From Ignavibacteriales bacterium (GTDB lineage: Bacteria > Bacteroidota > Ignavibacteria > UBA10030 > SZUA-254): 64,000 nucleotides of DNA. Of the stretch, positions 1 to 64,000 are shown piece after piece. Within the stretch, counting starts at the first letter, position 1. The number at the start of each line of letters is the position of its first letter. The position numbers were made by a program, and so were the translations under genes. Below the pieces are notes generated by a model. That model made no database searches. It was given only the letters and a program-made list of their open reading frames with translations, and was not told the origin of the DNA. Where the stretch lies: the NCBI GenBank assembly GCA_016214905.1, contig JACRMQ010000007.1, positions 1,005,695 through 1,069,694 of the forward strand, written 5' to 3'.

Positions 1-2
1 AT

Positions 3-548
3 ATGGTGGATACTTATCGCTTCATCGATAAAGATAGAGTGGGAATCATGGGGTGGAGCCACGGCGGCTTGATTGCTCTTATGGATATTTTTCAGAATCC
101 TGATGATTATAAAGTCGCGTTCACGGGTGTTCCCGTTAGTGATCTCGTTGCACGGATGGGATATTATGATGATGAGTACCGCGAACAATTTTCAGCCGAA
201 TACCATATTGGAAAAACAGCGAATGAAAATGTCGAAGAATATCGAAAGCGTTCTCCCGTTAATTATGCCGAGAAATTAAAAACTCCGTTACTTATCCATA
301 CAAATACGAATGATGATGATGTGAATGTTTTAGAAGTCGAACATCTCATCAGGGCTTTGAAAGCCGCCGGTAAAAAATTTGATTACGAAATTTTTAAAGA
401 TGCACCCGGTGGACATAGCTTCGACCGCATCGATACGAAGCTTGCCAAACAGATACGCGTTAAAATTTATAAGTTCATAGGTGAATATCTCAAACCTCCA
501 GATCAGATTGAATCGGTTGAGGAGTTGGAAAAAGCAGGATATAAGTAA
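3..548 (+). CDS. Prolyl-oligopeptidase-type (S9) alpha/beta hydrolase, C-terminal part
   Basis: Only the last 181 residues are in the window; the true start lies upstream, so the first Met shown is not the initiator. The fragment carries the catalytic end of an alpha/beta hydrolase of the S9 peptidase family. The nucleophile elbow GWSHGG has Ser19, a probable Asp lies in the DDD cluster near residues 104-106, and the His is in GGHSF (His138). Family members cleave short peptides or act as acyl-aminoacyl peptidases, often in the periplasm. The N-terminal propeller or signal peptide cannot be seen, so location and substrate are unknown. The gene ends just before a bidirectional hairpin. Confidence 0.82.
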   Translation: MVDTYRFIDKDRVGIMGWSHGGLIALMDIFQNPDDYKVAFTGVPVSDLVARMGYYDDEYREQFSAEYHIGKTANENVEEYRKRSPVNYAEKLKTPLLIHTNTNDDDVNVLEVEHLIRALKAAGKKFDYEIFKDAPGGHSFDRIDTKLAKQIRVKIYKFIGEYLKPPDQIESVEELEKAGYK

Positions 549-567
549 AGATCGGTTGGAATGCAAC

Positions 568-598
568 AAAAAGCTCAGGTTAACATCCTGAGCTTTTT
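568..598. terminator. Bidirectional intrinsic terminator between the S9 hydrolase and panD
   Basis: A perfect 12-bp stem (568-579 with 587-598) encloses a 7-nt loop. It is flanked by A-runs on the left and T-runs on the right, so it can terminate transcripts from both sides. The panD stop codon (580-582) lies in the loop and its last three sense codons lie in the right arm. Confidence 0.85.
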
Positions 599-957
599 AA
601 TTTATTCAATTCTTCTTTCGTGTACCGAATAAATTTATTCTTCTTATCAACGATAATGATTCTCGGTTTGATCGGTTTTTTCGACATCTGGAATGTCATT
701 ATGATAATCTCATCTCCCTTTTTTATAAGATGAGCCGCCGCGCCGTTCATGCAAATTTTACCGGAATTCTTCTTCCCTTTAATAACGTAAGTCTCAAGTC
801 GATTACCGTTATTATTGTCTACTACAAGAACTTTTTCAAACTCCGAAATATCTGCTTTCTCCATGAGTGCCGGATCAATAGTTATTGAGCCGACATATTT
901 CAAATTTGCCGATGTAACGGTAGCATTATGTATTTTTGATTTTAGAAATATTCGCAT
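580..957 (-). CDS. panD: Aspartate 1-decarboxylase precursor
   Basis: PanD decarboxylates L-aspartate to beta-alanine for pantothenate and coenzyme A synthesis in the cytoplasm. The 125-residue length fits the family. The self-cleavage site is visible as YVGSITID, with cleavage expected between Gly23 and Ser24; the new N-terminal serine becomes the pyruvoyl cofactor. The KSKIH start and the NGAAAHL motif are also typical. ATG start; no obvious Shine-Dalgarno sequence. A sigma-70-like promoter lies about 40 bp upstream. It stands alone, without panB or panC nearby. The C-terminus is a little longer than in E. coli and basic. Confidence 0.95.
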
Positions 958-998
958 ATTTTGAAGAAAAAAAGATTAATCGTTCACTTCACGATTTT

Positions 999-1027
999 AA
1001 TATACTAAGAATGAAATTGAAGAGCAA
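999..1027 (-). promoter_or_regulatory. Probable sigma-70 promoter of panD
   Basis: On the minus strand TTGCTC (1022-1027) is followed after 17 bp by TATATT (999-1004). The expected start of transcription is near 992, giving a leader of about 35 nt. Confidence 0.5.
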
Positions 1028-1036
1028 TTAACCACC

Positions 1037-1065
1037 TTGGATGAAAACAACGGAATCATTATATT
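1037..1065 (+). promoter_or_regulatory. Probable sigma-70 promoter of the polysaccharide locus
   Basis: TTGGAT (1037-1042), 17 bp, then TATATT (1060-1065). Transcription would begin near 1072, only one or two bases before the ATG at 1074. The transcript may therefore be leaderless, which agrees with the lack of a Shine-Dalgarno sequence there. Confidence 0.5.
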
Positions 1066-1073
1066 GAATCGCT

Positions 1074-2897
1074 ATGAAACAATATTTTCGTATTTTATCG
1101 TACCTTAAAGAATTCTGGAAACCGTTAACCCTTGCAACGGTAAGCAATATTCTTTTCGTAATATTCAGCACGCTTTCAGTCGGTTCGGTCATGCCGTTTA
1201 TCGACATTCTTTTCAGTTCACCATCACCAAACCGTCAATCGGAAATCGCGTTTAATCTTTTTAAACTTCGTGAATACATCTCATATCAACTCAATCAACT
1301 CGTATTGAGTTACGATCGGCTTGATTTGTTGCTGGGACTTTGTATCGCCATAGTTATCACATTTATGCTGAAGAATTTGTTTTTCTACCTGCAAGGATAT
1401 TTTATGGCGACTGTTGATCAGGGAATTACACGGCGGCTGCGCGATAAACTTTACGCTCATCTCCACCAGCTCTCGATGAGTTTCTTCAATAATGAAAGAA
1501 AAGGAAATCTGATCTCTACCATCGTGAACGATGTACGGGTTGTGCAGGAATCGCTCTCGGTTGGCGTAAACGGCGCGTTCCGCGACCCACCTCAAATAAT
1601 TATGTTCGTTCTAGTCTTATTCTTTTTCGATTGGTCTCTAACTCTTTTTATTTGTGTGCTGTTACCGGTAACAGGATTTCTAATTACACGACTGGGAGAT
1701 ATGTTGAAACGTGAGAGTAAAGCAGCTCAGGAAAGAATGGCAGATGTCATTTCGGTTCTTTCTGAAACATTATCGAATGTCCGTGTAGTGAAAGCGTTCA
1801 GGATGGAGGAATTCGAGATAAATAAATTCAAAAACCATACACAGAAATATTTCCAAACGATGCGCGGTATACAACGGCGCAAAAACCTTGCGAGTCCTCT
1901 AACGGAATTTCTCGGTGCCATAACAATTGCCATAATCCTTTGGTTCATAGGTAAAAACGTCGTTCAAGGTACAACCCCGATGACACCGGGTGCATTGCTG
2001 CTATTCGTAGGGATAATCGTACAAATGTTGCCGTCTCTTAAATCGTTCGGGCTTGTATTCAACAGTGTCCAGGAAGGCAGCGCGGCGGCAAACAGGGTGC
2101 TAACAGTGCTCGATATCAAGCCGAATATTTATGACAAGAAAGATGCTGCAACTTTGTCTGGGTTTAAAAATAAAATCGAATTTAAAAATGTTTCGTTCCA
2201 ATATGAAACCGGTGACATTGTTCTGAAGAGAATAAATTGTGAAATAAATGCGGGGGAAACTGTTGCGATTGTTGGTCCGAGCGGGGCGGGTAAATCAACA
2301 CTTGTCGATTTAATCCCAAGATTTTATGATGTCAGCGATGGAAGTGTAACAATTGATGGAATGGATGTGCGAAGCATTACTATGGATTCACTCCGTTCGC
2401 TTATGGGCATTGTTACGCAGGAAACAATTCTTTTTAATGATACCGTTCGGAATAATATTGCGTATGGTCATCAGGAAGTTGAGTTTGATAAAATTGTTGC
2501 CGCAGCCAAAGTAGCAAATGCTCACGATTTTATATCATCACTTCCCGAGGGTTACGATACTGTTATTGGTGATCGAGGCGTAAAAATATCCGGTGGCGAA
2601 CGTCAGCGTATATCGCTTGCAAGGGCAATTTTAAAAAATCCACCCATACTTATTCTAGACGAAGCAACTTCGGCTCTCGATACGGAAAATGAAATTCTCG
2701 TTCAGCAGGCGATTGAACGGTTGATGGAAGGTCGAACGTCTATTGTCATCGCTCACAGACTATCTACGGTCCAGCGTGCCGATAAAATAATAGTTCTTGA
2801 GGATGGTAAAATTGTTGAAATTGGGAAACATTCAGAACTACTCGCTCAATCCGATAGCTTATACAAAAAATTGCACGAGCTTCAATTTCAAATTTAA
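1074..2897 (+). CDS. MsbA-like ABC exporter (fused membrane and ATPase domains)
   Basis: A 607-residue half-transporter expected to work as a homodimer that flips a lipid-linked substrate across the inner membrane. The N-terminal half holds about six membrane helices (roughly residues 15-330). The C-terminal ATPase has Walker A GPSGAGKST (401-409), the Q-loop in VTQE, signature SGGERQ, Walker B ILILDEATS and the H-loop in IAHRLST, so it looks fully active. It opens a run of glycosyltransferase genes, so lipid A-core, an O-antigen precursor or another glycolipid is the likely cargo. Sequence alone does not separate MsbA from other lipid exporters. Confidence 0.9.
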   Translation: MKQYFRILSYLKEFWKPLTLATVSNILFVIFSTLSVGSVMPFIDILFSSPSPNRQSEIAFNLFKLREYISYQLNQLVLSYDRLDLLLGLCIAIVITFMLKNLFFYLQGYFMATVDQGITRRLRDKLYAHLHQLSMSFFNNERKGNLISTIVNDVRVVQESLSVGVNGAFRDPPQIIMFVLVLFFFDWSLTLFICVLLPVTGFLITRLGDMLKRESKAAQERMADVISVLSETLSNVRVVKAFRMEEFEINKFKNHTQKYFQTMRGIQRRKNLASPLTEFLGAITIAIILWFIGKNVVQGTTPMTPGALLLFVGIIVQMLPSLKSFGLVFNSVQEGSAAANRVLTVLDIKPNIYDKKDAATLSGFKNKIEFKNVSFQYETGDIVLKRINCEINAGETVAIVGPSGAGKSTLVDLIPRFYDVSDGSVTIDGMDVRSITMDSLRSLMGIVTQETILFNDTVRNNIAYGHQEVEFDKIVAAAKVANAHDFISSLPEGYDTVIGDRGVKISGGERQRISLARAILKNPPILILDEATSALDTENEILVQQAIERLMEGRTSIVIAHRLSTVQRADKIIVLEDGKIVEIGKHSELLAQSDSLYKKLHELQFQI

Positions 2898-2911
2898 ATG
2901 ATCTTATTCAG

Positions 2912-3772
2912 ATGAAAGTCAGCGGTTTCACCTTTGTTCGGGATGCCGAAAAATATGGCTACCCGGCAGTCGAATCCATACTATCTATGCTTCCGATTTG
3001 CGACGAGGTTGTTGTTGTGGTCGGATATTCTTCCGATAATACTCTCCAAATCATACACGAAATTGATTCGGATAAAATTCGAATTGTCGAAACCATTTGG
3101 GATGAATCACTTCGCATCGGTGGTAAAATCCTTGCTCAACAAACCGATATCGCTTTGAGTCACTGCAACTATGATTGGTGCTTCTATCTTCAGGCAGATG
3201 AAGTATTGCACGAAAAATTTTATCAACCGTTACGCTCATCGATGGAAGAGAACCTCAACAACCATCGTGTTGAAGGATTGCTTTTTGATTACGTTCATTT
3301 TTATGGAAGTTATTGGACTATAGGAACGGGAAGGCAGTGGTATCGAAAAGAAATTAGAGTTGTGCGTAATAAAATCGGCGTTCGATCGTTCAGAGATGCG
3401 CAAGGTTTCCGTCTGAACGGGAATAAACTTCATGTTAAACATTCCGGAGCGCAGATTTTTCATTATGGATGGGCTAAACCGCAAGATCAAATGACTGCCA
3501 AACAAAAAAACCTCGATAGGTTTTGGCACCGTGACGAAGAAATAGAAGAAAAATATGCGAGTGCCGAATTTCAGATATTCGGAAATCTTGAAGAGATTGC
3601 GCTCTTTAAAGATACACACCCTGCAGTTATGCGATCGCGGGTTGGCGATTGCGATTCAAATATTATCAAAATTGTTGAAAACAGGAAGAAACGTAAAACA
3701 TTTTTCAAATGGCTCGAAGAGGATATTCTCCACACGAGAATCGGTGAGTATAAAAATTATAAATTGGTATGA
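2912..3772 (+). CDS. Family 2-type glycosyltransferase
   Basis: A 286-residue soluble protein with a GT-A fold start: a nucleotide-binding strand, VVVVVGYSSDNT in the place of the usual DDGSxDxT, and a metal-binding acidic motif in LQADEVLH. Such enzymes move a sugar from a nucleotide-sugar to a growing glycan on the cytoplasmic face. It follows the ABC exporter by 14 bp and is probably co-transcribed. The donor sugar cannot be told. Its stop codon lies one base from the stop of the convergent gene, so the two transcripts must overlap or end inside each other. Confidence 0.82.
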   Translation: MKVSGFTFVRDAEKYGYPAVESILSMLPICDEVVVVVGYSSDNTLQIIHEIDSDKIRIVETIWDESLRIGGKILAQQTDIALSHCNYDWCFYLQADEVLHEKFYQPLRSSMEENLNNHRVEGLLFDYVHFYGSYWTIGTGRQWYRKEIRVVRNKIGVRSFRDAQGFRLNGNKLHVKHSGAQIFHYGWAKPQDQMTAKQKNLDRFWHRDEEIEEKYASAEFQIFGNLEEIALFKDTHPAVMRSRVGDCDSNIIKIVENRKKRKTFFKWLEEDILHTRIGEYKNYKLV

Positions 3773-3773
3773 G

Positions 3774-5270
3774 TTATCGGAGAGAAAATACCGATGCTGT
3801 TTTAATCCTGTTGTATTTCGGATTGAAGTAGTGCGCAATCCAGTCTCCCAAGCTCGGAGATATTTCTTTTTCTAATGTCAACCGTTTGCCGAATGCTTTT
3901 TCAAATGTAATTCTGTCTTGCTCGATTGAATCCCCGTAAAAGACGATATAATTAATTGTCGCTTTTGAAACAGTGACTTCCTGAAATTCTTCATTGAAAT
4001 TCTTTCGCTCAAAAAACCAGAATAACGGTAGAGTTGGGTTGCCAAGATAATAAGAGGGGACGAGAAACTCATAATCGTATTGAACGATTATAATTCCGGT
4101 TGCATTATGTTGTGATTGGATAAATACGAACGGTTCGATCCGGTCTTTCTTCCCGTAATGAAATAAAGTCAATGTGAGCAGTATTGAATTCAGTATCCAG
4201 AAATAAATCCATAATCCCCGATAAAATTTTAGTAAATTCTTTTTCATGAACCATTCTTTTATTTTTGACATACCGGCTACACCTAGAATGATCAAAACCG
4301 GAATGATAGGAAGGAGAAAGCGTTCTTGCTTGTTTGCGATAATACTATGCGCGATAAAGAATGATAACGTTGAAATACCGAGCAATGAAAATGTTCTTCC
4401 TCCTCTGAATGTCGAATAAAGAAAAAGAATTGAAAATGGTGGGATGAAGATTGCAGTCAGAGTTAGCAAATAACGCCATGGTGGACCGGCCGGATAACCT
4501 GATGTATGAAATAAATCGTTCGGATTACTGAATATCCAACCGAAATTTCTATAATACGAGTAACCAAATTCTCCATTGATAAAAATATTTATGACTGCCT
4601 GAGCAGAAGCGATGAGCAGGACTCCAATTAAAAACGCGGAAAAATATCGTCTCCTGCTTTTCTGAAACAATAAACCGAGTGTAAAAATCCCGACAAACGA
4701 AATCATCGGGAAACGAAGTATCATCGCTGTTCCCATCAAGATTCCGGCAACGGTTATTGAGATGGGATTAAATGAATTTTGTTCTTCTTGTTTCCGGATA
4801 ATCCATATCGACACGAGAACAGGTATTTGGCACAGTGCTTCTTCAAATTGGTGAACTGCCATGATTGGGATGATGAATAAGGATGTTGCCATCAAACCAC
4901 CGATAGATGCCTGGATTTTATCGGTTTTAGATTCTAAAATTTTATAGACGAAATATATCACGAGCAGAGAAAGGATACCTTGAACAAGTCGGATGGTCAA
5001 CATCTCAATATCAGGTGAACTGTTACCAAGTGCTCTCCCTAACATCATCATTATTGCTCCAAAATAAGGATATAAAGGAGAATCTTTGTAATCATGAGGT
5101 AATGGGAACCCCCGCGAAATCATGTCAGCATCGACGACAAAGTTAAAATGATCGTCGAGCGTGAGGAATCCTTTACTGAAAAATGCAGCGATAAGTCTTA
5201 TCAATAATCCGAACAATAATAAAAATGTAAGCGGATTTCGATTAAATCTATCTATCAAATTTTCCTTCAA
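3774..5270 (-). CDS. GT-C membrane glycosyltransferase, ALG9/GT22-like
   Basis: A 498-residue protein with about ten membrane helices. An early acidic motif (TLDDHF, residues about 37-42) fits the first periplasmic loop of GT-C enzymes. A later NKQERFLLPIIP segment resembles the HKEERFLxP motif of the GT22 mannosyltransferases. These enzymes use polyprenyl-phosphate sugars at the outer face of the inner membrane. No ATG is available; a TTG start at 5270 preceded by AGGA is the best choice. It is the only gene on this strand inside the polysaccharide locus. Substrate unknown. Confidence 0.72.
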   Translation of the reverse strand: MKENLIDRFNRNPLTFLLLFGLLIRLIAAFFSKGFLTLDDHFNFVVDADMISRGFPLPHDYKDSPLYPYFGAIMMMLGRALGNSSPDIEMLTIRLVQGILSLLVIYFVYKILESKTDKIQASIGGLMATSLFIIPIMAVHQFEEALCQIPVLVSIWIIRKQEEQNSFNPISITVAGILMGTAMILRFPMISFVGIFTLGLLFQKSRRRYFSAFLIGVLLIASAQAVINIFINGEFGYSYYRNFGWIFSNPNDLFHTSGYPAGPPWRYLLTLTAIFIPPFSILFLYSTFRGGRTFSLLGISTLSFFIAHSIIANKQERFLLPIIPVLIILGVAGMSKIKEWFMKKNLLKFYRGLWIYFWILNSILLTLTLFHYGKKDRIEPFVFIQSQHNATGIIIVQYDYEFLVPSYYLGNPTLPLFWFFERKNFNEEFQEVTVSKATINYIVFYGDSIEQDRITFEKAFGKRLTLEKEISPSLGDWIAHYFNPKYNRIKTASVFSLR

Positions 5271-5308
5271 TGCGGATTTCCTTGTGAACAGAAAACATCT
5301 GTTGAATA

Positions 5309-5337
5309 TTGCTAATTAAACACAGAACGAATATATT
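5309..5337 (+). promoter_or_regulatory. Probable sigma-70 promoter of the LTA-synthase-like gene
   Basis: TTGCTA (5309-5314), a 17-bp spacer and TATATT (5332-5337). The expected transcript starts near 5344, 35 nt before the ATG at 5379. It would drive the five-gene run to 11801. Confidence 0.5.
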
Positions 5338-5378
5338 GAAATAATTTTTGAAATTAAAATGGCTATTCATCCATAATC

Positions 5379-7322
5379 ATGCTGAAACAGAAACCTGCTA
5401 AAACTGGCAAAACCTCTAAACTATCGCAGGGGTTTTATTTTTTTCGATTGATCAAACAATTGACAATCATCCTTTTTCTTTTTTTCGCCGCCCGTTTATT
5501 ATTTTACATATTCAACCGTCAATCATTTTCTGATTGCGCCACACTCGACCTTTTTATTGGATTTTTGTACGGTATCCGATTTGATATTTCTGCAATTCTC
5601 TACTTTAATATTTTATTTATTTTGATACTTCTCGTACCGCATCCATACAGGGAGAAAAAAGGTTATCGTATTATATCATCTTTTATTTTTTATTTTTTTA
5701 ATGGGATCGCGTTATTGTTGACAGTCATTGATTTCGAATATTTTAAATTCGCAAAGAAAAGAATGACTTTTGATCTGATTTCGATGAAGAGTGATTTGAA
5801 CTCATTGGTTCCGGAATATCTAAAAGATTATTGGTACCTCGCATTAATTCTGGTTAGCTTCCTCGTCATTAGCTGGTACATTTCAAAGAAGATGATATCT
5901 AAAACATCTCCGCCAAAAATAAATTATTTCATTCAATCGATCATATTAATATTTACTATCGGTCTTTTCTTAATAGGTGTGCGTGGAGGGTTTCAATTAA
6001 AACCGTTGAAAGTGTTAGATGCATCTTTATATGGAACTCCTAAAACCGTTCCGTTGATTTTAAATTCCCCTTTTACTTTTATTCAGTCGTATGGAAGGAA
6101 ACGTCTAACCGAAATAAGATATATGTCGAATGAAATTGCTGAAAAACGATTTCCGATTTATCATCGGGTGAATAGTGAATACCAGATGAAAAAAATGAAT
6201 GTCGTTATTATCATTGTGGAGAGCTTATCGCGTGAATTTATGTCATGTTACGGTGCTGAGAAAAGTTACACGCCATTTCTTGATTCTCTGGCAACACATT
6301 CGCTTGTCTGTAAAAATTCATTTGCCAATGGTACTCGGTCTATGGAAGCTATTCCCGCTGTAATTGCCAGCATTCCACATTTGATGACCGATTCATATAT
6401 TTATTCCGCATATCAAGGAAATCGGATTAACAGCATTGGGAGTTTGCTTGATGAAAAAGAATATGAAACCGCCTTTTTCCATGGTGGAACTAACGGTACA
6501 ATGGGCTTCGATAGTTTTGTAAAAATGGGTGGTATAAAAAAATATTTCGGTCGAAGCGAATATGGCGATGAAAAAGATTTCGACGGTTTGTGGGGAATAT
6601 ATGATGAAGAATTTCTTCAGTTCACTGCGCAAACTTTGGAAAAAATGAAAAAACCGTTTTGCTCAACAATCTTCACTCTTTCATCTCACGAACCGATAAG
6701 TATACCACAAAAGTATAAGGATAAGTTTGAAAGGGGAAAACTCCCTATCGAGAGAGGTATAGAATATGTCGATTTTGCGATTGGAAAATTTTTTCATTCT
6801 GTGTCTAAGATGGAGTGGTATCAAAATACATTATTCGTTATCACCGGTGATCATACACCGGGCAGAACCCAACACCAGTGGTTTCAATCTTCTATCGGAA
6901 TGTTCGAAGTCCCGATCATGTTTTTTGCGCCGAATAATAAACTGAAAGGGATGAACAACAAATTGACATCCCATGTGGATATAATGCCATCTATTCTCGA
7001 TTACCTTTCATACGGCGGTGACTATGTTTCATTCGGCAGAAGTATTTTTGATTCCTCTTATGACGGTTCGAACTTGAATCTTGTAAGCGAGAGTTATCAA
7101 TTGTTGAAAAATGATTATGCGCTTTTGTCGGATGGTGAAAAAGTAATCAGTTTTGAAAAATATTCCAATGAGAAAAAAATATCTCAAAACCATCTTGGCT
7201 CAGATCCGGCGGTGGAAAAGAAAATGCTTGAAAATCTAAGAGCTAGTTTGCAAATTTACCGGAATGCGATGATTCATGATAGATTAACTACCAATTCTTA
7301 CCATAATTACACTAGCCCCTGA
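5379..7322 (+). CDS. LTA-synthase/MdoB-like phosphoglycerol or phosphoethanolamine transferase
   Basis: A 647-residue inner-membrane enzyme of the alkaline-phosphatase (sulfatase) superfamily. About five helices occupy residues 28-205, followed by a periplasmic catalytic domain. Glu281 in IVESLS is the expected metal ligand and Thr319 in NGTRSM the expected nucleophile. FHGGTNG and ITGDHTPGR supply the other metal ligands. Family members move phosphoglycerol or phosphoethanolamine from phospholipid to a polymer. In this Gram-negative setting, decoration of lipopolysaccharide, glycan or periplasmic glucan is more likely than teichoic acid synthesis. It starts a tight operon; the next gene begins 6 bp after its stop. 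Confidence 0.87.
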   Translation: MLKQKPAKTGKTSKLSQGFYFFRLIKQLTIILFLFFAARLLFYIFNRQSFSDCATLDLFIGFLYGIRFDISAILYFNILFILILLVPHPYREKKGYRIISSFIFYFFNGIALLLTVIDFEYFKFAKKRMTFDLISMKSDLNSLVPEYLKDYWYLALILVSFLVISWYISKKMISKTSPPKINYFIQSIILIFTIGLFLIGVRGGFQLKPLKVLDASLYGTPKTVPLILNSPFTFIQSYGRKRLTEIRYMSNEIAEKRFPIYHRVNSEYQMKKMNVVIIIVESLSREFMSCYGAEKSYTPFLDSLATHSLVCKNSFANGTRSMEAIPAVIASIPHLMTDSYIYSAYQGNRINSIGSLLDEKEYETAFFHGGTNGTMGFDSFVKMGGIKKYFGRSEYGDEKDFDGLWGIYDEEFLQFTAQTLEKMKKPFCSTIFTLSSHEPISIPQKYKDKFERGKLPIERGIEYVDFAIGKFFHSVSKMEWYQNTLFVITGDHTPGRTQHQWFQSSIGMFEVPIMFFAPNNKLKGMNNKLTSHVDIMPSILDYLSYGGDYVSFGRSIFDSSYDGSNLNLVSESYQLLKNDYALLSDGEKVISFEKYSNEKKISQNHLGSDPAVEKKMLENLRASLQIYRNAMIHDRLTTNSYHNYTSP

Positions 7323-7328
7323 TCCGTT

Positions 7329-8423
7329 ATGAATATTATTTTGCTCTCTAATTATTCAATCGGTTGTGTGCCTTTTTATGTAAAACGCGCCCTTGAAAAA
7401 ATAGGGCATAATGTTTTTCCTTTCAGCCCTGATTATAACCTGGATGGATGGACGAAATGTGCGGAGGATGTGGATGTAACCGAGATAGTAAAAAATATTT
7501 CAATACCGATCGATCTCATTCTCTGTGTGGAAGCGAGTACGGGAACAAAATTTTTTCCGAAAGGATTGGATTCTGTTCCGGCGCCAACAGCTTGGTGGGG
7601 AATAGATAACCATTTGAATTATCGATGGCACAAGGAATATGCAAACTTATTCGATATTGGATTTTTTGCGCAAAAAGAGTACCTTCACAAGGCGCAGAAA
7701 TATGGATTAAAAAATTCATTTTGGCTTCCTCCCGGATGTGATGAAGAATTTCATCGCGACAGAAATTATGAAAGAATTTATGATGTGAGTTTTGTTGGAA
7801 ACCTGACTCCTAACCGTAAAACATTTTTCAATTCGCTTGGTGTACCCGTTAATCTCGTTTCCGGGGTATATTTAGATAAAATGGGTGAAGTGTACAGCAA
7901 ATCTAAAATAGTACTGAATATCAGCGCCCGCGAAGATTTGAATATGCGTGTATTCGAAGTTATGTGTTCGGGTGCATTACTAGTTACACAAAGGATAGAT
8001 GCGGGTATCAACGAGTTGTTTGAAGAAGGCAGGCATTTTGTTTTTCATGACATAAAAAATGCGGGTAAAATTGTTAGGTATTACCTGGATCATCCTGAAG
8101 AACGCGTGCGAATCGCTGATGCAGGAAAAGAAATAGCTGTCAGCGAGAATACGTATGCTAAGCGGGTGGAGACAATACTCGCGAAAGTCAAAGAGTTTAG
8201 CGGATATACCGAATCGAGAAGACAAAAATTTAATTCATATAAAATATATATCCAGGAAAGTTTAGTCTATAAACACCGATCGTTCAAATTACTGAATGAA
8301 TCGAGGCGATCGTTTAACGAAGCGATGAATAGGAATAAATTTCTAACAATATTTTACCTATTGCGATTTTCATTTTACAGATTGATTGAACGAATTGATA
8401 AAATGTTCAAGAAAAATTTTTAA
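7329..8423 (+). CDS. CgeB-like family glycosyltransferase
   Basis: A 364-residue GT-B fold protein. The segment RVFEVMCSGALLVTQR, with a downstream acidic GINELFEEG, is typical of the CgeB/spore-maturation-like glycosyltransferases. These are common in surface polysaccharide loci outside spore-formers. The C-terminal 70 residues are basic and aromatic, suggesting membrane association. No transmembrane helix is clear. It sits between the sulfatase-fold transferase and a GT4 enzyme in one operon. Donor and acceptor are unknown. Confidence 0.78.
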   Translation: MNIILLSNYSIGCVPFYVKRALEKIGHNVFPFSPDYNLDGWTKCAEDVDVTEIVKNISIPIDLILCVEASTGTKFFPKGLDSVPAPTAWWGIDNHLNYRWHKEYANLFDIGFFAQKEYLHKAQKYGLKNSFWLPPGCDEEFHRDRNYERIYDVSFVGNLTPNRKTFFNSLGVPVNLVSGVYLDKMGEVYSKSKIVLNISAREDLNMRVFEVMCSGALLVTQRIDAGINELFEEGRHFVFHDIKNAGKIVRYYLDHPEERVRIADAGKEIAVSENTYAKRVETILAKVKEFSGYTESRRQKFNSYKIYIQESLVYKHRSFKLLNESRRSFNEAMNRNKFLTIFYLLRFSFYRLIERIDKMFKKNF

Positions 8424-8431
8424 ATGACTCT

Positions 8432-9499
8432 ATGATATTCGGAATAGATTATCAAGCGGCTGTCCCCACGGAACGATCAGGGATCGGAACTTATATCTTC
8501 AATCTTGTTGATGCTTTGTCTTCCATCGATGGAAGAAATGAATATAATCTTCTTGTCCCTTCGATGGATAAATCATTAAAAGCGGTAAGTGAGAATTTCA
8601 AATATATTAGTAAGAAAAATCCATTTCGATTCATAAAACGATTCGATTCATTCCACGGTCCCGATTTCAAACTGATCAGTGTGAGAGCGGGTAGGAAGAT
8701 TGTAACTATTCATGATTTAGCAAGCAGGGTGGAGGGTGATTTTATGTCAGAGGATTTTCTCGCTTTGACCCGGAATAAAATTGAAAAATCCACTGACAAG
8801 GCAGATGTTATCGTAACGGTAAGCAAAACTATCAAACATCAGCTTGAAGAATATTATCCCAGAATAAGAGGAAAGATTCGAGTTGTATATCACGGTATCG
8901 GAGATGAAATTCAGCGAACAAACCAAAAAGACCTAGAATTCGAGAAGCTCGGGAAATATGGGATAACTACTCCTTATTTCCTTTTTGTCGGCAATCTTGA
9001 AACACGAAAAAATATTATAACTTTATTAAAAGCATTTCAAAGTTTTATTCAAAAAGAAAAGACCAACCATCAACTAGTATTAGTAGGTAAGCCGGGCTGG
9101 GGTTACGAACGAATAATGAAGCATGTGAATGAATCTGCATGTCGAGACCGAATTCGTTTTGTGGGATGGATATGCAGTGCCGATATTTCCACTCTTTATT
9201 CGAATGCAGATTTGTTCGTCTATCCATCTTGGTACGAGGGTTTCGGATTCCCCTTACTTGAAGCAATGAAATGCGGTGTTCCCGTTATCGCATCCGATAT
9301 CCCAACTCATCGTGAGATTGCAGGTAATGCAGCGATTTTTGTTCCACCATCCGATGCAGAAAGTTTTGCGCAAAAATTTTCTTTGCTTCTATCCGATGGA
9401 CAATTAAGAACCGGGCTTGTTCAATCCGGGAAATCCCGATCCGAATTATTCACATGGAAGAAAGCAGCACAGGCGATGCTCGATATTTATGAAGGTTAA
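8432..9499 (+). CDS. Family 4 (GT-B) glycosyltransferase
   Basis: A 355-residue retaining glycosyltransferase. The N-terminal Rossmann half has the glycine-containing RSGIGTYIFNL start. The C-terminal donor-binding half has VGNLETRKN, the E-x7-E type motif in YEGFGFPLLEAMKCG and PVIASDIPTHREIAG. It transfers a sugar, often mannose or rhamnose in relatives, to a polysaccharide intermediate in the cytoplasm. The next gene starts immediately after its stop, with no gap, which suggests translational coupling. Confidence 0.9.
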   Translation: MIFGIDYQAAVPTERSGIGTYIFNLVDALSSIDGRNEYNLLVPSMDKSLKAVSENFKYISKKNPFRFIKRFDSFHGPDFKLISVRAGRKIVTIHDLASRVEGDFMSEDFLALTRNKIEKSTDKADVIVTVSKTIKHQLEEYYPRIRGKIRVVYHGIGDEIQRTNQKDLEFEKLGKYGITTPYFLFVGNLETRKNIITLLKAFQSFIQKEKTNHQLVLVGKPGWGYERIMKHVNESACRDRIRFVGWICSADISTLYSNADLFVYPSWYEGFGFPLLEAMKCGVPVIASDIPTHREIAGNAAIFVPPSDAESFAQKFSLLLSDGQLRTGLVQSGKSRSELFTWKKAAQAMLDIYEG

Positions 9500-10693
9500 A
9501 TGATGAATGTAAATTCGTTCAGAGTTTTAGTCGATAAATGGATTTGGTGGGGAATAGTTACATTTGTTGCGGTACTGATATTTTCGATCGCCATTGTTCA
9601 AATAGTGGTCGGTGTTCTCACCATCCTTTGGATCGTGAAGATTGTTATAACCCGGAATTACAAATTTGTGCGGACTCCACTGGATTATCCGTTCATCGCA
9701 TTTGTTGTTTTACGCATCGTTTCGGTTTTCTTTTCTGTAGATTTTTCCGCGAGTATTCCAACTCTGTATAAAGAAATCCCTTTTTATATAATCTATTTCA
9801 TCGTCACTAATAATCTAGCGATCGACGATAAAAATCAAATTAAAAAATTGATATGGATAATGATATTTGCCGGGTGTGTCGCAAGTATCTATGGGTGTAC
9901 TAAAGTGATTTTCGGTTATGAAGAACGTGCCAGTTCGAGCACTTCGGGATATAGCACGCTCGGAATGTTTTTAGCAGTTTTGATTTCGTTTACCTTATGG
10001 CTCGGTAAGAGTAAACTATTTTTCACCTCACGTTTGTTGTGGAGTTTGAGCTTGGTAATCATGGGAAGCGGTTTGCTCTTGACTCTGAATCGAACTCATT
10101 GGGGAGTTTTGGCTGTTATCCTTATTATTGTTGGATTATTGAGGGAAAGAATTGCGTTGTTTGTTACTGCCATCGTAAGCGGGCTGATAATAGTTTTCAT
10201 CCCTTCTATTTCAAACAGATTCTACCAGATGATTCATTTTCTTGAATATACTTCAGGGCGGAATGTTATTTGGCAGGGGGCGTTGATGAAATTTACAGAA
10301 CGCCCTATTTTTGGCTTTGGACCAAGGACATTCGAACAAATATTTCCGCTTCGGGAGCAATTGGAAGATAAATTGATAGCGAGCTGGCATAACGATTTTC
10401 TTCAAGTTTACATGGAGAGTGGTCTATTTGCTCTGATTGCATTTCTCTGGATTATCATAGCAATATATTATTATGGATTGAAGATTGTTCGACTAAAGGA
10501 ATTCGATCTTTTCTACAAGGAAATAACAATTGCCATCTTGCTGGGTATGTCGGCGTTTTTCCTTACCGGATTAGTGGGCGGTTTCATAATCGATCCGATT
10601 ACTTCGTTGCTATTCAGATTCCTACTTGCGATACTAGCACTCATCAGTTGCACAGTTACTAAAAAAATTAAGATAGATGGAAAGAAAACTTAA
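9500..10693 (+). CDS. O-antigen ligase/polymerase family membrane protein (Wzy_C)
   Basis: A 397-residue protein with ten or more predicted membrane helices and a large periplasmic loop. The family signature appears as LNRTHWG in one helix-loop and GFGPRTF followed by a conserved His (SWHNDFLQ) in the large loop. Relatives either polymerise O-antigen units (Wzy) or ligate finished chains to lipid A-core (WaaL) at the periplasmic face; sequence alone does not separate the two. It overlaps the following glycosyltransferase by 17 bp. Confidence 0.87.
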   Translation: MMNVNSFRVLVDKWIWWGIVTFVAVLIFSIAIVQIVVGVLTILWIVKIVITRNYKFVRTPLDYPFIAFVVLRIVSVFFSVDFSASIPTLYKEIPFYIIYFIVTNNLAIDDKNQIKKLIWIMIFAGCVASIYGCTKVIFGYEERASSSTSGYSTLGMFLAVLISFTLWLGKSKLFFTSRLLWSLSLVIMGSGLLLTLNRTHWGVLAVILIIVGLLRERIALFVTAIVSGLIIVFIPSISNRFYQMIHFLEYTSGRNVIWQGALMKFTERPIFGFGPRTFEQIFPLREQLEDKLIASWHNDFLQVYMESGLFALIAFLWIIIAIYYYGLKIVRLKEFDLFYKEITIAILLGMSAFFLTGLVGGFIIDPITSLLFRFLLAILALISCTVTKKIKIDGKKT

Positions 10694-11801
10694 GATATTG
10701 CACATCTGTTCGTCACTTGCATGGGGTGGTGCTGAAATAGCAGCAGTGAAATTAGCTCATTCATTCAAAGATCGCGGGCATGATATATATTTTGCCGCTC
10801 ATCCGAGAGGCAGGATATTTGCTGAATTACAAACACTCGGTATTTATCCAATTCCGGTGCGATTGCTCCGGAATTTTGATCCATATTCTTCGCTGAAACT
10901 CAGATTAATAATTAATAAACATGCTATTGATCTTCTTCATGTTCATATGTCGCGTGATCTGGTCCACGCATATCTTGCGACATCAATGATGAATAATCGG
11001 CCGCGCATAATTCTTCAAAAACAAGTTTCTTCAAAGGTCTCAAAAAAAGATTTATTTCATCGGTTGATTTATTCGCATGTTGATAAGATATTTGTTCTGT
11101 CTAATTTTTTACGCGAGAATATTTTAAATACTTGTCCGGTGTATGAAAATATAGTGACTGTCATACCGGGTGGAATAAATACAACTTTATACCGTCTGGA
11201 TCGTGATGATGCAAAAAATCTTCGTGCCGAATTCGGGATTCCGGCAAATGCTTTGGTCATTGGTTCCGTCGGTCGAATTGATCGGGCTAAGGGATTTACT
11301 GAATTAGTGAATGCCCTGGCATGCCTTCCGGATTCGTTTAAAGAGACTCGGTTGGTTATTGTTGGTGAAGCAACTTTTGGTGAGGAGAATTACAATAACG
11401 AGCTTCATGAACTCGTTAATTTTCTTGGATTAAAGGAGCGCATTATCTTTGCAGGTTATCGGTCGGATATCCATAATTTGTTTTCTGTGTTCGATATATT
11501 CGCGTTGCCTTCGTACGAGGAGGCATTCGGGTATGTTTATATTGAAGCTATGGCAGCGGGTTTGCCAGTTATCGCTGCTGACGCGGGTGGTGCTTCTGAC
11601 ATTATTACCGATGGTGAAACAGGATTTCTCGTTACACCAAAAAATGTCGACTCATTGAAAGATGGATTGATAAAACTATTGAGCGACCATCAGCTCAGGC
11701 AACGTTTTGGAGTGAACGGAAAAAAGAAGGTGTATGATAAATTTTTAGAATCCGATATATTGCAGAAATACGAAAATGAATATTATTCACTTCTCAAGTG
11801 A
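10677..11801 (+). CDS. Family 4 (GT-B) glycosyltransferase
   Basis: A 374-residue GT4 enzyme. The N-terminal SLAWGGAEIAAVKLA and the C-terminal GSVGRIDRAKGF and YEEAFGYVYIEAMAAGLPVIA motifs are typical. It is the last gene of the polysaccharide operon and starts inside the ligase gene. Its stop is three bases from the stop of the convergent thioredoxin-like gene, with no terminator hairpin between them. Confidence 0.9.
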   Translation: MERKLKILHICSSLAWGGAEIAAVKLAHSFKDRGHDIYFAAHPRGRIFAELQTLGIYPIPVRLLRNFDPYSSLKLRLIINKHAIDLLHVHMSRDLVHAYLATSMMNNRPRIILQKQVSSKVSKKDLFHRLIYSHVDKIFVLSNFLRENILNTCPVYENIVTVIPGGINTTLYRLDRDDAKNLRAEFGIPANALVIGSVGRIDRAKGFTELVNALACLPDSFKETRLVIVGEATFGEENYNNELHELVNFLGLKERIIFAGYRSDIHNLFSVFDIFALPSYEEAFGYVYIEAMAAGLPVIAADAGGASDIITDGETGFLVTPKNVDSLKDGLIKLLSDHQLRQRFGVNGKKKVYDKFLESDILQKYENEYYSLLK

Positions 11802-11804
11802 GTT

Positions 11805-12314
11805 TTACTTCTTGCCTGATTCTTGTTGAGAATAAGTTTTATAAAACGCTTCCCAGTTTTCTTTCTTATAATAATCTTCACCGAAAAATTTTATAATCGG
11901 TAAAAATTTATCAGCAGGAACAAATGAAGCTAATTTATCGATCGGTTTACCATTAGAATCGAGAAAAAACATTGTTGGATAACCGGTTACGCCCATTGCT
12001 CCGGTAAACTGAGTTTCAGACATCTCTTTGCCATCCAATTTTAATTTCTCTGATCCTTCACCATTAACCTTAACCAATACATAATATTTTTTAAGGTAAG
12101 CCGCTACTTTATCATTTTCGTAAACTTCTATATCGAGTTTTTTACACCATTTACACCAATCTGTATAAACATCAAGTAAGATTTTTTTATTACTCTTTTG
12201 GGCTTCGGCTATGCCGTCGTTGTATTTATACCATTTTAATTCAACTTTATTTCCGGAAAAACTATAAGTTGATATGATGAATATGAAGACGATGATTGAG
12301 ATTATTTTATTCAT
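11805..12314 (-). CDS. Exported thioredoxin-like protein with CKWC motif
   Basis: A 169-residue protein with an N-terminal signal sequence (about residues 1-20) and a thioredoxin fold. The redox centre is DWCKWCKKL, and a cis-proline segment GYPTMFFLD follows. The CxWC form and lack of further domains fit the thioredoxin_7/DUF255-like group, which reduces or isomerises disulfides in the periplasm. It is the last gene of the PorV/PorQ operon, 15 bp after it, so folding of those envelope proteins is a plausible role by context. Confidence 0.85.
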   Translation of the reverse strand: MNKIISIIVFIFIISTYSFSGNKVELKWYKYNDGIAEAQKSNKKILLDVYTDWCKWCKKLDIEVYENDKVAAYLKKYYVLVKVNGEGSEKLKLDGKEMSETQFTGAMGVTGYPTMFFLDSNGKPIDKLASFVPADKFLPIIKFFGEDYYKKENWEAFYKTYSQQESGKK

Positions 12315-12329
12315 GATGTTTTTTTTCTA

Positions 12330-13235
12330 TTATTGAAATTGAATTTCTAATGAAAATATATGTCCTGAACCGAAACTGTCTTTGTAAGGAACATAGGCGT
12401 AATCAAATTGAAATAATGAAGACCGTATTCCAACGCCTGCAGAAAAACTTTTTGTTTCATAACCTGTTTGATATCCGAAACGTAATGCTATCATGTTTTT
12501 ATAATCCGTCTCGGCGCCGAAGTGAAGATGAGTCTTACTTTCTTTTGGAAACGAGACGATATCGCCATTCACTCGAACATCGATAGGAATCGAAGTGAAG
12601 GGATGATTATACGAAGTTCCTGCCCTGATTATCAACGGTAGTTTTGTTGACTCATTGAATAATTTATTCATCGATCCCAGGTTGCTGATCGATAATCCAA
12701 ATTGAGTATTCCATGGCGATTTATATAATGCACCCAAATCAATGGCGTATCCTGATGCGTCATCGACGTAAATCTTTTCGTATAAAAATTTACCTGTAAC
12801 TCCGACGCTGATCAAAGAAGTTATTTCATATGCCGAAGATAAACCTATTGAAGCATTCTGTGCATCGAACATTCCAAACGGATCGCCAGCAATTTGCCGT
12901 AATGGAATATTATTCACGCTGGTTTTATTTACACTCAAACCGAAAGAAAAATCATTCCATCCTGTTATGGAGGCAAGATACTCAGTTTTTCTGTCCTGCA
13001 CTCCTTCATTGTGCATGAAGAGGAGGTGCGCGGTTGCATCGGTCGCAATTGTTGCGGGATTGTAATAAGTTCCGACCGGGCCACCATTCACAGCAACGAA
13101 CGCCTCACCCATTGCCAGAGTGCGTGCGCCGGCACCGAACTTTAGGAATGTTAATCCTGTATTTCCCGTTTGTGATATACTTGTTGAAGTCATTAATCCA
13201 TAAGATGCAGCGATAATGAATAAGATTCTTTTCAT
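12330..13235 (-). CDS. PorV/PorQ family outer-membrane protein
   Basis: A 301-residue protein with a signal peptide (to about residue 22). It has the family start FLKFGAGARTLAMGEAFVA followed by YYNPA. The rest alternates in the way expected of a beta-barrel and ends in an aromatic strand (SLEIQFQ). In Bacteroidota, PorV and PorQ serve the type IX secretion system as shuttle or barrel proteins, but many paralogs have no known task. It lies 5 bp downstream of a second family member. Confidence 0.87.
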   Translation of the reverse strand: MKRILFIIAASYGLMTSTSISQTGNTGLTFLKFGAGARTLAMGEAFVAVNGGPVGTYYNPATIATDATAHLLFMHNEGVQDRKTEYLASITGWNDFSFGLSVNKTSVNNIPLRQIAGDPFGMFDAQNASIGLSSAYEITSLISVGVTGKFLYEKIYVDDASGYAIDLGALYKSPWNTQFGLSISNLGSMNKLFNESTKLPLIIRAGTSYNHPFTSIPIDVRVNGDIVSFPKESKTHLHFGAETDYKNMIALRFGYQTGYETKSFSAGVGIRSSLFQFDYAYVPYKDSFGSGHIFSLEIQFQ

Positions 13236-13240
13236 AAAAA

Positions 13241-14185
13241 TTATATTTTGGCAGATAGTGTTATAAAATGAATTGCGTGTGGTGCAAATGAATCATAAAT
13301 AAATGCGTACGATAATGCGGGTTCAAATCCGGCTACCGGTTTTCTGACAGTAAAACCGAACGAAGGTTTAGCGCCGGTTCGATCGGTTCCGAATTCGATT
13401 CTGTCAACGCCACCACGGATTTGAAAATATTCGATCATTGAGTATTCGGCTCCAAACCGAAGAATATTAGTGCTTTGATTAGAGTTTTCGAAGTCAACCG
13501 CAACCGTAATTTCAGGATCTTCAAGACAATAAGCGAAACCGATTCTTCTTAATGTTGGAAATTTATCGGTAGTTGGTTTACCAAGCGGTTCGGGGTAGAT
13601 AGGTTTAGTGTCCCAAATATATTTAGAACCTATATCTTGTAACGCAACACCCAAGTATAACCGATCAATCAGGTGAAAGTGAGCACCGATGTCGAATCCG
13701 ACGGTTGTGGAAGTTACTTCTTCAAATAATTTGTTGTGATAAAGTTTTACCGCTACACCAAGTGATACTCCCTCGCTGACCTGATTAGAAAAAGCGAGTG
13801 CGAATTGATAATCGTATGTTGAATAATCTTCAGTGTGTACACCGTTGCTGTTCCTTCCGTCGATGTTGCTCACTCCCGCTTTGATGATTGAAGCAGAAAT
13901 GCCGGCGGTCGGAGGAATCGATTGGGTGTAACTTAAAGAGGTAAGTGATCTGTCGAGCGATAAAAATCCGAACGAAGCATTTGCCGAGCGAGTTTTTGAA
14001 AACGCAGAGAGTGCCGGATTATAATATGCAAATATCTCATCTGAATTGACGGCAGTAAGCGCGTTGCCCATTGCCATACCGCGTGCCCCGAATCCCATTC
14101 TTGCAAAAGCCCCTGCTTTGCCGGCGTTCTGAGAAAAACTTTGTTGAGAATAAATGATCAATAAAAATAAAATTATACGTTTCAT
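13241..14185 (-). CDS. PorV/PorQ family outer-membrane protein, second copy
   Basis: The start at 14185 is preferred because it gives a clean signal peptide (MKRIILFLLIIYSQQSFSQ) and lies one base after the stop of the upstream gene. An upstream ATG at 14230 would overlap that gene. The 314-residue product has the family signature ARMGFGARGMAMGNALTAV followed by YYNPALS, with barrel-like alternating strands to the end. It is diverged from its neighbour. The pair may handle the BNR-type secreted protein encoded just upstream. Confidence 0.87.
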   Translation of the reverse strand: MKRIILFLLIIYSQQSFSQNAGKAGAFARMGFGARGMAMGNALTAVNSDEIFAYYNPALSAFSKTRSANASFGFLSLDRSLTSLSYTQSIPPTAGISASIIKAGVSNIDGRNSNGVHTEDYSTYDYQFALAFSNQVSEGVSLGVAVKLYHNKLFEEVTSTTVGFDIGAHFHLIDRLYLGVALQDIGSKYIWDTKPIYPEPLGKPTTDKFPTLRRIGFAYCLEDPEITVAVDFENSNQSTNILRFGAEYSMIEYFQIRGGVDRIEFGTDRTGAKPSFGFTVRKPVAGFEPALSYAFIYDSFAPHAIHFITLSAKI

Positions 14186-14186
14186 A

Positions 14187-15812
14187 TTATTGCAGCACCA
14201 AAATTTTTCCATACGTGGATTCATTATCATCGATTTTTACCAGATAGAAATATACTCCGTTCGCAACAACAGTGCCTTTATCATCTCTACCATCCCAAAG
14301 TTCATCTAATTCCAGATTGTCGGGCCGGGTTGCGTTGTTTAGTAATGTTCTCACGCGGTTCATACCGAAATCAAAAATTTCTATTGTTACACTTCGACTT
14401 CCTGTGGAATTAGGGTCTCCAGATTTTTTTCCGTAGTGGATGCGGACATATGCATCCGCTGCGGGGAGTGCGGTTGATGGAGCAAATGGATTCGGGTATG
14501 CGTATGTTTCAGATGAATTACCCACAGATGCGAATGTTCTATAGATAGTCCAACTTTTACCGAATGGATTTTCACTATTGTCGATTGTTCTGGCAAATCC
14601 TTCGTTCGTTCCAACATAAACAGAGTCACCGATTACATCGACTGAATAAACTTTTGCTGAATAAATATATTGATGCGATAAATGATCAGCCAAATCTGAT
14701 ATTCTTATGAAATTCTCACCGCCATCGTTAGTTCGATAAATTCCATCTTCGGTTGCAATGTATGCGATTGAATCTTTGAATGCGAAACCGTAAGCGCGAA
14801 TTCCATGCAGCCGGTTAGTCCATGTTTCTCCGAAATCGTCAGAATAACTCACACCGAATTCTTCACGATTGTCTTGTGCTCGCCAATTGGTAGTCCACAA
14901 ACGTTTGATGCCCGAGAAGCGTTGTTCTTTTATCGAGATCACCCAATTCCCAAGTATCGGTAATGCCTGATTTTGATGATTCATTTTTGTCCAACTTATA
15001 CCGCCGTCAGTAGATCGGTTCACACCGTCGGCGGTTCCGCACCAAATAGTATCGGGACTCACCGCATATACTGAAAACGCAAGCAAATTATTATTTAACC
15101 GCGGATCGTATTTAATAAAAATTCTTTTTTTTCTTTCCGGGTCATTCGGTGCAAATGAGTAAAGGGTGTCTGTAGGAGAGATGATATTCATATTGTCGAG
15201 AGGTAACAATATTCGTTGCCATGTTTGACCGTTATCGGTAGATTTTCTTAAACTGCTCGCCCAGCTTGCAATCCAAATGCTACCTGAAGTTATCGAAATA
15301 TCGAAAGTTACATTTTGTTCCGGTACGATTACAGGAAGAATCCGAATTGAGTCGTTTATGCATGGATAACCGGGCGGGCAATAGGAAATTATGCTATCTC
15401 CGTTTTGATCTATCACTTGTTCAAAATGTTGCCATGTATTTCCCGCGTCGAAAGAAGCAGCATACCCACCGCCGGTTTGAACACCATTTCCGTTTACATC
15501 TTTCTCGTATCCCATTGCAGCCCAAATAGTATCTCCGTAGGTTGAGATTGCAAAAATGCCTGAATAAGCAAATGCGGGATCGGTTTTAAACGATAACCAG
15601 CTTCTACCTCCATCTAAACTCTTGGCGAGTCCATTACCTGTGCCTATGTAGATCGCCGAATTGTTTACAACAGTATGTGAGACGCTGTTGCTGGGTGGGA
15701 AGGTTGTAGCTTCAATTTCATTGAGAGAATAATTTTTCAAGAATATTGATTGTCCGTTTGAAATTTGAAGAACTAAAACGACAAGTATTGAAATTAAATA
15801 AATATATTTCAT
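14187..15812 (-). CDS. Secreted BNR/sialidase-like repeat protein with FlgD-like C-terminal domain
   Basis: The ATG at 15812 gives a proper signal peptide (about 20 residues ending ISNGQS); the upstream TTG at 15839 is less likely. The mature protein is a beta-propeller of repeats with the BNR pattern S-x-D-x-G-x-T/S-W (for example SLDGGRSW, STDNGQTW, STDGGISW). The last 90 residues resemble the FlgD immunoglobulin-like domain (IEIFDFGMNRVR, ELWDGRDDKG, VANGVYFYLVK), often found at the end of exported proteins of this phylum. No catalytic sialidase residues can be assigned. A role in surface binding or assembly is inferred. Confidence 0.82.
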   Translation of the reverse strand: MKYIYLISILVVLVLQISNGQSIFLKNYSLNEIEATTFPPSNSVSHTVVNNSAIYIGTGNGLAKSLDGGRSWLSFKTDPAFAYSGIFAISTYGDTIWAAMGYEKDVNGNGVQTGGGYAASFDAGNTWQHFEQVIDQNGDSIISYCPPGYPCINDSIRILPVIVPEQNVTFDISITSGSIWIASWASSLRKSTDNGQTWQRILLPLDNMNIISPTDTLYSFAPNDPERKKRIFIKYDPRLNNNLLAFSVYAVSPDTIWCGTADGVNRSTDGGISWTKMNHQNQALPILGNWVISIKEQRFSGIKRLWTTNWRAQDNREEFGVSYSDDFGETWTNRLHGIRAYGFAFKDSIAYIATEDGIYRTNDGGENFIRISDLADHLSHQYIYSAKVYSVDVIGDSVYVGTNEGFARTIDNSENPFGKSWTIYRTFASVGNSSETYAYPNPFAPSTALPAADAYVRIHYGKKSGDPNSTGSRSVTIEIFDFGMNRVRTLLNNATRPDNLELDELWDGRDDKGTVVANGVYFYLVKIDDNESTYGKILVLQ

Positions 15813-15835
15813 GGTATAGTTTGAAAAAGGAGTAC

Positions 15836-16651
15836 TCAAGGTAAAATTGTAATAGTATGTAATAACGAATCTGAAACAGCGCCCGATTTATCGACAGCTC
15901 TAAATAAAAATATTTGATCGCCGAGCCGAGCTGTAGAATCTATACTCAGAATCCGCGAGAAAATTCCATCTAATGCAATATTGTCTCCATCACGACTTTT
16001 ATCACCATCGTCATAAAGATAGATTGGGCTGGTTTCAGTGGGGTAAATTCTTTTGATATAAACAGACTCTAGATCGTTATATCCATCTGAATCATTCACG
16101 GTAGTATTAAAAAATAACAATTCAATACCAGTGGCAGGGCGGGTTAATGTATCCGGCGCTGTATAATTTATTAACTGTGGTTTACTATTATTTCGTGTTA
16201 TATATAAAAATTTTTCAATGGTGTTACTTGATGAAGAATTATCTGATTTCAAAGAGAATGTTAGTCTGAATGCACCTGCATCTCCTCTGTTGATTGTCAT
16301 CGATACAGAGGATGAAAAATAAATTGAATCTACTCCGACAGAATCGATATCAAACGATATTGTAGAAAATGGTGAGGGGGAAGATGGTTTAAAGATTTGT
16401 AAAATGCCGGAGACAGGTTGATGCATTAACTCTTTTGATCCGCTGCCATGGAAATTGATTTTTATTTTGTATTTATTATTTCCGAGATTATCGACACTAT
16501 TTGTGGTATCGTTATCCAGATCGATAATATTTTGGGTGAATATTACGTTTGATAAATAGGGAGCTTTAGAAACCGGATCAATGATGCTGGTTTTTTCATA
16601 TTGGCACGAAATCAGCGACAATGATAATAATATTGGGAAGAATTGTTTCAT
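15836..16651 (-). CDS. Lipoprotein, unknown function
   Basis: The ATG at 16651 gives a lipoprotein signal with lipobox LISC, the Cys being residue 16; a longer reading from 16699 would bury this signal. The roughly 271-residue product has beta-rich segments. Near its C-terminus, YDDGDKSRDGDNIALDGIFS is followed by a strand-rich stretch ending DSLLHTITILP, resembling immunoglobulin or cadherin-like domains. It is the first gene of the PorV/PorQ operon, and its stop precedes the next start by about 24 bp. Function not recognised; an outer-membrane partner of the BNR protein is possible. Confidence 0.72.
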   Translation of the reverse strand: MKQFFPILLSLSLISCQYEKTSIIDPVSKAPYLSNVIFTQNIIDLDNDTTNSVDNLGNNKYKIKINFHGSGSKELMHQPVSGILQIFKPSSPSPFSTISFDIDSVGVDSIYFSSSVSMTINRGDAGAFRLTFSLKSDNSSSSNTIEKFLYITRNNSKPQLINYTAPDTLTRPATGIELLFFNTTVNDSDGYNDLESVYIKRIYPTETSPIYLYDDGDKSRDGDNIALDGIFSRILSIDSTARLGDQIFLFRAVDKSGAVSDSLLHTITILP

Positions 16652-16714
16652 TCTAATTTTTTCTAAGATAAATTTCGAGTACTCCTCACTTAGAAGCAAA
16701 AACAGGTGAGAAAC

Positions 16715-16769
16715 ACTCCGTATGTTATTATTGAAATTATTATGGATTAAAAAAATAATAACAAGGAGT
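16715..16769. repeat. Interrupted inverted repeat upstream of the PorV/PorQ operon
   Basis: ACTCC (16715-16719) and a 9-base arm at 16724-16732 are repeated in inverted order at 16754-16762 and GGAGT (16765-16769). It lies between two genes on the minus strand and could act as a terminator-like or leader structure. There is no clean T-run after the stem. Confidence 0.4.
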
Positions 16770-16802
16770 CAGTTGGTGTCTTTCAATTACTTAAACTAAA
16801 AT

Positions 16803-16831
16803 AAGCTAATAAATAAGATAAAGAAAGTCAA
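16803..16831 (-). promoter_or_regulatory. Possible promoter of the PorV/PorQ operon
   Basis: On the minus strand TTGACT (16826-16831) is followed after 17 bp by TAGCTT (16803-16808), a weak -10 box. No better candidate was seen before the lipoprotein start. Confidence 0.35.
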
Positions 16832-16841
16832 GAATTATTCT

Positions 16842-17786
16842 TTATGGAATATCGATGAATGGAATTGGCGAGAAGGATAAAATAAATATGACTAGTGAGA
16901 AAAGCCCTAATAATTTCCTCCTGGTTGATAAATGTTCAACAATCGCTGTTTGTGGGTGGTCTAATTTTACGATAAAATACAACATTATCCCCCAAACGAG
17001 CCATCCGATTGACGCCGGATAAATTTGAGAGATGATCGCATGGATAACGCTTATTAATCCAGCTAAAATTAGACTGAAAAAGAAAATTCGGGCTACAATT
17101 CGATGTATTTTATTTCCAAACATAGCATAAACAATATGCCCACCATCCAATTGACCTACTGGCATAAGATTAAGTCCTGTTACAAACAACCCGAACCAAC
17201 CGACACATAAATACGGATAATGATAAATCTCATTCATCGGGGGAAAAAACACGGATTTTGGTATAATTTTTTCAAATATCGTGAATAATAAAGAATCACC
17301 GAAATATAATCCGTTGGAAGGAATAATATTCAGCGCCTGATACTCAGGGTGGATAGTAAAGATATAATCTTTTTGCGGGAGGGTGAAAAATCCCAAAACC
17401 AGAAAAATGATGCTCACACAAAATCCGGCGATGGGACCCGCAATGCCAATATCAAATAAGGCAGATGTTGTACGAGGGGTTGATTTCATTCTTATCAAAG
17501 CTCCCATAGTCCCGAACGGATTTATCAAAAACGGTGGTGCAGGGATGAAATAAGGCAGTGTTGTTTCGACATTATGAAATTTTGCAGCGAAATAATGCCC
17601 GAATTCGTGGCTGAGTAGAAAAATAAGAATAAAAGATGAATATTGAATCCCGGATGAAAAATTTGACAGTTCTAAAGGATCTTGATTTAACCATTGTACG
17701 CCGGCTAAAGTTGTAGTCAAAAATGTAGCTAAAAATAAAATACCGTAGAGAATTAGGTGATAAATTTTCGTTTTTTTATTAATCAT
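16842..17786 (-). CDS. Site-2-protease family (M50) intramembrane zinc metalloprotease
   Basis: A 314-residue protein with about seven membrane helices. The zinc motif HEFGH is at residues 60-64 and the third ligand region NLMPVGQLDGGH at 206-217 (Asp214), so the active site is complete. No PDZ domain is present, unlike RseP. Family members cut membrane-anchored regulators or clear signal peptides within the membrane. It lies downstream of the small repeat-protein gene on the same strand but behind that gene's terminator. Separate or partly read-through expression is therefore likely. Confidence 0.87.
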   Translation of the reverse strand: MINKKTKIYHLILYGILFLATFLTTTLAGVQWLNQDPLELSNFSSGIQYSSFILIFLLSHEFGHYFAAKFHNVETTLPYFIPAPPFLINPFGTMGALIRMKSTPRTTSALFDIGIAGPIAGFCVSIIFLVLGFFTLPQKDYIFTIHPEYQALNIIPSNGLYFGDSLLFTIFEKIIPKSVFFPPMNEIYHYPYLCVGWFGLFVTGLNLMPVGQLDGGHIVYAMFGNKIHRIVARIFFFSLILAGLISVIHAIISQIYPASIGWLVWGIMLYFIVKLDHPQTAIVEHLSTRRKLLGLFSLVIFILSFSPIPFIDIP

Positions 17787-17806
17787 CGGGATCTGTTCAG
17801 GGGGGC

Positions 17807-17840
17807 AAAAAAAAGCCCTGAATTACAGAATTCAGGGCTT
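17807..17840 (-). terminator. Intrinsic terminator of the repeat-protein gene
   Basis: A perfect 12-bp stem (17813-17824 with 17829-17840) with a 4-nt loop. On the minus strand it is followed by a run of T (the A-run at 17807-17814 on the plus strand). It lies 18 bp after the repeat-protein stop and before the protease start. Confidence 0.88.
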
Positions 17841-17858
17841 AAATAATTAGATTCTTTG

Positions 17859-18089
17859 TTACGGTTTTGGTGAATCCGGAAGTAGTGGGATGGTACTCTT
17901 CGGTTTTGGTGAATCTGGTAACAATGGAATTGTACTCTTCGGTTTCGGTGAATCCGGAAGTAGTGGGATAGTACTTTTCGGTTTCGGTGAATCCGGAAGT
18001 AATGGAATCGTTGAAGCGAATGAAATAAGGATATTCGCTACTAAAACCATCAATATTGTAATAAATATTGCTCTAAATTTTTTAAACAT
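17859..18089 (-). CDS. Small secreted proline-rich tandem-repeat protein
   Basis: A 76-residue product: a basic start and hydrophobic signal segment (residues 1 to about 25), then three copies of TIPLLPDSPKPKS and a final TIPLLPDSPKP. Nothing else follows, so the exported part would be about 50 residues of pure repeat. At least two units carry several synonymous changes, yet the repeats encode identical residues. The opposite reading gives varied residues (GSS versus GNN), which argues strongly that this strand is coding. A consensus ribosome site, a promoter and a terminator frame it. I do not recognise the family; a secreted peptide or precursor is one reading. Confidence 0.8.
   Translation of the reverse strand: MFKKFRAIFITILMVLVANILISFASTIPLLPDSPKPKSTIPLLPDSPKPKSTIPLLPDSPKPKSTIPLLPDSPKP
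17862..18009. repeat. Tandem 39-bp repeat, about 3.8 copies
   Basis: Units begin at 17862, 17901, 17940 and 17979; the last is incomplete. The period is a multiple of three and encodes the 13-residue repeat. Unit differences fall mainly at third codon positions on the minus strand. Confidence 0.93.
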
Positions 18090-18096
18090 GATACAT

Positions 18097-18102
18097 CTCC
18101 TT
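18097..18102 (-). promoter_or_regulatory. Consensus ribosome binding site of the repeat-protein gene
   Basis: AAGGAG on the minus strand, 7 nt before the ATG at 18089. It fixes the start codon and shows the gene is built for efficient translation. Confidence 0.85.
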
Positions 18103-18168
18103 ATAATTGTGTCGTAAATTAATTTATTCTAGCCTAAATGGGGGTATCGAAGGAAAATTTACTTATCA

Positions 18169-18197
18169 AATATAGAATGAATGAGGTTTCCTATCAA
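18169..18197 (-). promoter_or_regulatory. Sigma-70 promoter of the repeat-protein gene
   Basis: Minus-strand TTGATA (18192-18197), 17-bp spacer, TATATT (18169-18174). The expected start near 18162 gives a leader of about 70 nt. Confidence 0.6.
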
Positions 18198-18228
18198 TAA
18201 AAATCTTGAAATTTCGCTAAAAATTATT

Positions 18229-18240
18229 ACGAATATTCGT
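18229..18240. promoter_or_regulatory. Perfect 12-bp palindrome, candidate operator
   Basis: ACGAATATTCGT lies between the two divergent promoters. A related half-site, ACGAATATTAGC, occurs at 18339-18350 just before the start of the membrane-protein gene. TCGCTAA (18214-18220) is repeated in inverted form at 18346-18352. A shared regulator binding here is an inference. Confidence 0.45.
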
Positions 18241-18292
18241 TTGTGAGATATATCACCTTTTTATTTATATATAAAATTATTTGCGAATGCCC

Positions 18293-18321
18293 TTGACATA
18301 TCAACGGCTTTTGTATATATT
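18293..18321 (+). promoter_or_regulatory. Near-consensus sigma-70 promoter of the membrane protein/regulator operon
   Basis: TTGACA (18293-18298), 17 bp and TATATT (18316-18321). This is the best promoter match in the window. Transcription should start near 18328, 30 nt before the ATG at 18358. Confidence 0.7.
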
Positions 18322-18357
18322 CTAGTATTAAAATATCAACGAATATTAGCGAGAATA

Positions 18358-19488
18358 ATGCGTCAAAGTTTCAAAATTATATTGATTTGGGGAATGATCC
18401 TTTTTATTTATTTTGTATCACTCTCTCTTTTTTCTACATCAACGTCCCCGTTCTCCGCTCATATTAATCAATTAGTTCAATCGTTACTTTTTATCATATC
18501 TATTTTTATTCTTCTAAAAGAACCAAATCGTAGAAATCGATTTATATTTTTAAATTTTGCAATATTCTTTAGCTTGTCATTATTTTCTTTGGGATATGAT
18601 TTCATTCATAGAGATTTATTTATTCAAAAATATTCTCGGCATATATATTTACAATATGTATCAATTGCGTATATTACTCTGAATTCTTTCGCAGTGGTAT
18701 ATTTAGTTATTGATTTACTCTTCCGAGAATTTAAAGTGTTTCAAAAATATTTATGCACCACGTTTATCATCGGCGCAGCTACCCTACTCGTATTTTATCC
18801 TTATTTCAGCAATCCAAAATATTTATATGAAACGAATGATATTAAACAGTATAAAACACTCGATGATTTTGTTCAAACTCATCGTTCAGATATAGGATCG
18901 AGCGGGCTTGATATAGCATTGCAGGTGACATTAAAATCATGGTCTGATGGTCATGAAGTTGCTGAGTTATTACCTGAGGAGAATTTAAAAAGAATTCAGA
19001 GTTTAATACCTTATCTCGAAAAGGATAATTGGAGAATACTACTGTGGGCTCCACTTTACAGACAAATTATTTATATCGAAGTATTAATCATCGGTTTCAT
19101 ACTTCTTTTTTTTGGATACCAATATAAAAAAGATCCACCTCAAGGTGCATATATAGATAAAATTATGTTTCTTGTTTTGCTATTAAGTTCCATGGACATT
19201 ATTCATAATTGGGGTTTTATTAAAAGTGTTGAGTGGGGATCTATGACCGAATTGTTTACAATCGGTCAGTATATAACGGTATTTGCAGAGCTCATGATGG
19301 TTCTGTTTTTTGCCTTGCGACTCAAGTTTATTAGTTCAGTTCAAGGTGAATTTTATGAAACCGAAATTGCAACACATCCTGAGAAAGTTAGCAGATGGAG
19401 AGATTGGGTAGATAATTTGGTACTTGCTCAATTTTTTAACTATAAGATTTTTAATGGTAGATTATTTCAGAATCCTTCTGGAAAATAG
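18358..19488 (+). CDS. Polytopic membrane protein of unknown function
   Basis: A 376-residue protein. About five hydrophobic helices fill residues 5-148, then a roughly 85-residue polar segment (about 150-235) and about three more helices. A soluble basic tail of about 50 residues ends the protein. The layout, with a large loop between membrane blocks, resembles sensors or transport-like receptors, but no known domain is recognised. No Shine-Dalgarno sequence is clear. It is followed after 32 bp by the AAA+ regulator and shares its promoter, so a sensing role is plausible but inferred. Confidence 0.65.
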   Translation: MRQSFKIILIWGMILFIYFVSLSLFSTSTSPFSAHINQLVQSLLFIISIFILLKEPNRRNRFIFLNFAIFFSLSLFSLGYDFIHRDLFIQKYSRHIYLQYVSIAYITLNSFAVVYLVIDLLFREFKVFQKYLCTTFIIGAATLLVFYPYFSNPKYLYETNDIKQYKTLDDFVQTHRSDIGSSGLDIALQVTLKSWSDGHEVAELLPEENLKRIQSLIPYLEKDNWRILLWAPLYRQIIYIEVLIIGFILLFFGYQYKKDPPQGAYIDKIMFLVLLLSSMDIIHNWGFIKSVEWGSMTELFTIGQYITVFAELMMVLFFALRLKFISSVQGEFYETEIATHPEKVSRWRDWVDNLVLAQFFNYKIFNGRLFQNPSGK

Positions 19489-19520
19489 GTCAATTGCGAA
19501 TGTATTATTGAGAGGTTAAA

Positions 19521-20549
19521 ATGGAAAAAGAAATTAAAACAAAAAATACTGAAGAGCAGAAAACAACCGGTATGGAATATCCAATTATTGGCAAAAGTCG
19601 ATCCATAGAACAACTTATCAAGCAAATCAATTCGCTCGCAAAAACTCGTCGTGATGTTTTGGTAATCGGGGAAGCTGGTATTGGAAAAGGGGCGGTTGCA
19701 AAAAATATTCATTCAACCGGCAGCCAAGAAGGCGAACACAAACCGTTCATGTCAATTAACCTCTCAGTGCTCGATGATAAAGAATTAGAAGCTGTGCTGT
19801 TCGGTTATGAGCGTGGTGGTGATGGATTGCCATACTCTACTAAACGTGGTCTATTCGAGTTGGCTAATGGTGGTACCGTTCTTATCGAGGAAATCGAGGA
19901 AGCCAGCTTTCGGAATCAGATGAAAATTCTCTCATTCATGAATGAAAGGGCAACACGCCGCATCGGCAGTGTGAAAGCAGAACCGATAGATATCAGATTG
20001 ATTGTAACCGTAAAGGAGGATCCAAGAATTCTTGTTGAAAAAAGAAAATTGATGGATGATTTAGTCATTAAGATGAACGATTTCGACAGGATTGTGATTC
20101 CACCGCTCAGGGAAAGACCTGAAGATATTCCTCTTCTTATCAAACATTTTGCGAATGAATTGTGTCATGAACTTGGAATTGGTGAACTGGTAATAGATAT
20201 AAATGCGATTGATGTTTTAGTTAGGCAAACATGGCGCGAGAACATACGTGAACTGAAAGCCGTCGTCGATAAATCGGTTCTCTTTTCAAACAGCGGTCGT
20301 TTTATGCTTCCACCCGAGCTCGTGGATGAAAAGACCGAAGTTGTAAAAATGATTAACAACATTGCAAATGGGCAAGATTTTATTCTCGATCGTTCTCTTG
20401 ATGCGATAGAAAAAGGTATTATTGAAAGGGCGTTACAAAAATTCGCATTTAATCAATCGCGCGCCGCCTCTTTTTTGGGTATGACAGAACAAACTCTCCG
20501 CTATAAGCTTAAACGTCTTAATATAGCGAGTGCAAGAACACGCGTTTAA
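19521..20549 (+). CDS. AAA+ Fis-type transcriptional regulator lacking the GAFTGA motif
   Basis: A 342-residue protein with the AAA+ core of sigma-54 enhancer-binding proteins and a C-terminal Fis helix-turn-helix (about 300-335). Walker A is GEAGIGKG (50-57), Walker B ends in EE (VLIEEI) rather than DE, and PPLRERPEDI is intact. The sigma-54-contacting loop GAFTGA is replaced by a segment around GYERGGDGLP (95-104). The two arginine-finger positions appear to be Met and Lys. There is no receiver or other N-terminal sensor domain. It probably does not activate sigma-54 in the usual way and may repress or work through a partner. AGAGG before the ATG supports the start. Confidence 0.83.
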   Translation: MEKEIKTKNTEEQKTTGMEYPIIGKSRSIEQLIKQINSLAKTRRDVLVIGEAGIGKGAVAKNIHSTGSQEGEHKPFMSINLSVLDDKELEAVLFGYERGGDGLPYSTKRGLFELANGGTVLIEEIEEASFRNQMKILSFMNERATRRIGSVKAEPIDIRLIVTVKEDPRILVEKRKLMDDLVIKMNDFDRIVIPPLRERPEDIPLLIKHFANELCHELGIGELVIDINAIDVLVRQTWRENIRELKAVVDKSVLFSNSGRFMLPPELVDEKTEVVKMINNIANGQDFILDRSLDAIEKGIIERALQKFAFNQSRAASFLGMTEQTLRYKLKRLNIASARTRV

Positions 20550-20573
20550 TATCTAACAAATATTTTAGTACAT

Positions 20574-20600
20574 TGCCCTTCCATTCCGAAGGGCATTTTT
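20574..20600 (+). terminator. Intrinsic terminator after the AAA+ regulator
   Basis: An 8-bp stem (20574-20581 with 20588-20595), a 6-nt loop and T5. It ends the membrane protein/regulator operon just before the end of the convergent glycosyltransferase. Confidence 0.85.
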
Positions 20601-20603
20601 ATT

Positions 20604-21704
20604 TTATGTAAGAGATCTTTTTTTCCAGACCACGTTTCGACTAAAAAATGCGATAAATGGAATAACTAAAACATATATCAAGAAATACAGTAAAAATGGG
20701 AATACAAATTTAAAATATTTCCTTACTCTGAATCGTCCTAATATTTTTTCAAGAAAAATCATTTCTCCAATACTTGTTATTACAAATGCAACCGCTGTAA
20801 TTTTAGGATCCAGGAAAAATAATGATATCAGTATAAGAAACTTAGCCATCCACCCAACAAACATTATCAAATATCCTCTCAAAATCATATCGGTGCCACC
20901 AACACCCCACCGTTTTTTTTGACGATATAATTGTTCCCAGCTTTTACAGGCACTGCTCTGTACTAAACAATTTGGTTCAAGAGGGAATTTAATTTTGTAC
21001 TCCGTTCGTTGTAAGATCGATTGAACCAGGGCATAATCTTCTGTTACACTGAATGGAATATCCTTGTAACCGCCAACCTCTTTGTATGCTTGCATTCTTA
21101 TGGCAAGATTATTTCCAATCGCAGTTAATGGAATCTTTAAACCCGATGTTGCAGATGCAAGCCCGAAAAGAAATAACCAATCGAGTGCCTGGATCCCCTC
21201 GAATGAACGATTTGCGTTTAACAACGTGAATCCACCCACGATACCTGTATCATCACCGAAATATTTTACAGTTTCCTTTACCCAGTTTTTTGGTACGCGA
21301 CAATCGGCATCTGTGAATAATACTATTTCACCTATCGCTGTTTCCATACCCTGGGCAATCGCATTTGCCTTTCCGCGTAGATTCCCGGTGCCAGTCGTGG
21401 TTGTGACCATTCTAAGATTTCTTCCGGTATGAGCAAATGATTGAACTATTTCCGGTGTTTTATCAGTCGATGAATCGTTGACGATAATAATTTCAAATTT
21501 ATTTTCGGGATAATCGATTTTAAGAAGGGATGTTATGCAATCACCTATGAATTCCTCTTCATCGCGGGCGGCAACCATTATAGTTACATAGGGTTCATAC
21601 CCGAGTTGTTGTGAAAGATGATCCGATTTCCAAATCCCTATTCGTAGGATTATTAGTTCGATCAGATATATTCCGATTGCGGTAAAAAGTATAATCAACA
21701 GCAT
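20604..21704 (-). CDS. Membrane-bound family 2 glycosyltransferase
   Basis: A 366-residue protein with one N-terminal helix, a GT-A catalytic domain and about three C-terminal helices. Catalytic motifs are complete: VNDSSTDKT for the nucleotide, FTDADCRV for the metal, TEDYAL for the base and QKKRWGVGG for the acceptor channel (the Q-x-x-R-W form of processive or ceramide-type enzymes). The product could be a glycolipid or polysaccharide. It stands alone, divergent from uridine kinase, away from the main polysaccharide locus. Confidence 0.85.
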   Translation of the reverse strand: MLLIILFTAIGIYLIELIILRIGIWKSDHLSQQLGYEPYVTIMVAARDEEEFIGDCITSLLKIDYPENKFEIIIVNDSSTDKTPEIVQSFAHTGRNLRMVTTTTGTGNLRGKANAIAQGMETAIGEIVLFTDADCRVPKNWVKETVKYFGDDTGIVGGFTLLNANRSFEGIQALDWLFLFGLASATSGLKIPLTAIGNNLAIRMQAYKEVGGYKDIPFSVTEDYALVQSILQRTEYKIKFPLEPNCLVQSSACKSWEQLYRQKKRWGVGGTDMILRGYLIMFVGWMAKFLILISLFFLDPKITAVAFVITSIGEMIFLEKILGRFRVRKYFKFVFPFLLYFLIYVLVIPFIAFFSRNVVWKKRSLT

Positions 21705-21804
21705 TAAAAATGATTTTATGAATTCGATGGTTAATGTAAAAAAACATTTCCATCAAAACAATTTTAAGTTGGAATTACACTCGGATTCCATTATATTTAT
21801 CGTT

Positions 21805-22434
21805 ATGAAAACGCCTCTCGTAATAGGTATTGCCGGTGGAACAGGATCGGGTAAAACCACTGTAACAAAAAAAATCCTGAATTCACTTGATCCAGCTAAT
21901 GTCGCTGTGCTTCGTCATGATTATTATTACAAAGATCTATCTTCTTTTGGTTCTCTATCACCACAAATGATAAATTTTGATCATCCCGATGCGCTTGAAA
22001 CCTCACTCCTAATCGAACATCTTCGGGAATTACGATCAGGTAAACCTATCAGACAACCTAACTACGATTATACAACTTACAAACGATTAGATGCTATCTC
22101 TGTTATTGAACCAACTGGTGTAATCATCGTTGAAGGAATTCTGATATTCCTTGAGAAAGCATTACGCAAATTAATGGATATTAAAATCTTTGTAGATACC
22201 GATGCCGATGAGAGACTTCTACGTCGATTAAAGCGTGATTTATTAGAGCGTGGTCGGTCGATTGAGTCGGTAATGGAACAATATATCTCCACCGTTAAAC
22301 CGATGCATCTTGAATTCGTTGAACCGTCAAAGAGATGGGCGGATATTATCATACCCGAGGGTGGCGAAAACGAAGTTGCGATAGATATGGTTGTAGTCAA
22401 GATTCGAGAGATGTTAGCCCGGAATCCAAAATAA
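21805..22434 (+). CDS. udk: Uridine kinase
   Basis: Phosphorylates uridine and cytidine to the monophosphates in pyrimidine salvage. The ATG at 21805 gives a 209-residue protein of normal length with Walker A GGTGSGKTT starting at residue 11. An upstream ATG at 21718 would add 29 residues not expected in the family. YYYKD, NFDHPDA, PNYDYTT and the lid motif RRLKRDLLERGRS are all present. Transcribed away from the glycosyltransferase; no Shine-Dalgarno sequence is evident. Confidence 0.94.
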   Translation: MKTPLVIGIAGGTGSGKTTVTKKILNSLDPANVAVLRHDYYYKDLSSFGSLSPQMINFDHPDALETSLLIEHLRELRSGKPIRQPNYDYTTYKRLDAISVIEPTGVIIVEGILIFLEKALRKLMDIKIFVDTDADERLLRRLKRDLLERGRSIESVMEQYISTVKPMHLEFVEPSKRWADIIIPEGGENEVAIDMVVVKIREMLARNPK

Positions 22435-22537
22435 TATTTCCCCCTAATTTTGCATGCCGCCTTGTTAATATGGTATTTGATTCCCACCTCTTAATTTGGT
22501 ATATTTTTTCAAATTTATATTAATTTCTCCCAATCTA

Positions 22538-23824
22538 ATGACAAAAAATTTATCCGGCATCGGTTCACAGATATCTGCATTGCGCACCAATTATAATAAA
22601 ACGATTCTACCGAACGGGCTTCGAATTGTAACTGAAGAAATTCCTTATGTTCGGTCTGTTTCGGTTGGGGTTTGGATTGATGTTGGATCGCGCGATGAAA
22701 TTGAATCGACTAACGGAATTACTCATTTCATTGAGCATATGGTATTCAAAGGAACGAAACGATTCAACAATCAGCAGATTGCGCGAAGTTTGGAATCTGT
22801 CGGCGGATATTTGAACGCTTTCACAACCAAAGAACATACTTGCTTCTATGCACGGATTTTAGATGAACATGTAGAGCGAGCGTTAGATGTAATTTCAGAT
22901 TTAATTCAACATCCAACACTCAACATCAAAGAGATTGAAAAAGAAAAATTGGTTGTTTTGGAAGAACTTAAAAACATCGAAGATGATCCCGACGATTTGA
23001 TTCACGATGTTCTTGACAAAAATGTCTATAGGAAACATTCTCTAGGTTATCCTGTCATTGGAATTGCTGAAAATATTAAGAGTTTTACCCGGGTGCAAAT
23101 GTTGGAACACATTCAAAACCACTTTACTCCCGACAAAATGGTTATTGCTGCTGCAGGCAATCTGGATCATAAAGCATTTACAGATCTGGTAGCAAAATAC
23201 TTTATACTCAATTCTAAAAAGAAATTTAGTTCGAATCGTGATCAACATCCGGGGAAGAGTTTCTTAAATACAGAAACGATTGAGAGGCCAATTAATCAAG
23301 CGTACGTTTGTATCGGCACCCGCAGTTATAGTATCCACAGCAATATGCGGTATCCGTTGTTGTTGATGAATACAATTTTAGGTGAAGGGATGAGCTCGCG
23401 CTTGTTTCAGAACATCAGGGAAAAATATGGTTTTGCTTATTCAATCTTTTCATTTGTCAACCTGTTAAGCGATACGGGTATATTCGGTGTTTATGTAGGT
23501 ACAGATAACCATAACATCGAACGGTCTCTTGATTTAATATATCGGGAATTGGATAAATTGAAGGATAAGGAAATTAGTAAAGCCGAAATATCGCGAACGA
23601 AAGCTCAGATGAAAGGCAGTTTAATGCTTGGGCTTGAAAATATGTCGAACCGAATGATGCGGCTTGGCAGCGGTGAGTTATACTTTAACCAGTATATTTC
23701 TCTTGATGAGGTAATTAAAAATATAGATGCGATAAATGCGGACAATGTGCTTGATATCGCGAATAAGTTATTGCACAAAGAAAAATTCTCCACGGTAATA
23801 TTCAAACCAAAAAAAGAAAATTAA
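22538..23824 (+). CDS. M16 family zinc peptidase (processing-peptidase-like)
   Basis: With the ATG at 22538 the protein has 428 residues and no signal peptide, so it is cytoplasmic. The inverted zinc motif HFIEH is at residues 63-67, with a downstream acidic helix (VVLEELKNIEDDP) that supplies the last ligand. The second half carries the expected non-catalytic M16 fold (GEGMSSRLFQNIREKYGFAY). This is the YmxG/PqqL-like single-gene form that degrades peptides as a homodimer. A longer reading from 22496 is not supported by the family. Confidence 0.9.
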   Translation: MTKNLSGIGSQISALRTNYNKTILPNGLRIVTEEIPYVRSVSVGVWIDVGSRDEIESTNGITHFIEHMVFKGTKRFNNQQIARSLESVGGYLNAFTTKEHTCFYARILDEHVERALDVISDLIQHPTLNIKEIEKEKLVVLEELKNIEDDPDDLIHDVLDKNVYRKHSLGYPVIGIAENIKSFTRVQMLEHIQNHFTPDKMVIAAAGNLDHKAFTDLVAKYFILNSKKKFSSNRDQHPGKSFLNTETIERPINQAYVCIGTRSYSIHSNMRYPLLLMNTILGEGMSSRLFQNIREKYGFAYSIFSFVNLLSDTGIFGVYVGTDNHNIERSLDLIYRELDKLKDKEISKAEISRTKAQMKGSLMLGLENMSNRMMRLGSGELYFNQYISLDEVIKNIDAINADNVLDIANKLLHKEKFSTVIFKPKKEN

Positions 23825-23924
23825 TTTCGATTATACTAAAGTGAATTGATACCGCTCAATGATTTCTTAAAACCGATTCTTGTTGCGTCTTTATGATTTT
23901 AAGAAGATGAGTGAAAGGAATTTT

Positions 23925-25361
23925 ATGATATATAAATCGTCACTAAATCCTAATCTATTAATCGCTGAGTACGCGGTGAGAGGACCGATAGTAATCAAGG
24001 CACAGCAACTTGAAGAGCAGGGAAAGAAAATAATATACTGCAATATCGGGAATCCTCAGGCACTAAAGCAAAGACCTTTGACCTATATCCGGCAGATGTT
24101 AAGCTTGGTTGAATACCCTGAACTGATGAACCAATCTGAAATAGTAAGAAGCTACCCGCGTGATATTGTCGCGCGGGCGAAAGAATTTTTAAAAAAACAT
24201 CCGCATGGAACCGGCGCATACACGCAAAGCGCAGGTATACCTTTCATCAAACAGGCTGTTGCAGACTTTATCAGTAAGCGCGATGGCATTTCTACGAATA
24301 AAGATTACATAATTCTAACAGATGGCGCAAGTAAAGGTGTTCAGGCGGCGTTGATGGCGCTTCTGAAAGCACCTCAAGACGGATTTATGATTCCGATTCC
24401 TCAATACCCTCTTTACAGCGCAAGCATTTCTTTGTATGGCGGAAAACAAATCGGTTATTATATTGATGAGACGGGACGCTGGCAATTAAATAAAAATATC
24501 CTGGAAACGAGCATCGCAAAAGCAAAAGCCGATGGAATCAATCCTGTAGCTATTGCAGTTATTAATCCCGGGAATCCGACCGGCGCGATTCTCTCATTGG
24601 AAAATATCAAAATGATAATCGAGTTCGCGAAAAAATATTCACTCTCGATTCTCGCCGACGAGGTTTATCAGGAGAATGTATATGATAAGGAAGTGAAATT
24701 CCATTCACTTGCCAAAGTGATGCACCTGATGGGTGAGAAGGATGTTTCTCTATTCAGTTTTCACTCTGTCTCCAAAGGATTTCTTGGAGAATGCGGACAC
24801 CGTGGAGGTTATACCGAATTCAGAAACATCCCTGCCGATGTCATGGCTGAATTAGTAAAACTCCAATCTATCAGTCTTTGCGCGAATGCGGTTGGGCAAA
24901 TTGCAACCTACCTCATGGTTGCGCCACCTCAGCCGGGTGATGATAGTTATGATTTGTATGTCAAAGAGAGAGATTATATTTTAAATGAATTAAAAACAAA
25001 GGCAGAAATCTTAGGAAGAGATGTCAATAAAATTCCCGGTATGTCGCTTGAAACTCCACAAGGTGCCATGTACGCTTTTGTGAAGTTTGAACTTCCTCAT
25101 GATCGGAAAATAGTTCTTGATAAAATGAGTGAAGAAGAAAGAATAGCTTATGAGGCGAAGCGGGATTCCGATTATTGCATGGCGTTGCTTGAAGAGACAG
25201 GAATTTGTGTTGTTCCCGGGTCCGGATTCGGCCAGATCACAGGTACTCTCCATTTCAGAACAACATTTTTACCACCCAAAGATGAAATCCAAGAATTTGT
25301 GGAAAAGTTGAAGAATTTTCATATAATATATACTAATCGTTTGGCTGATTCTTATAAATAA
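23925..25361 (+). CDS. Class I aminotransferase, alanine-aminotransferase-like
   Basis: A PLP enzyme of about 478 residues resembling the eukaryotic-type alanine aminotransferase, including SLNPNLLIAEYAVRGPIV near the start and the EYPELMN/SYPRDIVARAKEFL segment. The cofactor lysine lies in HSVSKGFLGECGHRGG, and NPGNPTGA binds the cofactor phosphate region. It probably interconverts alanine and pyruvate with 2-oxoglutarate. AAAGGA precedes the ATG at 23925. ATG at 23907 and TTG at 23880 are alternatives that add 6 or 15 residues. It lies just upstream of nuoG, but a shared function is not obvious. Confidence 0.88.
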   Translation: MIYKSSLNPNLLIAEYAVRGPIVIKAQQLEEQGKKIIYCNIGNPQALKQRPLTYIRQMLSLVEYPELMNQSEIVRSYPRDIVARAKEFLKKHPHGTGAYTQSAGIPFIKQAVADFISKRDGISTNKDYIILTDGASKGVQAALMALLKAPQDGFMIPIPQYPLYSASISLYGGKQIGYYIDETGRWQLNKNILETSIAKAKADGINPVAIAVINPGNPTGAILSLENIKMIIEFAKKYSLSILADEVYQENVYDKEVKFHSLAKVMHLMGEKDVSLFSFHSVSKGFLGECGHRGGYTEFRNIPADVMAELVKLQSISLCANAVGQIATYLMVAPPQPGDDSYDLYVKERDYILNELKTKAEILGRDVNKIPGMSLETPQGAMYAFVKFELPHDRKIVLDKMSEEERIAYEAKRDSDYCMALLEETGICVVPGSGFGQITGTLHFRTTFLPPKDEIQEFVEKLKNFHIIYTNRLADSYK

Positions 25362-25402
25362 ATTTTCTAGTAATTCGAAAGATATAAAGAATATAATATT
25401 TC

Positions 25403-27082
25403 ATGGTAAAAATTACGATAGACGAAAAATTATTCGAGGTTGAAAACAATCTTACCATAATCCAGGCGGCACGGCAACATGGCATTCACATTCCGCATTT
25501 TTGCTGGCACCCGAAGTTGAGTGTCTCAGGCAATTGCAGGGTTTGTTTGGTGGAAGTTGAAAAAATGCCAAAGCTCGTTATTGCGTGTTCAACTCAGGTA
25601 GCAGATGGAATGATTGTTCGCACAAACTCTGATCGGGTGCAGAAAGCACGGAACGCGGTTCTCGAATTCATACTGATAAATCATCCTCTCGATTGTCCGA
25701 TCTGTGACGAAGCGGGTGAATGCAAACTCCAGGATTACGCATATAAATATAGCGTCGGTGAAAGTCGTTTCGAATTCGATAAGGTGAGAAAACCGAAGCG
25801 TGTTGAACTTGGACCAAATGTTATGCTCGACACCGAACGGTGCATAATGTGTTCACGTTGCATACGTTTCTGCGATGAGATTGCTAATAAACCGCAGTTG
25901 GTATTTACACAGCGCGGAGATCATGTTGAGTTAACTACATTCCCCGGCCAAAAACTTGATAACGATTACTCAATGAATGTAATCGATCTGTGTCCGGTGG
26001 GCGCCCTGACGAGTAAAGATTTCAGATTTAAAGCGCGTGTTTGGGATATGTCTGCGACAGATACAATTTGCGTGGGATGTTCACGAGGATGTAATACAAA
26101 AATGTGGGTAAGGAATAATGAAGTGCTACGGCTTACACCGCGTTTTAATTCGTCTGTGAATCAATACTGGATGTGCGATCACGGCAGATTGAATAGTTTT
26201 AAAAATGTAAATGCCTCGAACAGGATTAAAGCGCCAATGTTTAGAAAAGATGGGATACTGATTGATGTCGGATGGGATGAAGCGATGGCGCGCGCTGCAT
26301 CGGAACTCAAGTCGTTCAAGAAGAATGAAATTGCCGCGCTCGGTTCTGCATATTCAACGAACGAAGATAATTTCCTACTTGCGAAGTTGATGAATTACAT
26401 CGGTGTCCATCGGATTGACTTTATCCCACACGTAGAAGATGGAAAGCAGGACTCATTTTTAATCAACGCAGATAAAACTCCTAATTCTACGGGTGCCCGG
26501 TTTGTAGGAATTAAACCTGAATCAAATGAATTTTCTTATCGTGCTATCATAGATGATATCCGCAACGGTAAAGTAAAAGCCCTGTATGCTCTTGATGATG
26601 ATATCGCCGCTCTTCCCGAAATAGCGGAAGTGCTGCCTAAGTTAGAATTTCTTATAGTTCATGCATCGAATGAAAACGAAACTATCAAGTATGCCGATGT
26701 TGTATTTGCAAGTTCCACTTACGCCGAGAAGCATGGGACATTCACTAATTTTGAAGGGAGAGTACAGAGAAACAAACCCGCAGTTTCAACGCTTGAACAC
26801 GATCGTGTGTTGGATGGGATGCCGTTAAGCCGGTTAGATAAGTTCGGCGCTCACAATGATCGGTGGACTAAAGGTATCAAGCGCGATACACGCGCCACTT
26901 GGCGGATCATCAACAGTATCGCGGCAATCTTGGGCGCGAAATGGAAATACAATAAATGTGAAGATGTTTTTGCTGAAATAGCTTCTACAAATTCTTCGTT
27001 CAACGGATTAACATACGAAAAAATCGGTGTTTCGGGAGCGTTGTTACAAAAATCTCAAGAGCAAGTAACGGTGAGATCATAA
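25403..27082 (+). CDS. nuoG: NADH-quinone oxidoreductase subunit G, short form
   Basis: Iron-sulfur subunit of the peripheral arm of complex I. The 2Fe-2S domain has cysteines at about 34, 45, 48 and 62. HPLDCPICDEAGEC (from about 94) gives the His/Cys3 cluster. CIMCSRC with CPVGAL gives a 4Fe-4S cluster, and CVGCSRGC starts the molybdopterin-like domain with its own 4Fe-4S cluster. At 559 residues it is much shorter than the roughly 900 of E. coli, because the molybdopterin-fold region is truncated. The cluster residues are all kept. nuoH follows after one base. Confidence 0.92.
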   Translation: MVKITIDEKLFEVENNLTIIQAARQHGIHIPHFCWHPKLSVSGNCRVCLVEVEKMPKLVIACSTQVADGMIVRTNSDRVQKARNAVLEFILINHPLDCPICDEAGECKLQDYAYKYSVGESRFEFDKVRKPKRVELGPNVMLDTERCIMCSRCIRFCDEIANKPQLVFTQRGDHVELTTFPGQKLDNDYSMNVIDLCPVGALTSKDFRFKARVWDMSATDTICVGCSRGCNTKMWVRNNEVLRLTPRFNSSVNQYWMCDHGRLNSFKNVNASNRIKAPMFRKDGILIDVGWDEAMARAASELKSFKKNEIAALGSAYSTNEDNFLLAKLMNYIGVHRIDFIPHVEDGKQDSFLINADKTPNSTGARFVGIKPESNEFSYRAIIDDIRNGKVKALYALDDDIAALPEIAEVLPKLEFLIVHASNENETIKYADVVFASSTYAEKHGTFTNFEGRVQRNKPAVSTLEHDRVLDGMPLSRLDKFGAHNDRWTKGIKRDTRATWRIINSIAAILGAKWKYNKCEDVFAEIASTNSSFNGLTYEKIGVSGALLQKSQEQVTVRS

Positions 27083-27083
27083 T

Positions 27084-28103
27084 ATGGAATTACTTATTTC
27101 AATTGTTAAAATTGTAGTTGTGATGGGTGTAATGCTGGGTATTGTTGCGTACATTGTTTTATTAGAGCGACGTCTATCCGCGGCAATACAAAACCGTATC
27201 GGTCCCAATCGGGTTGGATGGCAGGGACTTTTACAACCGATTGCCGATGTTATCAAGCTTGTTTTCAAGGAAGATATTGTTCCATATAAAGCCAATCGTT
27301 TTATACACGATCTTGCTCCGATTATTTCGCTGGCTGTTGCGCTTACAACATTCGCCGTTGTGCCTTTCGGCGATAAAATAAATTTGTTTGGCTACGATAT
27401 CAAGTTACAGATCGCGGATGTAAACGTCGGTATACTGTATATTCTCGCGCTCACATCACTCGGAGTTTATGGACTTACACTCAGCGGATGGTCATCTAAC
27501 AGTAAATATGCATTACTCGGAGGTGTTCGTTCATCAGCTCAGATGATCAGTTATGAACTCTCGATGGGATTGGCAGTTCTAGGTGTTGTTATGATCGCCG
27601 GAAGTCTTAAACTGGATGCGATAGTGGAAGCACAGGCAGGATGGAAGTGGAATATATTTCTGCAACCGATTGGGTTCATCACATTTGTAACTACCGCGTT
27701 TGCCGAAACGAACCGACTACCTTTTGATTTGCCCGAAGCGGAACCGGAATTAGTCGCTGGATATCATACGGAATATAGCGGTTTAAAATTCGGAGCGTAC
27801 TACCTTTCCGAATATGCGAACATGTTCGTTTCAAGCGCGATCATCACAACTTTGTATCTCGGCGGATGGCAGATGCCGTTTGTGCATTCATTCGGTTTCT
27901 CCGACTTCTGGATTAGTATCATTCAGGTACTTGGTTTTCTTGCAAAGGTAATTATCATCGTATCGTTCTTCATTATAATCCGATGGACGATTCCGCGCTT
28001 CCGCTACGATCAACTTATGAATTTAGGTTGGAAGTTCATGCTGCCGATTTCTATATTGAATTTACTTCTGACCGGTGCTGCAGTGTTATGGGGGATTTTA
28101 TGA
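27084..28103 (+). CDS. nuoH: NADH-quinone oxidoreductase subunit H
   Basis: Membrane subunit at the joint of the two arms of complex I, lining the quinone chamber. The 339 residues include about eight helices. Family motifs are visible: ERRLSAAIQNRIGPNRVGW in the first loop, ETNRLPFDLPEAEPELVAGY in the conserved acidic loop, and FIIIRWTIPRFRYDQLM near the end. It overlaps nuoI by four bases (ATGA), a sign of translational coupling. Confidence 0.96.
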   Translation: MELLISIVKIVVVMGVMLGIVAYIVLLERRLSAAIQNRIGPNRVGWQGLLQPIADVIKLVFKEDIVPYKANRFIHDLAPIISLAVALTTFAVVPFGDKINLFGYDIKLQIADVNVGILYILALTSLGVYGLTLSGWSSNSKYALLGGVRSSAQMISYELSMGLAVLGVVMIAGSLKLDAIVEAQAGWKWNIFLQPIGFITFVTTAFAETNRLPFDLPEAEPELVAGYHTEYSGLKFGAYYLSEYANMFVSSAIITTLYLGGWQMPFVHSFGFSDFWISIIQVLGFLAKVIIIVSFFIIIRWTIPRFRYDQLMNLGWKFMLPISILNLLLTGAAVLWGIL

Positions 28104-28597
28104 AACAAAAACCTATAGTACATCGCAAAGACCTTCACTGGTGGGAACAGTTTTATATTCCTCAGATCATAAACGGGATGAGGATTACTCTGTCTCAGGT
28201 GTTCCGTCCGAAGTTTACACGGCAATATCCGGAAGAAAAATGGAATCCGCCTTCTTCATTCCGCGGACGTCCCGTTCTTGTTGAACAAAACGGTGTTGAG
28301 CGATGCGTTGCTTGCGGACTATGCTCACGCGTTTGTCCGGCGCTCGCAATCGATGTTCAGGCATCCGAGACTGAACTTTTAAAAGAACGCTATCCTGTTA
28401 GATTTGAAATAAATATGCTTCGCTGTATCTTCTGCGGATTCTGTGAAGAAGTCTGTCCCGAAGAAGCAATTGTAATGAGCAAAGAGTTTGAGCTTGTATT
28501 CCGTCATCAGGAAGATGCAATATTTGGTAAAGAAAAGCTCTTGCTACCGGCAGACAAACTTAAAGATCGATTGGAGTTCTTAAGAAAAAATAGATAA
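28100..28597 (+). CDS. nuoI: NADH-quinone oxidoreductase subunit I
   Basis: Ferredoxin-like subunit carrying the last two 4Fe-4S clusters before quinone. The motifs are CVACGLCSRVCP and CIFCGFCEEVCP. The ATG at 28100 overlaps the nuoH stop and gives the usual 165-residue length; readings starting from 27983 are artefacts inside nuoH. It is the last complex I gene here; subunits A-F and J-N are not in the window. Confidence 0.96.
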   Translation: MKQKPIVHRKDLHWWEQFYIPQIINGMRITLSQVFRPKFTRQYPEEKWNPPSSFRGRPVLVEQNGVERCVACGLCSRVCPALAIDVQASETELLKERYPVRFEINMLRCIFCGFCEEVCPEEAIVMSKEFELVFRHQEDAIFGKEKLLLPADKLKDRLEFLRKNR

Positions 28598-28639
28598 CAA
28601 ATTTTATTCGTGTGAAAGCTTGGAAGGAGCATGATCATT

Positions 28640-29413
28640 ATGAATAGAATATTTACATTTGTATTTAGCTTTCTCTTTTATTTACAGGGTTGTTTTTATA
28701 TTGGACAAGATAGATACGAAGATATAATCCAAGAACAATCTACCGATTGGTCAATAAGAGATGAACAGATTGTCATAATTTCTTCAATTGCTGATAATTT
28801 GTTAGATCATAACAGTCCCAATATTAAAGTATTTGCTACTCCGTATTATCCCTCTGTTGTACTTGCTCTCGAGGGTGTTGAACAAAGAATTAAGCATTTG
28901 CAGGATGATGAGTATCGCCGGAATGCCGATCGACTTTTAAAAGAGGCAGTCGGTTTATATATGGATTGGGAAAATTATAAATTTATGGATGCGAGGGGTA
29001 ATTATGTCAGCGATATTACACAAATCGATTCGATGCAATTCCTAATAACATTTGAAAACCGTAGCTGGCCCTGTAATATTCCGGTTATGACTTCAATTAA
29101 ATCTTTTGGAGGTGCGTTTGCTTACAGCACCGCTCCCATAGCCGGATTAGCAGATTGGCCCTGTTATATGCCTTACATAAAAGATTTAAATGATAGAATA
29201 TTTTTGGTCAATGATGAGAATATGTTTATCAAACCACAATTTATTTGGGGTATCAGGAACAACATATTATCTCAGCCCGAAACTGTATTTGCCATGTTTC
29301 ATTTTCGTAGAGGGGATCATCACTTTTTGAGCGGATCCAAAAAGATGTACCTCGTTATAAAAGGTTTTGAAAACGATATTAAACTTTCCTTTTCGCTTTC
29401 GATGATGAGGTAA
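28640..29413 (+). CDS. Lipoprotein, unknown function
   Basis: A 257-residue product from the ATG at 28640, chosen because GGAAGGAG ends 10 nt before it; the ATG at 28631 is too close to that site. The signal is short with lipobox LQGC (Cys18). The mature part shows no recognised domain. It contains several Trp-Pro-Cys segments (WPCNIP, WPCYMP) and ends in a strand-rich region. It follows nuoI by 42 bp and precedes a long hairpin. Not recognised beyond being a lipoprotein. Confidence 0.62.
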   Translation: MNRIFTFVFSFLFYLQGCFYIGQDRYEDIIQEQSTDWSIRDEQIVIISSIADNLLDHNSPNIKVFATPYYPSVVLALEGVEQRIKHLQDDEYRRNADRLLKEAVGLYMDWENYKFMDARGNYVSDITQIDSMQFLITFENRSWPCNIPVMTSIKSFGGAFAYSTAPIAGLADWPCYMPYIKDLNDRIFLVNDENMFIKPQFIWGIRNNILSQPETVFAMFHFRRGDHHFLSGSKKMYLVIKGFENDIKLSFSLSMMR

Positions 29414-29429
29414 TTAACCAACCAAATAT

Positions 29430-29508
29430 CGGGTATCTTCTAGTATTATGTGCGACTCACTTCCATTGAAGAACAAAACTTGTAAGTGAGTCGCACTTGA
29501 GATACCGG
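29430..29508. repeat. Long interrupted inverted repeat
   Basis: A perfect 13-bp stem (29450-29462 with 29484-29496) around a 21-nt loop, extended outward by an imperfect match of GGTATCT and AGATACC. It lies downstream of the lipoprotein gene. There is no T-run, so simple intrinsic termination is doubtful; it may be a small palindromic repeat element. Confidence 0.6.
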
Positions 29509-29526
29509 AGTTTTGCGTTCGGTTAC

Positions 29527-29555
29527 TTGCTTAATATATCGGAATATCTTACTTT
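29527..29555 (+). promoter_or_regulatory. Possible promoter of the M16 pair
   Basis: TTGCTT (29527-29532), 17 bp, TACTTT (29550-29555); moderate match. The leader would be about 45 nt and includes GGAG before the ATG at 29607. Confidence 0.35.
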
Positions 29556-29606
29556 ACTAACCAGATTTAAAAATCCCTCAAATAATTAATTAATATTGGA
29601 GTAAAA

Positions 29607-30974
29607 ATGAGATTTAAGAATTTTTATCTATTGATTCTGATTCTGGCTTTGGTTCAATTCGGACAAAGTCAAATCAGTGTGAAGTATGAAAAATTTACTC
29701 TCCCGAACGGATTAACTGTTATCCTTCATGAAGACCACACAATACCGGTAGCAACTGCGAATATCTGGTATCATGTCGGATCTGGGAATGAAAAGCCCGG
29801 ACGAACAGGATTTGCACATCTTTTCGAGCACCTTATGTTTATGGGATCGAAGAATGTTCCTGTTGGGAAATTCGATGAATGGCTTGAAGCCGCAGGCGGT
29901 GATAACAACGGCTCAACAACTACAGATAGAACTAACTATTGGGAAAACTTCCCGAACAGCGCGCTGGATCTTGCGCTTTTCCTTGAATCGGATCGGATGG
30001 GATATTTGGTTGATGCAATGTCACCTGAAAAAGTCGACGCCCAGCGTGATGTTGTAAAAAATGAACGAAGGCAATCGTACGAAAATCGTCCTTACGGAAT
30101 GGCATCGATCATGATAAGTGAGAATCTTTTCTCCGCGGATCATCCGTATCACTGGCCCACGATAGGTTCGCAGGAAGATTTATCTGCGGCAAGTTTTCAG
30201 GATGTTGTAGATTTCTTTAAAAAATATTATGTCCCCAATAATGCAAGCTTGGTAATTGCAGGAGATATCGATCCTGTAAAAACAAAAGAGCAGGTAACTA
30301 AATGGTTCAGCGATGTCCCGATGGGAAAACCGGTTGTGCCTTTTGGCGTGCCGGTAGCATTTCTTCCTGAACCGAAGCGGTTAGTGTTGGAAGATAAAGT
30401 TCAACTGCCGAGATTATATCTAAACTGGATAACGCCGAAACATTTCGCGCCGGGCGATGCAGAACTTGATATTCTTGCTCAGGTTCTCGCCGGAGGAAAA
30501 AATTCCCGCATCTACAAACGTCTTGTGTACGACATGCAAATTGCTCAGGATGTAACGGCTTATCAGGATGCGAGCTTTTTGAATTCAACATTCTCCATAA
30601 TTGTTACTGCTAGAAGCGGTATAAGTTTATCTCAAATCGAAAAAATTATCTGGGAAGAAATTAATAAAGTGAAAAACGAAGCCCCTGCACTCCGTGAGGT
30701 GCAACGTGCTGTGAACCAGTATGAAGCAAGTTTTCTTATGCGGATGGAACGTGTTGGCGGTTTCGGCGGCAAAGCAGATTTACTTAATGCTTACTTTGTG
30801 GAAACAGGCAACCCCGATTATTTCAACGAAGATATGTCGAGATATAAAGCGCTCACACCGGGCGATGTAAGCTCAGTCTGTTCTACATTCTTGCGGAATG
30901 ACGGATATGTTTTATTAAGCGTAGTGCCGCAGGGTAAAAAGGAATTAGCCGCTGATGAGAAAGGAGCGAAGTAA
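29607..30974 (+). CDS. Exported M16 zinc peptidase, catalytic subunit
   Basis: A 455-residue protein with a signal peptide (about 1-22), so periplasmic. The zinc site HLFEH is at residues 71-75 and the Arg/Asp-rich strand NNGSTTTDRTNYWENF follows, as in PqqL-like peptidases. It pairs with the next gene, which has lost the zinc motif. The two probably form a heterodimer like mitochondrial processing peptidase or the Sphingomonas-type M16A/B complexes. GGAG lies 6 nt before the ATG. Confidence 0.92.
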   Translation: MRFKNFYLLILILALVQFGQSQISVKYEKFTLPNGLTVILHEDHTIPVATANIWYHVGSGNEKPGRTGFAHLFEHLMFMGSKNVPVGKFDEWLEAAGGDNNGSTTTDRTNYWENFPNSALDLALFLESDRMGYLVDAMSPEKVDAQRDVVKNERRQSYENRPYGMASIMISENLFSADHPYHWPTIGSQEDLSAASFQDVVDFFKKYYVPNNASLVIAGDIDPVKTKEQVTKWFSDVPMGKPVVPFGVPVAFLPEPKRLVLEDKVQLPRLYLNWITPKHFAPGDAELDILAQVLAGGKNSRIYKRLVYDMQIAQDVTAYQDASFLNSTFSIIVTARSGISLSQIEKIIWEEINKVKNEAPALREVQRAVNQYEASFLMRMERVGGFGGKADLLNAYFVETGNPDYFNEDMSRYKALTPGDVSSVCSTFLRNDGYVLLSVVPQGKKELAADEKGAK

Positions 30975-30976
30975 AA

Positions 30977-32455
30977 ATGAAAAAGTCAAAAGGAAAAAAT
31001 AAAAAACTAACTTTGAATATTATTACCGGATTAGTGTTAGTTATGTTATTCGGGAGTTTTGTTTTCGCACAAATCCCGGATCGAAGCAAACCACCAGAAT
31101 TAGGTCCGCCACCTTCATTAAAACTTCCGCCTATTCAGCATCTGAAACTTTCAAACGGTATTCCTGTTATGCTGATGGAAAAACGTCAGGTTCCGCTTGT
31201 ACAAATTGAGCTGCTTGTGAAGGCAGGGTCGGTGAGCGATCCAAAAGGCAAAATCGGACTTGCGAGTTTAACTACCGCAATGATGGAAGAGGGCGCGGGC
31301 AGTCGTAATTCGCTTGAACTTGCTGATGCAATAGATTTCCTTGGCGCCAGCATTAATGCATTTTCAAGCTGGCACACGGCAGGTGTATCGATGTTTGCAC
31401 CGTTGTCGAAATTGGATGAAGCGTTGCCGTTGTTCGGAGATGTCGCATTAAAACCGACATTCCCGGCTGAAGAGTTGGAGCGAAACAGGAAAGAACGTCT
31501 CACCACATTAATGCAGTGGCATGATGAGCCAAGGGCTATCGCATCTGTGCAGTTCGGCAGGACGATTTTCGGCGGAGATCATCCGTACGGTCGCGGTAAT
31601 ATGGGAAATGAGAAATCTATCCGTTCTTTTAAAGTTGATGATCTCAAGAAATTTCATCAAACATATTTCCGTTCCAATAATGCTCAGTTGATTGTCACGG
31701 GAGATGTAACTGCCTCCGATATAATTCCGAAACTTGAAGCGATATTCGGAAAGTGGGAAAGCGGTAATATTGAGAAACTTGATTTCCCCAAAGCCGAACA
31801 GGTAAGCGAACGGAAAATATATTTAATCGATAAACCGGGCGCGCCGCAATCAGAAATCCGTATCGGCAGAATTGGTGCTGAACGGATGACTGAAGATTTT
31901 TACGCGTTGCGGGTTATGAACACGATTCTTGGCGGTTCGTTCACCTCGCGTCTCAATAATAATTTACGTGAACAGCATGGTTACACTTATGGTGCAAGCT
32001 CGAATTTCGATTTCCGTATGTTCCCCGGACCATTTCTTGCAGGTTCCGCGGTTCACACGCAAAAAACCGACAGCGCTGTTATTGAATTCTTCAAAGAATT
32101 AAACCGGATTGCCGAGTTGATTCCCGATGAAGAATTGAATCGCGCGAAGAATTACATTGCATTGCGATATCCCGAAAATTTCCAAACAGTTGGGCAGATC
32201 GCAAACCAGCTTGCCGAAATTATCAGTTACGGTTTGACGGATGATTACTTCAATAACTACACAAAGAATATTCTATCAGTTACAAAAGAAGACGTTCAGC
32301 GTGTGGCGAAAAAGTATATTGACCCCACTAAGGTTGCGATCATATTAGTAGGTGATAGAAAGACAATCGAAAAACCTCTCGAGGCATTGAAGTTAGGAAA
32401 GATTGTAAACCTCACTATTCAGGATGTGTTGGGAAAACCACCAAAGGTTGAATAA
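30977..32455 (+). CDS. Exported M16 peptidase homolog without the zinc motif
   Basis: A 492-residue partner of the preceding peptidase, starting two bases after its stop with AAAGGAG upstream. A hydrophobic signal covers about residues 13-34. At the place of HxxEH the sequence is IGLASLTTAMM, so the ligands His, Glu and His appear as Ser, Thr and Ala. It cannot bind zinc in the normal way. The C-terminal M16 half (GGSFTSRLNNNLREQHGYTY) is well kept, consistent with a substrate-binding subunit. Confidence 0.9.
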   Translation: MKKSKGKNKKLTLNIITGLVLVMLFGSFVFAQIPDRSKPPELGPPPSLKLPPIQHLKLSNGIPVMLMEKRQVPLVQIELLVKAGSVSDPKGKIGLASLTTAMMEEGAGSRNSLELADAIDFLGASINAFSSWHTAGVSMFAPLSKLDEALPLFGDVALKPTFPAEELERNRKERLTTLMQWHDEPRAIASVQFGRTIFGGDHPYGRGNMGNEKSIRSFKVDDLKKFHQTYFRSNNAQLIVTGDVTASDIIPKLEAIFGKWESGNIEKLDFPKAEQVSERKIYLIDKPGAPQSEIRIGRIGAERMTEDFYALRVMNTILGGSFTSRLNNNLREQHGYTYGASSNFDFRMFPGPFLAGSAVHTQKTDSAVIEFFKELNRIAELIPDEELNRAKNYIALRYPENFQTVGQIANQLAEIISYGLTDDYFNNYTKNILSVTKEDVQRVAKKYIDPTKVAIILVGDRKTIEKPLEALKLGKIVNLTIQDVLGKPPKVE

Positions 32456-32476
32456 ATAAATTCTTATTGGTTAATG

Positions 32477-32510
32477 AAAGTGCAGTCCAAAAACGGACTG
32501 CACTTTTTAT
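32477..32510 (+). terminator. Intrinsic terminator after the M16 pair
   Basis: A 12-bp stem (32477-32488 with 32495-32506), a 6-nt A-rich loop and a T-rich tail. Confidence 0.85.
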
Positions 32511-32516
32511 TTATTC

Positions 32517-32585
32517 TAGAGTCCTTTCTGAGGAAAGGACTCTACTCGGTCAAGAAGGTGTAGAGTTCGTTCCTTAGAACGAACT
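32517..32585. repeat. Two further palindromic hairpins in tandem
   Basis: A 12-bp perfect stem with a 4-nt loop (32517-32528 with 32533-32544) is followed by a 9-bp stem with a 4-nt loop (32564-32572 with 32577-32585). They share a GAGT(C/T)C-type start and a CTGAG/CTTAG-like centre, suggesting related palindromic elements. Confidence 0.65.
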
Positions 32586-32651
32586 TATAGCTTAACAATT
32601 CGAAATTTCAAACAGTCGCTTTGTTACACATTGCTACTATCCAGCAGAATG

Positions 32652-33710
32652 TTATGCTACCGTAACATCTTTGCAAAGATAAACATCCTGAATTGCGTTG
32701 AGTATCTTCACACCTTCGTTCATCGGTCGCTGGAATGCTTTACGACCCGAAATTAATCCCATACCGCCCGCACGTTTATTGATGACCGCTGTGCGGACTG
32801 CATCTGCTAAATCGGATGCGCCTTTTGATTCACCACCTGAGTTTATCAATCCCATTCTGCCCATATAGCAATTCGCAACCTGATATCTGCACAAATCAAT
32901 CGGGTGATCGGTTGTAAGGTCAGAGTAAACTTTGGGATGTGTTTTTCCGAACTTTAAAGCATTGTAACCGCCGTTGTTCTCTGGTAATTTTTGTTTGATA
33001 ATATCGGCTTCGATTGTTACACCGAGATGGTTACCTTGTCCGGTAAGATCAGCGGAAACATGGTAATCTTTTTCTGGAGTTTTGAATGCAGGATTACGCA
33101 AATAACACCAGAGTATTGTTGCCATACCAAGTTCATGTGCCTGCTGGAATGCGAGACCAACTTCCTGAATTTGCCGCTTCGCTTCGGGTGAGCCGAAATA
33201 AATTGTGGCGCCAACCGAAACCGCACCCATATCGAATGCCTGCTTAACTCTGCCGAAAATTATCTGGTCGTGTGTATTTGGGTACGAAATAAATTCGTTA
33301 TGATTGAGCTTAAGGATAAATGGAATTTTGTGCGCGTACTTTCTAGCGACTGCACCAAGTACACCAAGCGTTGATGCGACTGCATTGCAACCGCCCTCAA
33401 TGGCGAGCTTTATGATATTTTCTGGATCGAAATAAATCGGATTCGGGGCGAATGATGCACCGGCAGAATGTTCAATTCCCTGATCAACGGGAAGGATAGA
33501 CACATATCCGGTATGAGCAAGACGTCCCTGATGTATCATCCAATTTAAACTTTTTAGAACCGGTGTTGGTCTGTCTGAAAGCGCGAACACTCTGTCAACA
33601 GCATCGGCTCCGGGAAGGATGAGTGTCTCTTTTGGAATTCCTTTGCATTTATACTCAAGTAAATTCTTTGCATCGCTTCCTAGTAATTGTTCAATCTCAT
33701 GTAAGTTCAT
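32652..33710 (-). CDS. fbaB: Class I fructose-bisphosphate aldolase (DhnA/FbaB type)
   Basis: Cleaves fructose 1,6-bisphosphate to the two triose phosphates through a Schiff-base lysine, in glycolysis and gluconeogenesis. The 352 residues match the bacterial FbaB length. Recognisable segments are [43 protein letters not shown] and [17 protein letters not shown] near the phosphate-binding end. CGGAG lies upstream of the ATG. It stands alone and is transcribed convergently to the M16 pair. Confidence 0.93.
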
Positions 33711-33959
33711 AATCGCTCCGTTTAATAAAAATAGTGATACAAATTTAAATAAAATTCAAACCAATATAATAAAAATGATGGAAAAGAGAAAAAAAGAAAC
33801 TGGTTAGTTATGAGTTATTTGTCCAATACAAATATCGCACATCTCTCATCTCTCATCTCAAATCGCACATCTAAACTTGAACATCCAATATCCGATATCA
33901 TCCTTCATCCCCCTGTTACTCTTTGTTTCTCCATTCTCTTTTTGCTATATTTTACCACC

Positions 33960-34634
33960 ATGAAGCATATTTCCTGCATTATTTTCGATCTCGACGGTAC
34001 TTTAACCCAAACAAACGAGTTGATTTTTGCCACGTTCAACCATGTTACTCAAAAATATATTGGCAAAACCTACATGCCGGATGAGATCACAAAGATGTTC
34101 GGTCCCCCTGAAGAGATAGCGATTGAACGACTCATCGGCAAAGAACGGATTGATGAGGCGATGCATGATTTTTATTCGTTCTATGAAAAACATCATCCTC
34201 AAATGGTGAATGCGTACGATGGAATTCGTGAGACGCTTGACTATTTAAAATCTAAACATTTACGATTGGCGATCTTTACCGGAAAAGGGAAACGTAGTAC
34301 ACTTCTATCGCTTGATATGCTGGGAATAAAAAAATATTTTGATACGATCATAACCGGCAGCGATGTCGATAATCACAAACCTTCCGCAGAAGGAATAACA
34401 AAAGTGATGAAAGAATTCGGTCTTGCACCGCATCAGGTACTGATGGTCGGTGACGCGGTGGCTGATGTGAAAGCGGCGCATGAAGCAGGTGTGAAAATGG
34501 CAGCGGTCCTTTGGGATTCATACGGAAAAGATAAAGTTATGCAGATGGATGTGGATTTTATCTTCCACAATGTTCCTGAATTTTTTGGATGGTTGAAAAA
34601 ATCATTAACCAATCATGCCGACACAAATGTATAA
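33960..34634 (+). CDS. HAD-superfamily phosphatase (phosphoglycolate-phosphatase-like)
   Basis: The ATG at 33960 gives a 224-residue protein that begins a few residues before the nucleophile motif FDLDGTLT (first Asp nucleophile, second Asp acid/base). A helical cap domain, FTGKGKR (motif II) and GDAVADVKAAHEAG (motif IV) follow. Likely substrates are phosphoglycolate, pyrophosphate or small phosphosugars. The 250 bp before it (33711-33959) hold only short A/T-rich and CATCTC-type repeats; an upstream in-frame start at 33810 is not supported by the family. Confidence 0.88.
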   Translation: MKHISCIIFDLDGTLTQTNELIFATFNHVTQKYIGKTYMPDEITKMFGPPEEIAIERLIGKERIDEAMHDFYSFYEKHHPQMVNAYDGIRETLDYLKSKHLRLAIFTGKGKRSTLLSLDMLGIKKYFDTIITGSDVDNHKPSAEGITKVMKEFGLAPHQVLMVGDAVADVKAAHEAGVKMAAVLWDSYGKDKVMQMDVDFIFHNVPEFFGWLKKSLTNHADTNV

Positions 34635-36135
34635 CCGCCTGAATCGTATAGCAATTATTTTTGTGATAGCCGGAATAATTGCTGTTTTCTTTTTTAATGT
34701 GAAAGCCCATTTCACTTATACAGTTGACGACACATATATCTATCTCCAATATGCGAAAAATATGATAGCAGGGAATGGAATATGTTTTAACACTGATCAA
34801 CCCACTTACGGTATCACCAGTCCGCTATGGCTTTTTATTATTACGATAGGTGGTTGGTTCGGATCAGATCTTTATCAAACTGCCAAGTGGATGGATATTG
34901 TCTTTGCATGCAGTTCGCTGATTGTTTTTTATCTATTATCTTTGCAAATAATAAAAGATAAAGCGATAGTGATTACATCTGTTATTGCTTTCTCTGTGAA
35001 TGCCTGGTTTATGAGGTGGACAGGTAGCGGGATGGAAGCATCGTTAGCCGTATTATTAATCTTGTTGGCGGTGCTGTATTTTATTCGTATGAAATATTTC
35101 TTGTCGATTTTCTTCACAGCTCTTTTAACGCTCGTCAGGCCCGAAGGGGCTTTATTCACATTAATTATTTTTGTTGATATCCTCTTTTTAAAATCGGTAG
35201 AAATTAAAAAATGGATGTTGATTAAATTGGCGGGTATATTTCTCGGTGTCGTTATTCCGTGGGTAATCTATGCACGTTCGGTTTTTGGGACATTCATACC
35301 GAATACGATGCTCGGTAAAGTTGGCTTCAATTTTTCGCTCTCTAAAAGTTACGCAACATTTCTTGATGTCGCGCAAACTCTCGCAGTTACCGATGGAATT
35401 GTCATAGTTATCATCGCGGCATTTATCATGAAAGAATTGTTCGGGAAATCTAACGGAGAAAGGTATTCTATCGTTCATAAGTTTGTTTCCATATTTAAAA
35501 ATAATTTTCTTTTGTTCGGCTGGAGTTTCACAATTTCATTGTTTTATATTTTATCCGATACAAATGTCGTGTCACGTTATCTTTTACTGATGATCCCGCT
35601 TCTTATTATTTATGGATTTTATTTTTTGTCTGAGTACCTGAAAGCAAAGTACATCGAGCGATATGTTTATTTGGGGATATTCATCCTGACAGCACTTGTG
35701 ATGATGCAAAATCAAATATTTTATCATCGGGTTGTTCGTCCCGGAATCGAATCATTTTCAGCGGGTATGGAAAATTGCCTTATCCCGATCGGTAAGTGGC
35801 TGAAACAAAACACTGATTTAAGCTCGACAATTCTGGTTGGAGATGTTGGTGCAATCGGTTATTATTCCGATAGAAAGATTTACGATGTAGCCGGTTTGGT
35901 GTCTCCGGAATTTCTTCCTTTATTGAAAAAAGGATTAACTCCGTACGAAATTATAGAGAAAAATCAATATCAATCGTTGTGCAAGCCTGATTATATCGTT
36001 CACCGGTCGCCGCGACCCGAAATATTAAATAATGACAGATCGCTGATTGCAGTTGTGACAAAACCATTTTTTAAAATGGGATTGAACAACGATCAAATTA
36101 TTTATTACACGATTTACAAAGTCAATAATCCGTAA
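34615..36135 (+). CDS. GT-C-type membrane glycosyltransferase
   Basis: A 506-residue protein with ten or more membrane helices. The first periplasmic loop carries VDDTYIYLQYAKNMIAGNG followed by TYGITSPLW, typical of GT-C enzymes that use polyprenyl-phosphate sugars (arabinosyl- or mannosyltransferase-like). A C-terminal soluble domain contains VGDVGAIGYYSDRKIYDVAG, also common in this family. It overlaps the HAD phosphatase gene by 20 bp; the ATG at 34627 is an alternative start that still overlaps. The acceptor is unknown. Confidence 0.82.
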   Translation: MPTQMYNRLNRIAIIFVIAGIIAVFFFNVKAHFTYTVDDTYIYLQYAKNMIAGNGICFNTDQPTYGITSPLWLFIITIGGWFGSDLYQTAKWMDIVFACSSLIVFYLLSLQIIKDKAIVITSVIAFSVNAWFMRWTGSGMEASLAVLLILLAVLYFIRMKYFLSIFFTALLTLVRPEGALFTLIIFVDILFLKSVEIKKWMLIKLAGIFLGVVIPWVIYARSVFGTFIPNTMLGKVGFNFSLSKSYATFLDVAQTLAVTDGIVIVIIAAFIMKELFGKSNGERYSIVHKFVSIFKNNFLLFGWSFTISLFYILSDTNVVSRYLLLMIPLLIIYGFYFLSEYLKAKYIERYVYLGIFILTALVMMQNQIFYHRVVRPGIESFSAGMENCLIPIGKWLKQNTDLSSTILVGDVGAIGYYSDRKIYDVAGLVSPEFLPLLKKGLTPYEIIEKNQYQSLCKPDYIVHRSPRPEILNNDRSLIAVVTKPFFKMGLNNDQIIYYTIYKVNNP

Positions 36136-36160
36136 AATCAAAAATTATTCTGAATAATAA

Positions 36161-37150
36161 ATGAAACTTCCCATAGGAGTTATAGGCGTGGGTCATCTTG
36201 GCTCTCTGCATGCAAAGATGCTTGCGAACATACAAAACGCTGACCTGGTTGGTGTGCATGATTCGGACCACACTCGTGCCGAAAAGATAGCAGTTGATTA
36301 TCATACAAAAACATTCACAAGCATCGATGATTTGCTGAACGACGTGAAGGCGGTTTGTATCGCAACGCCAACCACCGCGCATTTTGAAATTGCCCGGAAA
36401 GCAATCGCTAAACGTATTCATCTGTTTATCGAAAAACCGATAACCCATACAACAGAAGAAGCGGAAACTTTAGTGAAAGCTGCGATTGAAAACAATGTCA
36501 AGATTCAGGTCGGGCATATCGAGCGATTCAATCCTGCACTCCTTGCACTGGAAACCTATAAACTTAATCCGATGTTCATAGAATCACACCGGCTGGCGCA
36601 ATTCAATCCGCGCGGTACTGATGTCGCGGTGGTTCTGGATTTAATGATTCACGATATCGATATAATACTGAGCCTGGTTCAATCACCGGTAGTTAAAATA
36701 GAGGCGAACGGTGTGGCAGTTGTCTCAAATCAGATTGATATTGCCAATGCGCGCCTACAATTCGAGAACGGATGTGTGGCGAATGTGACCGCAAGCCGTA
36801 TTTCACAAAAGAAAATGAGGAAGATGAGATTGTTTCAGCGCGATGCTTATATTTCAATTGATTTTTCGGATGGAACCGCGGAAGTTTTTCGACTTGTTGA
36901 TGAAAACGAGAAGGTCGAAAATATTGCGATGATGCTGGGACAAATAAATGCCGGCACAAAGAATAGGAATATCGTTTTTGAAAAACCCGAAATTAAAGAA
37001 GTGAATGCTTTAATGCATGAACTTCAATTGTTTGTTGACGCTGTCCAAAACGACGTTCAACCGGTTGTAACCGGCAAAGATGGATTACAAGCATTGAAGG
37101 TTGCTCACGATATAATAACAAAAATCAATCAGCAATCAATTTCTTTTTAA
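36161..37150 (+). CDS. Gfo/Idh/MocA family NAD(P)-dependent oxidoreductase
   Basis: A 329-residue dehydrogenase with the Rossmann motif GVGHLG near the start. The conserved EKPI motif at about residue 98 contains the catalytic-site lysine, and the C-terminal alpha/beta domain includes LMIHDIDIIL (the conserved His region). Relatives oxidise or reduce sugars, often nucleotide-sugar precursors for surface glycans. Placed between a GT-C enzyme and the CCA enzyme; its stop overlaps the next start by one base (TAATG). Confidence 0.87.
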   Translation: MKLPIGVIGVGHLGSLHAKMLANIQNADLVGVHDSDHTRAEKIAVDYHTKTFTSIDDLLNDVKAVCIATPTTAHFEIARKAIAKRIHLFIEKPITHTTEEAETLVKAAIENNVKIQVGHIERFNPALLALETYKLNPMFIESHRLAQFNPRGTDVAVVLDLMIHDIDIILSLVQSPVVKIEANGVAVVSNQIDIANARLQFENGCVANVTASRISQKKMRKMRLFQRDAYISIDFSDGTAEVFRLVDENEKVENIAMMLGQINAGTKNRNIVFEKPEIKEVNALMHELQLFVDAVQNDVQPVVTGKDGLQALKVAHDIITKINQQSISF

Positions 37151-38568
37151 TGATGAAAGAATCTTCAAAATATATTGAGATTGAAAATGAGATGTTGAAG
37201 CAGATCGGATCAATAGCCGATGAGCTTCAGATAGAAGCGTATGCTGTGGGTGGTTTTGTCAGAGATAAAATATTAGGCAAAGAAGTAAAAGATATAGACA
37301 TTGTCGTGATTGGGGATGGAATTGCTTTCGCAAAAGAGGTGGCTAAAAAAATCAATCAAAAAAATGTTGTAACGTATGAAAATTTTGGCACAGCCATGCT
37401 TCCGTTGGAGGGTGGAAAGATTGAATTCGTTGGGGCGCGTGAAGAAAGTTACGCGAGAGATTCAAGGAAACCGATTGTAACAAAGGCATCTCTGCTGACC
37501 GATCTTTCACGCCGAGATTTTACGGTGAACACGTTAGCCGCATCTATTAATAGTGATGCATTCGGTGAACTGAGCGATCCTTTCGATGGTATTGTCGATT
37601 TAAAAAATAAAATTCTTCGGACACCGTTGGTACCGGAAAAAACATTCGATGATGATCCGCTGAGAATGATGCGGGCGATAAGATTCGCCTCCCAACTGAA
37701 CTTCAGCATCGAGCCGAACGCGTACAAGGCAATCCGCGAAATGGCTCCAAGAATATCAATTGTATCTATGGAGCGGGTTTCGGATGAATTTTTTAAAATA
37801 ATGGCATCACCAAAACCGTCTATCGGATTAAAATTATTTCAGGAAACCGGATTAGCAAAATATATTTTTCCTGAACTAGTAGATATGGTTGGCATCGATC
37901 AGAGGAAAGATTATCATCATAAAGATGTTTTTCTCCATACCATGAAAGTTGTCGATAGTCTCAGTCAATTTACAGAAAAAGTATGGCTCAGATTTGTAGG
38001 ATTGGTTCACGATATCGCTAAGCCAAGGACGAAAGCATTCAAGGATGGAATCGGGTGGACTTTCCACGGGCATGAAGAAATTGGCGCGCGGATGATGAAA
38101 CCGCTCTTTAGAAGAATGAGATTACCTCTGGATAAATTGTCTTATGTTGAAAAGTTAGTGCGATTGCATTTGCGTCCGATGGTTTTAGTGAGTGAAGAAG
38201 TCACTGATTCCGCTATCAGACGCGTTATGTTTGAAGCCGGACAGGATATCGATGATCTGATGTTGCTGTGCCGTGCCGATATTACTTCTCAAAATCCGCA
38301 ACGAGTTTCAAAGTATTTGCAAAATTACGATCACGTGCTCGCGAAAATGAAAGAGGTTGAAGAGAAAGACCAGATTCGAAACTGGCAGCCGCCGGTTAAG
38401 GGTGACGAAATTATGCAAGTTTGCGGAATTAAACCCGGACCGATTGTAGGTGTCTTAAAAACAAAGATTGAAGATGCCATCATTGAAGGTGAAATTCCAA
38501 ACGAACATAGTTCTGCATTGGCTTATCTATTAAAAATAAAAGATGAAATTATAAAGAATTATTCATAA
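37150..38568 (+). CDS. cca: CCA-adding tRNA nucleotidyltransferase with HD domain
   Basis: Adds or repairs the 3'-CCA of tRNA. The 472 residues show the nucleotidyltransferase head GGFVRD (34-39) with metal ligands in DID (48-50), RRDFTVNTLA, and DDPLRMMRAIRFA in the neck. A C-terminal HD phosphohydrolase domain has HHKDVFLHT and VHDIAKPRTK. The HD domain suggests repair as well as synthesis. Sequence alone does not fully separate CCA-adding from poly(A) polymerase, but the domain set favours CCA. Confidence 0.92.
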   Translation: MMKESSKYIEIENEMLKQIGSIADELQIEAYAVGGFVRDKILGKEVKDIDIVVIGDGIAFAKEVAKKINQKNVVTYENFGTAMLPLEGGKIEFVGAREESYARDSRKPIVTKASLLTDLSRRDFTVNTLAASINSDAFGELSDPFDGIVDLKNKILRTPLVPEKTFDDDPLRMMRAIRFASQLNFSIEPNAYKAIREMAPRISIVSMERVSDEFFKIMASPKPSIGLKLFQETGLAKYIFPELVDMVGIDQRKDYHHKDVFLHTMKVVDSLSQFTEKVWLRFVGLVHDIAKPRTKAFKDGIGWTFHGHEEIGARMMKPLFRRMRLPLDKLSYVEKLVRLHLRPMVLVSEEVTDSAIRRVMFEAGQDIDDLMLLCRADITSQNPQRVSKYLQNYDHVLAKMKEVEEKDQIRNWQPPVKGDEIMQVCGIKPGPIVGVLKTKIEDAIIEGEIPNEHSSALAYLLKIKDEIIKNYS

Positions 38569-38683
38569 TTTTGGATAGTTTTTCAATAAACATGTAACTT
38601 TTAAATAATCAAATCGTTAAAGAGGGGTAGTTTAAATTGAGCCCCGTTTTAAGCTCAAATCTATTAAATCAAGGAGTCACGAG

Positions 38684-40027
38684 ATGAAATTCGTCTATTC
38701 AGCAATTATTACACTCATATTTTCAACGGTTATTTTTGCGCAAGAGCCCGTAACACTATCGCTCGATAAAACAGTAGAACTTGCATTCATGAATAACGCA
38801 TCAATTATTCAAGCACGAAATGATGTTGATGCAGCAAGTAGTGGAATGCTGGCAGCATATGGAAGTTATCTTCCATCGATCTCTCTTTCAGGGGGATGGA
38901 ATAGATCCCAGAACGATCAGGCTGCAGGCGAACGTTCTTATCAAGGGCTAGTCCAAACTTTTCCAGCTACATTTTCAGTTCGAAATAGTTTTTCCACAGG
39001 TATCAACGCGAGATATACGATATTTGACGGGCTAAAGCGTGAATCGAATTTTACGCGCGCTTCCGCATCAGCCAAATCGTCCGAATATATATCGAATAGA
39101 ATGAAACAAACGATCCGCTTTCAGGTCGGATCGGCTTATCTGAATGTGCTCAGACTAGATCAATTGGTTAAGGTCTCTGAGGAAAATTTAAAGAAAGATA
39201 ATCGGCAATTAGAGCGAATCACAGAGTCGAACCGTATTGGCGCTCTTTCATTGGCAGATGTATATCGTCAACAATCTCAAGTTGCTGCAGATGAATTAAG
39301 TGTCATTAACGCTCAAAACAATTATGATAAAGCGAAAGCAGATCTTGTCGCATTGATTGGATTAGATATGACGAAGAAATACGAATTTATTGATCCGGGT
39401 ATGTCTACCAATATTGATCAGGCTGAACTTAACGATGTGCAAACAAAAATTTCAAATATCGATGAGTACACGAAACGGGCTATCTCATCACGTCCGGATT
39501 ATTTAGCTATGAGCGAAAATCTTAGTTCATCGGAAGCAGGCGTGACATCAGCATGGGGTGGATATTTACCGAGTGTTTCTGCGTCAGCATCATACGATAT
39601 TGGAGCTACTGAATTTTCTAAAATGAAAGATAATAAAACAATCAGTTGGGGAATTGGTTTGAATTGGAATATTTTTGACGGATTCCTTACCAATCAATCT
39701 ATTCAAACAGCTACCGTGAACAAAAAAAATACTGAGGTACAATTGAAACAAGCAGAGCGCGAGATTATTGTGGAGATTCAAAAAGTTCTTCTTGATCTCG
39801 AAGCTGCCAAGAAACAAGTGGAGGTAAGTCAGAAAGGTGTAAAATCTGCATCTGAAGACAGTAGAATTGCAGAGGAGCGATATAATCTCGGAGCTGGTAC
39901 GCTTCTGGATCTATTGACGGCAAACGCCGGTCTTGTTAATGCGCAGGCGAACAACATCAACGCGGTTTATTTTTACATCACCGCGAAACGTAATTTAGAA
40001 TATGTATTAGGTGAAAGAAAAGAATAA
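38684..40027 (+). CDS. TolC-family outer-membrane efflux protein
   Basis: A 447-residue protein with a signal peptide (about 1-20, ending FAQEP) and two repeats of long coiled-coil helices, each ending in short barrel strands (SYLPSISLSGGWN and GYLPSVSASASYD mark the pair). It forms the trimeric outer-membrane channel of a tripartite exporter. AAGGAG precedes the ATG. It heads a six-gene operon running to 45875. Upstream 38569-38683 holds a short TTGAGC/GCTCAA hairpin but no clear promoter. Confidence 0.92.
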   Translation: MKFVYSAIITLIFSTVIFAQEPVTLSLDKTVELAFMNNASIIQARNDVDAASSGMLAAYGSYLPSISLSGGWNRSQNDQAAGERSYQGLVQTFPATFSVRNSFSTGINARYTIFDGLKRESNFTRASASAKSSEYISNRMKQTIRFQVGSAYLNVLRLDQLVKVSEENLKKDNRQLERITESNRIGALSLADVYRQQSQVAADELSVINAQNNYDKAKADLVALIGLDMTKKYEFIDPGMSTNIDQAELNDVQTKISNIDEYTKRAISSRPDYLAMSENLSSSEAGVTSAWGGYLPSVSASASYDIGATEFSKMKDNKTISWGIGLNWNIFDGFLTNQSIQTATVNKKNTEVQLKQAEREIIVEIQKVLLDLEAAKKQVEVSQKGVKSASEDSRIAEERYNLGAGTLLDLLTANAGLVNAQANNINAVYFYITAKRNLEYVLGERKE

Positions 40028-40079
40028 AAGATAAATTTTAATTTCTGAGCAAACTGCTCACATCAGAAGGATTTAATAT

Positions 40080-41336
40080 ATGGCAAATAATAAAAAATCA
40101 AAAAAGAAAATAATTATCTTCTCGATCATAGGTGTTTTACTGATCGTTGTAACACTCCTTATTGTTCTGGGCACTAAGCGAGAGCAAGTCTTTACAGTAC
40201 AGACAGAAAAGGTTGCCAAGCGTACTATAACACAGACTGTAACCGCGACCGGAAAGATTTATCCTGAAGTGCAAGTAATTATCACACCGGAAGTAAGCGG
40301 TGAAATTATAACTCTACCGATGAAAGAGGGTACGAAAGTAAACAGAGGGGATCTGTTATTAAAAATAAAGCCCGATATTTATCTTGCAATGAGAGACCAA
40401 GCATTATCAGGAGTCGCTTCTGCCAAAGCGCGGTTGCAGCAAGTTGAAGCAGAGTACAAACGCTCACAGGAATTATCCGCCAAAGGATTGATATCTGCAT
40501 CGGAGCTTGAACAATCTAAAATGTCGTTCGAGGTTGCCAAGGCACAATTCGAACAAGCCGACGCGCAATTGAAACAATCGAATGAAAGTTTATCTAAGAC
40601 CTCAATATATTCGCCGATGGTCGGCACAATATCCGATTTGAAAGTTGAGCTCGGTGAACGCGTTCTTGGAACGAGTCAATTCCAGGGGACGACGGTGATG
40701 ACTGTTGCCGATCTCTCGAGAATGGAAGCTCGGGTTGATGTTGGCGAGAACGACATCATACTAATTTCGATTGGTGATACGGCACGGATTGAAGTGGATG
40801 CGATTCAGAATAAAAAGTTAGTAGGTATTGTATATGAAATTGGAAATTCAGCGAAAACCAAAGGACTTGGTACACAGGAAGAAGTAACAAATTTTGAAGT
40901 AAAGATAAGAATCTTGGATAAAGATGTAATTCTGCGCCCCGGAATGTCGATGACTGCGACTGTGGAAACTGAGACTAAGAAAAACGTACTCACCGTTCCT
41001 ATTCAAAGCGTAACTACACGTACCATGGATAAGAGTAAAGAGAAGAAGCCGGCAGAAGAGGGTGAAGATATGGCGGCTGCCGATTCGCGAATTAAGCAGA
41101 AGACAGAAAAAGTTAAAGAAATCGTCTTCATAGCCGATAATAATGTCGCGAAAGCTGTTGAAGTGAAGCGTGGAATTTCTGATGATTCATATACCGAAAT
41201 TGTATCCGGATTGGAAGAGAATAAAGAAGTGGTGTCGGGAAGTTACAAAGCTATAAATCGAGAGCTTGAAGAAGGCGTAAAGATAAAAATCGATAACGTC
41301 AAAAAGAAATCCTCTAAAGATGGTGAAACAAAATAA
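40080..41336 (+). CDS. MacA-like periplasmic adaptor (membrane fusion protein)
   Basis: A 418-residue protein anchored by one N-terminal helix (about 10-30). The lipoyl-like halves flank a coiled-coil hairpin (about 90-185, KARLQQVEAEYKRSQELSAKG), and beta-barrel and membrane-proximal domains follow (RVDVGENDIILISIGD, LRPGMSMTATVE). It bridges the inner-membrane ABC permeases and the TolC-type channel. The last part contains a Lys/Glu-rich insert (about residues 318-350) longer than usual. AGAAGG upstream. Confidence 0.91.
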   Translation: MANNKKSKKKIIIFSIIGVLLIVVTLLIVLGTKREQVFTVQTEKVAKRTITQTVTATGKIYPEVQVIITPEVSGEIITLPMKEGTKVNRGDLLLKIKPDIYLAMRDQALSGVASAKARLQQVEAEYKRSQELSAKGLISASELEQSKMSFEVAKAQFEQADAQLKQSNESLSKTSIYSPMVGTISDLKVELGERVLGTSQFQGTTVMTVADLSRMEARVDVGENDIILISIGDTARIEVDAIQNKKLVGIVYEIGNSAKTKGLGTQEEVTNFEVKIRILDKDVILRPGMSMTATVETETKKNVLTVPIQSVTTRTMDKSKEKKPAEEGEDMAAADSRIKQKTEKVKEIVFIADNNVAKAVEVKRGISDDSYTEIVSGLEENKEVVSGSYKAINRELEEGVKIKIDNVKKKSSKDGETK

Positions 41337-41356
41337 AGAAGAAAAAGGGAACATGA

Positions 41357-42076
41357 ATGAATAACTCTGTTGTAATAAATCTTAAAGAGATAAAAAAAAG
41401 CTATGACATGGGCGGGGCTGAAGAAGTGCAAGCCCTTCGCGGTGTATCGGTTGAAATACATAAAAATGAATACGTCGCGATTATGGGACCTTCAGGTTCC
41501 GGAAAATCAACATTGATGAATATAATCGGATGTTTAGACACACCATCATCCGGACTGTATGAATTTAACGGTGTGAATGTAAGTGAGATGAATGATAACC
41601 AGCTTGCCAAAGTTCGGAATAAAGAAATCGGTTTCGTATTTCAAACATTCAATCTTCTCGCCCGTTCTGATGCGCTTCATAATGTTGAACTCCCGCTGAT
41701 TTACGCCGGTGTTACCTCGGGAGAGCGGAAACGATTGGCTCGTGAAGCGTTAAATCATGTTGGATTGGGAGACCGGGTTCATCATAAACCGAACGAATTA
41801 TCGGGTGGACAACGCCAGCGTGTTGCAGTGGCTCGAGCATTGGTTAATAAACCCTCGATTTTACTGGCAGATGAACCAACAGGTAACCTTGATTCAAAAA
41901 CAGGTGACGAAATAATGATATTGTTCGAGGAACTTCATCGCCAGGGTAATACAATAATCCTCGTAACCCATGAAGAGTATATCGCGGAACATGCTCATCG
42001 AATAATCAGGGTTCGAGACGGCATGGTGGAACTCGATGAAAAAGTAGCCAGACGTAAAACTCCTACAACGGTATAA
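41357..42076 (+). CDS. MacB/LolD-type ABC transporter ATPase
   Basis: A 239-residue ATPase with Walker [10 protein letters not shown] (44-52), Q-loop VFQTFNLL, signature LSGGQRQR, Walker [14 protein letters not shown] and H-loop VTHE. In E. coli MacB this domain is fused to the permease; here it is separate. The three permease genes downstream imply that one ATPase serves more than one permease combination. Confidence 0.95.
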
Positions 42077-42078
42077 CA

Positions 42079-43302
42079 ATGCATTTTCTTTTTGAAGTAA
42101 AAGAAGGATTGATAATCGCATTCAGGGCGATCAGAGCGAACAAAATGCGCTCTGTTCTTACAACGCTCGGTATTATCATCGGCATAGTATCGGTAACAAT
42201 GATGGCAACCGCTATCGAGGGTGTGGATAGGGCATTTGAAAAAAGTGCATCGGCATTCGGTTCAAAGGTTCTCTACATTCAAAAATTTCCGTGGGTTCAA
42301 CACGACGACTGGTGGAAATATAGAAACCGCCGCGATATGAAACTCGAATACAGCGAGGCAATCGATCAACAAGCCACGCTCGTTGATGCTGTTGCGCCCT
42401 CCGTTGTTACATTGAAAGATTCACGATTCGGATCGCGTACCATGCTGAGCTCATTCATTACAGGTACAACTCATCAGTATCAAGATGCATCAGGAACAAC
42501 GATTCAGGATGGAAGATTTTTTTCTCAGGAAGAGTCTGATGGTGGCAGACCGGTTTGCATCATTGGCGCTAACGTTGCCGAAACGCTTTTCCCATCCATC
42601 GACCCGATTGATCAGGTAGTTAAAGTAGGTGGTTTCCCGTACAAAGTTTTAGCGGTACTCGAGAAACAAGGGGGTCTTTTCGGTACATTCACTGCCGATA
42701 ACAGAATATTTGTTCCGATAAATTCTTTCATGAATCAATTCGGTTCGCGACGCGATGTTTTAATCAGCGCGCGTGTAGCCGCCGGCGTTGATATTGAGGA
42801 AGCAAAAGAGGAGCTGCGCGGAATAATGCGTAAAGTGCGTCACCTTACACCCGGACAGGAAGATGATTTTAATATCAATGAACAAGAAATGCTCACGCAG
42901 GTTTTCGGCGCGATAACAGCAGTCATAGCAGGTATAGGGTTCTTTATTACAGGTCTATCGCTTTTTGTCGGCGGCATAGGCATCATGAATATAATGTACG
43001 TTTCGGTTACGGAACGCACGAAAGAAATTGGAATCCGCAAAGCTATCGGCGCGCGCAGACGAACTATATTAATGCAATTTCTCGTTGAAGCTGCTGTTAT
43101 TTGTTTGATTGGCGGCTTGATCGGTTTAGCGATCGCGTATCCACTAAGTTTGATTGCCGATCAGATTCTTCCAACTGCCATGCCGGTTTCAGTAGTTGCT
43201 ATTGCACTGTTGGTATCTCTCCTTGTCGGTGTTATATCAGGGTTCCTGCCTGCCTATAAAGCATCTAAATTAGATCCTGTAGATGCATTGCGATACGAGT
43301 GA
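42079..43302 (+). CDS. MacB-type ABC permease (FtsX-like), first copy
   Basis: A 407-residue inner-membrane protein: one N-terminal helix (about 20-42), a large periplasmic domain (MacB_PCD, about 45-270) and three C-terminal helices (FtsX domain) ending in LPAYKASKLDPVDALRYE. SVTERTKEIGIRKAIGARR is the coupling loop to the ATPase. The periplasmic part is clearly diverged from the next two copies. Starts two bases after the ATPase stop. Confidence 0.92.
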   Translation: MHFLFEVKEGLIIAFRAIRANKMRSVLTTLGIIIGIVSVTMMATAIEGVDRAFEKSASAFGSKVLYIQKFPWVQHDDWWKYRNRRDMKLEYSEAIDQQATLVDAVAPSVVTLKDSRFGSRTMLSSFITGTTHQYQDASGTTIQDGRFFSQEESDGGRPVCIIGANVAETLFPSIDPIDQVVKVGGFPYKVLAVLEKQGGLFGTFTADNRIFVPINSFMNQFGSRRDVLISARVAAGVDIEEAKEELRGIMRKVRHLTPGQEDDFNINEQEMLTQVFGAITAVIAGIGFFITGLSLFVGGIGIMNIMYVSVTERTKEIGIRKAIGARRRTILMQFLVEAAVICLIGGLIGLAIAYPLSLIADQILPTAMPVSVVAIALLVSLLVGVISGFLPAYKASKLDPVDALRYE

Positions 43303-43305
43303 TTA

Positions 43306-44565
43306 ATGACTGCCGCTCTGGAAACATTTTTACACGAGGTCAGAGAGAGTTTGTCGATGGCGCTCATCGCTATCCGAACGAATAAACTTCGGTCGATCTT
43401 AACTCTCCTCGGAATTGCGGTCGGTGTCTTTTCAATTATCGGTGTAATGACGGCGATGGGAGTTCTCATTACCAGCATTCAAGATGGGATGACATTTCTT
43501 GGCGCGAATACGTTTCAAGTGCAAAGAACGTCACCCATGATGGGTGGTGATATCAAAGAGCAGATTAAGATGATGAACCGAAGACTTATATCCTATGAGC
43601 AAGCTCTCAAGGTGAAAGAATCTGCTTCACTCGCAAAAGCTGTTGGAATATTTTGCTATCTCCAATCGCCAAAGGTTGTGGTTGCAGAAGATGGCAAAAA
43701 AACCAATCCGAGTGTTAGCGTCTCAGGACGGGAGATTGAAAGCTTTTTGGCGAATAACTGGACTATAGATAATGGTCGGCTATTCAGTCAGAGTGAATTG
43801 AATTCAGGTAGTTATGTGGCGATTCTAGGTCCCGATGTAGTAAAAAAACTTTATCCCAAGAGTGACCCGATAGGCCAGAATATCAGGGTCGATGGACACA
43901 AATATCAGGTAATTGGAACGGTGCAGTCCAGAGGATCGGTTCTTGGAGGTGGAGAAGAGTCGTATGTTCTTATTCCCCTTAATACATTTTTTAGCATCTA
44001 CGGGAAGAATCAGGAATTTTCTTTTAAAGTTCAAGCCGACGCGTTAGCAATCGATGATTGTATGGAACAAGTAAGAGGCATACTTCGAACCGCCCGCCAC
44101 GTTCCTCCCGGTGCAGAGGATGATTTCGCAATCGTTTCAAATGATTCGTTGATTACTCAATTCGGTGAGTTTACAAAATATCTTCGGTTTGGAATAATAA
44201 TCGTTAGCAGCATCGCTCTCTTTGCCGCAGGTGTGGGTATCATGAATATCATGCTCGTTTCTGTTACAGAACGAACGCGTGAAATTGGAATTCGAAAAGC
44301 CGTAGGCGCTAAGAGAAATAATATCATGATTCAATTTATACTCGAAGCAATTTTGATAAGCGAGATTGGAGGGATCATTGGAATAATTCTTGGAATCTTA
44401 GTTGGTAATATACTTGCAGTAACAATGGGTACGACCGCCGTGATACCGATCGATTGGGTATTAATAGGATTTCTTACTTGCAGCGTGGTTGGAATTGTTT
44501 TTGGGGTTTATCCCGCGTGGAAAGCTGCAAATCTTGATCCGATAGAATCACTGCGGTATGAGTGA
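43306..44565 (+). CDS. MacB-type ABC permease, second copy
   Basis: A 419-residue permease with the same architecture as its neighbour: N-terminal helix (LTLLGIAVGVFSIIGVM), periplasmic domain, and three C-terminal helices with SVTERTREIGIRKAVGAKR and ending YPAWKAANLDPIESLRYE. It is a close paralog, of equal length, of the following gene, from a tandem duplication. It may pair with the third copy as a heterodimer or form its own complex. Confidence 0.92.
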   Translation: MTAALETFLHEVRESLSMALIAIRTNKLRSILTLLGIAVGVFSIIGVMTAMGVLITSIQDGMTFLGANTFQVQRTSPMMGGDIKEQIKMMNRRLISYEQALKVKESASLAKAVGIFCYLQSPKVVVAEDGKKTNPSVSVSGREIESFLANNWTIDNGRLFSQSELNSGSYVAILGPDVVKKLYPKSDPIGQNIRVDGHKYQVIGTVQSRGSVLGGGEESYVLIPLNTFFSIYGKNQEFSFKVQADALAIDDCMEQVRGILRTARHVPPGAEDDFAIVSNDSLITQFGEFTKYLRFGIIIVSSIALFAAGVGIMNIMLVSVTERTREIGIRKAVGAKRNNIMIQFILEAILISEIGGIIGIILGILVGNILAVTMGTTAVIPIDWVLIGFLTCSVVGIVFGVYPAWKAANLDPIESLRYE

Positions 44566-44615
44566 TCAAATGAAAACGGATTATCATTTTTAATTTTGAA
44601 TTTTGCATTGAATAT

Positions 44616-45875
44616 ATGAGTCAGGCAGTAGAAACTATAATACACGAAATTAGAGAAAGTTTGATAATGGCGCTTGTTGCTCTAAAAACAAACAAGCTTC
44701 GGTCAACACTTACTCTTCTAGGAATTGCGGTCGGAGTGTTCTCGATAATCGGAGTTATGACAGGTATGGCAGTGCTGATCAACAGTATCGAGAACGGTAT
44801 GAGTCAGCTTGGCGCGAATACATTTCAGGTACAGCGGATGCCTAATTTCCAATCAGGTAATCCGGCTGAACGTGCCAAACTTCGGAATCGAAAATTCATT
44901 AAATACGAACAGGCGCTGAAAGTAAAAGAGAATTCAACATTTGCTGCGGCTGTTGGTATAGAAGCATGGACATTCGGTAAAACCGCCGTGGGACCTGATG
45001 GAAAAAAATCGAATCCCGATATCCAGATCGCGGGCGAAGACATAGAAGGATTTATTACTAACAACTGGACAATCGGTGAAGGAAGGTTATTCACTCAGGA
45101 TGAATTTAACTCCGGTAGAAATGTTGCAGTCCTTGGAAAACAAATTATCGATAAAATTTTTCCGAGAACCGATCCCGTCGGACAAACAATACGCGTTGAT
45201 GGTCATGAATATTATGTCATCGGCACTATCGAACCTAAAGGTGGAATGCTCGGTGGAAATCAGGATAATTTTATTGTTATTCCTCTTAATTATTTCTTTA
45301 ATATTTACGGTAAAGAACGCGATGTTCATCTAATGGTGCAATCATATTCAAGGGAAACATTTGATGATTGTATCGAGCAGACGAGAGGAATACTGCGCAC
45401 CGCACGGCAGGTGAACCCCGGAGATGAAGATGATTTTTATATCTTCTCCAACGACTCGATGATCGAACAATTCAATGATTTCACCAAATATCTTCGACTT
45501 GGAATAATGCTTGTCAGCGCGATTGCACTCCTTGCGGCGGGTGTTGGTATCATGAATATAATGCTTGTTTCCGTTACCGAGCGAACACGCGAAATCGGAA
45601 TTCGTAAAGCGATAGGCGCGAAAAAAACAAATATACTTTCGCAATTCATTCTCGAAGCTATAGTCATAAGCGAGTTGGGCGGAATGTTAGGAATTATGCT
45701 CGGCATTATTGTTGGAAATCTAGTCGCCATAACATTGGAAGTCCCGGCAGTGATACCGTGGGATTGGGTGGGGATCGGTTTCGGGAGTTGTTCTCTGATC
45801 GGAATTACATTCGGTGTCTATCCTGCTTGGAAGGCATCAAACCTAGACCCGATCGAATCGTTAAGGTATGAATAG
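44616..45875 (+). CDS. MacB-type ABC permease, third copy
   Basis: Also 419 residues, aligned end to end with the second copy, with the most change in the periplasmic region (residues about 70-130). This suggests the two duplicates have separated in substrate contact while keeping the ATPase-coupling loop SVTERTREIGIRKAIGAKK. A 50-bp A/T-rich gap precedes it, the largest gap among the ABC genes of the operon. No terminator with a T-run is evident after it. Confidence 0.92.
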   Translation: MSQAVETIIHEIRESLIMALVALKTNKLRSTLTLLGIAVGVFSIIGVMTGMAVLINSIENGMSQLGANTFQVQRMPNFQSGNPAERAKLRNRKFIKYEQALKVKENSTFAAAVGIEAWTFGKTAVGPDGKKSNPDIQIAGEDIEGFITNNWTIGEGRLFTQDEFNSGRNVAVLGKQIIDKIFPRTDPVGQTIRVDGHEYYVIGTIEPKGGMLGGNQDNFIVIPLNYFFNIYGKERDVHLMVQSYSRETFDDCIEQTRGILRTARQVNPGDEDDFYIFSNDSMIEQFNDFTKYLRLGIMLVSAIALLAAGVGIMNIMLVSVTERTREIGIRKAIGAKKTNILSQFILEAIVISELGGMLGIMLGIIVGNLVAITLEVPAVIPWDWVGIGFGSCSLIGITFGVYPAWKASNLDPIESLRYE

Positions 45876-45940
45876 GTGAAATTTCGAATCTCGAAATCCG
45901 AAATTCTGGACAGTAAAACCATTATTTATTTGAACTGAGA

Positions 45941-47617
45941 TTACTTTTTCAGTGAATCATTGTGACTTAAAACTTCAACTCTCTTAAGAGCTTCATCCAG
46001 ATTGCCGCAAACATTATCTTCACCCAACCTATCTATGATTCCAGCTTGTACCATAGCAAAAAGCGGTTGCTTGTGTACTCCGGAAATAATAAAATTTGTC
46101 TTTTGATTTTTTAATTGGATGCAAAGCTCTTCCAATGCGTGAAGCCCTGTAGCATCTATGGCAAGCAGGTTGCTTGTCTCAAGTATCAGCGCTTTCGGTT
46201 TTTTCTCTAATGAGCGCATAGATTCGGTGAATTGATCAACCGCTCCGAAGAATAACGTACCGTAAACTTCAAATACTTCAACATCGTGCGGTATTTTGCG
46301 AACAGTTTGTAGAGATTCTTCTTCTTCTCGTTCTTCTTTCAGATCTCTCGTTATCGCATTCACCTGACTTACTTCCGACATCCTTTTCATGAAAAGTAAT
46401 GCTGCCAATACAATTCCAACTTCTATAGCGACTGTCAAATCGATGATCACTGTTAATGCAAAGGTTACAAGCATCACTGCGATATCTCCTCGCGGACTTC
46501 GGAGTATTTTAATGAATGACCGCCATTCACTCATATTATACGAAACCACAATCAGTATAGCCGCTAATGTTGGCATCGGTATCATTGCCGCCCAACTGCC
46601 GAAGCAAAGCATTATCAAAAATAAGGTAATCGCGTGAACAATTCCTGCTATCGGTGTGCGCCCGCCATTTTTAATGTTTGTGGCAGTGCGAGCAATTGCA
46701 CCGGTTGCCGGAAGTCCGCCGAACAATGGCGATACAATATTTGCCGCTCCCTGAGCAATTAATTCCATATTGGAACGGTGGCGTGAGCGAATCATTCCAT
46801 CGGCAACTACTGCCGAAAGCAAACTCTCGATTGCTCCCAAAAGTGCAATCGTGATAGCTGGAGATACTAAGTCGGTAATTGTTTGCCATGATACCTGCGG
46901 AATTCTGGGTGCAGGTATTGTGTTCGGTACACCGCCGAATCTGCTTCCTATTGTTTCAACAGGAATCTGTGCCAACTGCACAACTGTTGTTGCGACAATT
47001 ATTGCAATCAGTGTCCCGGGAATTCTTCGTGTTACCCTCGACCAAAGAAGAATAATTAAAAGGGAACCAATGCCAACAAGTAAAGTATTTAAATCGAATG
47101 TATTAAACTTTTGCCCGTACGCAATCCATTTATCTATAAAATCGACAGGGAGGTTCTCAATCTTTATGCCGAAAAAATCTTTTACCTGCGACGAAAATAT
47201 AATTAAAGCGATACCGCTTGTAAAACCGACTGTGAGTGGATAGGGGATGAACTTAAGAAGTGTTCCTAATTTTGCGAGTCCCATTATGATTAAAAATACG
47301 CCAGCCATAATTGTGGCGATTACAAGTCCGTCGTATCCATATTTTTGTATGATGCCATAAACTATAACAATAAATGCTCCGGTTGGACCCGCAATTTGCA
47401 CACGGCTTCCACCGAAGGCTGAAACAATAAATCCAGCAATAACCGCTGTGTACAGCCCTTGTTCCGGTTTTGCACCCGAGGCGATGGCGAACGCGATAGC
47501 AAGTGGTAAAGCTACAATGCCGACAATAATTCCCGCCACCAGATCGGAGTAAAATTGATTTTTCGTGTAACCATCACGAAGAATTTTAAATAACTTTGGT
47601 TCTATCCGTTTATGCAA
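45941..47617 (-). CDS. SulP-family anion transporter with STAS domain
   Basis: A 558-residue inner-membrane protein with about 12-14 helices (residues 20-420), starting with the family motif DLVAGIIVGIVALPLAIAFAIASG. A cytoplasmic STAS domain (about 440-550) contains LILETSNLLAIDATGLHALEEL. Members carry sulfate, bicarbonate or other anions; the substrate cannot be told here. No ATG is available; TTG at 47617 with AAGGA upstream is used. Convergent with the exporter operon. Confidence 0.9.
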   Translation of the reverse strand: MHKRIEPKLFKILRDGYTKNQFYSDLVAGIIVGIVALPLAIAFAIASGAKPEQGLYTAVIAGFIVSAFGGSRVQIAGPTGAFIVIVYGIIQKYGYDGLVIATIMAGVFLIIMGLAKLGTLLKFIPYPLTVGFTSGIALIIFSSQVKDFFGIKIENLPVDFIDKWIAYGQKFNTFDLNTLLVGIGSLLIILLWSRVTRRIPGTLIAIIVATTVVQLAQIPVETIGSRFGGVPNTIPAPRIPQVSWQTITDLVSPAITIALLGAIESLLSAVVADGMIRSRHRSNMELIAQGAANIVSPLFGGLPATGAIARTATNIKNGGRTPIAGIVHAITLFLIMLCFGSWAAMIPMPTLAAILIVVSYNMSEWRSFIKILRSPRGDIAVMLVTFALTVIIDLTVAIEVGIVLAALLFMKRMSEVSQVNAITRDLKEEREEEESLQTVRKIPHDVEVFEVYGTLFFGAVDQFTESMRSLEKKPKALILETSNLLAIDATGLHALEELCIQLKNQKTNFIISGVHKQPLFAMVQAGIIDRLGEDNVCGNLDEALKRVEVLSHNDSLKK

Positions 47618-47821
47618 GTCGATTTTTCCTTTTCAGGCAGATTATGTTTTCAAACTCAGCCGGAAAATATATTTATTGTGAAAGATTATTTTAATACAAT
47701 GTAGTTATTCAAAATCAAATCTACAAGAGGAAGGATGCTGGCCGTATAATACTAATGAAGTGTGTCGCGAATGTCTGGAGGATAACTGAATGATTCGTGT
47801 TTATCGTATGAATCTATAATT

Positions 47822-48061
47822 TCATTTATCTTTATTCACCTTTTTTAAAGCTTTACCAAAATATTTCGTTGTACATTCCGGACAGATACCGTGCGTAAAA
47901 GTAGCATCAGAGTGTTCGATTATATATTTTTCTAATTGATTCCAATATCCCTTATCGTCGCGTATTTTCTCGCATGAAGCGCAAATAGGTATTAAACCGC
48001 TCAACGTTTTAATATTTGCCAGAGCAATCTGTAGCTCGGAAACTAGGTTTGTAAAAAGGAT
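47822..48061 (-). pseudogene. Remnant of the C-terminus of a PAS/histidine-kinase-type protein
   Basis: The reading frame is open from 48061, just after an in-frame TGA at 48062-48064, to a stop at 47822. It encodes a helical segment (NLVSELQIALANIKTLSGL) that runs into a cysteine-rich tail with CASC, IRDDKGYWNQ and CPEC. In many sensor and response-regulator proteins this tail follows a coiled coil at the very end. Here no kinase, PAS or receiver domain precedes it and no ATG is present; a TTG at 48004 would give 60 residues. It is most likely a decayed gene, though a small zinc-binding protein cannot be excluded. Confidence 0.65.
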
Positions 48062-48238
48062 TCAAGAATTTTAATGTAAATATATCCGCAATAATGTCAA
48101 GTCATTTTAGAGTTTATTAATAAGATTTGGTTCAGTGTGAAAAAAAATTGAAACCTTGCAGAGATATTTCAGATATAAATTCTGAACGAATCTCATGATT
48201 GGTATTCCTTCCCGGATTCGATTTGAAATTAACACGAA

Positions 48239-48265
48239 TAAAAAAGCCCCGAAGAATCGGGGCTT
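48239..48265 (-). terminator. Intrinsic terminator of the Rossmann-fold gene
   Basis: A 9-bp G/C-rich stem (48244-48252 with 48257-48265) with a 4-nt loop. On the minus strand it is followed by a T-run. It lies about 20 bp after the stop at 48288. Confidence 0.88.
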
Positions 48266-48287
48266 CAATTAATTTATGTATTTCTGG

Positions 48288-49997
48288 TTATGCTTTCATC
48301 CGCATTCCTTTTTCTTCATAGCTGAAGATCCAGCCGGCAAGTTTTCCGGGATCTATCTCTTCAAAATTGTCCCAGTACTTCTTGGTGTTAAGGAAACGTG
48401 AGCTTGAATCTGTTTCAGGTATATCTTTCACACGCTTTAGAATATCTTCAAAGCGCGTTTTCCACAGCTTCATGCTTTCAACGCGTAAATCCACCCAACC
48501 ATCGTGCGCCCAGAGATTTACACTCTTCGAGGTGATTGCGAGTTCGTTTTCACCGGTGAACGGCGGTATTTTTATCTGGTTTCCGCGCAATAATGATTTT
48601 CCGTCGGGCATCAATATCGGTATGCCGATGGAAATAATCTGAGATCGAAGGGTGGCGTTGGTTTCGATGATCTTCTTAATTTTATTTGAAAGATCTGCCG
48701 GTTTAGTTTTTAGAATCGTTCCGACATTTTTACAAGCAAGTTTTAAAAGATACCCTTCATATAATAATTTTGACAAACGGGGTGGACCTAGCATTTCGAA
48801 CGCAACACTATCTACATTATGTTTCTTTTCCAATTCTTTAATTTGTTTCTTCGCGTTGTGGAAAAGATAACCTGCACGATATGTAGGACCAAGTGTTGCG
48901 TTATCAAGCGCGTTAATTATATCGTGCCCTGTGTTTCCGCCTTTGATTTCATAAATCGTATCTTCAGCAATCTCTTCGGGTGTAACAAATTCCATTTGTC
49001 CCGGAGTTGTAATAGCTTCAAACTCGCCGCGTGAAAATAATCCGTTCTCTCCTGTATCGATGAAAACAGATTTTAAAGTTTTGCCTGTTGGGGTTGCGGC
49101 ATTCTTCATTGCAATCTGAAGCTTGTCGCTCAATTTTATGGCGCGTGCCGGCACACAATCAACCAACTCAATCGGCTTGCCGCGTTTTTTTATCTCACCA
49201 TATCCAACGCGTTTCCATGCGATTGCCGCTGTTGGTTTTATCTCTTTCGTGATCGGGGCATCGGGAGTTCTACCCATAAGGAAGAGCAGAAGAGTATGCG
49301 CACCCGCGACAGATGATTTGCTGAGGAGCACGCTTGACGGACGTTCTTCGCTATGTGTATACGGGATATTCAATCCCATACCACCTGTTCCGCTTGTCCC
49401 GATTTTTAAGTAGATGATTGTTCCGAAATCATGCATGGAGCGATAGAGCAACTGCACGTGTCGTATTAGCTGTGGAATATAAAGTGTGGCAAGCAAGCGT
49501 TCGGTCGTTTCTATCAGATCGGCGGTTGTATTTTTTGCCTTTGCAGATTTCAATTGTTGAATGACTTTACGCGCCCCTGTAAAAATATCCTGATAAGCAA
49601 TTGCGGTTGCAGAATTGATGCAATCAATAATGATATCCGGTTTAGATGATCGTAAAAGTGTGTTTATTGTCGATCTTTTTAAAACATCCTCAGTCAACTC
49701 GCTCAGAATGTCATCGATCAGTTGAATCCGTGTCTTCGGATCGTTGATGATATCCTCGCGGTTAGTATCTTTCAGTGAATGTCTCACGAAAATATTCCCC
49801 CACCAAGGGAGAAAATATTTTTTTGGAAGTTTCGAAAATTCTTTCTGAAGTGTGGTAACCGCTTCCTCGGCTTCGTGTTGCAGGAGTGAAGTAACTATAA
49901 TCCGTTTGGGATTATGCTCGACTAACTTTCTGCAAATCGCCATTCCCACAAGACCTGCACCGCCAAGCACCAGTACGGTTTTATTTTTTATATCCAT
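48288..49997 (-). CDS. Rossmann-fold NAD(P)-binding protein, SDR/epimerase-like, unknown function
   Basis: A 569-residue protein that starts with a nucleotide-binding motif (TVLVLGGAGLVGMAICRKL). It continues with segments resembling extended short-chain dehydrogenases, including an I-I-D-C-I-N-S strand (IIDCINSATAIAY) and a GTSGTGGMGLNIPY segment. It is far longer than a normal dehydrogenase (about 300), and the second half has no recognised domain. A reductase acting on a lipid or sugar is possible. It has its own terminator and is followed by no co-directional gene close by. Confidence 0.6.
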   Translation of the reverse strand: MDIKNKTVLVLGGAGLVGMAICRKLVEHNPKRIIVTSLLQHEAEEAVTTLQKEFSKLPKKYFLPWWGNIFVRHSLKDTNREDIINDPKTRIQLIDDILSELTEDVLKRSTINTLLRSSKPDIIIDCINSATAIAYQDIFTGARKVIQQLKSAKAKNTTADLIETTERLLATLYIPQLIRHVQLLYRSMHDFGTIIYLKIGTSGTGGMGLNIPYTHSEERPSSVLLSKSSVAGAHTLLLFLMGRTPDAPITKEIKPTAAIAWKRVGYGEIKKRGKPIELVDCVPARAIKLSDKLQIAMKNAATPTGKTLKSVFIDTGENGLFSRGEFEAITTPGQMEFVTPEEIAEDTIYEIKGGNTGHDIINALDNATLGPTYRAGYLFHNAKKQIKELEKKHNVDSVAFEMLGPPRLSKLLYEGYLLKLACKNVGTILKTKPADLSNKIKKIIETNATLRSQIISIGIPILMPDGKSLLRGNQIKIPPFTGENELAITSKSVNLWAHDGWVDLRVESMKLWKTRFEDILKRVKDIPETDSSSRFLNTKKYWDNFEEIDPGKLAGWIFSYEEKGMRMKA

Positions 49998-50032
49998 TTT
50001 TAATTCTCTTTAAATAATAGGTTCAGAAATTA

Positions 50033-50362
50033 TCACACTTTCTCTACAACAACGGCAGTGCCGTACGCAAGAACTTCGGTAACACCCGCGGCAACTTCGT
50101 TTGCATCGTAGCGCATGCCGATGATGGCATTCGCGCCCATCTGATCGGCATGAAGCATCATTATTTCGTATGCTTCCTGACGGGCTTTCTCGCATAATTC
50201 CTGATACAATGATATATTGCCGCCGAATAATATTTGAATACCGGCGCCGATGTTACCGATCAAAGATCTTGATCGGACTGTTATACCGCGCACCAATCCT
50301 AACTGCTTTACAAAACGGTAGCCGTCTAACTGGAACGCTGTTGTAATAAGTGCATGATCCAT
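50033..50362 (-). CDS. YbjQ/UPF0145 family protein
   Basis: A 109-residue protein of the heavy-metal-binding-domain-like YbjQ family. It shows VRGITVRSRSLIGNIGAGIQ, an acidic helix with ARQEAYEIM, and GANAIIGMRYD near the end. Members form small pentameric rings; their role is not established. GGAG precedes the ATG, and it lies 12 bp after the lipoprotein gene, so they are probably co-transcribed. Confidence 0.88.
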   Translation of the reverse strand: MDHALITTAFQLDGYRFVKQLGLVRGITVRSRSLIGNIGAGIQILFGGNISLYQELCEKARQEAYEIMMLHADQMGANAIIGMRYDANEVAAGVTEVLAYGTAVVVEKV

Positions 50363-50374
50363 ATGTTTAGCTCC

Positions 50375-51373
50375 TTATTTAATTTTTAGAGACTTCACCA
50401 TATTTTCAAAAGTTGGGAAGTAAATATCTTTCTGCGCGGCAAAGTAATTTATTGTTATTCGTAACACTTTGTCATTCTTTACTGTGAAATATACGCGGCT
50501 TCCTATATCTTTGCGAGGAGAGTAATCTGCCCAAAATGCAGTTTGGCCGTCGATTTGAATTTGGCCTGAATTTTTTGCGTTATATGTTCCTTTATTTTGA
50601 TCCCAAACTTTTTCCACAGTTAACTTTTGTGCGCCAAAGACATCGATGTGTATGCTGCAATCCAACCTATCAGCGCGCATCTCCATCGCAAAATCGTGCT
50701 TTGCTGCTTTCTTTACTGCGTTGAATTCAAGATTATCCGGATAAAGCATTGTGAAGAAGTCCGATTTGTAGGTTTCCATATTCCCCGAAGGAGTCCATTG
50801 ATCCGATTTTTTAGCTACAATAACGGGTAATTCAAATGAACTTATCATCGTAGAAAAAACTTCAGCATGTGCTTCGTATTGATCTCCATAACCCAGGCAC
50901 ATCAGTTTGTACATCGCCGTATCGCCCGCAACATATATATCGTAACCGGATATCTGTTTTTTCGAAGTAACAGGAATTCCATACGCAATTTTTATAACTT
51001 CTTTACCTGCAACATTTATTTTTTCATCGGGGGAAACCTGAATGTTCTGCCATGTTTGTTTCAATTCGTCTCTGCCAAGTTGAATCAGATCCTCTGCATC
51101 TGATCCTGCATATTTAATAACCTGAACAGTTACTTGTGCTCCTTCTTCGCCTGTTCGCGGATCAAGGAATTTATTAACAACCTCTTGCGTTTTTGCAAAA
51201 ATTGCCTTTCCGGCTTCACCGAAATTTTTCCATTCTTTCGGATATTTTATCTTGAAACCGAAAGCAGGGTCTTTATATTCGTTTAATTCTCCAACTTTCA
51301 CAGGTTCGGCTTTCTTGCCGCAACCGGTGAAAAGTAAAAGAAATGCTATTGTGACGAGCAGAAATGATTTCAT
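50375..51373 (-). CDS. Lipoprotein with PsbP-like domains, unknown function
   Basis: A 332-residue lipoprotein with lipobox LFTGC (Cys18). The mature protein appears to hold two copies of a small alpha/beta fold. The first starts at YKDPAFGFKIKYPKEW and the second near YKSDFFTMLYPDNLEF, a pattern seen in PsbP-like or DUF1795-type periplasmic proteins. The role is unknown; binding of a membrane or protein partner is a guess. TGGAG lies before the ATG. No promoter is evident in 51374-51480. Confidence 0.68.
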   Translation of the reverse strand: MKSFLLVTIAFLLLFTGCGKKAEPVKVGELNEYKDPAFGFKIKYPKEWKNFGEAGKAIFAKTQEVVNKFLDPRTGEEGAQVTVQVIKYAGSDAEDLIQLGRDELKQTWQNIQVSPDEKINVAGKEVIKIAYGIPVTSKKQISGYDIYVAGDTAMYKLMCLGYGDQYEAHAEVFSTMISSFELPVIVAKKSDQWTPSGNMETYKSDFFTMLYPDNLEFNAVKKAAKHDFAMEMRADRLDCSIHIDVFGAQKLTVEKVWDQNKGTYNAKNSGQIQIDGQTAFWADYSPRKDIGSRVYFTVKNDKVLRITINYFAAQKDIYFPTFENMVKSLKIK

Positions 51374-51571
51374 AATTTTAACTCCATCTATATTAATGGT
51401 GATTTATGATATAATTATCGCGGTAAAATAATCCCCTAATGTCGGGGTGAAATTGTGAAAAGAAAGATATAAAAAGTTTCAATGAAACTCAAATATTCCC
51501 GATTAAAATCTGAACGATACCGAAAACGAAAGTTTGTTAATCCACACTTCATTTCATATATTTTCAATAAG

Positions 51572-52390
51572 ATGAGCACAAAAGCAATCCAATCTAAACC
51601 AATAGGCGTATTTGATTCGGGAATCGGCGGCCTCACAGTGGTGCGTTCTCTGATGCGCCATTTACCTCACGAGAATATTGTTTACTTCGGAGATACGGCT
51701 CGCGTACCGTACGGACCAAAATCTCCGCAGGTTGTAAAAGAATACACAGCCCAGGATACCGATTTTTTGATGAAACACAACGTTAAGATGATCGTTGTAG
51801 CATGCAACACTGTTTCATCTGTGGCGTTGGAAGTTGTGCAGAAACATGCTCGTATTCCGGTAGTCGGAGTCATAGTTCCTGGTGCAAGAGCGGCTGTCGA
51901 GAAGTCGAGTAATAAACGTGTCGGTATTATTGGAACCGTCGGCACTATAGCAAGCAACGCATACACTATCGCGATTCGTCAGGCAGATCCATCAGTGACT
52001 GTTGTGGGGCAGGCGTGTCCGTTGTTTGTCCCGCTTGCCGAAGAAGGTTGGATCGATCATCCAGCAACAGAAATTATCGCGAAGGAATATCTTTTCCCAC
52101 TTCGCTTGCAAAAAATTGATACGCTTGTTCTTGGCTGTACTCATTATCCGATATTGGAAAAAGTGATAGGCAAAGTATTCGACTATAAAATAACATTGAT
52201 CGATTCCGGTGAAGCTACCGCGTTCGATGTTGAAAAAATATTAGATGAAAATAAATTGCGCAACCCAAGCACATTGAAAGCTAACCTGCAATTTTTTGTA
52301 AGCGACATACCGCATAAGTTCACAGAAATTGGGGAAAGGTTTTTAGGACAAAAGTTAGGCCGGGTACGCCGTGCCGAAGGTTTTTTCTGA
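51572..52390 (+). CDS. murI: Glutamate racemase
   Basis: Makes D-glutamate for peptidoglycan. The ATG at 51572 gives 272 residues, beginning six to ten residues before the conserved GVFDSGIGGLTV; a reading from 51482 would add an unlikely basic leader. Both catalytic cysteines are present (VVACNTVSS and LGCTHYP), with YFGDTARVPYG also typical. It begins the run murI-def-pyrE-mscS-NUDIX-phosphorylase, with gaps of no more than about 20 bp. Confidence 0.94.
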   Translation: MSTKAIQSKPIGVFDSGIGGLTVVRSLMRHLPHENIVYFGDTARVPYGPKSPQVVKEYTAQDTDFLMKHNVKMIVVACNTVSSVALEVVQKHARIPVVGVIVPGARAAVEKSSNKRVGIIGTVGTIASNAYTIAIRQADPSVTVVGQACPLFVPLAEEGWIDHPATEIIAKEYLFPLRLQKIDTLVLGCTHYPILEKVIGKVFDYKITLIDSGEATAFDVEKILDENKLRNPSTLKANLQFFVSDIPHKFTEIGERFLGQKLGRVRRAEGFF

Positions 52391-52408
52391 TATTTCTATA
52401 TTGTAAAC

Positions 52409-52939
52409 ATGGCAGTTAAAGAAATATTACTCCTCGGTAATCCGATTCTCAGAAATAAATCTTCCCGCGTCGAAGATCTAAAAATTTCTGATGCTCATCA
52501 AACGGTAAACGATTTACGCGATACATTGAATAATTTCCGGAAGCAAAATGGTTTTGGGAGAGGAATTTCCGCTCCTCAGATTGGAATCACCTCAAGAATT
52601 ATTTTTATAGATGTTGGAAAACCGATAGCATTAATTAATCCTGAGATCATAGAATCATCAACCGAGATGATGATATTGTGGGACGATTGTTTCTCTTTCC
52701 CGGATATCATGGTAAAAGTAAAACGTTCCAAAGAAATAAAAGTACACTACATCGATCCCGATCAGTCCGAACAAATAATATCCGCAAATGGATCGTTGTC
52801 GGAATTGCTGCAACATGAAATCGATCATCTCGACGGCATTCTCGCTATCGATCGTGCAATAGATTCAAAACATATCATCTTGAAATCAGAGTATAAAAAA
52901 TATCATTTAATTCGTAACGAATCACCGCATCCGCTATAA
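52409..52939 (+). CDS. def: Peptide deformylase, variant motif 2
   Basis: Removes the formyl group from new proteins. The 176 residues contain motif 1 as GRGISAPQIG, motif 2 as DDCFSFPD and motif 3 as HEIDHLDG. The metal ligands Cys, His and His and the catalytic Glu are all kept. Motif 2 departs from the usual EGCLS by Asp for Glu, Asp for Gly and Phe for Leu. That may mark a divergent deformylase subgroup or altered specificity. It lies 18 bp after murI. Confidence 0.82.
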   Translation: MAVKEILLLGNPILRNKSSRVEDLKISDAHQTVNDLRDTLNNFRKQNGFGRGISAPQIGITSRIIFIDVGKPIALINPEIIESSTEMMILWDDCFSFPDIMVKVKRSKEIKVHYIDPDQSEQIISANGSLSELLQHEIDHLDGILAIDRAIDSKHIILKSEYKKYHLIRNESPHPL

Positions 52940-52954
52940 GATAAGGATCATTCG

Positions 52955-53527
52955 ATGACTAAAGATAAAATTTTAAAAATATTCACTGAAACAAAAGCAT
53001 TACTTGAAGGACATTTTCAATTGACATCCGGTTTGCACAGCCGTCAGTATTTTCAATGCGCGAGAGCGCTTCAATATCCCCGCAACATGGAAATTCTCTG
53101 CAGCATGATTGCCGAAAGGTTTAAAGATTCAAATATTCACGCTGTAATCTCACCGGCGATCGGCGGAATAGTTGTGGGTCAAGAAGTGGGAAGACAACTT
53201 GGAGTGCGGACGATGTTTGCTGAAAGAAAAGACGGGGTTTTGCAACTGCGCCGCGGCTTTGAAATTCAAAAAAATGAAAATGTGCTCGTGTGTGAAGACG
53301 TTACAACCACAGGTGGATCGGCGCAGGAAGTAATAGATATTGTTGAAAGTTATGGCGGGAAAGTAATCGGTGTTGGCACGATTGTAGACCGGAGCGGTGG
53401 TAAGGTTACGTTCCCAAATTTTTTCGCAACACTTGCAGTAGATGTTGTTAACTATCAACCGCTGGAATGCCCTTTATGCGCCGGCGGGATCCCGATTGAT
53501 AAACCCGGAAGCAGAGGCAATAAATAA
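52955..53527 (+). CDS. pyrE: Orotate phosphoribosyltransferase
   Basis: Joins orotate to phosphoribosyl pyrophosphate in pyrimidine synthesis. The 190 residues carry the PRPP-binding motif [14 protein letters not shown] and the flexible loop with FAERKDG. The C-terminal extension [14 protein letters not shown] is common in relatives. AAGGAT lies before the ATG. Grouping with pyrimidine phosphorylase and NUDIX nearby may reflect nucleotide metabolism. Confidence 0.94.
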
Positions 53528-53542
53528 ATTGGAAATACATTT

Positions 53543-54631
53543 ATGATTGAACAACTATTAATCCAAAAATTGATTGCGGCACTCACGGTACTGTTAATCT
53601 CGCTGGTGGTAGGTCAGTTGGTTAAGTGGATACTCGCAACGGTTTTTAAAAGAATTTTCTCTGCTACAAAAACAACACTGGACGATCGGATGCTTTCGGT
53701 TATTCGTCCAAAAATTACCACAATCAGTGCGATAATCGGTCTCTATATCGGATTAAAAATAATCAGAGGTGGACTTGACGCTGGAAATATTACATACAAT
53801 CATATTATCGATTATCTTGAAGTCGGTCTATATCTGTTTCTTGTTTTTGTCCTCGCTCGTTTAATCAGCCGGATAATTGAAACGACATTTGAGTGGTATA
53901 CAGACGAAGTATCCCAAAAAACGCAGAGTAACATAACGGCAACCGTAGCACCGATGATGAAGAAGATCGTTGATCTTGTTCTCTTCCTCATCGCGGTAAT
54001 GATTATTCTGGATCATTTCGGCGTGAATATCGGAAGTTTACTTGTCTCTCTCGGTGTCGGTTCACTCGCCGTCGCTTTAGCTGCTCAGGAAACGGTTGCT
54101 AACATGATTGCAGGTTTTGTGATTCTCATAGATCAGCCGTTTAGGGTGGGAGACAGAATTAAACTTCCATCTGGTGAAGAAGGGGATGTAACGCAAATCG
54201 GATTAAGAAGCACACACATTTTAAATTATGACAACAATCTTGTCGTAGTTCCGAACAGTGAATTGGTTAAAAATCGATTGGTCAATTTTGCTATGCCCGA
54301 AAATTCGATACGGGTGCTCATTGAAGTAAAGGTTGCCTACGGAACTAACGTGGAGGAGGCGCGGGCTATTCTTTTGAAATTAGCAAGTGAGAATAATAAT
54401 TTAATTTCCGATCCTGCCCCATCTGTGTTTTTCATGGAGTTCGCGGATTCGGGTATTCTTCTCCGTTTATCGGCGAGGACATCTCACTTCGATAAAAAAT
54501 TTGAGATTGAAACATCGTTACGTGAACAAATTTATAAAGAATTCACGAAAGCGGAAATTGAAATTCCCTTGCCCAAGCGAGTGATTTATACACAGGAATT
54601 AGATGAAATACAAGCTGATAAAAAGAAATAA
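53543..54631 (+). CDS. MscS-family mechanosensitive channel
   Basis: A 362-residue membrane protein with about four helices (residues 1-180). The pore helix has the glycine/alanine pattern SLLVSLGVGSLAVALAAQ, then the MscS beta domain (FRVGDRIKLPSGEEGDV, NNLVVVPNSELVKN) and a C-terminal alpha/beta cage. It releases solutes on osmotic downshock. It overlaps the NUDIX gene by 29 bp. Confidence 0.92.
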   Translation: MIEQLLIQKLIAALTVLLISLVVGQLVKWILATVFKRIFSATKTTLDDRMLSVIRPKITTISAIIGLYIGLKIIRGGLDAGNITYNHIIDYLEVGLYLFLVFVLARLISRIIETTFEWYTDEVSQKTQSNITATVAPMMKKIVDLVLFLIAVMIILDHFGVNIGSLLVSLGVGSLAVALAAQETVANMIAGFVILIDQPFRVGDRIKLPSGEEGDVTQIGLRSTHILNYDNNLVVVPNSELVKNRLVNFAMPENSIRVLIEVKVAYGTNVEEARAILLKLASENNNLISDPAPSVFFMEFADSGILLRLSARTSHFDKKFEIETSLREQIYKEFTKAEIEIPLPKRVIYTQELDEIQADKKK

Positions 54632-55145
54632 GGTTTACGAGGGAAGAGTATTCACGACAATTGTTGATGAAGTTGAATACTTAAACGGTGATCCCACCAT
54701 CCGCGAAGTTGCGGAACATCCGGGCGGATCGGTGATATTGGCGGCATTTCCCGACAACAGGATTCTTTTAATAAATCAGCATCGCTATCCTTTAGATAAA
54801 TTTATATGGGAACTGCCGGCAGGCAAATTGAACCGCGATGAAGATCCGCTTAACTGCGCAAAGAGAGAATTGGAAGAAGAAACCGGCTACTTGGCCGACG
54901 GCTGGGAAAAATTGACATCAATTTACACAACTCCAGGATTTTGCAGCGAACTTCTTCATATTTATCTCGCTACAAACTTGAAGGATGCGCCTGGCGGACG
55001 TAAACTCGAAGCCGGTGAAGAAACAATGACGATGAAAATAGTTCCATTGCAAGAGGCAATTGCCATGATTGAACGGTTAGAAATTGTGGATGGTAAAACG
55101 ATTTGCGGTATCATGATCGGTGAACGAATCTTAAATTCAAAATAA
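54603..55145 (+). CDS. NUDIX hydrolase, ADP-ribose-pyrophosphatase-like
   Basis: A 180-residue protein with a complete NUDIX box from Gly to the EE pair (GKLNRDEDPLNCAKRELEEE). The preceding QHRYPLDKFIWELPAGK and the following TTPGFCSELLHIYLA resemble ADP-sugar pyrophosphatases. It probably hydrolyses ADP-ribose or related nucleotide sugars. The start lies inside the mscS gene; a later in-frame start would damage the fold, so the 29-bp overlap seems real. Confidence 0.9.
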   Translation: MKYKLIKRNKVYEGRVFTTIVDEVEYLNGDPTIREVAEHPGGSVILAAFPDNRILLINQHRYPLDKFIWELPAGKLNRDEDPLNCAKRELEEETGYLADGWEKLTSIYTTPGFCSELLHIYLATNLKDAPGGRKLEAGEETMTMKIVPLQEAIAMIERLEIVDGKTICGIMIGERILNSK

Positions 55146-55165
55146 CTCATAACTTATAACTCAAA

Positions 55166-56503
55166 ATGAATCCAATCGAAATAATTCGAAAGAAACGAAG
55201 CGGAGAAAAACTTAACAGGGAAGAAATTGAAAATCTTATTAACGGATATCTTAACGGCAGAATAACAGATTACCAGATGTCGGCTTTTTTGATGGCTGTT
55301 TATTTTCAGAAGATGGATTTCGAGGAAACTGCTGTCCTAACTGAAGTGATGCTGCGTTCCGGCGTGGTAGTCGATTTAGCGAAAGTGCCTGGGATAAAAG
55401 TTGATAAACATTCTACGGGTGGAGTTGGAGATAAAGTATCACTGATACTTGCACCGATGGTTGCGGCTTGCGGTGTACCTGTACCGATGATCTCGGGCAG
55501 AGGATTGGGACATACCGGAGGAACGCTCGATAAGCTTGAATCGATTCCCGGTTTCCGAACAAATCTGTCACTGGATGAATACAAAAAAGTTATTGCCGAT
55601 ATCGGGTTAGTGATGATCGGTCAGACGAACGAAATTGCCCCGGCAGATAAAAAAATGTACGCGCTACGCGATGTTACTGCCACGGTAGAAAGCATTCCGC
55701 TGATTTCAGGAAGCATAATGAGCAAGAAACTTGCGGAAGGAATCGATGCACTTGTCCTCGATATTAAAACCGGGCGGGGTGCGTTCATGCAATCTGAAAA
55801 TGACGCGATTGAACTTGCGAAAACACTTATCGCGGTTGGAAATAAATTCGGGAAAAAAACTATCGGCTTTCTCACAGATATGAGTCAACCGCTAGGTTAC
55901 ACTGTTGGAAATTGGTTAGAAGTTGTGGAGTGCATCGAATGTATGCAGTGTAAAAATATCCCCGACCTCATGGAAGTAACTTATGTACTGAGTGGGGCTA
56001 TGGTGATGTTAGGCGGTAAAGCCGGAAGCATCGAAGAGGGAATATCCAAATGTAAAAATGCTCTTCAATCAGGGAAAGCATTGGATAAATTTAAAGAATT
56101 GGTTCACCGGCAGGATGGTGATGTTTCATTTATAACTGATCATGAAAAATATCCAAAAAGCAAATATACGATTGAAGTGAAGAGTGCTTCTAACGGTTAT
56201 ATCAATAATATCGATGCACTTGAAGTCGGTTTCATCGGTATCATGCTCGGAGCGGGTAGGATGAAAGTGGATGATGTTATAGATCCAAAAGCCGGAATCG
56301 TTTTAAAGAAGAAGGCAGGCGATAGTGTAACAGCGGGTGATACGCTGGCAATCATTCAAACCGATAAGAAGGAAATCGTTGAATCTGCCGCTCATCGTCT
56401 GGAAAGAGCAATAAGCGTTACCAAAGATTCCCGCAAATCATCTCCGCTTATTCGTGCGATGATAGATGAAAATGGTATGCACCCATGGCGAAATTTTATT
56501 TGA
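55166..56503 (+). CDS. Pyrimidine-nucleoside/thymidine phosphorylase
   Basis: A 445-residue enzyme that splits thymidine or uridine with phosphate to the base and (deoxy)ribose 1-phosphate. KHSTGGVGDKVSL binds phosphate, GRGLGHTGGTLDKLESIPGF is the family signature, and the C-terminal barrel-sandwich domain (KAGIVLKKKAGDSV) is present. Sequence alone does not separate DeoA from Pdp. It ends the nucleotide-gene run and is followed by a terminator. Confidence 0.93.
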   Translation: MNPIEIIRKKRSGEKLNREEIENLINGYLNGRITDYQMSAFLMAVYFQKMDFEETAVLTEVMLRSGVVVDLAKVPGIKVDKHSTGGVGDKVSLILAPMVAACGVPVPMISGRGLGHTGGTLDKLESIPGFRTNLSLDEYKKVIADIGLVMIGQTNEIAPADKKMYALRDVTATVESIPLISGSIMSKKLAEGIDALVLDIKTGRGAFMQSENDAIELAKTLIAVGNKFGKKTIGFLTDMSQPLGYTVGNWLEVVECIECMQCKNIPDLMEVTYVLSGAMVMLGGKAGSIEEGISKCKNALQSGKALDKFKELVHRQDGDVSFITDHEKYPKSKYTIEVKSASNGYINNIDALEVGFIGIMLGAGRMKVDDVIDPKAGIVLKKKAGDSVTAGDTLAIIQTDKKEIVESAAHRLERAISVTKDSRKSSPLIRAMIDENGMHPWRNFI

Positions 56504-56545
56504 ATTTCACTTTTATTTTAGTACTTTCAACTTAATTAATTCATT

Positions 56546-56576
56546 ATTAAGGATTGAATTCTATCCTTAATTTTTT
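56546..56576 (+). terminator. Intrinsic terminator after the phosphorylase gene
   Basis: A 9-bp A/T-rich stem (56546-56554 with 56563-56571), an 8-nt loop and T6. It separates the nucleotide genes from the following small gene. Confidence 0.75.
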
Positions 56577-56600
56577 CAATAACACTCATATGGAGGGTGT

Positions 56601-56915
56601 ATGCCGTTACCGGAAAAAAATAATCAAATAATCACGCTTGACGAAGCGACCAAGTATACAAGCGCATATAGAAAACAATCATCACCAAACGCGACAAAAG
56701 GTGGATTGTTCTGGAAGGAATTTGTTCAAAAACTTCTCGACCAACCCGGTTGTGCCGCGATGAGATATTATCATGGATTTAATACCGACGGGAAACCTGT
56801 TATTGTTTTAGTTGGTGTTAACGATAAAGGGGATGATATAACAGAAGGTGTATTATTGGAAATTAGTCCGTTGTGTCCGCCTATCTGCAGCTCACCGAAT
56901 ACATTGAATAGTTAG
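56601..56915 (+). CDS. Small protein of unknown function
   Basis: A 104-residue soluble protein with no signal peptide. A strong GGAGGG site lies before the ATG. The sequence alternates helix and strand: an N-terminal LDEATKYTSAYRK, a Trp-containing helix (FWKEFVQKLLDQ), then two strands around MRYYHGFNTDGKPVIVLVG. The tail contains LCPPICSS, a short Cys-Pro-rich end. Not recognised. It precedes a membrane protein and a two-component pair on the same strand with an 11-bp gap, so a link with signalling is plausible. Confidence 0.65.
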   Translation: MPLPEKNNQIITLDEATKYTSAYRKQSSPNATKGGLFWKEFVQKLLDQPGCAAMRYYHGFNTDGKPVIVLVGVNDKGDDITEGVLLEISPLCPPICSSPNTLNS

Positions 56916-56926
56916 ACAGATTGTAA

Positions 56927-57577
56927 ATGATCTGGTATTCTATTTTTATTGGCACACTCCCAACCTGTATCCCTTTATTTTTCGGATTCAGATATTACAA
57001 AAAGATATCCGGAGAAATGAAGATTCTTGTCTGGTATTTGGTGTCATCATTTGTTTTCGAGATGATGGTGAGCATTGTAATAATATTAGGCATCTCCCAC
57101 AATACATCTTGGATATCACACGTTTTCCCTCCGCTTGAATATCTGCTTTTTGCTGTTATATTTTCCAAATGGCAGAAAAATATTTATTTAAAGAAAGCTT
57201 ATATATGGAGTATATTCTTAATAGCAGCTTTTTCAATAGTGAATCTTCTGTTCTTTCAATCAGTCGCTCAGGGGAACACTTATGGTATGTCGATACAAAA
57301 ATTATTACTCATTAGCATGTCGGCGGCCGTATTGTTGGAATTGAATAAGGAAGGTATATATCCTTTAACAAGAGAATATCGATTTTGGGTAGCAGCAGCC
57401 GTTTTATTCTACAACCTCACAACTCTCATGATGTTCTCTCTTGCTAATCTGATTCTCTCATTAGGGGAGCAATTCTCAATACCTATATTCATGACACATA
57501 TGGCACTAAGTATCATTACCTATTTAATTTACACCAAAGGATTTTTATGCCGACCCCAGGGTCAGAAATCTGGTTAG
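56927..57577 (+). CDS. Membrane protein, about seven helices, unknown function
   Basis: A 216-residue protein that is almost wholly hydrophobic, with about seven membrane spans and no large soluble domain. Conserved features of a transporter are not visible. It overlaps the histidine kinase gene by 31 bp and is thus firmly coupled to it. A role as the membrane sensor of a kinase that has only a short transmembrane segment of its own is an attractive inference. Confidence 0.65.
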   Translation: MIWYSIFIGTLPTCIPLFFGFRYYKKISGEMKILVWYLVSSFVFEMMVSIVIILGISHNTSWISHVFPPLEYLLFAVIFSKWQKNIYLKKAYIWSIFLIAAFSIVNLLFFQSVAQGNTYGMSIQKLLLISMSAAVLLELNKEGIYPLTREYRFWVAAAVLFYNLTTLMMFSLANLILSLGEQFSIPIFMTHMALSIITYLIYTKGFLCRPQGQKSG

Positions 57578-58404
57578 CGTTAGTAGTAGGTACTACGGCT
57601 ATTGTGATATTAGGCGGTATCTTATTGGGCAGTATAATGTTCAGCCAGAAGCGGTTTATTAACTCGCAACGAGAGAAGGTGAGGATATTGGAAGAGAGTG
57701 AGCGTCAACTCAAAGAATCGTATGATAAGGTTCGTCAGTTTGCGGTGCATCTCCAATCTGTGCGTGAAGAAGAACGGACCCGGATTGCGCGCGAAATTCA
57801 TGATGAATTGGGTCAATTGCTTACAGTGATGAAAATGGATATTGCGCTGTTAAGTAAAAAAATCAAATCACAAAATGAAAATAGATTTGCATGTGAAGCT
57901 ATAAAATCGTTGCAAACAATGTCAGGATTGGCAGACTCAACTATTCAATCTGTACGACGAATCGCCACTCAATTGCGGCCTGAAATTTTAGACGAGCTCG
58001 GTCTCCGTGAAGCAATCGAATGGGAAACGGGATTATTTCAAGAGAGAACAAAAATATTAACAAATTTCAGCTCTTCTAAAGAATTCATCTCGCTTGATCC
58101 CGAACGCGCAACGGCTCTATTTAGAATTTTCCAGGAAACTCTGACAAATATTGCCCGCCATTCTCAGGCGACACAAATTGATGTAACAATTGATTTATTT
58201 GATAGTGAACTAATACTATTAGTGTCAGATAACGGAAAGGGGATAACCCAAGTAGAAGCCACCGGCTCAAGATCTCTTGGTTTGCTCGGTATGCGCGAAC
58301 GTGCTCAAGTATTTGGCGGCTCTGTAGATATCACCGGTATTCCAGGTAAGGGAACCATGGTAAAAGTTCGTGTTCCATTAAAACCGGTCAGTGCATCAAC
58401 ATGA
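57547..58404 (+). CDS. NarL-type sensor histidine kinase
   Basis: A 285-residue kinase: one membrane helix (about 9-32), a coiled coil (about 37-75), HisKA_3 with the phospho-accepting His85 in AREIHDELGQ, and a C-terminal HATPase_c (FQETLTNIARHS, SDNGKGI, LGLLGMRERA). No periplasmic or PAS sensor domain exists, so the signal probably comes from the overlapping membrane-protein partner. The response regulator follows after 19 bp. Confidence 0.92.
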   Translation: MPTPGSEIWLALVVGTTAIVILGGILLGSIMFSQKRFINSQREKVRILEESERQLKESYDKVRQFAVHLQSVREEERTRIAREIHDELGQLLTVMKMDIALLSKKIKSQNENRFACEAIKSLQTMSGLADSTIQSVRRIATQLRPEILDELGLREAIEWETGLFQERTKILTNFSSSKEFISLDPERATALFRIFQETLTNIARHSQATQIDVTIDLFDSELILLVSDNGKGITQVEATGSRSLGLLGMRERAQVFGGSVDITGIPGKGTMVKVRVPLKPVSAST

Positions 58405-58423
58405 AGAATAGTAGGAACGATCA

Positions 58424-59056
58424 ATGATTAATTTACTTATTGCCGATGATCACCCGCTTATTCGCGAAGGATTAAAAAAAACACTTCAAGATGAAATCGG
58501 GATTCATGTGGTTTGCGAAGCTTCAAACGGGCAGGAAATACTTGACCGGGTTCAGCAGTACGATGTGCATGTTGTGGTAATGGATTTTTCAATGCCCGGT
58601 TTGAACGGAATCGATGTGATAAAAGAATTGAAGAAACAAAAACCTAAGCTACCAATTTTAGTTTTGAGTATGCACCCCGAAGAACGGTATGGAATTCGGT
58701 TAATCAGAGCTGGTGCAGCCGGATATCTGACTAAAGAAAGCGCTCCTGAAAATTTGGTGAATGCGATCAGGAAAGTCGCGGGTGGTGGAAGATATATTAC
58801 ACCAAAACTTGCCGAACAATTAGCAATACAAGTTGAGTCATCTGGTCAAAAATTACCGCACGAACTCCTGTCAGATCGTGAATTTCAGGTCTTTCACCTG
58901 ATTGCCGCAGGTTCAACAATCTCGGAAATTGCAGAAAAATTATTTTTGAGTGTGAATACGGTCAGCACTTATCGCTCCCGCATCATGGAAAAATTAAATC
59001 TTCGAACGAATGCGGATCTAATTTCGTATGCTAGAAGTCATTTCCTTATTGAGTGA
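58424..59056 (+). CDS. NarL/FixJ-family response regulator
   Basis: A 210-residue regulator with a receiver domain (acidic residues in IADDHPL, phospho-acceptor Asp54 in VVMDFSMPGLNG, the conserved Lys in GYLTKES). A C-terminal LuxR-type helix-turn-helix follows (LSDREFQVFHLIAAGSTISEIAEKL as core). It is the output of the preceding kinase and should bind DNA as a dimer after phosphorylation. AGGA before the ATG. Confidence 0.94.
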   Translation: MINLLIADDHPLIREGLKKTLQDEIGIHVVCEASNGQEILDRVQQYDVHVVVMDFSMPGLNGIDVIKELKKQKPKLPILVLSMHPEERYGIRLIRAGAAGYLTKESAPENLVNAIRKVAGGGRYITPKLAEQLAIQVESSGQKLPHELLSDREFQVFHLIAAGSTISEIAEKLFLSVNTVSTYRSRIMEKLNLRTNADLISYARSHFLIE

Positions 59057-59074
59057 AAGAAGATAAATGCATAC

Positions 59075-59108
59075 TTTGTCATGGGCTTGTAGTATAATCC
59101 GTGACAAA
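59075..59108. repeat. Imperfect hairpin after the response-regulator gene
   Basis: A 10-bp stem with one T-G pair (59075-59084 with 59099-59108) and a 14-nt loop. There is no T-run, so termination is uncertain. Confidence 0.4.
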
Positions 59109-59232
59109 TGAAACTGTAGATCCACCACAAAGAAATCTTACCACTTCCCACAATTATTAAATTCCTTTATCATTAATTTGTACAAGTAATTAAATTATTT
59201 AATAAGTTTTAATTATTTAGTGGCGAGGATTT

Positions 59233-59595
59233 ATGCAGTTATTGATAGCAGAGAAATCAGAATTAGTGCAAGAAAGAATCGCAAGAATAGTTTCAAGTTG
59301 CGATAAAGTTCCGAATATTGAATACGCGATGTCGATCGATGATACGATTGATGCAATAAGTAATAATAAAATTGATGTTATCATTCTTTCATTGAAAATA
59401 ATCAAGGAACGCGGTTTTAAGATAATATCTCAGTTAAAACAATACGTACCGATGATCATCATAATGATTTCTAATTCTATTCCAATATATAAATTAATGC
59501 TTATTGATGCAGGTGCGAATCTGGTACTGGATGATTCGGAGGAATTCGAAGAAATCCCACAGGTGCTCACCCGATTGCAATCGGTACCGAAATGA
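59233..59595 (+). CDS. Stand-alone degenerate receiver-domain protein
   Basis: A 120-residue protein with the alternating helix/strand pattern of a response-regulator receiver. The phosphorylation residues are missing: the acceptor position is Ser53 (VIILSLKI), only one residue of the acidic pair is acidic (LIAEKS), and the lysine near the end is replaced (LVLDDSEE). The fold hallmark AGAN in strand/helix 4-5 is kept. It cannot be phosphorylated in the usual way and may act by protein binding. GAGG precedes the ATG. It follows the NarL pair by 176 bp and may have its own promoter. Confidence 0.72.
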   Translation: MQLLIAEKSELVQERIARIVSSCDKVPNIEYAMSIDDTIDAISNNKIDVIILSLKIIKERGFKIISQLKQYVPMIIIMISNSIPIYKLMLIDAGANLVLDDSEEFEEIPQVLTRLQSVPK

Positions 59596-59599
59596 ATTT

Positions 59600-59695
59600 A
59601 AAAATGGAAGGGCAAGCAAGCGGAACCAACACCGGGTGGCAAGCCGATGGGGGCTGAAGTTACGTAATAAGGGACGGGAGGTCCCTTATTGCGTT
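59600..59695. ncRNA. G/C-rich structured region, possible RNA or repeat element
   Basis: The space between two convergent stops is richer in G and C than its surroundings. It ends in a 14-bp stem with one G-T pair (59662-59675 with 59681-59694) and a 5-nt loop. Upstream, AGCC (59642-59645) can pair with GGCT (59652-59655). No T-run follows on either strand. I could not match it to a known riboswitch or terminator type, so RNA versus palindromic repeat is open. Confidence 0.35.
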
Positions 59696-59701
59696 ATAAT
59701 C

Positions 59702-60481
59702 CTACTCCTTCACTAATCTTATCACATCCAACATTTGATTATGAATAGCGGCATTGCTCGCTAAAAGTTGTTTTCCATATAGATTGAATTTTGTACCGGA
59801 AAAATCACTTACCATTCCACCCGATTCATGTAGTATAAGGACACCAGCAGCCATATCCCATGGCTGAAGAGCCACTTCCCAAAATCCATCGAATCTACCG
59901 GCTGCAAGATAAGCCAGATCGAGCGCTGCGGAACCTAAGCGTCTTACTGCTTGCGCTTTCATAAGGAAATTTATAAAGTGCTCAACCGCATAGTCGGGAT
60001 TTTCGATTATGTTGTACGGAAATCCGGTTACAAGAATGCTTCTGCTGATATGATCCACTTGAGAAACATGAATTCGTTTTCCATTCAAAAAAGCTCCTCT
60101 TCCTTTTTCGGATGTAAATAATTCATCGGTGTTCGGATCATATATAACACCGGCAATCATTTCCCCCGCGTATTCAACCCCGATGGATACACAGAAGATC
60201 GGTAAACCATGCGTGAAGTTTGTTGTCCCGTCTAACGGATCTATTATCCACCTGTATTCCGACGGCTTTCCTTTATCATTCCCGCTCTCTTCTGCTAGAA
60301 TATCATGTGAAGGATAATGCGACGATATAATTTCTATAATAAGAGCTTCCGATTTTTTATCTATCTCCGTAACAAGATTTCTGTCTTGACCGTATTTTTG
60401 TTGAACTGATTTAAATTTTCCGATATTTTGTTTTAAATATTTACCCGCGCTCGTCGCGGCTTCAATCGCTACCTGAAGCAT
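59702..60481 (-). CDS. suhB: Inositol-monophosphatase family protein
   Basis: A 259-residue metal-dependent phosphatase of the IMPase/SuhB family. AEES (about 64-67) and the signature DPLDGTTNF (81-89) supply metal ligands, and WDMAAG the last Asp. It may hydrolyse myo-inositol phosphate or similar; in E. coli SuhB also joins rRNA antitermination, which cannot be inferred here. AAAGG precedes the ATG. It is 24 bp downstream of hflX on the same strand. Confidence 0.9.
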   Translation of the reverse strand: MLQVAIEAATSAGKYLKQNIGKFKSVQQKYGQDRNLVTEIDKKSEALIIEIISSHYPSHDILAEESGNDKGKPSEYRWIIDPLDGTTNFTHGLPIFCVSIGVEYAGEMIAGVIYDPNTDELFTSEKGRGAFLNGKRIHVSQVDHISRSILVTGFPYNIIENPDYAVEHFINFLMKAQAVRRLGSAALDLAYLAAGRFDGFWEVALQPWDMAAGVLILHESGGMVSDFSGTKFNLYGKQLLASNAAIHNQMLDVIRLVKE

Positions 60482-60505
60482 ATTATTCTACCTTTTTATC
60501 CGTGG

Positions 60506-61813
60506 TTATTTTAAATTCATTACCGGCTTGACTTTTATTTGACTCTTGTTCATCAAAGAACGAAACCTATCGTGATTATTTTTGTTCACTCTGAATTCGA
60601 TCGTAATTTTATTTCCGACATAAGTCGTTTTTTCTATCTCAGCAATTTCATGAAGTTTCGCAATTACTCGGTAATTATGATGTTCAAGCGTCAACTTGTA
60701 TTCTTCGAAATTATCGTGAAGCAATTCGATGATAGCATTCTTCAAACCCGATATGTTTATACCGCGCTGTGCCGATATAAATATTGCGGGTGAATATTCT
60801 CTCGCATAATCATTGATAATTGTCCGATCGGGTAACCTATCGATTTTATTGAACACATAAATCATCGGACGATCTGTTATCCCCAAATTGGACAGCGTTT
60901 CGTTTACAACCTCAATTTGATCTTTACACTGTGGATGCGATGTATCAATTACATGCAACAAAATATCGGCTTCGATTGTCTCTGCCAAAGTGCTTTTAAA
61001 AGAGGCGATAAGATGTGCGGGTAATTTCCTTATGAACCCGACTGTATCTGAGATAAGCACCGAAATTTTCGGTGTCAACTCAACTTTTCGCACAGTCGTA
61101 TCAAGTGTTGCAAACAGCCGGTCCTCCACGAGAACATCAGCCCCCGATAACAATTTCAATATAGTGGATTTGCCCGCGTTTGTGTATCCTACTAATGCTA
61201 ACCGCGTATGTTCTTCGCGCCCTTTTCTCTGTACATCTCTTTCATTGGAAATCTCAACCAACTTTTGCTTTAAATGGCTTATGCGTGTTCGAATAGCACG
61301 CCGGTCCGTTTCGATTTGGGTCTCACCCGGACCTTTTGTACCAACTCCGCCATATTGTTTCGAAAGGTGAGTCCATTGCCGGGTAAGACGTGGCAACATA
61401 TATTGAAGTTGTGCCAATTCGACTTGTGTCATTGCCTCTTTCGTCTTCGCTCTTTTCGCGAATATGTCGAGTATGATTCCGCTCCGGTCGAGTATCTTGC
61501 ATTTGATTATCTTCTCTAGATTTCTTACCTGCACCGGTGATAAATCATCATCGAATATCACCGAATCGATTTTATTATCTTCAACGTAGCGGCCGATTTC
61601 CAAAACTTTCCCCGATCCGATGTATGTCGCGGAATCTATTCTTTCTCTCTCTTGTGTAATTTTCTCGACTATGCTAATCCCGGCAGTGTCGGCAAGAAGA
61701 ATCAGTTCATCGAGATGTTCTGCAACCATATCTCTCCTTAGAATTTTTGGAATAATCCCGACGACAATACCTTTCTCTTCACGTTTGGTTTCAACTAATT
61801 TTTTTAAACTCAT
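60506..61813 (-). CDS. hflX: Ribosome-associated GTPase HflX
   Basis: A 435-residue GTPase. An N-terminal HflX domain has the family motif GPGETQIETDRRAI, followed by a linker coiled coil. The GTPase domain has G1 GYTNAGKST (209-217), G3 DTVGFI and G4 NKID. It splits or rescues stalled ribosomes. It overlaps the BatA-like gene by 4 bp. Confidence 0.95.
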   Translation of the reverse strand: MSLKKLVETKREEKGIVVGIIPKILRRDMVAEHLDELILLADTAGISIVEKITQERERIDSATYIGSGKVLEIGRYVEDNKIDSVIFDDDLSPVQVRNLEKIIKCKILDRSGIILDIFAKRAKTKEAMTQVELAQLQYMLPRLTRQWTHLSKQYGGVGTKGPGETQIETDRRAIRTRISHLKQKLVEISNERDVQRKGREEHTRLALVGYTNAGKSTILKLLSGADVLVEDRLFATLDTTVRKVELTPKISVLISDTVGFIRKLPAHLIASFKSTLAETIEADILLHVIDTSHPQCKDQIEVVNETLSNLGITDRPMIYVFNKIDRLPDRTIINDYAREYSPAIFISAQRGINISGLKNAIIELLHDNFEEYKLTLEHHNYRVIAKLHEIAEIEKTTYVGNKITIEFRVNKNNHDRFRSLMNKSQIKVKPVMNLK

Positions 61814-63999
61814 ATATTCTGTCCACTTTGTGCAATAGATTTACGATTGTCACGGGCGATAATCATCTCTGCGATTGCCAGCAGAAGTGCTATAATTATA
61901 AAATATTTCCATAACTCAGAACCAAAGCGCGCTTCGAGAATTTGTTTGTACCTCTCACCGTGCTCACCTACATTAGTAAGTATTAACGGTTCAACGCCGA
62001 ATTGTGAAAAATATTTTTGCAGGTTATCCTCTGTTATCGTTCTGGTATCCGATTCTGAACTGTTTATATTCACGGGAAATGAATGCAAGCAAGATCGGTC
62101 TGAAAAAATCTGATAATTACCAGGGATATCTACTTTCCTTATCACGAATTTAGTCTCATACGGTCTGTTCTTACTCTCTGCTGTCGCTGATGACGGTTTC
62201 AGTGGTTCTTGAACACCATCGGGAAGTAAGAGTCGATAACTCATTTTGCGTTCGGAGATGGAAGAATCTTGGGAAATATTTTTTATCGCGACACTCGGCT
62301 GATCACCTGTTATGAAGTTGAATATCCGCTGGCTTGAGGAGGATGCATATAAAGTTGTACGATGCAGAAGAGGGGCGAATATTCCTTTTATTGGAAAATC
62401 CGACCAATCTAATGACGGAGAAACTGAGAATAAAAATATTTTACCGCGTCCGGTGGAATATTGTGTGAGAAACGGAGAATTATCCGATAGCGTAATAATG
62501 GTTCTCGCTGCTGCATTCGGTTTAAAGGTCACCGTTTTATAAATCGATGGTGATTCAATCTGTTGATCCTTGATAGTCTTCTCATTCTTCTCGAACATTC
62601 CGATAAACAACGGATGATCGTAATCGATTTTGTTGAATGTAAGATTCACGGGAGTAGTTTTTGATCCAATAATATTTCCGATGGGGGAAATATTGAAGAG
62701 GTTTGAGATAGTGTTATTGAATCGTGCAATTTCAATTTTATCGTCAGGAAATATTATCAGTCCACCGCCATCGGTAACGAAATTTTTTAGAATGAGTAGC
62801 TGTTGTTCGGAAAATGTTTGAAGATTTGTGCAAATTATCGACTGGGTTCGGGATATTTCAGCCGATGTTAGTTTATTGTTCGACAAGAATTTCGCCGATA
62901 TCGAGCGGTTTGCATTGCCCAACAGTGATGAAGCAAGCGCAAGTCGCGGAAGCCGGATCTCATTTTCGGAGTTTGCAATAAATGTCACGTCTAATATTTC
63001 TGGAATGTAAAAAGAAAAATACCTGATGTTGTCTTGAGAGATTGCATCATTCTCGATCTGGATATATCCGTTGTTAAAACCATTTTTCTTCGGGAGAACC
63101 GAAAACTCTGCTTTAGTTGTTCCATAACCATTGAGTGAAAGATTCTTTTGAGCGACTCGTTTACCATCGAGGTAAACACTAGCCAGAAGATTGGGTATTG
63201 CATGCTCATTAAAATTTTTAATCGAAGCCCGGATAATGATTGGTTTCGCAATCTCGAATATAGTGCTTGCAATTTCTATGCTATCGACGCAACAGTTGAT
63301 CTGATCGGTCTGGCCTATAGGCATTAAAATTAATCTGGCGTTCATATCACCGAGCGAAAGATGCTTTTTCGTAATCGATTGAGTGTAGAGTGTGCTTTGA
63401 TTATCCGAAATAATATAAATTTCTTTGTTTGCGTTATTGGATTGTGATAAAAATTTTGCCGATAATCGGATTGCATCATCAATAGGGCGTGTAATGTTTG
63501 ATATTTTTGTTTCATCAATATATTTTCGAAGACGATTTATATCGTGCGTTGCCGATTCAATTGTCGCTTCCGGAAGTTCCGATAATCGGAGGAAATAAAC
63601 TTCATCACCTTCCTTAATGATATTCGTTATACTCAATGCCGATTGTTTTGCTTGTGATAATAATTCTCCATTCGCGTCTCTTCGGGCCATACTGAATGAA
63701 TCATCCAATATAATGATGATTGTTGATTGGGCATTTGTTCCGATTATCCCCCAAAAATAATTCCGCATCGCAGGTCTGGCAAATGCGAGTACAATAAAAA
63801 TTATAATCAGAGTGCGGATAATCAGCAAGAGAATTTGTTTCAGTTTAAGACGTCTGATTTTTGTTTGTTGGAGTTCTTTTAAAAATGATAAAGTACTGAA
63901 TTCAATTATTCTGAGTTTGCGAAGGTTAAGAAAGTGAAGAATAATGGGGACTGCGGCGGCAACCAATCCGAAAAGAAACAGGGGATTTAAAAAAGTCAT
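61810..63999 (-). CDS. BatA-like membrane protein with von Willebrand A domain
   Basis: A 729-residue protein. It opens with the double-helix BatA N-terminal segment (MTFLNPLFLFGLVAAAVPII), then a VWA-like domain with the metal-site LDDSFSM and a long extracytoplasmic region of strands. One C-terminal helix (LWKYFIIIALLLAIAEMII) ends it. The ATG is at 63999, the last full codon of the window, so it may be complete but the upstream context is unseen. Such proteins go with MoxR-type AAA+ systems in aerotolerance operons; those partners are outside the window. Confidence 0.83.
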   Translation of the reverse strand: MTFLNPLFLFGLVAAAVPIILHFLNLRKLRIIEFSTLSFLKELQQTKIRRLKLKQILLLIIRTLIIIFIVLAFARPAMRNYFWGIIGTNAQSTIIIILDDSFSMARRDANGELLSQAKQSALSITNIIKEGDEVYFLRLSELPEATIESATHDINRLRKYIDETKISNITRPIDDAIRLSAKFLSQSNNANKEIYIISDNQSTLYTQSITKKHLSLGDMNARLILMPIGQTDQINCCVDSIEIASTIFEIAKPIIIRASIKNFNEHAIPNLLASVYLDGKRVAQKNLSLNGYGTTKAEFSVLPKKNGFNNGYIQIENDAISQDNIRYFSFYIPEILDVTFIANSENEIRLPRLALASSLLGNANRSISAKFLSNNKLTSAEISRTQSIICTNLQTFSEQQLLILKNFVTDGGGLIIFPDDKIEIARFNNTISNLFNISPIGNIIGSKTTPVNLTFNKIDYDHPLFIGMFEKNEKTIKDQQIESPSIYKTVTFKPNAAARTIITLSDNSPFLTQYSTGRGKIFLFSVSPSLDWSDFPIKGIFAPLLHRTTLYASSSSQRIFNFITGDQPSVAIKNISQDSSISERKMSYRLLLPDGVQEPLKPSSATAESKNRPYETKFVIRKVDIPGNYQIFSDRSCLHSFPVNINSSESDTRTITEDNLQKYFSQFGVEPLILTNVGEHGERYKQILEARFGSELWKYFIIIALLLAIAEMIIARDNRKSIAQSGQNI

Positions 64000-64000
64000 T

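What the first reader, a model, noticed from the sequence alone, without database searches (positions are those of the whole stretch)
17859..18089. Tiny secreted protein made of four identical 13-residue repeats kept by synonymous change
The 39-bp units differ in DNA, yet the minus-strand protein repeat TIPLLPDSPKPKS is identical in all full copies. The opposite strand would give varying residues. This pattern points to selection on the peptide and not to recent DNA copying alone. The gene has a strong ribosome site, a promoter and a terminator, so it is a deliberate, well-expressed unit. I do not recognise it as a known family.
Basis: partly seen in the sequence, partly recalled or inferred. 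Interest (0 to 1): 0.78.

Follow-up and report, generated by a model that had tools for sequence, protein, structure and literature searches.

The report
Multicopy secreted peptide beside receptor-like protein
A bacterium of the Ignavibacteria group carries a tiny, apparently secreted protein built of several identical copies of one short peptide; related species each have their own version next to the same receptor-like membrane protein and gene switch, so it is probably a bacterial pheromone built like yeast mating factor.

Summary
Window 17859-18089(-) encodes 76 aa: a signal-peptide-like leader, then four units STIPLLPDSPKP(K) without any amino-acid difference although their DNA differs. 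Relatives occur in at least 23 of 40 genomes of the same genus to order. Each species has its own unit; copies within a gene are identical or nearly so. Between units pN/pS is 0.048 over 36 genes. One gene has nine identical cores, variable spacers, and all 13 codon columns varying. Basic residues before cores suggest proteolytic release. The gene is divergent from a membrane protein of no known family and, usually after it, a Fis-HTH/AAA+ regulator lacking GAFTGA. 41 of 46 such loci read carry the peptide gene; in the other five the contig ends within 300 bp. Two AlphaFold models of the membrane protein look GPCR-like, below homology level. Best reading: a multicopy peptide pheromone, its receptor and a regulator in a Gram-negative lineage. 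Selection and linkage are shown; secretion, processing and signalling are inferred.

The parts
17859..18089 (-). Peptide precursor gene (76 aa): signal-peptide-like leader plus four tandem copies of STIPLLPDSPKP(K)
   Evidence: homologues
18015..18089 (-). Leader MFKKFRAIFITILMVLVANILISFA, with the Asn that is invariant in 20 aligned relatives; its end abuts unit 1
   Evidence: signal-peptide nature and cleavage inferred by eye (A-x-A rule)
17976..18014 (-). Unit 1 STIPLLPDSPKPK
17937..17975 (-). Unit 2 STIPLLPDSPKPK
17898..17936 (-). Unit 3 STIPLLPDSPKPK
17862..17897 (-). Unit 4 STIPLLPDSPKP, ends at the stop without K
18097..18102 (-). Ribosome binding site AAGGAG
18169..18197 (-). Promoter-like TTGATA-N17-TATATT toward the peptide gene
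   Evidence: consensus match only
17813..17840 (-). Intrinsic terminator
18243..18256 (.). Palindrome GTGA-N6-TCAC, candidate operator between the two divergent units
   Evidence: Exact in 18 of 38 intergenic regions, maximum 6 in ten shuffles; at background in the own genome
18293..18321 (+). Promoter-like TTGACA-N17-TATATT toward the membrane protein and regulator
   Evidence: consensus match
18358..19488 (+). Putative receptor: 376-aa membrane protein with eight long helices, unknown family, GPCR-like model
19521..20549 (+). Regulator: AAA+ domain related to sigma-54 activators but without GAFTGA, with Fis-type HTH
16842..17786 (-). M50 (site-2-type) membrane protease directly downstream; possible processing enzyme, link only by conserved neighbourhood (34 of 40 loci)

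Best explanation
The gene is a precursor of a secreted multicopy peptide signal. Shown: a leader followed by copies of one core of about 11-14 residues, kept identical or nearly so within a gene by strong purifying selection but different between species; and fixed divergent linkage to a membrane protein, in most loci followed by a DNA-binding AAA+ regulator. Inferred: Sec export; cleavage by signal peptidase before copy 1 and by a trypsin-like protease after K/R between copies (other species have A, T or D there), releasing peptides such as STIPLLPDSPKP; recognition of the peptide from outside by the eight-helix protein; signal passed by its conserved inner loop (KDPPQGAY) and tail to the regulator, which controls the two divergent promoters, possibly through GTGA-N6-TCAC. 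In function this would be a species-specific pheromone (autoinducer) system; the multicopy design would raise yield per transcript.
For: Purifying selection between units. Species-specific units: in seven of eight congeneric pairs compared the core differs, with the change in all or nearly all copies (the eighth, G023/G028, has the same core in 4 and 2 copies). The core stays while spacers vary: L083 with nine cores, also L119, L078, L062, L063, L127. Single-copy precursors of another family keep that core between diverged flanks: SGN(S/T)M(L/F)PD(S/A)P(D/H)P. Junctions: in L083 the eight inner spacers differ in length and sequence but all end in R; likewise those of L119 and L078; 27 of 43 first copies follow K/R, 10 follow A, several of these at an A-x-A-like leader end; later copies 76 of 103 follow K/R; 130 of 141 K/R inside cores are followed by P, which blocks trypsin. 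Linkage: 41 of 46 main-clade loci read have the divergent peptide gene; in the other 5 the contig ends within 300 bp. The membrane protein is least conserved at residues 1-60 and in the outer region, most conserved in the inner loop and tail (topology inferred). Weak co-variation with the peptide, strongest at residues 58-121 (partial r 0.29; family-wise p 0.01 for the best window). Four of 11 paralogous loci have a divergent small ORF with a hydrophobic leader and a Pro-rich C-terminus.
Against: No expression, mass-spectrometry or binding data. Secretion is judged by eye; no signal-peptide predictor was at hand. Core starts were set by me, so K/R before later copies is partly a choice of frame, and counts over copies and related species are not independent. 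Some species lack a basic residue directly before cores (L059, L062, L063, L071, L074, L081, L127), so one processing rule cannot serve all. A few genes have imperfect copies (L061, one copy in L053, single residues in L041, L059, L067, L073, L078b, L130). The large outer region 152-224 of the membrane protein does not co-vary with the peptide (partial r 0.01), the whole protein only at p 0.075, and weaker nominal signals appear elsewhere (1-57, 122-151, 241-280); label permutation does not remove phylogeny. GPCR-like matches are weak (best Foldseek E 0.021 and 0.14, TM below 0.5). Seven of 11 paralogous loci (L137-L139, L141, L143, L144, L149) showed no such small ORF; one further membrane-gene copy (L064) has no regulator behind it.
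Confidence: 0.6

Rival explanations
1. The precursor is not cleaved. It is a short Pro-rich repetitive periplasmic or surface protein whose identical motifs bind a partner several times over; the neighbouring membrane protein could be that partner or its anchor.
For: Identical repeats are also kept in multivalent binding proteins; Pro-rich sequence; several species lack K/R junctions.
Against: Copy number runs from 1 to 9 and spacers are free; in genes with free spacers the R directly before the core stays (L083, L119, L078), and most K/R inside cores are followed by P.
Confidence: 0.17
2. The peptide is a released effector (for example antimicrobial or active on the envelope), and the membrane protein/regulator pair senses something else, such as envelope stress, and controls it or gives immunity.
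For: The regulator scores against PspF/NtrC-type proteins among others; one GTGA-N6-TCAC site lies before a PspC-like gene and one before a grpE/dnaJ-like pair in the same genome (gene names by my reading, sites at background frequency); PRP motifs recall insect proline-rich antimicrobial peptides (recalled, not tested).
Against: Many cores hold D or E and have little net charge; change of middle residues between species with kept ends fits recognition better; no transporter or immunity gene among the annotated window neighbours (most conserved neighbours elsewhere were not annotated).
Confidence: 0.15
3. A multi-core RiPP or otherwise modified peptide: each copy is a core that is enzymatically modified.
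For: Leader plus repeated cores is the layout of some RiPP precursors (fungal example PMC7329392, seen in a search listing). A family 2 glycosyltransferase gene (20604-21704) is a conserved neighbour beyond the regulator.
Against: No typical RiPP enzyme among the seven window neighbours annotated with Pfam; the N-terminus looks like a signal peptide, not a recognition leader.
Confidence: 0.05
4. Repeat identity is only recent DNA homogenisation without selection on the peptide.
For: Some genes have few DNA differences between units (L055, L069, L079, L042: 2 synonymous differences each).
Against: Many genes have synonymous sites near saturation with no amino-acid change (L062 9/10.3, L066 8/8.3, L044 29/38.6; all columns in L083).
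Confidence: 0.02

Closest known systems
Yeast alpha-factor precursor and fungal KEX2-processed repeat proteins (KEPs)
   Same: Secretion leader and several identical or nearly identical cores released by a protease; copy number varies between close relatives (KEPs: PMC6339444, abstract and outline read; alpha-factor: PMC5850478, abstract and outline read). Variable spacers and basic junctions as in alpha-factor are recalled
   Different: Bacterial; single K/R or another residue at the junction, not the KEX2 dibasic site (recalled); Pro-rich core; paired with an adjacent membrane protein and a DNA-binding regulator; sequence relation not tested
RRNPPA quorum sensing with duplicated propeptides (Rap-Phr of Bacillus phages)
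   Same: Bacterial secreted propeptide next to its receptor gene; one to four identical or similar pheromone copies in some (PMC11343458, abstract and passages read)
   Different: Those receptors are TPR proteins (PMC10075063, passages read) in the cytoplasm of Bacillota (PMC9765709 and PMC3601965, abstract starts in a listing); here the neighbour is an eight-helix membrane protein in a Gram-negative lineage, with up to nine copies
Sex pheromones of Enterococcus matured by the site-2 protease Eep
   Same: A site-2 protease raises pheromone production from signal peptides (PMC10202637, passages read); here an M50 gene lies directly downstream
   Different: Enterococcal pheromones come from the signal peptide itself; here the repeats lie behind it. 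A role of the M50 protein is inferred from position only
G-protein-coupled receptors (fold only)
   Same: Helices 2-8 of two models superpose on GPCR seven-helix bundles: Z 14.4, rmsd 5.3, 238 aligned; Z 15.2, rmsd 4.0, 222 aligned
   Different: One extra N-terminal helix; no sequence match to any PDB chain at E<=1; Foldseek E not significant; bacterial

Membership tests
RRNPPA peptide quorum sensing | Small secreted propeptide adjacent to the receptor gene | tested here: inconclusive
   Small ORF with a signal-peptide-like leader divergent from the membrane gene; secretion and receptor role not assayed
RRNPPA peptide quorum sensing | Cytoplasmic TPR receptor next door | tested here: not met
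   In the window the neighbours are an eight-helix membrane protein without Pfam match over cut-off and an AAA+/Fis regulator
RRNPPA peptide quorum sensing | Re-import of the peptide through oligopeptide permease | not tested
   No Opp search was made
KEX2-processed repeat proteins / alpha-factor | Secretion signal plus several identical cores | tested here: met
   for the repeats; the signal by eye only
KEX2-processed repeat proteins / alpha-factor | Dibasic KEX2 sites between cores (recalled) | tested here: not met
   A K or R directly before 103 of 146 cores (27 first, 76 later), otherwise A, T, D, S or M; in the window it is a single K after P
GPCR fold | Seven-helix bundle of GPCR arrangement | tested here: inconclusive
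   All 50 VIA rows listed for each model are GPCR or GPCR-like entries, Z 13.2-14.4 and 13.3-15.2, but VIA only re-aligns Foldseek's picks; Foldseek 0 matches at E<=0.001 for both
GPCR fold | Sequence relation to a GPCR | tested here: not met
   Profile of 33 members: 0 PDB chains at E<=1; no GPCR family among the 17 Pfam families listed for 33 members at E<=1
Sigma-54 activators (bEBP) | AAA+ domain and Fis-type HTH | tested here: met
   PF00158 3.7e-37, PF02954 1.2e-13
Sigma-54 activators (bEBP) | GAFTGA loop that contacts sigma-54 (motif recalled) | tested here: not met
   Absent in all 28 members aligned, although a sigma-54 gene is in the genome
7TMR-DISM bacterial receptors | PF07695 seven-helix domain | tested here: inconclusive
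   Not among the Pfam families listed for 33 members; profile-profile probability 0.3% against a two-sequence profile only
Multi-core RiPPs | Adjacent modifying enzyme | tested here: inconclusive
   No typical RiPP enzyme among seven annotated window neighbours, but a family 2 glycosyltransferase is a conserved neighbour

The most novel reading that the evidence does not exclude
Gram-negative bacteria of the Ignavibacteria group use an alpha-factor-like pheromone system: a multicopy secreted peptide, species-specific in its middle residues, read by a bacterial membrane receptor of GPCR-like architecture that signals to a bEBP-derived, sigma-54-independent transcription regulator.
Probability: 0.4. 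Interest if true: 0.95.

Novelty: categorically new. Interest (0 to 1): 0.86.

Why it matters
Linear peptide pheromones with dedicated receptors are, to my knowledge (recalled), mainly a Gram-positive and eukaryotic trait. A linked precursor/membrane protein/regulator module with species-specific peptides in a Gram-negative lineage would be a new signalling class. It offers about 40 natural peptide/membrane-protein pairs (41 loci read) for testing how ligand and receptor change together, a defined peptide for each species that can simply be synthesised and added, and a possible GPCR-like bacterial receptor. Neither precursor nor membrane protein has a match over cut-off in Pfam or any in NCBIfam at E<=0.01.

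Tried and rejected
Sigma-54 promoter before the peptide gene: a -24/-12 scan of 37 upstream regions gave no consistent site (three of those coordinates, L053, L055, L062, were corrected only). With the missing GAFTGA loop the idea was dropped. CRP-type global regulation: GTGA-N6-TCAC is exact in 18 of 38 intergenic regions, which include close relatives, but occurs 19 times in the own genome against 22 for the reversed control; of the 18 other sites 6 are intergenic by my ORF picks, not tested for conservation.

Viral or plasmid origin: no relative of the membrane protein in viral contigs or plasmids. Rfam and tRNA scans of the window were empty. 7TMR-DISM: no support. Pfam PAP2_3 matches 5 of 33 membrane proteins at E 0.0028 or worse; in the window protein 16.5 bits, below the cut-off of 27, not followed. 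PHROGs: one weak match of the L083 precursor to a family of unknown function, E 0.014. M50 as dedicated processor: it follows the peptide gene in 34 of 40 loci; two (L032, L035) have long downstream sequence without it, four have under 600 bp; several further genes are syntenic too, so it stays a guess.

Limits of the counts: the pN/pS test chose repeat regions by amino-acid similarity and averaged mutation paths, so part of its N (4.2 in the window gene, which has no amino-acid change) is a path artefact; it covered 37 genes, of which L077 has one unit, and not L065, L083, L119, L126, L127, L130. Start codons of several precursors were set by hand. The leader HMM holds two wrongly cut rows (L071, L074). 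The 43 precursors include two paralogue pairs (L070, L078) and not L173/L174; copies that differ from the typed core (one each in L053 and L059) are not in the 146. Co-variation used 37 species and one typed core for each. Of the membrane-protein hits, short fragments at contig ends (for example in G072, G100, G110) were not fetched. Class and phylum searches were samples. The membrane gene is split in L084/L037, probably a frameshift. No signal-peptide tool, transcriptome or metagenome scan was available. Ten paper searches listed no paper whose title or abstract start describes this system; that says only what those searches found. Passages of PMC7425212 were also seen.

Full report
1. Observation. 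The 76-aa minus-strand protein is present exactly as described. Aligning the four units by codon shows seven variable codon columns of 13 and no amino-acid change. The overlapping antisense frame changes residues with the same differences. A ribosome site, a terminator and promoter-like elements are present; the promoter count is near that of shuffles.

2. Relatives. The protein searched in 40 whole genomes of the same genus to order (own genome included) matched 28 at E<=1. On reading the ORFs of the fetched matches, 20 of the 40 hold a true relative; the other fetched matches look like chance. The membrane-protein search later added precursors in three more of the 40 (G019, G022, G033: L127, L126, L135), so at least 23 of 40. 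A profile of the divergent membrane protein (A1) was used for the single scan of named genomes: 35 loci, nearly all marked as metagenome-assembled genomes and labelled Ignavibacteria, Ignavibacteriae, Ignavibacteriales, Bacteroidetes/Bacteroidota, Chlorobiaceae or Chlorobi, one Nomurabacteria and one uncultured bacterium. Membrane-protein hits: 45 of 98 genomes of the order; 49 of 391 drawn from the class, five of them outside the order in one genus; 9 of 395 drawn from the phylum, all in the order.

3. What varies and what does not. In 36 of 37 genes tested, comparing each unit with the next gives 380.5 synonymous differences at 946 sites and 48.5 non-synonymous at 2501 sites, ratio 0.048; changes by codon position are 45, 15 and 369. 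The unit itself differs from species to species: STIPLLPDSPKP, STVPLLPDSPRP, AGIPILPDSPRP, SGVAHMPDSPRP, SGVMNIPDPPRP, MGVGVRPESPRP, TAIGQSTGDVRP, GLLPAPPQAPFP, TAATYMYPKDTPKP, SGEGSYPLPPPP and others. In seven of eight congeneric pairs compared the core differs, mostly in the middle residues, with the change in all or nearly all copies; the exception, G023/G028, shares the core and has four against two copies. A frequent form of the core is SG-x(4)-P-x-x-P-(R/K)-P with small variations; a few cores lack parts of it.

4. The core is the functional unit. In L083 nine cores SGGPIAPSDIPRP are identical in protein while all 13 codon columns vary; the inner spacers are TLVDSR (three times), TR (twice), TRVRNLTAR, TRGHELTAR and TRAQVLSAR. 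L119, L078, L062, L063 and L127 show the same with three or four cores and short varying spacers. In a genus of another family the precursor has one copy only, and three congeners keep it (SGNSMLPDSPDP, SGNTMLPDSPHP, SGNTMFPDAPHP) between diverged flanks.

5. Signs of processing. Over 43 precursors and 146 cores, the residue before the first core is K or R in 27 and A in 10; before later cores K or R in 76 of 103. K/R inside cores is followed by P in 130 of 141 cases, which protects against trypsin-like cleavage (established enzyme specificity). Core starts were set by me and copies are not independent, so the firmest point is that all eight inner spacers of L083, of five kinds, and those of L119 and L078, end in R directly before the core. 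In the window, L051-L053, L062, L063 and L066 the first core starts at the end of the leader, so signal peptidase could create the same N-terminus that K/R cleavage would create for later cores. Cleavage itself is inferred. L059, L062, L063, L071, L074, L081 and L127 have A, T or D directly before cores and need another rule or trimming.

6. Linked genes. The precursor is divergent from the membrane protein, which in most loci is followed by the regulator (not in L064; not on the contig in L173, L174). Of 46 main-clade loci read, 41 have the precursor at that place; in the other five (L057, L064, L068, L085, L150) the contig ends within 300 bp upstream of the membrane gene or inside it. An M50 protease gene follows in 34 of 40 loci. 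Of 11 paralogous loci elsewhere in these genomes, none showed the repeat gene; four (L140, L142, L145, L146) have a divergent small ORF with a hydrophobic leader that ends in a Pro-rich stretch, seven do not (L141 and L149 were seen only in the HMM and pattern scans).

7. The membrane protein. AlphaFold2 with 33 sequences gives pLDDT 81.8, pTM 0.79 for the window protein and 84.7, 0.81 for L071: eight long helices, an outer region of about 70 residues with a beta hairpin between helices 5 and 6, and a low-confidence tail. Of the 50 Foldseek matches listed for each, 49 and 44 are GPCRs, but none is significant (best E 0.021 and 0.14; TM below 0.5); the others are ZorA, a potassium channel and a sigma factor. 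VIA-align gives Z 14.4 (rmsd 5.3, 238 aligned) and 15.2 (rmsd 4.0, 222 aligned); all 50 listed rows of each are GPCR or GPCR-like entries, but it only re-aligns Foldseek's picks, GPCRs are abundant in the PDB, and the tool warns that helical bundles can reach 13-14. So I say GPCR-like arrangement, not GPCR. No sequence relation to a PDB chain and no Pfam match over cut-off was found. The inner loop KDPPQGAY and the tail are the best-conserved parts; residues 1-60 and the outer region vary. Correlating core distances with regional distances, controlled for the regulator, gives partial r 0.29 for residues 58-121 (p 0.001; family-wise p 0.01 for the best 40-residue window), lower nominal values at 1-57 (p 0.025) and 122-151 (p 0.033), about 0 for 152-224 and 0.145 (p 0.075) for the whole protein, 37 species. 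This is weak support.

8. The regulator. It scores against sigma-54 activators but none of 28 members aligned has GAFTGA, so it probably acts with the main polymerase as TyrR does (recalled). The palindrome GTGA-N6-TCAC occurs exactly in 18 of 38 intergenic regions against at most 6 in ten shuffles, at positions that differ by clade, and is at background in the genome; it is the best candidate operator. Some of the 38 regions come from close relatives.

9. Comparison. Known multicopy signal precursors are yeast alpha-factor and fungal KEPs (PMC5850478, PMC6339444: abstracts and outlines) and, in Bacillota, Rap-Phr propeptides with one to four copies (PMC11343458: abstract and passages). The present system shares the design, but receptor type, regulator, junctions and lineage differ. 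RRNPPA, KEP, sigma-54 activator and GPCR sequence families each fail at least one defining feature that I tested; 7TMR-DISM and RiPP tests were inconclusive.

10. Verdict. Real, conserved, under strong selection, and tied to a receptor-like module. I hold the complete pheromone reading at 0.6 and the bolder GPCR-like alpha-factor analogy at 0.4.

Noticed in passing
L140 1201-4188, L142 4149-6926, L145 333-2899, L146 4226-6656: A second, paralogous membrane-protein/regulator pair with shortened AAA+ domain, divergent from small ORFs with a hydrophobic leader that end in proline-rich stretches; possibly a sister peptide system with one copy.
   Followed up: partly
L155, L159, L169 (own genome C2:47877, C5:203396, C7:889260): GTGA-N6-TCAC sites before a PspC-like gene, a 303-aa protein with a signal-like start, and a grpE/dnaJ-like pair (names by my reading); leads for the regulon.
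   Followed up: partly
L078 5193-5694 and L070 36-614: Two tandem precursor paralogues; in L078 they carry different cores (SGPTAPEPPRP; SGPTAPPPPIP with one last copy of the other type), perhaps a change of peptide type in progress.
   Followed up: no
window 13241-15839 (-): Downstream syntenic genes: a BNR/Asp-box protein with a weak CHU_C type IX secretion-like C-terminus (below cut-off) and a DUF5723-like protein (below cut-off), conserved after the M50 gene in many relatives.
   Followed up: no
L084/L037 1914-2851: Membrane gene split into two overlapping frames, probably an assembly error.
   Followed up: no
window 33834-33872 and 30969-31005: Two short imperfect 14-bp tandem repeats, not examined.
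   Followed up: no
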